This document shows, in pieces, positions 1 through 33,331 of a stretch of DNA of 33,331 bases (its first letter is position 1; every line of letters starts with the position of its first letter). The position numbers were made by a program, and so were the translations under genes. Where the stretch lies: NCBI GenBank assembly GCA_016214465.1, contig JACROI010000002.1, positions 1 to 33,331 on the forward strand. Direction: 5' to 3'. Below the pieces are notes generated by a model. The model was not told where the DNA came from, did no database searches, and saw only the letters and a program-made list of their open reading frames with translations. The stretch comes from Candidatus Magasanikiibacteriota bacterium. Its GTDB lineage: Bacteria > Patescibacteriota > Patescibacteriia > Magasanikbacterales > UBA10003.

Positions 1-1
1 A

Positions 2-1378
2 CAAGAAGACAATGTTTCTACATGCCTTAACAGAGGAGGCATCTGGTGCTATGACAATAGCTCCAAAAATACCGGTTATTGTTCCACCGGTTCTTGCAAA
101 TTAACACCTCCAACTCCGGAACCTACACCTCAACCCCAACCAGTACAATCTCCGGACATGTCTAAACAGATTGAGCGAGAGAAAAAAGACATGTTGCGCG
201 AATTGCGTATGTTTGAAAGATACTTTAAAAAACTGAAAGATGGCACCGTGCTGTCAAAAATCGCAGCCTTAAGCGATAAAATACAAAAAGTTGATTCCAA
301 AATTACCGACGCGATGAGCGTGATGGAAGCGATACGAGAAGAAATACAAATTATGCGCGAGGCCTACCAAGACGCCACGGAAAACGACAATCAAGTGAAT
401 GAACAACAGCGCGATGAAAAATTCCAAAAACAGGCCTTGCGTGACATGAAGAACGGCGTTAAAAATTTTGAGAAATATCTTAAAACTTTGGATATACGGA
501 TAGCCGGTTTGGAAAAGAAAGGATTTGTCGTTGACGCGGCTATAAAAGACACTTTGGCTAAAGCCAAAGAACTGGTTGCAAATGCCAAAACAGCCGAGAC
601 CTACGATGAAATCAAGGATATTATGGAACAATTGCCGCAACTGGTGGAAAATTTAAACGACTTCATGCCTCGGCTTGAACAGCTGGCTCGTATTCCACAG
701 ATTATCAAAATGATCGCGGCTCGCGTTACGGCCACCGAACGGCTGGTCGTTCAAACGGAAAAAACAGCCGCCCGGCTCAAATTTGACGCCACGGAAGAAA
801 TTCAAAATATGCGCACTTTGCTGGATGAAGTGAAAGCGGCAGTGGAGCAAGTTAGATCCGCTTCGTTTGAAAATGATTTATTCACATTTATTCAGGACAA
901 TATCTTGGAAAAATTAGCCGATATCCAACAAATTTCCGACAACTTGAAAAATGTCGTGAGCGTGAAAAAATATGCCAGTCAAACGGCCGCCAATGTCAAA
1001 AAGTATGAACAACGAATTGCCAAACTGGAAAAAAAGGGCGAAGATGTGAGCGAGCCGCAATTCTTGTTGGATGAAGCCAAAACTCACCTTGATGACTTGC
1101 GCGCCTTGGCTAATCAAAAACTGACAGAGGATTCGGCTCTGGAAATTATTGAACATCTGCGCGCTCTGACCGAGACCATGAATCAGCTGGCTGAATCTCT
1201 AAAAATAGTCACGCCGGACGCTTTGGAACAGCAATTGAAAAAATCATTGCAAGGCGTGGGTGCCACTTTCAAACAATTTGAAGTGAATGAAATTGAAAAA
1301 TTGATGGTTAAAGCGTTTCATGTGGCCAATTACTTCCGTTTGTCGCCACAGCGTTCGCTCGCAATTTTGATGGAATAA
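2..1378 (+). CDS. C-terminal part of a larger protein: Cys-containing segment, Pro-rich linker, long coiled-coil region (5' end outside window)
   Basis: The frame of the listed ORF (ATG 158) is open to the window edge: QEDNVSTCLNRGGIWCYDNSSKNTGYCSTGSCKLTPPTPEPTPQPQPVQSPDMSKQ..., followed by Lys/Glu-rich heptad-like sequence. Confidence 0.75.
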   Translation, partial: QEDNVSTCLNRGGIWCYDNSSKNTGYCSTGSCKLTPPTPEPTPQPQPVQSPDMSKQIEREKKDMLRELRMFERYFKKLKDGTVLSKIAALSDKIQKVDSKITDAMSVMEAIREEIQIMREAYQDATENDNQVNEQQRDEKFQKQALRDMKNGVKNFEKYLKTLDIRIAGLEKKGFVVDAAIKDTLAKAKELVANAKTAETYDEIKDIMEQLPQLVENLNDFMPRLEQLARIPQIIKMIAARVTATERLVVQTEKTAARLKFDATEEIQNMRTLLDEVKAAVEQVRSASFENDLFTFIQDNILEKLADIQQISDNLKNVVSVKKYASQTAANVKKYEQRIAKLEKKGEDVSEPQFLLDEAKTHLDDLRALANQKLTEDSALEIIEHLRALTETMNQLAESLKIVTPDALEQQLKKSLQGVGATFKQFEVNEIEKLMVKAFHVANYFRLSPQRSLAILME

Positions 1379-1390
1379 TCACCGTTCAAA

Positions 1391-1424
1391 AAAACACCCC
1401 TCCTTTGACCGGAGTGGTGTTTTG
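1391..1424 (+). terminator. Intrinsic terminator
   Basis: AAAACACCCCTCC-TTTGACC-GGAGTGGTGTTTT, 13-bp stem with one mismatch, then T-rich. Confidence 0.75.
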
Positions 1425-1442
1425 TTTTACAATATCTTTACT

Positions 1443-2411
1443 ATGCTCATAATGCTTCACGGTCCGGACACTTGGCGCAGCCGCCAACAATTATCAAAAA
1501 TGATTGCCGAATTCAAGGCCAAACGCGACCCATCCGGCCTGAATCTAAATATTTTTGACGCAGCCAAAGCCGAAGGCGCCGAGATGCTGGAAGCCATGGT
1601 CGCCAGTCCTTTTTTAGCCGAGAAACGACTGACTGTACTGGAGCGATTATCCGAAAACAAAAAAAAGGACTTATGGGCCAATCTTTTGGAATTGATAAAA
1701 AATAAAAAATTGCCGGACACATCAGTCGTCATTTTTTGGGAAAGCGAAATCAAATTAAATTCCCATCCTCTTTTTGAAACATTGGCCAAACAAAAATTTT
1801 CACAAAAATTTGAAACACTATCTGGCGTGAAATTAAACCAATGGATTAAACGGGAAATTGCCGGTCGTAACTTGGAAATTGAACAATACGCGTTGACTGC
1901 GTTGACCAATTATCCTTTTGACAGCTTGTGGCAAATAATCAATGAACTTGATAAAATCGCGGCCTATTTGTCAAAAGAGTCGGAGAAAAAAATTACGTTA
2001 AAACATGTAAATCTTTTCTTGAATGAAGTCGGCGATGATAATATTTTTCATTTCCTGGACGCTCTCACCGGGCGGCGCGCCAAAGAAGCAATTAAGCTTT
2101 TGCATACTCAATTTGACAACGGAGAAGAGTCTGGTAAAATTTTTAATTTGATTGTCGGGCAATGGCGCAAACTTTTATTACTCAAAGATTATTTTTCTCT
2201 CAACCCGGGCTCAACCTCTGACAGCGCTGCCAAAGAGCTGGACATTCATCCGTTTGTGGTTAAAAAAACCCTGGCAATTTTGCCGGGATTCTCATTTGCA
2301 AAATTAAAAGAAATTTATAGCGAGTTATTAAATATTGATCTCAAGGCCAAAACTGGCGAGGGAGATTACGCATCATCTTTGGAAATGCTTGTGGCCAAAA
2401 TTTGCCAATAA
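1443..2411 (+). CDS. holA: DNA polymerase III subunit delta
   Basis: HolA-like: MLHGPDTWRSRQQL N-terminus, ASPFLAEKRLTVLERL, NEVGDDNIFHFLDAL. The listed start at 1422 is a TTG inside the terminator; ATG 1443 (or 1452) is more plausible. Confidence 0.85.
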   Translation: MLIMLHGPDTWRSRQQLSKMIAEFKAKRDPSGLNLNIFDAAKAEGAEMLEAMVASPFLAEKRLTVLERLSENKKKDLWANLLELIKNKKLPDTSVVIFWESEIKLNSHPLFETLAKQKFSQKFETLSGVKLNQWIKREIAGRNLEIEQYALTALTNYPFDSLWQIINELDKIAAYLSKESEKKITLKHVNLFLNEVGDDNIFHFLDALTGRRAKEAIKLLHTQFDNGEESGKIFNLIVGQWRKLLLLKDYFSLNPGSTSDSAAKELDIHPFVVKKTLAILPGFSFAKLKEIYSELLNIDLKAKTGEGDYASSLEMLVAKICQ

Positions 2412-2412
2412 C

Positions 2413-2440
2413 AAAAGAGAGCCGAGCGGCTCTCTTTTTT
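2413..2440. terminator. Bidirectional intrinsic terminator between convergent holA and rpsT
   Basis: AAAAGAGAGCC-GAGC-GGCTCTCTTTTTT. Confidence 0.85.
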
Positions 2441-2442
2441 AA

Positions 2443-2706
2443 TTACTTAATCGCGTTAATCTTTGCCATCAATCTTGACTTCATTCGATTGGCGGTATTT
2501 TTTTTCAACACATTTCCTTTCACTGCTTTGTCGCAGGCCTTTTGCCACTCCACTGCCAATTTTTTCAATTCATCTTTGGCTTTGGCTGCCAGGGCTTTGA
2601 TGATTTTTCTCATCAAAAGATCAAGACCAGCCTTGATTTTCTCGTGTTTGGCTGTGGCTTTTTTCGTTTGTCGCAAGGCCTTAATGGCCGCTGATTTATT
2701 AGGCAT
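2443..2706 (-). CDS. rpsT: 30S ribosomal protein S20
   Basis: MPNKSAAIKALRQTKKATAKHEKIKA..., 87 aa, very basic helical S20 pattern. Confidence 0.92.
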   Translation of the reverse strand: MPNKSAAIKALRQTKKATAKHEKIKAGLDLLMRKIIKALAAKAKDELKKLAVEWQKACDKAVKGNVLKKNTANRMKSRLMAKINAIK

Positions 2707-2774
2707 AACTGATTAAAACAAGTTAGATAATTATGATTAGTAGTATATTAAAATCAGCCAAAAATGTCAAGCGC

Positions 2775-3836
2775 CTACTCTTCCACCATTGGTTTGTCAA
2801 TCAGCGACGGCTCAATCTGGCTCTCCCCACCGCTTATTTTCGCCACATCTTTATCAATTTTTTTAAATTCCTTGTAAGATAAATTATACGCGTTCACGGC
2901 CGTGCCCAAATGCCCGCCAAGTTTTTTCATGTAATCATCATAGGCCAACAAATGTTTGCTCAAGTCCCCTATTCTTTTAATAATGTCTTTGATTGAGTCC
3001 TCCATTTGCAAAGCGCGAAGCCCTTGTAAAACCGTTTGTAAATATGCCAAAAATGAAGTTGGGGAAACAATAATCACATGTTTTTCTTTGGTGGCGTATT
3101 CAATCAAATCCTTGGTATTGACTTTAATGCCGCCGACCTGGTTGACAAGCAAATCATAATAAATCGCTTCGGCCGGAATAAACATAAAAGCAAAATCAAC
3201 CGTGCCTTGATTTGGCTTGATGTATTTGGCTGTTTCATCAATGCGATTTTTCAAATCCTGTTTGAATAGTTTTTCCAATTTTTCTTTTTCCAAAGAATCT
3301 TTTTCATTAATAATGCGATTATAATTTTCCAAAGAAAATTTGGAATCAATGGGAATTATTTTGTCTTTCACAAACACCGCCGCGTCCACGATTAAATCGT
3401 GCCCGTCTTCATCCTGCCCCAAATTGTATTGCATGGCAAAACTTTTCGGCGGCAAAACATTTTTTAAAACCGTTTCCAAATAATACTCACCCAAAATTCC
3501 GCGCTGTTTTGGATTTTTTAAAATATCTTCCAGTGATTGCAATTGTTCGGCAAAACTCGCCACATTTTTATTGGTTTCTTCCAATTTGGTCAATTTTTCC
3601 GTCACTTCCTGAATCACGCGCGTGCTAATGCCATATTGTTGTTGCACAGATTTATGCGTTTCTGTAAGTTTTAAATCCACCGCGCGCGTCAATTCGTTAA
3701 GCTGATTTTGTAGTAACAAAAAACCTTGCTGGTCTTTTGGTTGATTCAATGCATGAAGTTTTTTGTATAACACAAATAAGCCAATGAGTATGATAAAAAA
3801 GGTTACACTAAAAATAATGAAAATAATATTTTGCAT
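2775..3836 (-). CDS. rmuC: DNA recombination protein RmuC
   Basis: N-terminal TM, coiled coil, then KNPKQRGILGEYYLETVLKNVLPP...IPIDSKFSLENYNRI, typical RmuC core. Confidence 0.9.
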   Translation of the reverse strand: MQNIIFIIFSVTFFIILIGLFVLYKKLHALNQPKDQQGFLLLQNQLNELTRAVDLKLTETHKSVQQQYGISTRVIQEVTEKLTKLEETNKNVASFAEQLQSLEDILKNPKQRGILGEYYLETVLKNVLPPKSFAMQYNLGQDEDGHDLIVDAAVFVKDKIIPIDSKFSLENYNRIINEKDSLEKEKLEKLFKQDLKNRIDETAKYIKPNQGTVDFAFMFIPAEAIYYDLLVNQVGGIKVNTKDLIEYATKEKHVIIVSPTSFLAYLQTVLQGLRALQMEDSIKDIIKRIGDLSKHLLAYDDYMKKLGGHLGTAVNAYNLSYKEFKKIDKDVAKISGGESQIEPSLIDKPMVEE

Positions 3837-3943
3837 ATATCTAATTCTAGCTGTTTTGGATTAAAAAAGCAATAATAAAAAAAGCCCGCGATCATCAAGT
3901 GGTGACGACGCAGGCGGTGTTGGTTGCGCGATGACATGGCCGA

Positions 3944-4570
3944 TTAAGCCAGCGGGCGGAAGAACTGAGAGTCACGCCGTTGAATTTGAGCCGGAATGCC
4001 TTTAGACGGCTCCAAGATGAAATTTAAACGCGTCATGGCGGCATTAGTGCCGGTTGATCCTGGAATCTGCGGCCGCCCGGCAATCACACTGCCAAATGCG
4101 GCCTTGATACCACCAGGATAAATTCCCCACTCATTACACCGACGAATCAGTTCTGCTCCAGCCCAGCCAATGTCTTCGCCATCAGCCAGTTTGGCTAAAA
4201 CTCCGTCAGCTCCGTTTAAAGCGGCCATGAAAGTGCGGCGATGCGCTGGATTACGCCTCTGAAATTCATCCACATCTTGATTTTGCAAATTGTCAAGATG
4301 TTCCGCGCTCAAAACACCGCGAACAAGGATTTCATAGGTGTGGCGGCCGCCATCATGATGGTTGATTATCCACAAGGTACCTATATCCGCTTGGCTCAAA
4401 AGCTCACGGACATTCTTGGTTTTCACGCTTGACGTTAACATGGGTGATTTTGTTTCCAGTTCCGCTTTAGACGCGCGAGTATGGCTTTCCTTTATAATCT
4501 GGGCATATATAACCAGAGCAGAGCCCAAAATCACTACCATGATAACAAAGAATGCAATCAATCCGCTCAT
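3944..4570 (-). CDS. Hypothetical membrane-anchored protein
   Basis: ORF with N-terminal TM (MSGLIAFFVIMVVILGSALVIYA). GGAGGAAGATAAAATG ribosome-binding context supports start at 4570; TTGACA-N18-TAGTAT promoter upstream. Confidence 0.7.
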   Translation of the reverse strand: MSGLIAFFVIMVVILGSALVIYAQIIKESHTRASKAELETKSPMLTSSVKTKNVRELLSQADIGTLWIINHHDGGRHTYEILVRGVLSAEHLDNLQNQDVDEFQRRNPAHRRTFMAALNGADGVLAKLADGEDIGWAGAELIRRCNEWGIYPGGIKAAFGSVIAGRPQIPGSTGTNAAMTRLNFILEPSKGIPAQIQRRDSQFFRPLA

Positions 4571-4618
4571 TTTATCTTCCTCCGTGTTTGTTATTTTTCC
4601 TCCCAAGTTCCTGCTTAA

Positions 4619-4648
4619 ATACTAGCAAAATGTTATCTTGATTGTCAA
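4619..4648 (-). promoter_or_regulatory. Sigma70-like promoter for the 3944..4570 gene
   Basis: Minus strand TTGACA - 18 nt - TAGTAT. Confidence 0.55.
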
Positions 4649-4848
4649 ACTTACAAATATGTGATTAAATATAAGGAACGGTTATGAATAATAAAAAAGG
4701 GGGCAAAAGAATGGTTCTCAATTAAAAGAATTGAAAGAATAATTTGACGACACTTGTTAATAAATAAGATTAGCTGAAAAGGCAAAAAATAAAGACAAAA
4801 AAGGCTTTAAAATTGTTTCAAATGAAACTGCCTGGCTAAAAAACACCT

Positions 4849-4920
4849 GCCCCCATAGTTCAACGGATAGAACAGGCCCGTCCTAAGGGCAAGATGTGTG
4901 TTCAATTCATGCTGGGGGCA
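4849..4920 (+). tRNA. tRNA-Arg(CCT)
   Basis: Acceptor GCCCCCA/TGGGGGC, anticodon loop GTCCTAA, T loop TTCAATT; no encoded CCA. Confidence 0.85.
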
Positions 4921-4946
4921 AAAAAAGAACAAATAATAGATTTTAA

Positions 4947-5020
4947 GGGCCCATAGTAAAGTGGCATTACGTGGCATTCGCATTGCCAAGGCCCGGGTTC
5001 GATTCCCGGTGGGTCCACCA
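4947..5020 (+). tRNA. tRNA-Ala(CGC) with encoded CCA
   Basis: Acceptor GGGCCCA/TGGGTCC with G3-U70 identity pair, anticodon loop TTCGCAT, T arm CGGGTTCGATTCCCG, ends ACCA. Confidence 0.9.
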
Positions 5021-5050
5021 AAATTTGTATAGACTATACTATACAAATTT
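5021..5050. repeat. 30-bp palindrome copy 1 (12-6-12)
   Basis: AAATTTGTATAG-ACTATA-CTATACAAATTT, perfect 12-bp arms. Confidence 0.9.
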
Positions 5051-5062
5051 TTGTTTGCTTAA

Positions 5063-5092
5063 AAATTTGTCTACACTAGTCTATACAAATTT
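5063..5092. repeat. 30-bp palindrome copy 2
   Basis: AAATTTGTCTACACTAGTCTATACAAATTT. Confidence 0.88.
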
Positions 5093-5152
5093 ACCTGTGG
5101 ATAACTGCCAAAACAATCTTTTTATAACTAAAATCAAGAATCTAATCCTTCC

Positions 5153-5223
5153 GGAGTTTTGTCTATAACCTTTTTTGCTGCGAACTGTCGCCGCGACTGC
5201 AAAAAAGTTATAGACAAAACTCC
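5153..5223. repeat. Long inverted repeat / hairpin
   Basis: GGAGTTTTGTCTATAACCTTTTTTGC ... GCAAAAAAGTTATAGACAAAACTCC, ~25-bp arms with one bulge, ~20-nt loop. Confidence 0.88.
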
Positions 5224-5413
5224 ACAAACCAATCAATTCCGTAATTTAAACAAATTTTTCCAAAAGTTTCACAAGAAACTTATCTTGACCATAAAATATT
5301 ACACTCTTCTATCATTTTTACCTAAACCACAATAATATCTAGCGTCGGAAAATAAATAATCCGGCAAAATCGCCTTAATCCACTTATTTTTGTATCCATT
5401 CAACTATTTGTGG

Positions 5414-5419
5414 TATAAT
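5414..5419 (+). promoter_or_regulatory. Extended -10 element upstream of prepilin gene
   Basis: TGGTATAAT 21 nt upstream of ATG 5441; weak -35. Confidence 0.4.
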
Positions 5420-5440
5420 CTTATCAACAGCCACTTTCTT

Positions 5441-7246
5441 ATGCTTAAACTTAAAAAACAATCCGGCTTTACTTTAATTGAAATGGTGGTTAGCATTGGC
5501 ATTATGGTGTTAGTCATGTTGGGTATTTTTGGCGCGTTTCAATACACCTATAAAATCATTTATCGAGGTAAAATTCAGATCTTATCCACACAACTGGCCA
5601 ATGAACAACTGGAAATCATTCGTAATCTGCCTTATGAAAGCGTAGGCATTTTAAATGGCATACCCTCTGGCGTTCTAACTTATGAACAAACCAAAGTGCG
5701 CAATAGCGTTACATTTAAGCTCACGACCACTGTCCGCAACATTGACGACCCATTTGATGGCACAATCGGTGGCACGCCTAATGATTTGTCCCCAGCCGAC
5801 TCCAAACAAGCTGAGGTTACCGTATCTTGCACTTCATGCTCGATGCAGACGACTTCGGTCATTTTAAACACCCGCGTAGCGCCTGACGGCTTGGAAAGCA
5901 GTACTGGCGGCGGAGCTTTGTTCATTTCTGTGTTTGATTCTGCAGGAAGCGCAGTGGCGCAAGCCAATGTACATATTGAAAAAGATGAAAATAAAGATGG
6001 TGTCGCGGAATTAACTATTGACGACGTAACCGGCAACAATGGCGAACTGCGCTTGATTGACATGCCGCCGGCTGTTGAAGCGTATAAAATCATTGCCACA
6101 AAAAGCGGCTACTCAACTGATAACACTATTACAGCCAGCCAAAGCAATCCCAATCCTTTAAAACCGCCCGCCACCGTGGCCGCGTCCACTGTCACCAATA
6201 TCAGTTTTGCCATTGACAAAATCAGCAGTTTTAATTTAAAAACACAAAATGTTTTTTGTTCAGCCATCGGCAATGTGGCTGTTGAAGCGCATGGTTCAAA
6301 AATAATCGGCGCCAATCCTGATGTCTATAAATACAGTCAAACCGTCAGCACCAATGGCGACGGCCAAAAAACTTTATCCAACATGGAGTGGGACACTTAT
6401 TCTTTTGCTTTGCCCAGCGCATCCTCATACGACATTTCCGGCAGTATCCCAACTTTGCCTGTGGCTTTAGCGCCAAATTCACAGCAGGATTTAACTTTTA
6501 TTTTAAAAACTCACACTACCAATTCATTGCTCGCGACAATAAAAGACAGCGCCACCAAATTGCCGCTGTCCAACGCAAAAATTACTATTACGAAAAATTC
6601 TTTTATTGATGACCTGACCACCGGCCATGGCTATCTGCGCCAAACTGATTGGTCCGGCAGTTCCGGCCAGGCGCAATTTATTGATGAAACAAAATTCTGG
6701 GAGCAGGATGGCAATGTGGAGATAGATAATCCGGCAGGGGATTTGTTTTTATCAAAATTCGCCGGCAAATATTATTTAACCGGCTTGTTGGAATCGTCAA
6801 CTTTTGATACCGGCACTGCCAGCAATTTTACCAATCTAATTTGGGAACCATTGGCCCAGCCGCCGGCTTGCGGCGCCGCGCCGGTCAAATTTCAAATCGC
6901 CACCGCGGCTGTGGCCTCACCGGAAACATGGAATTACAAAGGTCCGGACGGCACGAGTGCGACATATTACACTGCGAGCGATGCCAATATCTCGTCGGTT
7001 CATAATGGCGACCGTTATTTACGCTACAAACTATTTTTAAACACAGACAGCAACAACTGTACGCCGCAAGTGTCAGATGTGGCTGTGAGTTTTACTTCCG
7101 GATGCACTCCGCCCGGACAGGCCTTTTTTTCAGGCCTGGACAGCGGCACCTACACCGCGACTGTGGAATTGAGCGGTTACCAAACAATAAATACGGAAAT
7201 CGTGGTGAGCGGACGGACACAGGCAGAGATTTTGATGAGTCCTTAA
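5441..7246 (+). CDS. Type IV prepilin-like / secretion pseudopilin-like protein with large carboxypeptidase-regulatory-like extracellular region
   Basis: KKQSGFTLIEMVVSIGIMVLVMLGIF is a class III signal/N-methylation motif; C-terminal SGLDSGTYTATVELSGYQT repeat-like beta domains. Confidence 0.85.
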   Translation: MLKLKKQSGFTLIEMVVSIGIMVLVMLGIFGAFQYTYKIIYRGKIQILSTQLANEQLEIIRNLPYESVGILNGIPSGVLTYEQTKVRNSVTFKLTTTVRNIDDPFDGTIGGTPNDLSPADSKQAEVTVSCTSCSMQTTSVILNTRVAPDGLESSTGGGALFISVFDSAGSAVAQANVHIEKDENKDGVAELTIDDVTGNNGELRLIDMPPAVEAYKIIATKSGYSTDNTITASQSNPNPLKPPATVAASTVTNISFAIDKISSFNLKTQNVFCSAIGNVAVEAHGSKIIGANPDVYKYSQTVSTNGDGQKTLSNMEWDTYSFALPSASSYDISGSIPTLPVALAPNSQQDLTFILKTHTTNSLLATIKDSATKLPLSNAKITITKNSFIDDLTTGHGYLRQTDWSGSSGQAQFIDETKFWEQDGNVEIDNPAGDLFLSKFAGKYYLTGLLESSTFDTGTASNFTNLIWEPLAQPPACGAAPVKFQIATAAVASPETWNYKGPDGTSATYYTASDANISSVHNGDRYLRYKLFLNTDSNNCTPQVSDVAVSFTSGCTPPGQAFFSGLDSGTYTATVELSGYQTINTEIVVSGRTQAEILMSP

Positions 7247-10200
7247 GGAGCGTCAATATATTCCACATCCACACTGCTTAAATCCGGATTATTAAGTATT
7301 TGCAAACCATTGTTAAACGTCTGAACAACAGTGGATGAAATTTTCGGCGCGCCTGCGTCAATTTTCAAACCGATTGACGGATAGTTTAGAGTATTTTTGG
7401 CGTAATTTCTAATTACACTATTTTTAATTTCTGCTTGACTCGCGTTTTTCAAATGCATGGCAACTCCTGGCAAAGCCGAAAATTCCAATAATAAATTATC
7501 AATGGAAATTGGCGTGTTGTTGATGTAAATAGAACCTTCTGGATTGCCAAGTTTGGGCGATTGATTGGCATAATGAATAACCACATTGTTTAAAGTGGAA
7601 GTGGCGCCAGTTTCAAATTTGAATTGCCCCCACTCTAAGCCGATTTGATTCGGCGTAGAACTGGAACTATCAGAATTGGAATCAAATCCGTCGCTGTCAT
7701 CGCGCCAAGAAGTGAAAGTTATTTTTTTGTCAGGCAAGCCGACAACATCAATCGCGCCATTCACAATAATGTTCGCGCCTGGTTTCATTTTAAAAGTCAC
7801 GCCGGGTTTAATTTGCAACAACGCTCCGGCCGAGACAGTGAAGCCGTTGGACACGAGCGGCAAATCATTGATAATTTCCAATGTGCTCGTGGTGGAAATT
7901 GTTCCGCCCCAATCAATGGCATTGACAGTATTGCTTGCAAAATTATTCCCTTCCAATTTGGGAACAACATCGCGCACTGCCACCGGACCATAAGGTGATT
8001 GCTTCCACCATTCCAATTTAGTATTATCCCAGCCGTTATTGATAAATTTATTATTTTTCAAACTCGCGTCAGCGCCAATTGAATATATGGCCTGTAAACC
8101 GTTATTTTCAAACACGCAATCGCTAACAAAAAGTTTGCCTGCACCAGCCGCAACACCCTTGTAATTCTGCGCAATTACGCAGTTGGCCAAAGTGCTGGAA
8201 GAATTTATTAAATTAATGGCAGTGTCCATGGCGCGTGTCCATTTCACTGTGAGACCAACCGCGTTCACAGCCGCGCCGTCAGCCAAGAGCGCGCCATCAG
8301 TGTCTGTGGTTTTGGAACGATAATTGCCGTACAAAATTTGCGTGTTGGCAAAAGAGGCATTACTGCCCTGGTAAAATTGCAAGCGATTCCAATCGCCAGG
8401 AGCTGGTGTTGTTGAATTATCCCAAGCATTGGTGTTGCTACCTTGGCTTGCGTCGCGATATGATGTGAAAATAATCGGGGATTCCATTGTGCCTTGCGTG
8501 ATTAGCGCGCCATAAACATAAAGATTACCGCCGCCGCTGGCCGGCTTGCCTGATTTTACAATAATGCCGGCTGGAATTGTGAGAGTTGTGCCTGTGGCAA
8601 CTGTAAAATCACCTAAAAAATACGGACTGAACTGCGTTGAGAGTATTCTATCCGCGCCAGTGGAGCCGTTGAGATAATTAAATGATGAATTGTATTTTTT
8701 TGGCGTGCCGGAGATGTAGTTATTTTTCGCGTCATGGCCGCGCCGCGCCGGCAAACCGGTTGACTGCCAATTTTCCGCGACATTTCCTGATATCAACGGG
8801 TCAATTCTTTCCATTGATTCTTTTTCATTGTCTGATTTGCCGGCAAACCATTTTTTAGACGCGTCAACTTCATCCAACACACGATTCTGAGCGTCTTTAA
8901 GTTGTAATTTTTCACCGCTGTTGTGGAGCGAGCCGGTAAAAATCAAATCGGCCGCGATGTCGGAAATTGTTTGATCATTAGTGCGTTCCATTAAAAAATA
9001 TTGCTTGCTCTTGATGATGGTGCCGGTGGCAAAAACGGTTTTAATATCATTGCCATCAGCAAGTATCCAGCCGGAAGCGTCAAAATCATAATCAGCGCTG
9101 TTGTACAATTCCAGCCACTCGTCATTGGCATTGGCTTTGGTGCCGGCCCAGGCAATTTCATTGATAACAACATGCGGCAAAGAAATTTCTTGCGCTGATG
9201 ATTGCGCCCACTCGCCAACATTGCCCAACGCGTCTATGGCGCGGACGCGAAATTTATATTGCTTGCCAAATTCAATCACGAAGTTGCCAGTGGTGGAGGT
9301 GGCGGCTGTTTTCCAATTAGTCCACGATGATGTGGCGACATTAATATCACTGTCTTGATAATCTAAATCATAATTAACAATACCGCTTCCGCCATTATCA
9401 TTACCTTGCCATTTTATCTCCAATTCTGTCGCAACTTTTCTTTCAATAAAAATTTGCGCTGTCGGCCCGACAGTATCTTTGATTATTTTTATTGATGAAC
9501 TTGGACTGGTATTTCCGGCAATGTCTTGCGCTGTGAAAGCAAAAACATTTTCACCTTCGTCAAGGTTTTTTTCTATGTTCCAAGCGGCAACTCCAAACGA
9601 AATTTCCGCGTTATTTAGAAAAAGTTTTACAGTGTCGATGGAAACCGCGCCGGAAAGAGTGAAGACAGATGATGTCGTGTAAGTGGGTGATGTTTCCGGC
9701 GTAATAATAATTGGCGCGGCTGGCGGAGTGGTGTCTGGAGGCGGAGAGGGCGGCTCATCGGTGTCATTGCGAGGAGTCAAAGACGACGAAGCAATCTCGC
9801 TGTCATTCTGAGGCAAAGCCGAAGAATCTACTGGCGTTGGCGTTGGTTGGGCGGTGGTCGGCACCGGAGCTGATGATGACCATGATGAACCGCCGCCGGA
9901 ATATGCCACAGAACCTTTATTCGCGCTGTCATTAACCACTTTTTTGTCATTCTGAGCCGCAGGCACAGACATTGATGGCACTGTGACAAACCCAGAAAGC
10001 ACATCACCATTGCTATCCAAAGGCGCGGCGCTGCCACTGTCATTACTGGCAACCTGCTTGTCAGCGGGCGGGAGCAAAGCAATCTCATTTTGGTCATTGC
10101 GAGGCAAAGCCTGCTTGCCGGCAGGCAGGACTGAAACAATCTCGTTGTCATTTGAATAATCTCTTATTGCTTCAACCATTGATTCACCGGTTTCTTGCGC

Positions 10201-11370
10201 AATTTTTATCGGCACGGCTGCCAAATTCTGTCCGGTCTGCTGTAAATTTTTCAATTCCTGCGCCAAAACAATGTTCGTGGCAAAAAACTCGGTGAAAAAG
10301 TCGTAAGTTGTTTTGGCGTCACCCGCGTTCCATAACAATTTTTTGCCGGCATCCCAAAGATTACCAAGTTGAGCGGAAGTGTTTTGATAAATTTGTCCTA
10401 GATTTTCCGCTGTTCCCACTGTTTCGCCCTGTGCAATACCCAAAGGATTGGTTTGCCAAAATGGTTTGGCATAGGTCTGCTGTTTTTTTGTTTCTTCAAA
10501 AAAGAGTTTGATCGCGCCGGCTCCGGCCCCAATGGCTTTGGGCGCGAGGAGGGAATAGTGGGAGGAAAGAATTGATGTGTCTTTGACAGTTTTTAACCAA
10601 TCTGACTGAGGCGAATCTTGTTTCCACGGCAAAACCGCATATTGATAACGAAACAACGGATAAACACTGTCACTATTTTTTGTATTTACAAACCAATATG
10701 TTTTACCATCGTCTGCCTGTTTCATTTCCTTAAAAATTTGCGATATAAAATTAAATTTTTTGCTCTCAATCGTATCCTCACTATAAAAATTATTATTGCT
10801 GTAATTGGCCAAATAATCAAAATATTTATCCAATTTATTAAAATAAATCCATTCTCCGTCAATTGCTTTAAAATTATTCTTTACCCAAACCTCATACGGG
10901 TCGCCTTCTGGATGAGCGTCATCGCGAGTGTGCGCCGGCACAGTCATATCTTCCAGCAAATGCAAAATATGACCAAGAGCAATCAAAGATTTTTCCTTAT
11001 CACCTGTTTGCCAATAATAAATTGCTCTTTGCCATGTTTGGTCTCCTTTGGAATACGACGCCTGATTAGTCGCGTTGCCAACCCATTTTTTAGCTGTGTC
11101 ATAACTGGATTTTAAACCAACATTATGAATCGGGTCGTAAAAATGATTCATCCATCTGAATGGAGTATCTTCTTCAATCGCGCCTTGCATTAGCCATTTA
11201 ATTTCCTGACTGGTTAATTGCCCGCCTTGCTGATTGTATAATTCAGCCGCAAGTTTGGTTAAACCCGGATGCGCTATATTTGTGTCATAAACAAAAGCCC
11301 GGCGAACCAATAAAGCCGAGCTGATTATTACAACTAAAACAAAAATAACTATTTTTATGCTCCCCCTCAT
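7243..11370 (-). CDS. Very large secreted protein: zinc-dependent phospholipase C/S1-P1-like N-terminus, Ig/FN3-like region, lamin-tail domain, parallel beta-helix C-terminus
   Basis: N-terminal signal anchor; AHPGLT..., LGHILHLLEDMTVPAHTRDDAH; HVVINEIAWAGTKANANDEWLELYN (lamin-tail); repeated N/S/T-rich beta-helix-like coils. Confidence 0.8.
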   Translation of the reverse strand: MRGSIKIVIFVLVVIISSALLVRRAFVYDTNIAHPGLTKLAAELYNQQGGQLTSQEIKWLMQGAIEEDTPFRWMNHFYDPIHNVGLKSSYDTAKKWVGNATNQASYSKGDQTWQRAIYYWQTGDKEKSLIALGHILHLLEDMTVPAHTRDDAHPEGDPYEVWVKNNFKAIDGEWIYFNKLDKYFDYLANYSNNNFYSEDTIESKKFNFISQIFKEMKQADDGKTYWFVNTKNSDSVYPLFRYQYAVLPWKQDSPQSDWLKTVKDTSILSSHYSLLAPKAIGAGAGAIKLFFEETKKQQTYAKPFWQTNPLGIAQGETVGTAENLGQIYQNTSAQLGNLWDAGKKLLWNAGDAKTTYDFFTEFFATNIVLAQELKNLQQTGQNLAAVPIKIAQETGESMVEAIRDYSNDNEIVSVLPAGKQALPRNDQNEIALLPPADKQVASNDSGSAAPLDSNGDVLSGFVTVPSMSVPAAQNDKKVVNDSANKGSVAYSGGGSSWSSSAPVPTTAQPTPTPVDSSALPQNDSEIASSSLTPRNDTDEPPSPPPDTTPPAAPIIITPETSPTYTTSSVFTLSGAVSIDTVKLFLNNAEISFGVAAWNIEKNLDEGENVFAFTAQDIAGNTSPSSSIKIIKDTVGPTAQIFIERKVATELEIKWQGNDNGGSGIVNYDLDYQDSDINVATSSWTNWKTAATSTTGNFVIEFGKQYKFRVRAIDALGNVGEWAQSSAQEISLPHVVINEIAWAGTKANANDEWLELYNSADYDFDASGWILADGNDIKTVFATGTIIKSKQYFLMERTNDQTISDIAADLIFTGSLHNSGEKLQLKDAQNRVLDEVDASKKWFAGKSDNEKESMERIDPLISGNVAENWQSTGLPARRGHDAKNNYISGTPKKYNSSFNYLNGSTGADRILSTQFSPYFLGDFTVATGTTLTIPAGIIVKSGKPASGGGNLYVYGALITQGTMESPIIFTSYRDASQGSNTNAWDNSTTPAPGDWNRLQFYQGSNASFANTQILYGNYRSKTTDTDGALLADGAAVNAVGLTVKWTRAMDTAINLINSSSTLANCVIAQNYKGVAAGAGKLFVSDCVFENNGLQAIYSIGADASLKNNKFINNGWDNTKLEWWKQSPYGPVAVRDVVPKLEGNNFASNTVNAIDWGGTISTTSTLEIINDLPLVSNGFTVSAGALLQIKPGVTFKMKPGANIIVNGAIDVVGLPDKKITFTSWRDDSDGFDSNSDSSSSTPNQIGLEWGQFKFETGATSTLNNVVIHYANQSPKLGNPEGSIYINNTPISIDNLLLEFSALPGVAMHLKNASQAEIKNSVIRNYAKNTLNYPSIGLKIDAGAPKISSTVVQTFNNGLQILNNPDLSSVDVEYIDAP
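9764..9799. repeat. Dispersed palindromic repeat, type A (in coding sequence)
   Basis: TCATTGCGAGGAGTCAAAGACGACGAAGCAATCTCG. Confidence 0.75.
9802..9830. repeat. Type A variant (in coding sequence)
   Basis: GTCATTCTGAGGCAAAGCCGAAGAATCT. Confidence 0.65.
10094..10144. repeat. Type A repeat with internal palindrome (in coding sequence)
   Basis: TCATTGCGAGGCAAAGCCTGCTTGCCGGCAGGCAGGACTGAAACAATCTCG. Confidence 0.75.
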
Positions 11371-11381
11371 ATTCCACCCAT

Positions 11382-11424
11382 GTCATTGCGAGCCCTCAAT
11401 AATACCGAGGGCGAAGCAATCTCG
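11382..11424. repeat. Type A repeat, intergenic
   Basis: GTCATTGCGAGCCCTCAATAATACCGAGGGCGAAGCAATCTCG. Confidence 0.8.
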
Positions 11425-11428
11425 TATT

Positions 11429-11837
11429 TTATAACGATTTTATCTTCCAATCGCCGTTTGAATCTTTAACAAAATCGATTTGATTTCCCCACTCCACACC
11501 ATCTTTCAAAATACCAATCGAATATGACGCCATAGCATCGCCAGCCAACCCTTTTATCAACTTCTTGTCCAAATCCCCAATCATCGCTCCCAACAACCCA
11601 TTCTCCTTTATCTTTTTCAACGATTCCAACCACTCGCCATGTTTCTCGGCAACAAATTGTTGAGATGCCTCTTCCAAATTCCCAGCTTTTAACGCCGCGA
11701 TCAACTTGATCCGGCCGCGCCATGCCCAACCGCACTTCTTTTTGCTTGATCAAATACCAATTCACTCCCACCAAAATTAAAAAAAGCCCAATTACCAGTA
11801 AAAGGTAAATCAGGGCCCAACGAAAAATCTTTTTCAT
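11429..11837 (-). pseudogene. Small membrane-anchored protein, apparently frameshifted
   Basis: Frame 1 supplies a start and TM (MKKIFRWALIYLLLVIGLFLILVGVNWYLIKQK); the plausible C-terminus (RIKLIAALKAGNLEEASQQFVAEKHGEWL...DWKIKSL) is in another frame. Switch most plausible at CAAAAAGAAG. Confidence 0.6.
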
Positions 11838-11965
11838 ATTTGCTAAACAAAAAATCCTCCTCCCTCGTCGTCATTATATCACAACTTTATCCACAAGCAA
11901 AATTTATGAACAAATAAATCTAAACTACAGCCTCCCCAGCTACAAACCGCGGGGAAACATATTAC

Positions 11966-13192
11966 TTAAAAAGAACCGGACTTTATTTTTTCTTTTTGAG
12001 AGACAGGCGCGAGAGAACTAAAATGGTGAACGGATGAAGCCCAAAATTCTTTGGATTGAATCTGATTCGCTGGAGCTACATCTTTTTCCATTAAAAATAA
12101 ATATTCGTGGTGTTTTCCGTCGCTATTTATCCATTCGTTTGTCCACCGCATATTTGCCATCACATTTTTTTTGTAATTAATCTCCACGGCTTTTATCAAT
12201 TTCCCGGATTCATTGATTATTTCATTAAGCTCTTGTTGGGTGGCTCGACCACCGGAACTATAAGACAGTAGAATATAGCGAGCATTGGTTGTTTGGATCA
12301 ATTTTCTTAATGCTTCCATGGCAATAAATGAACCATCATCATTTTTCCTAAATTCTTCAAATACCGAAGCGGCTACGCCGTCTCTGCTATCTACACGCCG
12401 ATTGGCTTTACCAAAAATCTCCGGCTTATCGTGGTTTATTATTGTTGTCCAAATATGATAATAAGAAGCGTATCGCACTCTACTCGGTGGCATTTTTTCG
12501 TTGTTTGACCCGTAAGGCGGGTCAAAATACGCTAAATCAAAATCATTATTCAGCACAGTATCAAAAATATCATTGTGAATTACTTTATGCTCGCCGCTCG
12601 TTTCAAATCGTTTCGGCAATTTCAGAAATAAATCATGATATGACCTTGGCGACCATTTTGATAAGTATGCCGCATAATGTCCGAGCGTGCTGTCAACAGA
12701 ATCCAGCGCGTAAATAAGACTGGCGAGGATTACGCATTTATCCGTCCAATCAAGATTGAGTTTTTCAATTTCATCTCGTATCGCATCTAATTTACGAGTA
12801 TTTTTTGCTTGAAAAGGCCTTTTGATCTCAGCTATTTCAGCTCCATAGTGCTCGGTATACCAGCCGTGGCACCCATTTAAAGAGTTAAGGTGATCAATTA
12901 TTTTTTGATAAAATGAATCTGATTTTTTAGAAAGCAAAAAACAATGCCCAAAAATTTCCGACCAAACTGAAATATCGCTTGAAGTCGTATCATATCCCAA
13001 TTGAGCGAATGTCTGTGAAACGCGTGTAGTGCCGCTAAATCCGTCAAGCACATTTTTTATACCATCAAGCTCACTCAAAATTTGAACGATATAAGGCAGA
13101 ATTTTTAATTTAGATCCCGCGTACTTTATGCCCTGAGTTTTGGGAACAGTAAATGTTTTATTTCCAAAAATATCAAATTGCCGGTTTCTCAT
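11966..13192 (-). CDS. DNA adenine methyltransferase (D12-like, type II R-M)
   Basis: KYAGSKLKILPYIVQIL, LDGFSGTTRVSQTF (SAM-binding), DLAYFDPPYGS (DPPY motif). Confidence 0.88.
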   Translation of the reverse strand: MRNRQFDIFGNKTFTVPKTQGIKYAGSKLKILPYIVQILSELDGIKNVLDGFSGTTRVSQTFAQLGYDTTSSDISVWSEIFGHCFLLSKKSDSFYQKIIDHLNSLNGCHGWYTEHYGAEIAEIKRPFQAKNTRKLDAIRDEIEKLNLDWTDKCVILASLIYALDSVDSTLGHYAAYLSKWSPRSYHDLFLKLPKRFETSGEHKVIHNDIFDTVLNNDFDLAYFDPPYGSNNEKMPPSRVRYASYYHIWTTIINHDKPEIFGKANRRVDSRDGVAASVFEEFRKNDDGSFIAMEALRKLIQTTNARYILLSYSSGGRATQQELNEIINESGKLIKAVEINYKKNVMANMRWTNEWINSDGKHHEYLFLMEKDVAPANQIQSKEFWASSVHHFSSLAPVSQKEKIKSGSF

Positions 13193-14052
13193 AATTGTTT
13201 TAATTGATCTATATCCTTTTGTAAAATTTCATTTGCTAATTTATGTCCTTTTTCAGAGCTGTTTAGGGCCAAGCTGAATAATTTCACCAATGTATGGTTG
13301 TGCGAGTAATCTATCCAGCCATTTGTAAGAGAATCAAAATAATCAACCGCATTTTTTGTATTTGTCCACAAACCGCGCTGCAACGCGTTCGCGGATGCGC
13401 CTCCATATCGCACCTCGCAAATATAATTATTTTTAGAATCAACAAACATAAAAATAGGGTGAGTCCGTCCTTTTCCAGGAACTATTTTGCCTGTAGTTGA
13501 ATCAAATTTCTTCTTTGTATCCACATACACAATTTTTTTCGTATTATTCATTGCTTTTTTATGATTAAAAATCATTATATTGCACCGTTGGCTAATTTCA
13601 TTGTAAATCAACGGCATAACATTTATTGTTCCAAAATCAGAAAATTCTTCAGCCTTAAAAATAGATGCTATCTGTTTTGGATTTTTAATTTGCAAACCAT
13701 GTTTCTCAAGATAAGGAAACATTCTTTGTCTACTATCTGTTGAAAGTTGAAGCGGGCAATCTCCATATGCTTTCAAACTGACAGGAAATTTTGCCTTGTT
13801 TATCTAATTGATTATCACAATGTCTTCTTCATGTTTTTTTGCTCTAAATAGGTCTTTTCCAACATGAATACTTTTGAAGTCATACATAAATTGATTAATA
13901 AACTCGGTCATTCCAATTTCAGCGAGATCGCCGTGCGTTTTATTGCCAATTAGACGCATGGTAAAAATATTTGAAAGCGTATTTACAATCAAATGGTGAT
14001 TTTTACTAGCCAATAATTTAAACCTATGCTTAAATTCTTCATAATTATTCAT
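13189..14052 (-). pseudogene. Putative type II restriction endonuclease interrupted by one in-frame TAG
   Basis: MNNYEEF...RAKKHEEDIVIIN-TAG-INKAKFPVSLKAYGDCPLQLSTDSRQRMF... reads in a single frame across TAG (13804..13806). Overlaps MTase start by ATGA. Confidence 0.7.
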
Positions 14053-14129
14053 AATTTGGATTATTAAGTATTCCGTTGATATTATTGTACACCTAAACGG
14101 CTTATTAATAAATGGGTATTTTTTAAAAC

Positions 14130-14156
14130 AAAAACTCCTCAAAATGAGAAGTTTTT
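14130..14156 (-). terminator. Intrinsic terminator downstream of tig
   Basis: Minus strand AAAAACTTCTCA-TTT-TGAGGAGTTTTT. Confidence 0.75.
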
Positions 14157-14190
14157 CGCGGGAATAGCCAGTTACTAAAAGAAAGGGATA

Positions 14191-15474
14191 TTATACCGTA
14201 ATCATCTTCTCCTTCAACATCTTCAACACCTTCCGATTCACCAGCATATTGGCCAGATAACTTTGAGTGCCGGGATCAGACAGACGCTCGTCAATGTGTT
14301 CATTATCTTTGTATGTCTCGCGCACACGAGCGGTTTCCTCAACCAACTCCGTATCTGAACATTCTATCTTTTCTTCTCGCGCGATTTCACGCAAAATCAA
14401 AGCTGACTTGGTTCGCTCTTCCGCGCCCTTGGAAAATTCCTTAGCCAAATCCTCCTCGGTTTTTTTCATCTTTTTCAAATAGTCCTCCAATTGCATTCCC
14501 ATCTCAGCTAAATTTTGACGCAATTCCTCAAACATTTTCTGCTTTTCCGACAAAATCAACACTTCCGGTAATTCGCCAAACTCGGACTTTTTCACAATAC
14601 CATCAATCATCTCAATTTCCACTCGACGGTCTTCCCTCTGCTCGGCCTCAACTTTCAAATTATTCTCAATCAACGCGCGCAGTTCAGCCATATTTTTCTG
14701 ACCCAGTCCTTGCGCGAACACATCGTCCATCACTGGCATTGTACGCTCAAACACGCCTTTCACAGTGGCTTTAAAATCCGCTTTTTTGCCGGCCAAATGC
14801 TTCTGGTAATGCCCCTCTGGAAAACTCAAACTAAATTCTTTCACCTCGTCTTTTTTCAAACCAACCAATTGTTCCGGCAATCCCGGAATGTAATATTTCT
14901 CATCCAAAAACACCGCGTGGTCTTTGGCCTGTCCGCCTTCCACAGGCACTTTGTCTTGCGTAATGTCCAAATCAATCATTACTTTATCACTGCCGCTAGC
15001 TGCTCGATCCACCAACACCTCTGTCGCCCTCATTTTTCGCGCGTCTTCCAAAACTTTATCAACTTCCTCCGCTCCGATTTTCTTAATTTGTTTTTTAATT
15101 TTAATTTCTTGCCACTTGCCTAATTTTATTTTTGGCATTAAAGAAATTACTGCTTTGAAAATAAAAGGATTGCCCGGCGCCAATTTCACCACCTCAATTT
15201 TCGGCTCGCCAACAAAAGCCAAATCTTTTTCTTTTACCGCCTGATTCAGTGTCCGTGAAATAATTTTGTCTCCGGCTGCTTCATAAATCGCCATTTCGCC
15301 AAAACTCTTGGCCACAATATCATACGGCGCGTGCCCTGGTCTAAAGCCGGAAATTTTCCCGGCCGCGGACAAGGCTGTTGCCGCCTTTTCCAAATAGGGC
15401 TTCAACTCCTCCACACTTAATTCTATTGTAAACTCAACTTGCGATTTTGGGAGCGTAGAAAATTTTGTTTGCAT
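14191..15474 (-). CDS. tig: Trigger factor
   Basis: Full-length trigger factor pattern: VEFTIELSVEELKPYLEKA...KISGFRPGHAPYDIV. Confidence 0.93.
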   Translation of the reverse strand: MQTKFSTLPKSQVEFTIELSVEELKPYLEKAATALSAAGKISGFRPGHAPYDIVAKSFGEMAIYEAAGDKIISRTLNQAVKEKDLAFVGEPKIEVVKLAPGNPFIFKAVISLMPKIKLGKWQEIKIKKQIKKIGAEEVDKVLEDARKMRATEVLVDRAASGSDKVMIDLDITQDKVPVEGGQAKDHAVFLDEKYYIPGLPEQLVGLKKDEVKEFSLSFPEGHYQKHLAGKKADFKATVKGVFERTMPVMDDVFAQGLGQKNMAELRALIENNLKVEAEQREDRRVEIEMIDGIVKKSEFGELPEVLILSEKQKMFEELRQNLAEMGMQLEDYLKKMKKTEEDLAKEFSKGAEERTKSALILREIAREEKIECSDTELVEETARVRETYKDNEHIDERLSDPGTQSYLANMLVNRKVLKMLKEKMITV

Positions 15475-15501
15475 ATATAAAATGAGAAATTTAAATTAAA
15501 A

Positions 15502-15664
15502 GGTGATTAGTTGTTTTTGAGGACGTCCGAAGCGAGCTGGGAAAAGAATGTTTTATTTATATAAAGATAATCCAAACAAATTAAAGATAATACGAAGTGA
15601 CAACGAGCAAGGATAGAGGCGACGCTCAACGTGCGTCGCCTGTCCGAAAAAGCAACTAATCACC
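15502..15664. repeat. Inverted-repeat-bounded structured element in tig leader
   Basis: GGTGATTAGTTG ... CAACTAATCACC ends; internal AGGCGACGC-TCAACGT-GCGTCGCCT hairpin (15617..15641). Confidence 0.75.
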
Positions 15665-15690
15665 AAATCGTTGTTGGATAAGCATAAAAC

Positions 15691-15722
15691 AAAAAGAGCT
15701 CCGCGTCAAGCGGGCTCTTTTT
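15691..15722 (-). terminator. Intrinsic terminator downstream of zinc-ribbon gene
   Basis: AAAAAGAGCTCCGCGTCAAGCGGGCTCTTTTT. Confidence 0.7.
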
Positions 15723-15731
15723 GAATACTCT

Positions 15732-15887
15732 TTATTTCTTCGGCAAAATTCTGAACATTCCTGTGCCGCAAGTCGGGCAGGTGCCCTTCATCGCAGGACG
15801 AGTGCCACCGCCTTTGGCTGGCATGGTCACCTCTTTGGCATCCTTCATCTCGCGTTTGGCTTTGCACTTGACGCAATATGCTTCCAT
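15732..15887 (-). CDS. Small zinc-ribbon protein (DUF5679-like)
   Basis: MEAYCVKCKAKREMKDAKEVTMPAKGGGTRPAMKGTCPTCGTGMFRILPKK, two CxxC knuckles. Confidence 0.8.
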   Translation of the reverse strand: MEAYCVKCKAKREMKDAKEVTMPAKGGGTRPAMKGTCPTCGTGMFRILPKK

Positions 15888-15948
15888 AGAATATTGAGTT
15901 AAAAATAAGTAAATTAAAGCTAAAACCATTATACCACCTTTAACTTAA

Positions 15949-16212
15949 TTAAGCAAGTGGATCGTGTCCACCGCTGCTCCATGGGTGGCAACGCAAAATT
16001 CTCCACACTGCTTTTACACCACCAAACACCAGTCCATATTTTTCAATCGCTTGGTATCCATATTCTGAACAAGTCGGGTGAAACTTGCAAAATCCATGCG
16101 GATGTAACAAGCTGAATGGCCCATGGTCTGGGGAAAGTGTTTTTTGGTAAACACGGATGGCTTTAAGCAGGATAAAACGAGGAAAATAGAGAAATAAGGC
16201 CAAATATTGCAT
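15949..16212 (-). CDS. yidD: Membrane protein insertion efficiency factor YidD
   Basis: IRVYQKTLSPDHGP...CKFHPTCSEYGYQAIEKYG...RCHPWSSGGHDPL. Confidence 0.93.
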   Translation of the reverse strand: MQYLALFLYFPRFILLKAIRVYQKTLSPDHGPFSLLHPHGFCKFHPTCSEYGYQAIEKYGLVFGGVKAVWRILRCHPWSSGGHDPLA

Positions 16213-16215
16213 ATT

Positions 16216-16578
16216 TTATGATGAGCTCGGCTCATTTAAAATTCCGGATTTTCCCAATAAATACTCCACTTCCGCCTTAATATCTTTATAATCCGCCCCA
16301 ATTAAGCTTGATTTAATCTTTATTACTACATCAAAATTCGGCTTAATTAAGCCACTTTTATACATTAACCGCACTGCTTCGCGCACCTGCCTTTTTAAAC
16401 GATTACGCACAATGGCTTTTTTACTCACAGTCAGTCCTATCACAAAGCCAAATTTACTATCACCAACTGCTTTTTTAGCTAATTTTAGCTGTAAATTACG
16501 GCTATAAAACGATTGGCCAAATTTAAAAATCCGCTTAAAATCGCGGTCTTGCTTTAAACGGTTGATTGAGAGTAGCAT
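16216..16578 (-). CDS. rnpA: Ribonuclease P protein component
   Basis: RLKQDRDFKRIFKFG...VSKKAIVRNRLKRQVREAVR. Confidence 0.92.
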   Translation of the reverse strand: MLLSINRLKQDRDFKRIFKFGQSFYSRNLQLKLAKKAVGDSKFGFVIGLTVSKKAIVRNRLKRQVREAVRLMYKSGLIKPNFDVVIKIKSSLIGADYKDIKAEVEYLLGKSGILNEPSSS

Positions 16579-16581
16579 ACT

Positions 16582-16722
16582 TTAAACCACCGTGAGTTTT
16601 TTGCGGCCTTTGGCTCGGCGGCGAGCTAACACTTCACGGCCGGCGCGGGTTGACATTCTTTTTCTAAAACCATGCGTCTTGACTCTGCGAAGTTTTTTAG
16701 GTTGGTAAGTTCTCTTAACCAT
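16582..16722 (-). CDS. rpmH: 50S ribosomal protein L34
   Basis: My translation: [46 protein letters not shown] (46 aa; below the ORF track cutoff). Confidence 0.95.
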
Positions 16723-16739
16723 ATTACATAATATATTAC

Positions 16740-16820
16740 CACACTATCCACAGCTTGTCCACCATTTTTAAACAGCTGACTTGATTTGCGTAATTTTATC
16801 CACATGTTATACTAACTCTA
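16740..16820. promoter_or_regulatory. rpmH-dnaA intergenic region with DnaA-box-like sites
   Basis: CTATCCACAG and TTATCCACA between divergent rpmH and dnaA. Confidence 0.65.
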
Positions 16821-16837
16821 GTTTCTGACTCTTTTTT

Positions 16838-18229
16838 ATGACTCCTCAACAAATTTGGCAAGCAGTCCTTGCTGAATTAGAGCTCTCATTAAGCAGGGCA
16901 AGTTTTATCACTTGGTTTAAAAGCACCTTTATCGGCTCTTATGAAAAGGGGCATGTGGTTGTTTGCGTACCAAGTTCATTTAATAAAATCTGGCTGGAAA
17001 AAAATCACCATCATAATTTAATTAAACTGATTGAAAAAATCACCGGCGATCCAATCAACTCAATGGTATATCAAATTGAAACAACTCGTCCATTTCCAAT
17101 AACACCTACCACAGCTGCACCTACTGCAACCACCGCGAATCCGGCTCCGGCAGTTGAAGAAATCACGCAAATTTTTCAAAAAACCGTCTCGGAAACAGTT
17201 AACACTTTTGGCTTAAATCCTCGCTACAATTTTGCTAATTTTATTGTTGGAAAAGGATGTGAACTGGCCCACGCCGCTTGCCAAGCTGTCACATCGCAAT
17301 TGGGCAAGGCCTACAACCCGTTATTTATCTATGGCGGATCGGGACTGGGCAAAACACATCTTTTGCAGGCTGTTGGCAATTTAATTTTACAACAAGACAA
17401 ACAAAAAAAAGTTGTCTACGCCACTTGTGAAAAATTCACCAATGATTTTATTCACGCTGTGCGCTCCGGACAAATTAAAAATTTCTACGACATTTATCGT
17501 AAGGCGGATTTGTTGCTTATTGACGACATTCAATTTATTGCCGGCAAGGCGGAAACACAAGAGGCATTTTTCAACACTTTTAATGACCTGCACCAACAAG
17601 ATAAGCAAATAATGATCACTTCTGATCGCCCGCCAAAAGCCATTTCGCTGTTGGAAAATCGCTTGCTTTCCCGTTTTGAAATGGGCATGATTGCTGATGT
17701 GGCTCCACCGGATTTTGAAACCAGAATGGCGATTTTGCAAACAAAATGTCAAGAAAAAAACCTGCCTTTGGAAAAAGAAGTGCTTAATTTTATCGCTAAT
17801 TCTATACAAAATAACGTGCGAGAGTTGGAAGGCGCGCTAAACAAACTCAAAGCGTATCATGAATTAAAAAAAACAGTGCCGGATTTGGCGTTGGTAAAAA
17901 CACTGGTGTCTCATTTGGAAAATTCCGCTTCCGGCCGAGTGTTGACACCAAAATACATTATTCAATCAGTGGCTGAATTTTTTGACATCAGAATCCAAGA
18001 TGTTTTGGGCGAGAGCAGGGAAAAAAGATTGGCTTACCCGCGTCAAATTATTATGTTTTTAATGCGGCGCGAAACAAAATCTTCTTTTCCCGCGATTGGC
18101 ATGGAGTTGGGCGGCCGTGATCACACCACCGCCATGCACGCCTGCAAAAAAATCATTAAAGATATTGAAAAAGACCCTAAAGTTAGAGAAGAAATAGCGC
18201 AAATCCGTCAAAAATTATTCGCTGTGTAA
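16838..18229 (+). CDS. dnaA: Chromosomal replication initiator protein DnaA
   Basis: NPRYNFANFIVGKGCELAHAAC, GGSGLGKTHLLQAVGN, LLIDDIQFIAGK, GGRDHTTAMHACKKI. Confidence 0.97.
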   Translation: MTPQQIWQAVLAELELSLSRASFITWFKSTFIGSYEKGHVVVCVPSSFNKIWLEKNHHHNLIKLIEKITGDPINSMVYQIETTRPFPITPTTAAPTATTANPAPAVEEITQIFQKTVSETVNTFGLNPRYNFANFIVGKGCELAHAACQAVTSQLGKAYNPLFIYGGSGLGKTHLLQAVGNLILQQDKQKKVVYATCEKFTNDFIHAVRSGQIKNFYDIYRKADLLLIDDIQFIAGKAETQEAFFNTFNDLHQQDKQIMITSDRPPKAISLLENRLLSRFEMGMIADVAPPDFETRMAILQTKCQEKNLPLEKEVLNFIANSIQNNVRELEGALNKLKAYHELKKTVPDLALVKTLVSHLENSASGRVLTPKYIIQSVAEFFDIRIQDVLGESREKRLAYPRQIIMFLMRRETKSSFPAIGMELGGRDHTTAMHACKKIIKDIEKDPKVREEIAQIRQKLFAV

Positions 18230-18230
18230 A

Positions 18231-18449
18231 ACAGGTGGATAACATACTGATAAAAACACTACAAACTGTTATCTATTTCACAAACACTCTTTCCACAACT
18301 TTTATCCACATTTTTATACACAACTTTTCACACTGTCTGCGCACATGGTTTTCCACAAGATTTTAAATTCATTTATCGCCCGCCCCGCGTTTTATCCACC
18401 CATTTGTTATTATTACTATTTATATATATAACTCAATATAACAACCAAT
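18231..18449. other. Candidate oriC: DnaA-box cluster plus AT-rich unwinding region
   Basis: GTGGATAAC 18235, TTATCCACA 18302, TTATCCACC 18392, several TTTCCACAA-like sites, then TTATTATTACTATTTATATATATAA directly before dnaN. Confidence 0.75.
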
Positions 18450-19604
18450 ATGAAATTTTCTTGCACACAGGAAAACTTTTTACAAGGTCTGCAGGTGGTG
18501 AGTCACGCCGCCGGTAAAAACATTTCTTTGCCGATTTTGAATAATGTTTTAATAAAAATTGAAAACAAGGAATTGAAATTGGTAACCACTAATTTGGAAA
18601 TGGCCATTAGTTGCTGTTTGAGAGCCAAGGTGGATGAAGATGGTGAGTTTACAGTGCCTTGCCGACTTCTAACCGACTATTTGTCAGTAAGCTCTCCAGG
18701 CCGAGTTGATGTGGAACAAAAAGACAGTGAGTTGTTGGTGCAGAGCGCGAGTGATAAAACCATGATCAAGGGTAATGTGGCAGTGGATTTTCCTTTGGTG
18801 CCACAATTGGAAAGAAAAAAGATGTATGGCTTAAAAGTGGTTGATTTTAAGGAAATGGCGCAAAAAGTGATTTTTGCAGCGTCTAAAAATGAGGCTAGAC
18901 CTGAGTTGGGTGGTGTTTTGCTTAATTTTAATCCTGATTTTAAGCTGGGATTTGTGGTGTCAGCTGCCACAGACAGTTATCGTTTGGCTGAAAAAGAGGT
19001 GAAATTATTGGAAAATTTGACTAATAAGAGTTATAGTGCCGAAACATCAAAGGTGATTGTGCCTGTTCGGGCTTTGCAAGAGATTTTGCGTATTGTTTCC
19101 ACTTATCATGAAGATTTGGAAGAAGAGCATCATGTGGAAATAGTGGTGTCTGATAGTCAGATTATGTTTTCCTATGGTTTGGTTGAGCTTGTTTCCCGTT
19201 TAATTGAAGGACAGTATCCTGATTATCGTCAAATTATTCCGGCCAATTCTAAAACCAATATATCGTTTAATGTGGCTGAGTGGATAAAGAGAATCAAAGC
19301 CGCCAGCCTGTTCTCTAATGTGGGCATAAATGGCATTGTGTTGACCTTTAAGGCCGGTAATGAGCAAAAGACGACATTCATATCAACCAACGGTCAATTA
19401 GGTAATTACACCAGCGAAGAATTGTGTCAAATTGAAGGTGAGGATAATCATATTTTATTGAATTACCGCTATTTGTTGGATGGATTGATGAATTTAAGCT
19501 CGGAAGAGGCGGTCTTGAAAGTTATTTCGCCAAATTCACCTTGTGTTTTGTCTTCCAAGTCCGGTAGTGGGTATTTATATATAATAATGCCGATTAAAGA
19601 ATAG
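18450..19604 (+). CDS. dnaN: DNA polymerase III subunit beta (sliding clamp)
   Basis: MKFSCTQENFLQGLQVVSHAAGKNISLPILNNVLI..., 384 aa, adjacent to dnaA. Confidence 0.95.
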   Translation: MKFSCTQENFLQGLQVVSHAAGKNISLPILNNVLIKIENKELKLVTTNLEMAISCCLRAKVDEDGEFTVPCRLLTDYLSVSSPGRVDVEQKDSELLVQSASDKTMIKGNVAVDFPLVPQLERKKMYGLKVVDFKEMAQKVIFAASKNEARPELGGVLLNFNPDFKLGFVVSAATDSYRLAEKEVKLLENLTNKSYSAETSKVIVPVRALQEILRIVSTYHEDLEEEHHVEIVVSDSQIMFSYGLVELVSRLIEGQYPDYRQIIPANSKTNISFNVAEWIKRIKAASLFSNVGINGIVLTFKAGNEQKTTFISTNGQLGNYTSEELCQIEGEDNHILLNYRYLLDGLMNLSSEEAVLKVISPNSPCVLSSKSGSGYLYIIMPIKE

Positions 19605-19615
19605 GTTAAAAATTG

Positions 19616-19641
19616 AAAAGCCGCCCCATGGGCGGTTTTTT
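19616..19641 (+). terminator. Intrinsic terminator of dnaN
   Basis: AAAAGCCGCCCCATGGGCGGTTTTTT. Confidence 0.85.
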
Positions 19642-19659
19642 ATTTCCCCTAAAACGCTA

Positions 19660-19935
19660 AAAGGGCGACTTTTAAGCCCAAAAACATAATGTTGTTTAAT
19701 GGCGAGTCGCCCTTGTTAATCCAAGAAGCGAACTCGTCTACCCCGAGATAATCGGAGTAAACCGTCTACTAACCTGCAGACGGTTAAATGGCGAATATAC
19801 ATTCTTCTGGGATTTGTTTTGTCTCCTTTTACCCTTTGGTGGTTTATTAACTGGTTTAAGTTAAAAACCATATTTGTCCCAGTTGGGACACCACAGAGTA
19901 ATGGAGTAAAGCTGAAAAGAACAACTCTTCTGATA
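19660..19935 (-). ncRNA. Candidate orphan structured RNA (~270 nt)
   Basis: Minus-strand unit between consensus promoter (19939..19967) and terminator-like stem (AAGGGCGACT...AGTCGCCCTTTT). Internal stems TGTCCC/GGGACA, GGTTT/AAACC inside GTGG/CCAC, AACCGTCT/AGACGGTT, ACTCCGA/TCGGGGT. Confidence 0.5.
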
Positions 19936-19938
19936 TAT

Positions 19939-19967
19939 ATTATACCATGAAAAACAGCACTTGTCAA
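19939..19967 (-). promoter_or_regulatory. Consensus sigma70 promoter
   Basis: Minus strand TTGACA-N17-TATAAT with TG-extended -10 (CATGGTATAAT). Confidence 0.85.
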
Positions 19968-20041
19968 CATTTGTGTGTATAAGTTTTATTTTTTCTCTAA
20001 ATCTAGCTGTAATTTTGATTTTTTATAAATTTATCCACAGA

Positions 20042-20071
20042 AAATTTGTCTACACCATACTATACAAATCT
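20042..20071. repeat. 30-bp palindrome copy 3
   Basis: AAATTTGTCTACACCATACTATACAAATCT; preceded by TTATCCACAG. Confidence 0.85.
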
Positions 20072-20144
20072 GGGGATAAAGTATGGGTTATGAGCAAGTT
20101 ATCCACAGGATGTGTCTACTTAAAGTGGAAAACTTCTACAGAGT

Positions 20145-20174
20145 GAATTTGTATAGACTATATTAGACAAATTT
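20145..20174. repeat. 30-bp palindrome copy 4
   Basis: GAATTTGTATAGACTATATTAGACAAATTT; preceded by AGTTATCCACAGG at ~20097. Confidence 0.85.
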
Positions 20175-20188
20175 TTTAATCAAAACAA

Positions 20189-20214
20189 AACATCCCCGAT
20201 AAATCAGGGATGTT
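20189..20214 (-). terminator. Intrinsic terminator of pnp
   Basis: AACATCCC...GGGATGTT. Confidence 0.75.
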
Positions 20215-20225
20215 TGGGTAATGCT

Positions 20226-22451
20226 TTAAAATCTCCGTCGTCCGCCTCCACGGCGGTCGTTGTTTCCACTAGGACGCGGTCGGCGCTCCATTGGCGGGCG
20301 GTCAACATAGCCCTCGGGTTTGGGCAAGAGTTCTTTCATTGTTAAATTAGTTCTGCCCATGTCGTCAATTTCTTTAACTTTCACTTTCACCTTGTCGCCA
20401 ACTTGCACAACATCTTCAACGCTATTAGTTCTGCCCCAAGCCATTTCGGAAATATGCACCAAACCCTCTTTGCCCGGCAACACTTCCACAAATGCGCCAA
20501 AATCCATCAAGCGGGTAACCGTTCCATCATAAATTTCGCCAGGCTCAACTTCTTTTACAATGTCGCGCACTATTTTTTCCGCTTTTTCCAACGCCTCTTT
20601 ATTCACGGCAGTAATGGACACGGTGCCGTCTTGTTCAATGTCAATTTCCACACCGGTATCTTCAATGATTTTATTGATAATTTTACCCCCTGGTCCGATG
20701 ACCTCGCGAATTTTATCAACATCAATTTTGAAAGCGACAATGCGCGGAGCATATTGGGATAATTCAGTCCGCGGAGCTGGAATCGCTTTGTTCATCGCTT
20801 CCAGTACTTGCAATCGCGCTTCACGAGCGCGTGATAATGTTTCCTTAACAATTTTTTCTACCAGCCCTTCTGTTTTAGTATCCATTTGAATAGCGGTAAT
20901 GCCATTCACAGTGCCGGCGACTTTAAAATCCATTCCGCCTTTACCATCTTCCAAATCCTGCAAGTCGGTTAAAATTTGATAGTCATCTCCACCTTGATTA
21001 AAATTAGAAGCTAAACCAATAGCCACTCCGGCCACAGGTGATTTGATTGGCACGCCGGCATCCATCAAAGCCAAAGACGATCCGCAGGTTGAGGCCATTG
21101 AAGATGAACCATTGGAACCAAGAACTTCAGACACCACGCGAATGGTGTAAGGGAAATTCTCTTTGCTTGGCAAAACCGGCACCAAGGCCTTTTCCGCGAG
21201 AGCCCCATGGCCAATATCGCGTCGTCCAGGGCCACGCATCGGGCCAACTTCGCCAACGCTATACGGAGGGAAATTATAGTGATGCATGTAGCGTTTTTTG
21301 CTCGCGCCTTCAATACCCTCCAAAGTTTGTACAGCGGCAGGTGAGCCAAGTGTAATTGTACTCAAAACCTGTGTTTCTCCGCGTGAAAATAAGGCGGAAC
21401 CATGGGTGCGCGGCAGTACTGCGGCTTCAGCCATAAGCTGACGAATATCTTTAAGAGAGCGGCCATCCACACGTTTTTTTTCTTTAATGATTTTTTCCGT
21501 GATAAACTCTTCCACTATAAGTTTGTATCTTGAAAAAATCAGTTTGCGGCGATCTTTGCCAATGTTTTTTTCTTGCAAGTGTTCTTCCAATTTTTTGGAT
21601 AAAGAATCAAAAGCTCCAAATCGTTCGGCTTTAATTGTAAGATTTTTATCAAAAAAATGTTTGGCAACATTAGTTTTGATAAATTCGCGCGCAATATCCA
21701 ATAATTCATTTTCACTGGCGGCGGAAGTGTCTTCATCAGCGTCCAAATCCTGTTTTAACACGATTTTTTCTTTGCCAACCGCATTTTGCACTTTATTTAT
21801 CAAGTCAATTACTTCTTTCAAGTGTTTTTGACCAAAAATAATGCCTTCCAACACAGTTTCTTCCGGCACTTCATTGGCGCCAGCTTCCAACATTATTACT
21901 TTTTCAGGAGTACCGGCCACCACCAAATCCATAGCGCTTTTTAAACGCGCTTCATAAGAGGGATTGATTACCCATTCGTTATTTATCTGGCCAATACGAA
22001 TGCCGCCAATCGGGCCTTTCCAAGGAATGTCGGAAATCGCTAAAGCGCAAGACGCGGCCACTAGTCCGAGCACATCAGGGTCGTTTTCTCCGTCAAAAGA
22101 CAATACAGCCACCACTGCCTGCACTTCATTTCTGACAGTATCGTCAAAAAGCGGGCGGATGGCGCGGTCAATCATGCGGCCGGAAAGAACGGATTCGTCG
22201 CTCGGCCGGCCTTCGCGTTTGATAAAGCGAGAGCCCTTGATTAAGCCGGCGGCATAGAGTTTTTCTTCAAATTCCACCATCAATGGGAAAAAATCCACGC
22301 CTTCGCGCGGCTTTTTGCTCATGACAGTTGACGCTAAAATAACAGTGTCCCCGTACTGAACAGTGCAGGAACCATTGGTTTGGTTGGTAAATTTACCAAC
22401 CTCTACGGTGAGGGTTTTACCGCCCCACTCGCAAGAGAATTTTTGGACCAT
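20226..22451 (-). CDS. pnp: Polyribonucleotide nucleotidyltransferase
   Basis: Two RNase PH domains, KH (EVIGPGGKIINKIIEDTGVEIDIEQDG), S1 (GEIYDGTVTRLMDFGAFVEVLPGKEGLVHISEMA). Confidence 0.97.
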   Translation of the reverse strand: MVQKFSCEWGGKTLTVEVGKFTNQTNGSCTVQYGDTVILASTVMSKKPREGVDFFPLMVEFEEKLYAAGLIKGSRFIKREGRPSDESVLSGRMIDRAIRPLFDDTVRNEVQAVVAVLSFDGENDPDVLGLVAASCALAISDIPWKGPIGGIRIGQINNEWVINPSYEARLKSAMDLVVAGTPEKVIMLEAGANEVPEETVLEGIIFGQKHLKEVIDLINKVQNAVGKEKIVLKQDLDADEDTSAASENELLDIAREFIKTNVAKHFFDKNLTIKAERFGAFDSLSKKLEEHLQEKNIGKDRRKLIFSRYKLIVEEFITEKIIKEKKRVDGRSLKDIRQLMAEAAVLPRTHGSALFSRGETQVLSTITLGSPAAVQTLEGIEGASKKRYMHHYNFPPYSVGEVGPMRGPGRRDIGHGALAEKALVPVLPSKENFPYTIRVVSEVLGSNGSSSMASTCGSSLALMDAGVPIKSPVAGVAIGLASNFNQGGDDYQILTDLQDLEDGKGGMDFKVAGTVNGITAIQMDTKTEGLVEKIVKETLSRAREARLQVLEAMNKAIPAPRTELSQYAPRIVAFKIDVDKIREVIGPGGKIINKIIEDTGVEIDIEQDGTVSITAVNKEALEKAEKIVRDIVKEVEPGEIYDGTVTRLMDFGAFVEVLPGKEGLVHISEMAWGRTNSVEDVVQVGDKVKVKVKEIDDMGRTNLTMKELLPKPEGYVDRPPMERRPRPSGNNDRRGGGRRRF

Positions 22452-22467
22452 AAATTTTACTTATTAG

Positions 22468-22702
22468 GGTCTGTCGTCAAATGCTCTTTCGTAGCGAAAT
22501 TTCAAAATTTTGAGCGAAAATTATAAGCGGAGCTTGGAATTTCGTCGGGCTTCGCCAAAAGCAAATAAATTTGCTTTTGGTCTCATCCCTAGAAATTATG
22601 AAGAGCGAGGAGCCCTATACATAGTATAAGGCGACGAAGCTCTGAATAATTTGCAGTCAAAATTTTGAAATTGCAGCCGAATATGGCATTTGGCGACAGA
22701 CC
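22468..22702. repeat. 235-bp element with ~65-bp imperfect terminal inverted repeats in pnp leader
   Basis: GGTCTGTCGTCAAATGC...AATTTCAAAATTTTGA... vs reverse complement of right end GGTCTGTCGCCAAATGC...AATTTCAAAATTTTGA...; internal perfect CCAAAAGCAAA-TAAA-TTTGCTTTTGG. Confidence 0.85.
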
Positions 22703-22704
22703 AT

Positions 22705-22760
22705 TTGGTCCAAAAGCTGAAGACCGTGCGATTTTCGCGGTCTCTGTGTTTTTGGACCAA
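22705..22760 (-). promoter_or_regulatory. Second leader hairpin upstream of pnp
   Basis: TTGGTCCAAAA ... TTTTTGGACCAA outer stem, GACCGTGCG...CGCGGTC inner stem. Confidence 0.7.
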
Positions 22761-22863
22761 TTGAATTAATTGTTAAGTTGATTGAATTGTAGCAGATTGG
22801 GGTGAAAAAGGCAAATTTTTGTAAAAAATTGCTTTTAAAGAATTAAAAAGTACATTATGTTAA

Positions 22864-22890
22864 AAAAACGACCCAAATCGGGTCGTTTTT
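22864..22890 (-). terminator. Intrinsic terminator after NYN gene
   Basis: AAAAACGACCC-AAATC-GGGTCGTTTTT. Confidence 0.85.
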
Positions 22891-22914
22891 ATTTTATAAA
22901 AAAATTTTTGTTGA

Positions 22915-23451
22915 TTACACTTTTTTAAATCTTGCTTTTCTTTCCACGCTTTTGTCAATAATCAAAAATCTTTTTTTATCTTCTGACAAATCAGTATAGC
23001 CGTCAGCCGCTTCAATCAATTTGGCCGAGGAAGTTTCTCTAAAAGCCATAATTTCCACTTGTTTGCCTTGATTTTGCAGATATTCAACCAATGGAATATA
23101 GTCGCCATCGCCAGACACCAGAATAATCGCATCCAAACTCGTGGACAGGCGCACCGCGTCAATGGTAATACCAACATCCCAGTCGGCTTTTTTAGCTCCG
23201 CCGAAAAAAATCTGCAAGTCCCTTTCTTTTGTTTCAATGCCCAAATTGGTCAGGGCGGAAAAAAATGGTTTTTCTTCGCCAGTCGGCGTCTTCACCACAT
23301 AAGCAATGGCGCGGATAAGTTTTCTATCAGCCACGCCGGCTTTGACGATTTCGCCGAAATTCACTTTGGCGTCAAAAAGATTTTTGGCGCTGTAATAAAG
23401 ATTTTGAACATCAATAAAAATGCCCACGCGTTGTTCAGGATGTTTTATCAT
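22915..23451 (-). CDS. NYN-domain (LabA/DUF88-like) protein
   Basis: RVGIFIDVQNLYYSA...DWDVGITIDAVRLSTSLDAIILVSGDGDYIPLVEYLQNQGKQVEIMAF. Confidence 0.88.
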   Translation of the reverse strand: MIKHPEQRVGIFIDVQNLYYSAKNLFDAKVNFGEIVKAGVADRKLIRAIAYVVKTPTGEEKPFFSALTNLGIETKERDLQIFFGGAKKADWDVGITIDAVRLSTSLDAIILVSGDGDYIPLVEYLQNQGKQVEIMAFRETSSAKLIEAADGYTDLSEDKKRFLIIDKSVERKARFKKV

Positions 23452-23455
23452 ACAA

Positions 23456-23482
23456 TGTCATTCCCGCGAAAGCGGGAATCCA
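23456..23482. repeat. Dispersed palindromic repeat, type B
   Basis: TGTCATTCCCGCGAAAGCGGGAATCCA. Confidence 0.75.
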
Positions 23483-23492
23483 GTTAGTGAAA

Positions 23493-23834
23493 TTATTCAG
23501 CCACCGGAGAGGTGGGAATAACAACTTCCTCCTCCTCTTCAGCCAGCTGTTTGGCCGCCATAGTGGCGGTTTTTTTAAGTTTGAGAGTCGCGATAATGTT
23601 TAAATAGCTCTTTGGGTTTTCATTTTCCAAGTATTTCAGCAAGCGGCGGCGTTCATTAACCTTGCGCAAAAGTCCGCGGCGGGACGAATTGTCTTTTTTG
23701 TGGGTCTTCAAATGCCCCAAAAGTTGTTTGATTTCTTCCGTGAGAATGGCAATCTGCACCTCGGTGGAGCCTGTGTCGTTCTCGTGTGTTTTAAACTTCT
23801 CAATGATCTTCTCCTTTAAATTTTTGTCTAACAT
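23493..23834 (-). CDS. rpsO: 30S ribosomal protein S15 with acidic C-terminal extension
   Basis: HENDTGSTEVQIAILTEEIKQLLGHLKTHKKDNSSRRGLLRKVNERRRLLKYL; start moved to internal Met at 23834. Confidence 0.94.
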   Translation of the reverse strand: MLDKNLKEKIIEKFKTHENDTGSTEVQIAILTEEIKQLLGHLKTHKKDNSSRRGLLRKVNERRRLLKYLENENPKSYLNIIATLKLKKTATMAAKQLAEEEEEVVIPTSPVAE

Positions 23835-23951
23835 AATGCGTTGCGTTAACCATGGATAATTAAGGCATTTCTCAATTTCCACGGGAGATTAAATAGGCCT
23901 AATCTCTTGATTAATAAATTGATTATACTTAAAACAGCTAAAAATGTCAAA

Positions 23952-24518
23952 TTATTTTAACAATTCATGCGTTAATTCTCCAACACCGATTCTTTTTTTC
24001 GCTGAATATGGAATAACTTTATAGTCGCAGAAACAATCCTTTATTTTTTGCAACTGTTCAATGTATTCCGATTTTTTGATTTTATCAACTTTATTCGTCA
24101 CGATAATAATGTCTTTGCCGGCTTTTTGTAAACTGCCAAACACATTCAAATCATCTTGGGTCGAGCCGACTTTCGCGTCAACGATTAAAATCACTTTTTT
24201 AAATTCGTAACCGGATTTGAAAAAATACCAATTAAGCATTTTTTGCATTTGTTGCCGCGCTTCTCCGGATTTTTTGGCAAAGCCATAGCCGGGCAAGTCA
24301 ATTAAATAAAAGGCCTTGTTGATCAAGTATATATTTATCTGTTGTGTCAGTCCGGGAGTGGAGCCGGTTCTAGCCAAATTTTGATTGGCCAAAGAATTGA
24401 TAACGCTTGATTTGCCGACATTGGAGCGACCAATAAAAACAATTTGTGGAGTGCCGTCCTCAAAAATTTCATTGGTGCCAACGACACCTTTTACAAATTT
24501 AGCCGATCTGATGTTCAT
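23952..24518 (-). CDS. engB: Ribosome biogenesis GTPase EngB/YsxC
   Basis: IVFIGRSNVGKSSVINSLANQ, TPGLTQQIN, LIDLPGYGFAKKS, VTNKVDK. Confidence 0.95.
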   Translation of the reverse strand: MNIRSAKFVKGVVGTNEIFEDGTPQIVFIGRSNVGKSSVINSLANQNLARTGSTPGLTQQINIYLINKAFYLIDLPGYGFAKKSGEARQQMQKMLNWYFFKSGYEFKKVILIVDAKVGSTQDDLNVFGSLQKAGKDIIIVTNKVDKIKKSEYIEQLQKIKDCFCDYKVIPYSAKKRIGVGELTHELLK

Positions 24519-24601
24519 ATCTATTTTTTATTCTTTTTCGGTTTTTTTATGTTTCTTTGCTGTGCGCTGTTTCCTTTTGCCATATAGATTGTTGTTAAGA
24601 A

Positions 24602-26068
24602 TTATATTTTTTTATATCTCGTATGCGAAGCGCCTCCAGGCACCACAACATCCTTCTCCACCAAAAACACCCCGTCATTTTTCGCTATTTTTATCATTTC
24701 CTCTGTAAAACCACTCTTACCGAATAAAATATAGTATTCTTTTCTGTCGTCTTTATTCCAATCCACTTTGGCCGCTTTCTTTTTTAACTCTTCGTAGATA
24801 TTTGTTCCAATTGGTTTTTCCGACCACTTGCACTCGCCAAAAATTATTTTCTTTTCCGACGAACTAAATCCAACCGCATCAATTTCCAAATTACTGTCCC
24901 AGTAACGACCCACTCTTTCAAACGCAAAAATTTTATCCTGCCAAGTAATCAGTAGCTCAATTGCGACCCGTTCGTACACTTGCGCGGTGATACTCTTAAA
25001 ACCGGAATTTACATTGTCGTTATATTTTAAGCCGTTAAACATTTTTTCCAATACATAATTGTAGTTGTCCATTTCCAAGTAACTTTTGTAGGGGAAAATA
25101 TATTGGAACCAAAAAACAAAAAAATTATCGGAAATTTTATACAAACCGCGGCGCGATTTATCCGGCTTATCCTCGGTTATAGGCACTTCGCGTTTCACCA
25201 AACGCAAATTTATCAGTACGGAAATATACTTATTTGCCGTTGCTTTATCCAGTCCGACTTCATTAACTATTTCGCTTAGTTTTTTCTTACCCAAAGCAAT
25301 GGCACGTAAAATCGCCAAATAGTTTTTTGTTTCCCGCAGTTCTTCTTTTAAGGTGAATTCCACCTCATTGTACAAAAAAGCGGTTTTGGTAAAAATCTTT
25401 TTCTTGATTTCTTCTGATAATTCACCGCCATCCACAAACTCTTTAAGATACGCGGGCATTCCGCCGGTGATGGTATAAATATTTAAAAAATCAGAAAAAC
25501 TCTTTTCCGGGAAAAATTTTCGGGATTGGGAAAAATTTAATGGATCAACCAATATTTGACCGGTGCGGCGGCCAAACAAGGGAGCGCTTTGATTTAATGT
25601 TTCCGATTCCATCATGGCGATGCTTGATCCGGACAATATTAAGAATATTTTGGTATTCTTCAAATACTCATCCCAGCCCTTTTGAAAAAGAGAACTGGTT
25701 GATTTATCATTTTCAGTAAGATAAGGATATTCATCTATCGCCAAAACCAAAGATGTGTCGGTTGTTTTTGTTTTTAAATATGAGAATGCTTCTATCAAAT
25801 CGCCAAAGCCGTTTTTGATTAGTATCTGATCTTTAAAATAACTGCCAACAATTTGACCCAACTCGCGCAATTGATCAGCTGTAGTGCGCTTGTCGGCTAA
25901 AAAATATATCGCCGGTTTGTCTTTGATGAATTGTTTAATAAGTTCAGTTTTACCAACGCGACGTTTGCCATAAATAATAAAAAATTGGGCAATATTGGAT
26001 TGCCATTTTTCATTTAGCACCTTTAATTCTTGTTCACGGTTGATAAAAGGCATGTTGTTATAGTACAT
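24602..26068 (-). CDS. Archaeal-type ATPase with DUF234-like C-terminus
   Basis: FINREQELKVLNEKW, YGKRRVGKTELIKQF (P loop), AIDEYPYL, C-terminal VGRYWDSNLEIDAVGFSSSEKKIIFGECKWSEKPIG nuclease-like region. Confidence 0.85.
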   Translation of the reverse strand: MYYNNMPFINREQELKVLNEKWQSNIAQFFIIYGKRRVGKTELIKQFIKDKPAIYFLADKRTTADQLRELGQIVGSYFKDQILIKNGFGDLIEAFSYLKTKTTDTSLVLAIDEYPYLTENDKSTSSLFQKGWDEYLKNTKIFLILSGSSIAMMESETLNQSAPLFGRRTGQILVDPLNFSQSRKFFPEKSFSDFLNIYTITGGMPAYLKEFVDGGELSEEIKKKIFTKTAFLYNEVEFTLKEELRETKNYLAILRAIALGKKKLSEIVNEVGLDKATANKYISVLINLRLVKREVPITEDKPDKSRRGLYKISDNFFVFWFQYIFPYKSYLEMDNYNYVLEKMFNGLKYNDNVNSGFKSITAQVYERVAIELLITWQDKIFAFERVGRYWDSNLEIDAVGFSSSEKKIIFGECKWSEKPIGTNIYEELKKKAAKVDWNKDDRKEYYILFGKSGFTEEMIKIAKNDGVFLVEKDVVVPGGASHTRYKKI

Positions 26069-26088
26069 TAATTAGTATGCTTGTAAGT

Positions 26089-26118
26089 AGTATACCGTAT
26101 GAGTATACTATTTGTCAA
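26089..26118 (-). promoter_or_regulatory. Promoter with overlapping palindromic operator candidate
   Basis: Minus strand TTGACA-N18-TATACT; palindrome AGTATAC-CGTATGA-GTATACT covers the -10. Confidence 0.65.
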
Positions 26119-26330
26119 TAGTGTGCTCATCTAATGAGTGGCCTCATTATTAAAAAACAAAATCAAAGATTGACTGTTGACGGAGATATAATTACTTAAG
26201 TGATGTAAAAATTAATTGCGATTTGAAAATCCGGAACATGCAATTCAATAAAAATGCCTATTTTTTTGTTCATAATTTAATGTGTATATGGGTTCACAGT
26301 ATCATTTCACCTTTAAAAGTCAAACATAAA

Positions 26331-26382
26331 AAATTCAATTTCAGCACGCGTCCTTGCCAAAAAAGTAAAATGAGATTTACTT
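26331..26382 (+). promoter_or_regulatory. Duplicated promoter cassette, copy 1
   Basis: CGCGTCCTTGCCAAAAAAGTAAAATGAGATTTACTT; TTGCCA-N16-TTTACT. Confidence 0.6.
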
Positions 26383-26420
26383 GGAATACAATAATTTCTT
26401 AAACATATCCACATGGCCCC

Positions 26421-26449
26421 TCGACACGATTATTTATATTATATATAAT
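26421..26449 (+). promoter_or_regulatory. Sigma70-like promoter for riboswitch transcript
   Basis: TCGACA-N17-TATAAT, ~24 nt before the aptamer. Confidence 0.65.
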
Positions 26450-26472
26450 TGTTTTAGTTCTTTATAAAATTT

Positions 26473-26570
26473 ATTATCAAGAAGAGACGAGGGATTTGGC
26501 CCGCTGACTCTCTACCAACCTAACCATAACGGTCAAGGTGGTAATTCCAACCCACAATGGGAAAGATGTG
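26473..26570 (+). promoter_or_regulatory. SAM-I (S-box) riboswitch aptamer
   Basis: TTATCAAGAAGAGACGAGGGATTTGGCCCGCTGACTCTCTACCAACC...GGTCAAGGTGGTAATTCC...GGGAAAGATG follows S-box consensus (GAGGGA..GGCCC..UGA..CAACC..AAGGUG.UAA.UCC..GAAAGAU); usual G-C pair in GCAACC/GGUGC appears as C-G (CCAACC/GGTGG). Confidence 0.88.
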
Positions 26571-26596
26571 TCCTTATTTTTTAAGGGAATTTTGGT

Positions 26597-26624
26597 ATCT
26601 TATCCTGTTGGGTAAGATTTTTTT
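26597..26624 (+). terminator. Riboswitch expression-platform terminator
   Basis: ATCTTATCC-TGTT-GGGTAAGAT followed by TTTTTTT. Confidence 0.8.
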
Positions 26625-26722
26625 GTTTTAATTTTAAATTACAATAGAAAAATCTTACTCACAACGGTGTGGGTATGGATAGGGTAAGTCAGATAATTGC
26701 AACCAACCATAAGGAGAAAATC

Positions 26723-27532
26723 ATGAAGAATGTCCATGTGATCAATGACTGTCAAGATGAAAACGCCCGTTTGCGCCAAATGGCTCGGTATGGAGCGTAT
26801 TTCCCAGGCACAAACATCATCTTCGCGGGTGTCAGCTCGGATCTCGAAGCGGCCTTTATGCTTGTTGACACTATTGACGCGCTCGACGGTCACACTGGAG
26901 TGATCACGGTCAACGTGGCCCCGCGTAATGGAGAGGCAAAGAAATATGCCAACGGTACACCGTTTGGCAAAGTCCAGGTTGAGGACATCACTATCTTCGC
27001 CTCCATCGATGGCGCCACACTGCGTCTGCTTAATAAGGTGCGGTCTAGTTTGCAATTGTGTGTCTACGACATTCCGGAAGTGGTACATTATCTCACTCCC
27101 GACAAGAATATTCAAAAGCACATCACATTAACCCAATTTCGCAGTTTTGAGTTTCTGCCGCGTCTGGCCAAAGCGGTGGTTCTCCAAGGCGTGACTCTGT
27201 CTGGGCACCACATGTCACTGGCAGACTACTGTGGCGACGATGCTCTTGGCGCGATTGCATGTGTGGATTGCTTCGGTAATTTGAAGACCACACTTCTACC
27301 AGAGGAAGTTGGTTTTGAACCGGGCAAATCTATGGAACTTAAAGTTAACGGATCACTCGTCAATGTCAAGGGGTATCTTCGTCTAAAAGATATCCCTGAC
27401 GGCGAGCTAGGTCTCACTATAGGTTCGTCCGGCCTTGGTTTTCAGCGCTTCCTTGAGCTTGTGTGTCAGGGCGGCGATGCGGGTAGACGATTGAGTGCGA
27501 GTGTGGGTACTTTAATCCACCTGGCCAAGTAA
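26723..27532 (+). CDS. Divergent SAM hydroxide adenosyltransferase-like (DUF62/SAM chlorinase-fluorinase superfamily) protein
   Basis: AAGGAG 8 nt before ATG. AAFMLVDTI...GVITVNVAPRNGE...ITIFASIDGATLRLL parallels the family VDPGVG / PDNG blocks; CVDCFGNLKTTL parallels DRFGNLxTN; C-terminal GSSGLGFQRFLELVCQGGDA. Confidence 0.6.
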   Translation: MKNVHVINDCQDENARLRQMARYGAYFPGTNIIFAGVSSDLEAAFMLVDTIDALDGHTGVITVNVAPRNGEAKKYANGTPFGKVQVEDITIFASIDGATLRLLNKVRSSLQLCVYDIPEVVHYLTPDKNIQKHITLTQFRSFEFLPRLAKAVVLQGVTLSGHHMSLADYCGDDALGAIACVDCFGNLKTTLLPEEVGFEPGKSMELKVNGSLVNVKGYLRLKDIPDGELGLTIGSSGLGFQRFLELVCQGGDAGRRLSASVGTLIHLAK

Positions 27533-27570
27533 ATGGAGGATTGGTCAGGTTACTCTTTTGGATAATTTTC

Positions 27571-27600
27571 CACCGTCGGTTGCAATATCGACGGTGTTTT
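27571..27600 (+). terminator. Intrinsic terminator
   Basis: CACCGTCG-GTTGCAATAT-CGACGGTGTTTT. Confidence 0.85.
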
Positions 27601-27650
27601 CTCTTAGTATTTATTATTATGAATATTAAGAGAAAGTCAAAATAAAAAGT

Positions 27651-29162
27651 ATGATAACTAACAAACAATCTAAAAAATTATTTTTTAATTTATCAGAAGC
27701 AATTGGGCAAAAAGAATTTGATAATGTTAAAAAATTTGCACGGTATGTTAAACATACTTGTTTAAAGAAAAAAATAAAATTGGCTGACGCTAATATTTTA
27801 TTTGGTTACGGTGGGGGTAAAGACTCTACTTGGTCATTGGCTTTTACTCGATTAGCTCAGCTGGTTTTTCGTCAAGAATTTGGAGAAACATTCAATCTTC
27901 ATATTTGTAGTATGGTGCATTTAGGCACTCCACGCGCCACTTTGCAAAATATGCAAAAAGTTTTTACTCGCCTGCAAGTGTTTGATGATGTTAGCATTCC
28001 ATTTCCTCAAATATATTGTTATGGGCAAATAATAAATTTTACTTCCGATTACAAAGTCCCTGAACCGCAAAAAAGTTGGTTGCGAGAGGATATACTATTG
28101 GCTGGTCAACGTTCTTTTGGCAATGGACGAGCCACTTTTTGCCAGACCTGTAATTTACATATGGTCAATGCCTGTATTTATAAATTGAATCAGGGTATGC
28201 ACTTTATTATTACCGGTGATTCCACCTCAGAATTAAAATCCTACCACGCTTGGGTACAAAATATTTTAGAACAAAACAATTTATTACAACTAGAAAAAAA
28301 TGGTGATTGCAAAAATAATATCGTGTGTCTACAACAAATACACGACAAATTTTATTCGGATTTAATGCCCGCTGCCAATTATTATACCTCCGGTCGGTAT
28401 CATCACGCGCCTGTTTTGGTATATCTAAAATTTTTCTTTATTCCGATTTTTGATTTTACCAAATACAGTTTAAAAGAGCACTGGCCGTTTTTTAAAAATT
28501 TTTTGCGTTTTGATTTTAATGATGAAATTTTAAATTTTACTGAAACCGATTGTCACTATCCGCTATTGATGTGCCATCTGCGCGGAATTTTGGCCGAATG
28601 CGAAGAGCGCGGGTATGTCTCCGGTGTGAAGGAGTATTTAAGTGTGGTGAAATATTTTTTTAATAAGAAAGAATTTCCTAAGAAATTGATAGAGATGAAT
28701 TTAAATAAATTTTCATCAGAAGCAAAAATCAACATTGCTCGTCGTCGCGCGGAGAGTGTGTTTGAGGGAATTGGTATAAGCAAAATACAAACTGTTTGTT
28801 TGGTATATAGTCCGATAGCGGAAAAGTGTAAAAATTTACACAAATATCTCGTCGAACAAGCGCCGGAATTTTTAAAGCACGAGATTAAAATAAAAAAATA
28901 TTTAGCCGGCGATGGGAGAATAAAAGACAAAATTAAAAAATTTTTATTTACAAAAACTGGATTAAATCAGAATCTTTTGCGCCATCTTTATTTGTCGCCG
29001 CTTTTTTATCCGATATATACTCATACAAATGAACGAAGAAATAATGAAGATAATGATAAAAATATTTTAAATTCAGTAATGAAACATGACCCCCATCAAA
29101 AAGAAGTGTGTTTTTTTGATAAAAATGGAGAGAAAATTAAAGAGGTTATCTTTGGACGCTAA
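27651..29162 (+). CDS. PP-loop ATP-pyrophosphatase-superfamily protein, substrate unknown
   Basis: ILFGYGGGKDSTWSLAFTRLA (PP-loop), TFCQTCNLHMVNAC (CxxC), IITGDSTSE. Confidence 0.7.
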   Translation: MITNKQSKKLFFNLSEAIGQKEFDNVKKFARYVKHTCLKKKIKLADANILFGYGGGKDSTWSLAFTRLAQLVFRQEFGETFNLHICSMVHLGTPRATLQNMQKVFTRLQVFDDVSIPFPQIYCYGQIINFTSDYKVPEPQKSWLREDILLAGQRSFGNGRATFCQTCNLHMVNACIYKLNQGMHFIITGDSTSELKSYHAWVQNILEQNNLLQLEKNGDCKNNIVCLQQIHDKFYSDLMPAANYYTSGRYHHAPVLVYLKFFFIPIFDFTKYSLKEHWPFFKNFLRFDFNDEILNFTETDCHYPLLMCHLRGILAECEERGYVSGVKEYLSVVKYFFNKKEFPKKLIEMNLNKFSSEAKINIARRRAESVFEGIGISKIQTVCLVYSPIAEKCKNLHKYLVEQAPEFLKHEIKIKKYLAGDGRIKDKIKKFLFTKTGLNQNLLRHLYLSPLFYPIYTHTNERRNNEDNDKNILNSVMKHDPHQKEVCFFDKNGEKIKEVIFGR

Positions 29163-29230
29163 AAATTGAATATAGCCAGCCGAACAGCGCGGAACACGTG
29201 GCCACTTCAGCGACAAGCGAAGCAATAAAT

Positions 29231-29281
29231 TTTAAATTTAAGCCCGCGTCCTTGCCAAAAAAAGTAAAATGAGATATACTT
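29231..29281 (+). promoter_or_regulatory. Duplicated promoter cassette, copy 2 (rpmF promoter)
   Basis: CGCGTCCTTGCCAAAAAAAGTAAAATGAGATATACTT; TTGCCA-N17-TATACT, 30 nt before rpmF. Confidence 0.75.
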
Positions 29282-29309
29282 TTATCATAAATTATTTCAA
29301 TACATTTAT

Positions 29310-29507
29310 ATGGGTCTACCAGGTCATCGACGGACATCATCTCACAAGCGCCGACGCGCCGCGCATTTTGCTTTAACACCGGCGCAATTGACTACTTGTC
29401 CGAAGTGCAAAAAGCCCGCTCGGCCGCATTATGCTTGCGCTTTTTGCGGAACCTTCAAGGGCAGAGTAGTGGTGGTTAAAAAAGTGAAGACGGTTAAGAA
29501 AAAATAA
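29310..29507 (+). CDS. rpmF: 50S ribosomal protein L32
   Basis: [52 protein letters not shown]. Confidence 0.92.
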
Positions 29508-29515
29508 CGAAATGG

Positions 29516-29552
29516 ATCAGATTGCTTCGTCGCTTGGCTCCTCGCAATGACA
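29516..29552. repeat. Type A dispersed repeat, inverted orientation
   Basis: GATCAGATTGCTTCGTCGCTTGGCTCCTCGCAATGACA. Confidence 0.8.
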
Positions 29553-29596
29553 GCAGGCGAACAGTCTGGACAGGGAGGATAAATTTGTTCTTTAGT

Positions 29597-30052
29597 ATGT
29601 CCAATCGTCATCTTTCTCGTTCCATTGCCATGCAATCTCTTTTTGAATGGGATTTTAATAATCAGCCTCAAGGAAAAATTGAGGAAATTGTTAATCATAA
29701 TTTGCAAGAATTCGCGCCCGGGTTGGAAGACGACGGTTTTGCCAAGGACTTGGCTAAAAAAGTCGTGGAAAATTTGGTAAAGATTGACAAAATGATTGTT
29801 AAATACGCTCCGGAATGGCCTTTGGAGCAGATTACTTTGGTGGATAGAAATATCTTGCGTTTGGGGATTGTGGAATTGCGGTTTGATGAAACCGTGCCGT
29901 CAAAGGTGGCTATTAATGAAGCGATTGAATTGGCCAAGACCTTTGGCGGAGACGCTTCGGGTAAATTTGTAAATGGTGTTTTAGGCGCGATTTATCGGGA
30001 AATGGCTGATAAAAAAGAATTGAAAAAAATTGACGCGGAATATAAAAAATGA
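29597..30052 (+). CDS. nusB: Transcription antitermination factor NusB
   Basis: [21 protein letters not shown]...[52 protein letters not shown]. Confidence 0.93.
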
Positions 30053-30087
30053 CGCGAAGCGTCATCCTCGCGGAAGCCGGGATCTAA
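30049..30087. repeat. Type B-like repeat at the nusB stop codon
   Basis: ATGACGCGAAGCGTCATCCTCGCGGAAGCCGGGATCTA. Confidence 0.6.
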
Positions 30088-30096
30088 ATTATAATT

Positions 30097-30783
30097 ATGA
30101 AAGACATTGCTCTTTTGGAAAAAATAATCGGCGTGAAATTTAAAAAACCCGAATTGTTGCGACAGGCCTTGGTGCATCGGTCGTATTTGAATGAACATCC
30201 TGATTTTGAATTGGAGCATAATGAGCGATTGGAATTTCTAGGAGATGCTGTGCTGGAATTGGCTGTCACTGAATTTCTTTACAATAAATATGATAATCCC
30301 GAGGGTGAGCTGACCAATTGGCGCGCCAGTTTGGTTAACGCCAAGATGTTGGCTGATGTGTCCAAGGATTTGGGATTTGAAGAATATCTGTATTTGAGTC
30401 ATGGCGAGGCCAAAGACAAGGGCAAAGCGCGGCAATATATTTTGGCGAATACTTTTGAATCAGTGGTTGGCGCGATTTATTTGAGCAATGGTCTCAAAGC
30501 CGCGACCAATTTTATCCATAGATTTTTATTGGTGCATTTGCCGATAATTTTGGAAAATAAATTGTATATTGACCCCAAGAGTAATTTTCAAGAAGCCGCG
30601 CAAGAAAAAGAAGGAGTGACTCCGACCTACAAAGTGATTGAAGAAACCGGGCCTGACCATGCCAAGCATTTTGTGGTAGCGGTGTGTTTGGGAAAAGTTG
30701 AAGTTGCGCGAGGCGAGGGCATGTCCAAGCAGGAAGCGCAGACACAGGCGGCGCAAGCGGCTTTGGCAGTAAAGAAGTGGTAA
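30097..30783 (+). CDS. rnc: Ribonuclease III
   Basis: HNERLEFLGDAVLELAVTEFLYNKY, ANTFESVVGAIYLS, C-terminal dsRBD. Confidence 0.96.
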   Translation: MKDIALLEKIIGVKFKKPELLRQALVHRSYLNEHPDFELEHNERLEFLGDAVLELAVTEFLYNKYDNPEGELTNWRASLVNAKMLADVSKDLGFEEYLYLSHGEAKDKGKARQYILANTFESVVGAIYLSNGLKAATNFIHRFLLVHLPIILENKLYIDPKSNFQEAAQEKEGVTPTYKVIEETGPDHAKHFVVAVCLGKVEVARGEGMSKQEAQTQAAQAALAVKKW

Positions 30784-30796
30784 TTTAAAAAATTGG

Positions 30797-30868
30797 GCCT
30801 CCATAGTTTAATGGATAAAATGCCTCGCTTCGGACGAGGTGATGGGGGTTCGATTCCCTCTGGAGGCA
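30797..30868 (+). tRNA. tRNA-Arg(TCG)
   Basis: Acceptor GCCTCCA/TGGAGGC, anticodon arm CCTCG-CTTCGGA-CGAGG, T loop TTCGATT; no encoded CCA. Confidence 0.92.
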
Positions 30869-30875
30869 AAAAAGT

Positions 30876-31163
30876 ATGATTAAGGCAAAACATTTGCTGG
30901 AAATTAAAAAAAGAATCGCGGATTTTAACAATGGTAAAAAATTAAAATTTTTTGTTTTTGGTTCCAGCTTAACCAGAAGACAATTTGGCGACTTTGATTT
31001 GGCAGTTATTGGAAAGGTTCGATCAGCGGACTTGGCTAAATTAAAAGAGGAATTTGCGAATTCCAATCTGCCGTATTCAGTGGATATTGTCCAGTTTGAC
31101 AAAACATCAAAAGAATTTCAAGAAAATGTTTTAAAAGATAAAATTTTATGGCTGACACACTAA
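30876..31163 (+). CDS. MNT-type nucleotidyltransferase domain protein
   Basis: FFVFGSSLTRRQFGDFDLAVIG, the GS...DxD motif of minimal nucleotidyltransferases. Confidence 0.85.
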   Translation: MIKAKHLLEIKKRIADFNNGKKLKFFVFGSSLTRRQFGDFDLAVIGKVRSADLAKLKEEFANSNLPYSVDIVQFDKTSKEFQENVLKDKILWLTH

Positions 31164-31537
31164 AATTAAAATTGAAAGAATTTAACAAGGCCTTGACCCG
31201 TTTGATTGGCGTCTTGGGCGAAAAGAAAAGCGATTTAGTGTAGGACTCGGTGATAAAACGATTTGAATACACTTTTGAATTGGCTTGGAAAAGCGTCAAA
31301 ATATTATTGCGCGAAAAATATGGCGTGGATGCTTTCGCGCCCAAAGAGTGTTTCAGAGAATTGAGAAAAAATAAAATGATTTCCGATGCGACGGCCGAGA
31401 AATTGCTCAAAATGACCGACGCCAGCAATGAAATTATACACACTTACAATGAGCAATTATCCAATGAATTGTATAATAAGATAGCAAAGCAATATCGGCG
31501 GCTGTTGGAAGATGTTTATGGCGTTTTAAAAGAATAG
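31148..31537 (+). pseudogene. HEPN/HI0074-like partner of the MNT protein, interrupted by one in-frame TAG
   Basis: MADTLKLKLKEFNKALTRLIGVLGEKKSDLV-TAG-DSVIKRFEYTFELAWKSVK... in one frame; TAG at 31241..31243. ATG overlaps the MNT 3' end. Confidence 0.75.
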
Positions 31538-31550
31538 CTGGAGATATAAA

Positions 31551-31623
31551 GGGCCGCTAGCTCAGCTGGTAGAGCAGATCCCTCTTAAGGATAAGGTCCT
31601 GGGTTCGATCCCCAGGCGGCCCA
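31551..31623 (+). tRNA. tRNA-Lys(CTT)
   Basis: Acceptor GGGCCGC/GCGGCCC, anticodon loop CTCTTAA, T arm CTGGGTTCGATCCCCAG. Confidence 0.92.
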
Positions 31624-31643
31624 AATTTTAAATTTAATGGGGC

Positions 31644-32267
31644 ATGAAAACACACAACAAACAAATCGCCATTTTTGAAGGCCAAAGAATTCGTCGGGTT
31701 TGGGATAAGGAAAAAGAACTTTGGTATTTTTCAATTATTGATATTATGGCTGTCTTGACTGAACAGGCTGATTTTTAAAAAGCGCAAAGTTATTGGTCAA
31801 CACTTAAAAATCGTTTAAAACAAGAGGGAAATGAGTCTGTCACAAAATGTGACAAACTGAAAATGCAATCTGCCGATGGCAAGTATTATAAAACCGATGC
31901 TGCTGATACGGAGACAATCTTGCGTTTGGTTCAATCCATTCCAAGCCCCAAAGCCGAGCCGATAAAATTATGGCTGGCCAGAGTCGGTTATGAAAGAATT
32001 CAAGAAGTGTCTGACCCGGAAAAGGCCTTGAATCGGTCAAGGTCGTATTGGCAAAGAATGGGCCGAAGCGCGAAATGGATTCAGCAAAGAATGATGGGGC
32101 AGGAAATTAGAAATAAGCTAACCGATTATTGGAAAGACAATGAAGTGAAAGAAAAAGACGAATACGCGATTTTGACAAATATTATTCATCAAGACTTGAT
32201 TTTTATCACTATGTTTATTTCCACACTTTATCCCCACCTCCCTCTTGACAGGTTTTGGTGGTTGTAG
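31644..32267 (+). pseudogene. BRO-N / phage-antirepressor-like protein, interrupted by in-frame TAA and apparently truncated at C-terminus
   Basis: MKTHNKQIAIFEGQRIRRVWDKEKELWYFSIIDIMAVLTEQADF-TAA-KAQSYWSTLKNRLKQEGNESV... in one frame; TAA at 31776..31778. Confidence 0.72.
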
Positions 32268-32273
32268 TAAAAT
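32245..32273 (+). promoter_or_regulatory. Strong sigma70-like promoter upstream of 23S region
   Basis: TTGACA-N17-TAAAAT. Confidence 0.75.
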
Positions 32274-32279
32274 CAAAAG

Positions 32280-32446
32280 CACGAGAAAATTATCCTCAAG
32301 TACAGCGGAAAAATACACCAGTTAAAGCTAAAAACCGCTTGGACCTCTGATTTAAACATTTTATGAAAAAAAGTTTACATTTAGGGGCATCAAGCGGGAC
32401 ATAACGCTATCTATTATTATAGCCGTCCCGAATAGGGACGGTTTTT
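32280..32446 (+). ncRNA. Candidate ~165-nt small RNA or attenuated leader ahead of 23S
   Basis: Bounded by the TTGACA/TAAAAT promoter and the CCGTCCC-GAATA-GGGACGG-TTTTT terminator; no long ORF. Confidence 0.4.
32423..32446 (+). terminator. Intrinsic terminator between promoter and 23S
   Basis: CCGTCCC-GAATA-GGGACGG-TTTTTG. Confidence 0.85.
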
Positions 32447-32589
32447 GTTTGACCAATGGCCATGAATTACTCTGCCAACTGGCGGATGAGCGATTCAGAG
32501 CGAGTGGTCAAATCCACTCCGCACTTTGACAATTCAAAGTACAAAGTTATCTCAAATAAATGGGTAAGGCAAATAAAAATCTCTAATAA

Positions 32590-33331
32590 GATGAAGAAGA
32601 GCACAAGGGCGTATGGTGGATGCCTTGATATCAAAAGGCGATGAAGGACGTAGCAGCCTGCGAAAAGCTTCGGGGAGGTGGCAAGCAACCTTTGATCCGG
32701 AGATTTCCAAATGGGGCAACCCTTCGCGATGTTGAATCGCGAAATTTCAACGCAAGTTGAAAGGCATACTCGGCGAAGTGAAACATCTCAGTAGCCGAAG
32801 GAAAATAAATCAATTGAGATTCCCCAAGTAGTGGCGAGCGAACGGGGAACAGTCTAAACCTCTTATCTTTTTAACGTTTAGTAGGAATTGGTTTTAATCA
32901 GTTTTGAAAGATGTTAAAAGGGCGCAGGCCCGATAAGATAAAAGGTGTTGCGTGGCGATTACATTATCTCTCTGCGGAGATTGGTAAAGAAAATATCTTC
33001 CCTAGTAGAATTCCGTGGAATACGGGAACCAAAGAAGGTGATAGTCCTGTACGCGAAAGGGGGTATAGCTTTACGGTGATCGTTCACAAGTATCACCAGA
33101 CACGCGAAATCTGGTGAGAATCCGGGCCGACTAACGGTCCAAGACTAAAGACTTTTGATGATCGATAGTGGACAAGTACCACGAGGGAAAGGTGAAAAGC
33201 AGGCCGGTGAGGCCGATGAAATAGTATCTGAAACCATACGCTTACAAGGAGTCAGAGTCCTAATGCCCGCAAGGGCGTTGGATAATGGCGTTCCTATTGA
33301 AGAATGAGCCAACGAGTTTATTGGGTGCGGC
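32590..33331 (+). rRNA. 23S ribosomal RNA, 5' portion (truncated by window end)
   Basis: AAGGGCGTATGGTGGATGCCTTGATATCAAAAGGCGATGAAGGACG...TGGGGCAACCC...GTAGTGGCGAGCGAACGGGG is conserved 5' 23S sequence; 5' end approximate. Confidence 0.95.

Follow-up and report, generated by a model that had tools for sequence, protein, structure and literature searches.

The window analyzed here, a stretch of 33,331 nt that is contig C7 of the 826-kb, 63-contig assembly of a Candidatus Magasanikiibacteriota bacterium, carries dnaA, dnaN, and pnp, the last two of which are convergent (Table 1). In the gap between dnaN and pnp, where no start of a recognized protein gene was found, lie two 24-bp palindromes together with DnaA boxes, a promoter, and a predicted structured RNA. 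A preliminary description of this DNA had placed the site ~1.6 kb beyond dnaA/dnaN, which needs correction: dnaN ends at 19604, 0.43 kb before the site, and dnaA at 18229, 1.8 kb before it.

Table 1. Positions of genes, sites, and predicted elements in the window
Feature	Position	Strand	Remark
parS-like GTTTCAAATGAAAC	4815..4828	none	adjoins palindromes 1 and 2
Palindrome copy 1, parS-side cluster	5024..5047	none	pattern search
Palindrome copy 2, parS-side cluster	5066..5089	none	pattern search
DnaA box, inverted	5096..5104	−	adjoins copy 2
parS-like GTTTCACAAGAAAC	5266..5279	none	adjoins palindromes 1 and 2
dnaA	16838..18229	+	
dnaN	18450..19604	+	converges on the predicted RNA gene
3′ hairpin ending CCCTTTT	19655..19713	−	portion aligning with the G002 RNA, weak significance
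Predicted structured non-coding RNA, ~280 nt	19655..19934	−	fold z −7.4, promoter, position
Sigma-70 promoter TTGACA-17-TATAAT	19939..19967	−	12/12 match, extended TG; 77 bp from copy 3
DnaA box TTATCCACA	20031..20039	+	5 bp before copy 3
Palindrome copy 3 (putative operator)	20045..20068	none	TTTGTCTACACCATACTATACAAA
DnaA-box-like TGGGGATAA	20071..20079	−	one mismatch; 2 bp after copy 3
DnaA box TTATCCACA	20099..20107	+	between copies 3 and 4, ~40 bp before copy 4
Palindrome copy 4 (putative operator)	20148..20171	none	TTTGTATAGACTATATTAGACAAA
pnp	20226..22451	−	end just beyond copy 4

Palindromes and DnaA boxes beside dnaN and parS

The pattern TTTGTMTA-N8..14-TABACAAA yielded seven sites in the whole assembly versus none for the reversed control, a count that excludes a chance origin of the palindromes. 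These copies of the 24-bp palindrome fall into three clusters: (i) two at 20.0–20.2 kb of the window, in the dnaN-pnp gap; (ii) two at 5.0 kb, flanked by the two parS-like sites at 4815 and 5266; and (iii) three on contig C43, in the promoter of a gene for an HTH_17 protein of ~100 aa. The same three-cluster layout is also seen in relatives. The four copies reported earlier in the window are real, and their positions agree with ours to within a few bases.

Among all sampled loci, TTATCCACA was found within ~50 bp of 27 of the 74 palindromes versus 0.9 expected from its background density in the same loci, i.e., an enrichment of ~30-fold. The palindromes that bear boxes belong mostly to the dnaN-side cluster, where most genomes have only 0–3 bp between box and palindrome and several have a pair of boxes at a spacing of 32–33 bp, while palindromes at the HTH promoter are free of DnaA boxes in most genomes. 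The association of palindromes and DnaA boxes put forward in the preliminary description is therefore real, the boxes said to precede copies 3 and 4 are present (at 20031 and 20099), and palindrome positions at the dnaN-side locus are not independent of DnaA boxes. The proposed pairing at both loci also stands, with the refinement that boxes occur mainly on the dnaN side and that the 5-kb cluster is a parS region.

In the 19 genomes that have both on one contig, the dnaN-side cluster lies 2–29 kb from dnaA, and the element keeps its proximity to dnaA throughout the order, with synteny around dnaN preserved at this locus. The idea that the two clusters flank the origin region was borne out in part: dnaA lies between them in G002, G011, G025, and G041, but both clusters are on one side of it in G037 and G023. 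In G011, dnaA-dnaN coincides with the GC-skew minimum (41.6 kb), whereas the dnaN-side cluster is found 10.7 kb away, at 52.3 kb; an identity of this cluster with oriC is therefore rejected for G011. The skew of the complete genome CP129476 is too weak for placing the origin. Two further features of the window are a gene for a D12-class adenine DNA methyltransferase (Dam-type family; 11966–13192, minus strand), situated between the palindrome clusters and ~4 kb from dnaA, and a SAM riboswitch (RF00162, 61.8 bits with Rfam; 26471–26572, plus strand) ahead of an ORF at 26669.

On the other side, a canonical or near-canonical parS (some sites carrying one or two mismatches) lies <0.75 kb from a palindrome in 13 relatives (G007, G011, G022, G025, G027, G028, G034, G037, G038, G039, G041, G042, and G044). 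The distant CP129476 has only two palindrome matches at ≤2 mismatches, one on the HTH promoter and the other 74 bp from parS. A search of 19 genomes detected ParB in every one. The palindrome itself was rejected as a parS, since it is not a TGTTTCACGTGAAACA-type site and canonical parS coexists beside it. No strong promoter accompanies the parS-side cluster in most genomes.

Several other elements were observed near these clusters. Small LAGLIDADG endonuclease genes adjoin the parS-side palindrome in several genomes of family f8 (L066 8310–8693; L107 10033–10398), and genes beside parS-side palindromes (L113 10286–10990; L107 12972–13604) gave weak, below-cut-off matches to NCBIfam CPR Pam-pilus models. 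Long inverted repeats with the common core TTTTTTGCAGTCGCGGCGA...GCAGCAAAAAA and outer arms that are self-complementary and different at each copy occur at 5149–5226 of the window and at 5820–5890 and 6445–6510 of L005, i.e., three copies in the ~49 kb sampled, every one adjoining palindrome clusters.

A small HTH_17 protein as the probable reader of the palindromes

The first palindrome on C43 touches the start codon of a gene for a 98-aa HTH protein, which passes the cut-offs of both Pfam HTH_17 (PF12728; 32.7 bits, cut-off 27) and TIGR01764 (30.6 bits, cut-off 28.8). This gene is single-copy in 50 of 57 relatives from the order, and strong matches to the protein are confined to the class in a phylum sample of 287 genomes, with the named ones coming from Magasanikbacteria, Uhrbacteria, Buchananbacteria, and Falkowbacteria, all members of the class ABY1; one further match sits on a small contig binned as an archaeon, which looks misbinned. 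A loose form of the pattern placed a palindrome upstream of the HTH gene in 79 of 93 ABY1 loci. At loci with a good promoter, the palindrome usually starts 26–32 bp after the first −35 base and so covers the −10 element or start, while in family f6 and some Uhrbacteria-type loci it starts at +7, +8, or +17, inside the promoter. Both placements are repressor positions, which suggests negative control. Neither the HTH gene nor the palindrome occurs in G014 and G016, two complete genomes. Together, these data indicate that the small HTH protein probably reads the palindromes. The nearly complete genome G017 has palindromes (C6:119899 and C7:143731–143828) but no HTH gene was found in it, which may reflect an assembly gap, a diverged gene, or another reader.

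AlphaFold predicted a confident winged HTH over residues ~5–55, followed by a tail that is conserved but poorly modeled and includes the segment GIGQ(F/Y)VDKWKIKN-LYSPNPK. No helix of ≥4 residues, and thus no coiled coil, was seen past residue 55, where the confidence of the model is low. The nearest solved folds are those of Xis, BldC, RacA, and GlnR, all with weak E-values because the domain is small; for example, the Foldseek match to the RacA DNA-binding domain (5i44) has a probability of 1.00 with a weak E-value of 0.05. A phmmer search against PDB sequences returned no match. Divergent from the HTH gene, an operon encoding an ECF sigma factor, a DUF5667 protein, and a ~1250-aa protein was observed in all 12 loci examined (L005 6666–15666; L114–L124), and it may share the HTH operators.

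A promoter and a predicted structured RNA next to the dnaN-side cluster

Alignment of the sequence beside the dnaN-side cluster brought to light an almost invariant promoter, TTGACA-17-TATA(A/C)T, which adjoins the cluster in 14 of 14 relatives as well as in the window (11–12 of 12 positions matching). Its distance from the proximal palindrome takes values of 3–4, 63–67, 75–77, or 85 bp, and over this variable palindrome-to-(−35) spacing of 3–85 bp, helical phasing is suggestive only. Past the promoter, a structured stretch of ~280–440 nt follows in relatives and closes with a terminator-like hairpin. Specifically, two-sided compensatory changes support 12 of 21 pairs of the RNA core in 13 genomes, none of 500 shuffles reached the observed covariation score, and pairing held in 90.7% of cells versus at most 55% in slid controls. 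RNAalifold failed on full-length RNAs of all families because the RNA bodies are too diverged, while the core from family f8 could be folded in this way.

The covariance model built from this core found one copy in each of 16 relatives, every one a member of family f8. G022, G031, and G055 among them were outside the model-building set and have the order palindrome, DnaA box, palindrome, and promoter directly upstream of the RNA match, which is independent confirmation. The model gave no match in G016, which is without HTH gene and palindromes, and the RNA was not found by model search in CP129476. Rfam returned no match to the RNA at the gathering score. RNase P RNA was rejected as its identity, since RF00010 matches elsewhere in 27 of 29 genomes (on contig C14 in that of the window).

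In the window, the 280 nt past the promoter fold far better than shuffled sequences (z = −7.4). The f8-built covariance model R1 did not match this RNA, its body gave no alignment with RNAs of other families, and R2, a model of the 3′ hairpin built on sequence alone, had no match in the window. As the f8 model misses the body and only the 3′ hairpin aligns, and that weakly, we regard the window RNA as a probable positional counterpart of the RNA in relatives rather than a proven homolog.

An operator role in a dksA-lspA-comM operon, which was favored at first from neighboring genes, was dropped: the palindrome-side promoter appears to make an RNA that terminates, many genomes have a second promoter-like sequence after that RNA, and no such operon follows in the window.

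Interpretation and relation to known systems

We favor, with a probability of about two in three, the reading that the dnaN-side site is a regulatory region controlled by DnaA and the HTH protein, and that it belongs to a non-coding RNA gene. This gene would be read leftward on the minus strand, from the promoter at 19967–19939 through ~19,934–19,655, and the two palindromes beside it would serve as operators for the winged-HTH (HTH_17/excisionase-fold) protein of ~100 aa encoded on C43. With DnaA boxes directly adjoining these operators, DnaA could bind next to the HTH protein, upstream of a promoter predicted to be very strong. Because the operator lies upstream of the promoter at the RNA gene and over the core promoter at the HTH gene, the protein could activate the former and repress the latter; it would thus limit its own level by covering its −10 element or start, and act at the RNA gene probably as a co-activator or gate, in concert with DnaA or in opposition to it. 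From the presence of the operator near parS, a further role of the protein in marking or organizing the centromere is suggested. Here, we infer binding, transcription, and the direction of control from sites that recur with defined geometry, from the promoter, from RNA covariation in relatives, and from the linkage to the HTH gene. Several observations count against this reading, namely the palindromes without an HTH gene in G017, the varying palindrome-to-(−35) spacing, the failure of the f8 model on the window RNA, and the parS-side palindromes without a promoter, the last of which means that one simple operator role cannot explain all sites.

The preliminary description had proposed a replication-linked, datA/DARS-like element, of which the box association and the proximity to dnaA hold. 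In such a reading, the DnaA boxes and the HTH protein, as an architectural partner like IHF, would titrate DnaA or alter its nucleotide state (known elements of this type promote DnaA-ATP hydrolysis or ADP release), and the RNA would be incidental. Two to three DnaA boxes are indeed fused to the sites of one dedicated protein, and this arrangement is conserved in the vicinity of the origin without being part of it (in G011, the skew minimum is 10.7 kb away); likewise, at E. coli datA and DARS2, DnaA boxes outside oriC are combined with binding sites of a partner protein and keep a conserved spacing from the origin (PMC4585315). Nevertheless, the partner would be neither IHF nor Fis, whose sites datA and DARS need for activity, all f8 genomes examined pair the element with a near-perfect promoter and a covarying RNA, and the same operators serve the HTH promoter without DnaA boxes in most genomes; we therefore consider this role unlikely and secondary to control of the RNA gene. 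Slightly less probable still is an organizer resembling RacA, in which the HTH protein at palindromes near parS and dnaA would anchor or fold the origin region and control of transcription would be secondary. The palindromes <0.75 kb from parS in 13 relatives, the match 74 bp from parS in CP129476, and the weak structural match to the DNA-binding domain of RacA agree with it. Like the palindromes, the ram sites of Bacillus subtilis lie near origin and centromere, and RacA has a MerR-like HTH fold, which the HTH protein may share (PMC6593407). A coiled coil and polar anchoring are further features of RacA. Against it, the palindromes form only three clusters (seven sites) instead of many sites, the HTH model has no coiled coil, and the geometry at two of the three clusters is promoter-linked, being that of a repressor or lying upstream of a promoter.

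That the palindromes are plain operators of a small regulon and the nearby DnaA boxes ancestral or chance remnants would agree with the regulator-type geometry on the HTH promoter, but the ~30-fold enrichment of boxes and their abutment to palindromes at the dnaN-side locus make this quite improbable. Hardly credible, in our judgment, is the earlier suggestion that a 15-kb unit, mobile or invertible, is delimited by sites of recombination or resolution: palindromes are paired at both ends of the 5.0–20.2 kb interval, the HTH protein has an excisionase-type fold, and gene neighbors of the clusters vary between families, but the interval carries dnaA, dnaN, tig, and rnpA, no integrase or other recombinase was found among the annotated neighbors of the HTH gene or the palindromes, gene content between the clusters differs among genomes, and the HTH gene carries such palindromes on its own promoter, which in G011 is ~385 kb distant. 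A dif/Xer site was rejected, since a single site near the terminus would be expected and there are seven sites, with two clusters near dnaA.

Among known arrangements, that of Caulobacter crescentus CcnA appears most similar, where the promoter of an origin-located non-coding RNA gene bears a CtrA box (PMC8959179); datA/DARS2 and RacA/ram seem to share parts of the arrangement described here. The likeness, an origin-side non-coding RNA gene whose promoter has a box for a cell-cycle regulator, is one of sequence architecture only, a CcnA-like RNA being defined also by its transcription and its action on cell-cycle regulator mRNAs, and we claim no relationship in sequence; CtrA belongs to the response regulators, whereas the putative regulator here is a lineage-specific HTH_17 protein, DnaA boxes abut its operators, and the gene in G011 lies outside the skew-defined origin. 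This protein shares domain family (Pfam HTH_17 and TIGR01764) and fold with small DNA-binding proteins such as BldC and Xis but differs from them in its conserved tail segment, its 24-bp inverted-repeat operators, and, in the searches made, its restriction of strong matches to ABY1 Patescibacteria. As for ParB-parS, the parS-side cluster adjoins parS, but its palindrome is another sequence.

A broader reading, which we put forward as tentative, is that Magasanikbacteria-type Patescibacteria have a dedicated initiation and segregation circuit unlike known ones, in which DnaA and a lineage-specific HTH protein would jointly gate a strongly expressed, structured RNA beside the origin that feeds back on replication, and the HTH protein at parS would report duplication or position of the centromere to the initiator. 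The part of the literature searched held no description of such a system in Patescibacteria, and very little is known about the timing of replication and segregation in these mostly uncultured bacteria. For one large group of them, the proposed circuit is testable, with a defined operator, a likely reader, and operator-fused DnaA boxes, and it also offers a physical link to parS as well as an RNA family that Rfam does not list. Caulobacter would then be joined by a second lineage in which a non-coding RNA beside the origin is apparently wired to replication control.

Follow-up and report, generated by a model that had tools for sequence, protein, structure and literature searches.

With a probability of roughly 55%, we read the gene at positions 26723..27532 of the window (the whole stretch of 33,331 nucleotides analysed here) as one induced by low SAM, whose product is a SAM_HAT protein other than a canonical hydrolase and serves SAM/methionine supply or the salvage of 5'-substituted adenosines. 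This reading draws on the architecture of the leader, the fold of the protein, the loss of the hydrolase triad and the recurrence of the switch–gene pairing in other genomes, all of which were computed. The features concerned are as follows.

26421..26449, + strand: sigma-70-type promoter, TCGACA-17-TATAAT, matching 11/12 consensus positions
26471..26572, + strand: SAM-I (S-box) aptamer, with C-G replacing G-C at the base of P3 (RF00162, 61.8 bits)
26559..26567, + strand: GGGAAAGAT, end of P4 and 3' strand of P1, also the 5' strand of the antiterminator, pairing with 26597-26605
26597..26605, + strand: ATCTTATCC, 5' arm of the terminator and 3' strand of the antiterminator
26597..26624, + strand: intrinsic terminator hairpin and T run (-10.0 kcal/mol, z -4.67)
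26606..26664, + strand: second inverted repeat, formed by the terminator 3' arm and a further copy of the 5'-arm motif located downstream (-21.7 kcal/mol, z -7.63)
26711..26716, + strand: ribosome-binding site AAGGAG, read from the sequence
26723..27532, + strand: SAM_HAT-superfamily gene of a triad-less Patescibacteria subfamily, 269 aa, from ATG to stop
27571..27596, + strand: terminator downstream of the gene

The original prediction had placed a promoter, an S-box aptamer, a terminator and a gene with its ribosome-binding site here, and its coordinates and motifs were right. Promoter-like hexamers were also seen by eye at the matching place in the leaders of four other genomes (G455, G456, G460 and G461), and, since a terminator follows the gene, the transcription unit appears to be monocistronic. 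The proposed covariance-model search returned a clear SAM-I match, covering RF00162 over its full length (model positions 1-108) with E 3.2e-12 and a score well above the gathering score of 44.4, although P1 of the aptamer is short, with only about four pairs; the aptamer would be expected to bind SAM. The C-G swap pointed out earlier (CCAACC/GGTGG) is real and preserves the base pair at the base of P3. Because two metK leaders (L025 and L027) carry the same swap, as do about ten further SAM-I leaders in the order of the window, it is, as judged from these comparisons, a lineage variant that does not indicate an altered ligand.

It had also been proposed that the 3' strand of P1 can pair with the 5' arm of the terminator, and the computed folds agree. 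For transcripts truncated right after the T run, the state with P1 and terminator and the state with the antiterminator are mutually exclusive and lie 0.1-1.9 kcal/mol apart in three leaders (-40.7 vs -40.9 kcal/mol in the window, -46.0 vs -46.1 in G455 and -46.3 vs -44.4 in G456), so that the expression platform is coupled to P1 and ligand binding could decide between the two states. The terminator hairpin (26597-26618), whose stability was equalled by none of 200 shuffles, is conserved among the homologous leaders. Across the 11 leaders of the order that have this type of platform, the terminator and antiterminator pairings are both kept in about 89% of cells (88.5% for the antiterminator) and outscore every slid register; covariation in the terminator is thin, with two-sided change in three cells at one pair, and no compensatory changes were found in the antiterminator among these 11 leaders. 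A transcriptional OFF riboswitch of the SAM-I class is well supported by these sequences, and OFF is the direction in which it would be expected to work in vivo. When SAM is bound, P1 would hold GGGAAAGAT, the terminator would form and the gene would be silent, whereas when SAM is scarce the same strand would pair with the terminator 5' arm, RNA polymerase would read through and the gene product would be made. The strong additional hairpin between the terminator and the start codon, to which a related element corresponds in other leaders, could instead suggest an ON switch or an effect of the second inverted repeat on translation, but this is very improbable given that terminator and antiterminator exclude each other in the classical OFF sense and are conserved. 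As an observation apart from the OFF reading, a second copy of the 5'-arm motif (CTTACCC and a small hairpin) lies 25-40 nt past the T run in the window and in three other leaders (L196, L206 and L208), and could pair with the terminator 3' arm in the read-through RNA.

The resemblance of the encoded protein to DUF62 proteins was likewise borne out. Single-sequence phmmer against the PDB gave chance matches only and a profile was required; a nine-member profile of the family found MJ1651, annotated as an (R)-SAM hydrolase, with E 6e-8. The AlphaFold model of the 269-aa protein (pLDDT 88.9) was compared with known structures by Foldseek, and the 34 best PDB matches (E<=0.001) are all DUF62 proteins, chlorinases or fluorinases, with E as low as 8.6e-14 to DUF62, SalL and FlA structures. 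Since profile search and predicted structure agree, membership in the SAM_HAT/DUF62/fluorinase superfamily, with its two-domain fold, can be regarded as settled at the level of models. The C-terminal domain SAM_HAT_C (PF20257) is matched by all 51 diverse family members at E<=0.1 (best 9e-12) and scores 24.9 bits in the window protein, slightly below the Pfam threshold of 25.5; SAM_HAT_N (PF01887) is matched neither by the window protein nor by any of the 51. A scan of one genome per species over 85,462 species retrieved 80 loci of the family, and wherever a record title gives a group, it is a lineage of the candidate phylum (Patescibacteria); the family is strongly conserved and so far found only in Patescibacteria. 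A viral origin was rejected, as two short peptide patterns found no relatives in viral contigs. Conserved operon partners are also absent, save for a tandem paralogue in four loci and lineage-specific neighbours, and were set aside as a guide to function. The tandem paralogue (L058:4902-5723 and neighbours in L070, L077 and L079) is a third triad-altered SAM_HAT-like protein (NTDPR, QFRSRD) encoded directly after the family member, possibly forming a two-subunit complex, and five further loci (L007-L011) encode another triad-less SAM_HAT-like group of Patescibacteria (NTAPR, QFRSRD).

The altered catalytic motifs of the original prediction, in which VDPGVG becomes VNVAPRNG and PDNG becomes SIDG, were both confirmed. 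When the window protein is aligned with canonical members from the same phylum by MAFFT and by hhalign (96.9% probability, E 1.5e-10), the hydrolase triad Asp-Arg-His reads Ala-Lys-Arg, with the catalytic Asp at Ala66, the Arg at approximately Lys73 and the His at Arg140. Twenty-two columns are invariant in the 51 members, including D9, N64, A66, R68, Q138, R140, D182 and N186, so that neither the Asp nor the His is present in any of them, and the triad is also absent from the riboswitch-linked subgroup. Ligand-side positions are kept in the window protein (D9, D182-x-F-G-N186 and S235), and N64, R68 and R140 are family-invariant gains. Halogenases cleave SAM by another route, and a triad-less SAM_HAT protein could do so too. 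In the DUF62 hydrolases, the Asp-Arg-His triad is described as strictly conserved and specific, being absent from halogenases (PMC10491745), and by this standard the window protein is a member of the superfamily that falls outside the hydrolase family. The loss of the triad makes it probable, as far as the alignments tell, that the protein is not a canonical SAM hydrolase, and the strong conservation of the family suggests a working protein with a different job, as the original prediction of a possibly different activity had anticipated. The same prediction had found an OFF switch counter-intuitive for a consumer of SAM; the kinship with DUF62 stands, and the paradox is weakened, because a protein whose whole family lacks the triad need not consume SAM.

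The paradox might nevertheless be taken at face value: the protein would hydrolyse SAM, or clear (R,S)-SAM, through other residues, and the OFF switch would simply halt this at high SAM. The shared fold, the C-terminal domain found throughout the family, the weak matches of 23 members to the NCBIfam (R)-SAM hydrolase model and the documented hydrolysis of (R,S)-SAM by DUF62 enzymes (PMC12120602) are in keeping with such an activity, but the conserved triad is missing from 51/51 members and from the riboswitch-linked subgroup, SAM_HAT_N is unmatched in every member, and an OFF switch would stop clearance just when SAM and its epimer peak; we therefore judge it improbable.

SAM-I switches are common in Patescibacteria: in a phylum sample of 380 genomes, 84 have matches, and a metK-coding sequence lies downstream of 71 of the 85 switches (that of the window excluded), while a SAM_HAT-like gene lies downstream of none of the 85. 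The recurrence of the pairing became visible in a denser scan of the window's order, and was missed by the phylum sample. Among 86 genomes of the order, seven carry the SAM_HAT-like gene and 21 carry SAM-I, and four of the seven gene carriers have a SAM-I switch 124-151 nt ahead of the gene and in the same orientation. The order is probably that of Ca. Magasanikbacteria, since the G464 protein is identical to the one at locus L060, which is recorded under this name. These are the window genome (family f1), G455 (f2), and G460 and G461 (both f155), so that three genomes, two further families and a second protein subgroup are added to the window, with two leader types overall. By our own rough estimate, chance would place the two together in about 1 in 10,000 genomes; the pairing is far beyond coincidence, and an accidental neighbour was rejected as the main account since the pairing recurs in three more genomes. 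SAM-I as a general trait of the protein family was also rejected, being absent elsewhere in the phylum: none was found with model R1 in the 80 named family loci, and no SAM-class RNA was found at the 17 of these loci checked with Rfam. At a separate locus (L233, in G511) a SAM-I-like match, scoring 28.5 bits with model R1, is followed by a 206-codon ORF and then by a family member broken by an in-frame TAG; this may be a decayed fifth case. No publication linking SAM-I to a SAM_HAT-like gene was found in the part of the literature covered by our search.

The leaders of the window, G455 and G456 are homologous through the terminator, but the genes behind those of the window and G455 belong to different SAM_HAT-like subgroups: the G455, G460 and G461 proteins form a clade of their own (support 100/99), and the window protein is placed, with weak support, beside sequences from Kerfeldbacteria and Peregrinibacteria. 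In G456, which shares its genus with G455, the leader is retained with no detected gene. Homologous leaders also precede metF in G440 (PF02219, 1.6e-81) and, in G447, a nucleotidyltransferase/MetE-domain fusion carrying a MetE C-terminal match, which is found in G489 too, behind a divergent terminator. All four pairing genes are richer in GC than their surroundings (0.50 vs 0.40, 0.58 vs 0.42, 0.56 vs 0.45 and 0.55 vs 0.47). The mixed subgroups, varied targets, orphan leader and high gene GC are together read as a SAM-controlled leader behind which the gene has been replaced repeatedly. The same observations could be taken further, with the leader as a mobile or promiscuous SAM-controlled cassette, found before a range of different genes (metF and the MetE-like fusion among them) and orphaned in one of two congeneric genomes, and the SAM_HAT-like gene as a passenger with no functional tie to SAM. 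That is doubtful, as the gene family is rare (7/86 genomes of the order) and yet two of its subgroups, and two leader types, have arrived at the same pairing.

Some related observations on the leaders can be added. Ten loci (L192, L193, L194, L196-L199, L205, L206 and L208) have homologous SAM-I leaders before unrelated genes, the targets in the order being metF, the nucleotidyltransferase/MetE fusion, SAM_HAT-like genes, small ORFs and unknown genes, with one orphan (L199, in G456), where a repeat-like inverted sequence occupies the place of the G455 gene. Three of the ten (L205, L206 and L208) encode short proteins of about 75-130 aa sharing, by eye, a YYxxLSxxxRxxFxxLSQxxRR-like stretch, a possible new small-protein family, and in three other loci (L195, L200 and L207) the SAM-I leader is of the ordinary GCAACC/GGTGC type and is followed by an ORF of about 85-110 aa.

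Homologous leaders before unrelated genes make regulation alone a weak guide to function. We still consider the supply or salvage side of SAM and methionine metabolism the most likely place for the product, because the gene would be induced by low SAM and because metK, metF and MetE-like genes are under SAM-I in relatives. A more specific proposal is that the NxAPR/QFR family represents a new enzyme acting on the adenosyl group, built on the SAM_HAT fold and using an anionic partner, which some lineages have placed under the same SAM-I OFF control as metK. The site that activates water in hydrolases here has two invariant arginines, which would suit an anionic partner, and methionine, for example, might be joined to a 5'-substituted adenosine so that SAM is made or salvaged; at this level of detail the proposal is rather unlikely. 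The four pairing genomes all carry metK as well, on a contig separate from the pair, with no SAM-I detected next to metK in any of them. A metK match is present in 17 of 50 family-carrier genomes and absent from 33, against 73 of 192 in the phylum sample; with these proportions, and with metK in all four switch-linked genomes, the family is not supported as a replacement for MetK. The 33 carriers lacking a metK match, and the switch-free relatives, mean that the family has no general tie to SAM synthesis and that, in at least some genomes, its activity must be independent of SAM made by the cell itself. The metK gene of the window genome has an arginine-decarboxylase-like ORF upstream and an agmatinase-like ORF downstream, both named by eye. 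Separately, in four loci (L043, L235, L237 and L240) metK adjoins polyamine-type genes, with no SAM-I, the adjacent ORFs resembling by eye arginine decarboxylase, agmatinase or an ornithine decarboxylase-like enzyme.

Elsewhere in the window, a 503-aa protein (27651-29162) has a PP-loop-like motif, FGYGGGKDSTW, and no Pfam or NCBIfam match; a D12-class adenine DNA methyltransferase (PF02086) adjoins a 195-aa protein with no Pfam match (11966-13776), probably as a restriction-modification pair; and the start of a 23S rRNA (32593-33331) has insertions relative to the Rfam model, of about 68 nt at one site.

Why a cell would hydrolyse costly SAM is an old puzzle of the DUF62 proteins, and a triad-less branch under a switch induced by low SAM offers a testable clue that some of the superfamily may serve SAM supply or salvage. 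One leader type common to unrelated genes is, in addition, a tractable case of riboswitch target turnover. The SAM-I class, the OFF layout, the DUF62 kinship and the altered catalytic motifs of the original prediction are supported, and each can be set against a known system. Compared with the SAM-I riboswitch (RF00162), the window leader is full-length, scores above the gathering threshold and has a terminator/antiterminator OFF platform, but differs in the order-wide C-G swap at the P3 base and in having as its target a SAM_HAT-like gene, not one recognised as belonging to methionine or SAM metabolism. The SalL chlorinase and FlA fluorinase, compared over the overall fold, share that fold with the window protein and also lack the hydrolase triad, whereas the window protein has no demonstrated halide-site motif in common with them and no halogenation context was seen. 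DUF62 proteins (PF01887 and PF20257; PH0463, MJ1651 and Thermotoga 2zbu) match the window protein in their two-domain fold, with Foldseek E of 1e-10 to 1e-13, and their ligand-side Asp and D-x-FGN are retained; in contrast, identity to these structures is 11-18%, there is no SAM_HAT_N match, and the family has Ala-Lys-Arg in place of Asp-Arg-His together with invariant NxAPR and QFR motifs. The riboswitch class and the fold are therefore known ones, and what is new is the target gene and its triad-less subfamily.
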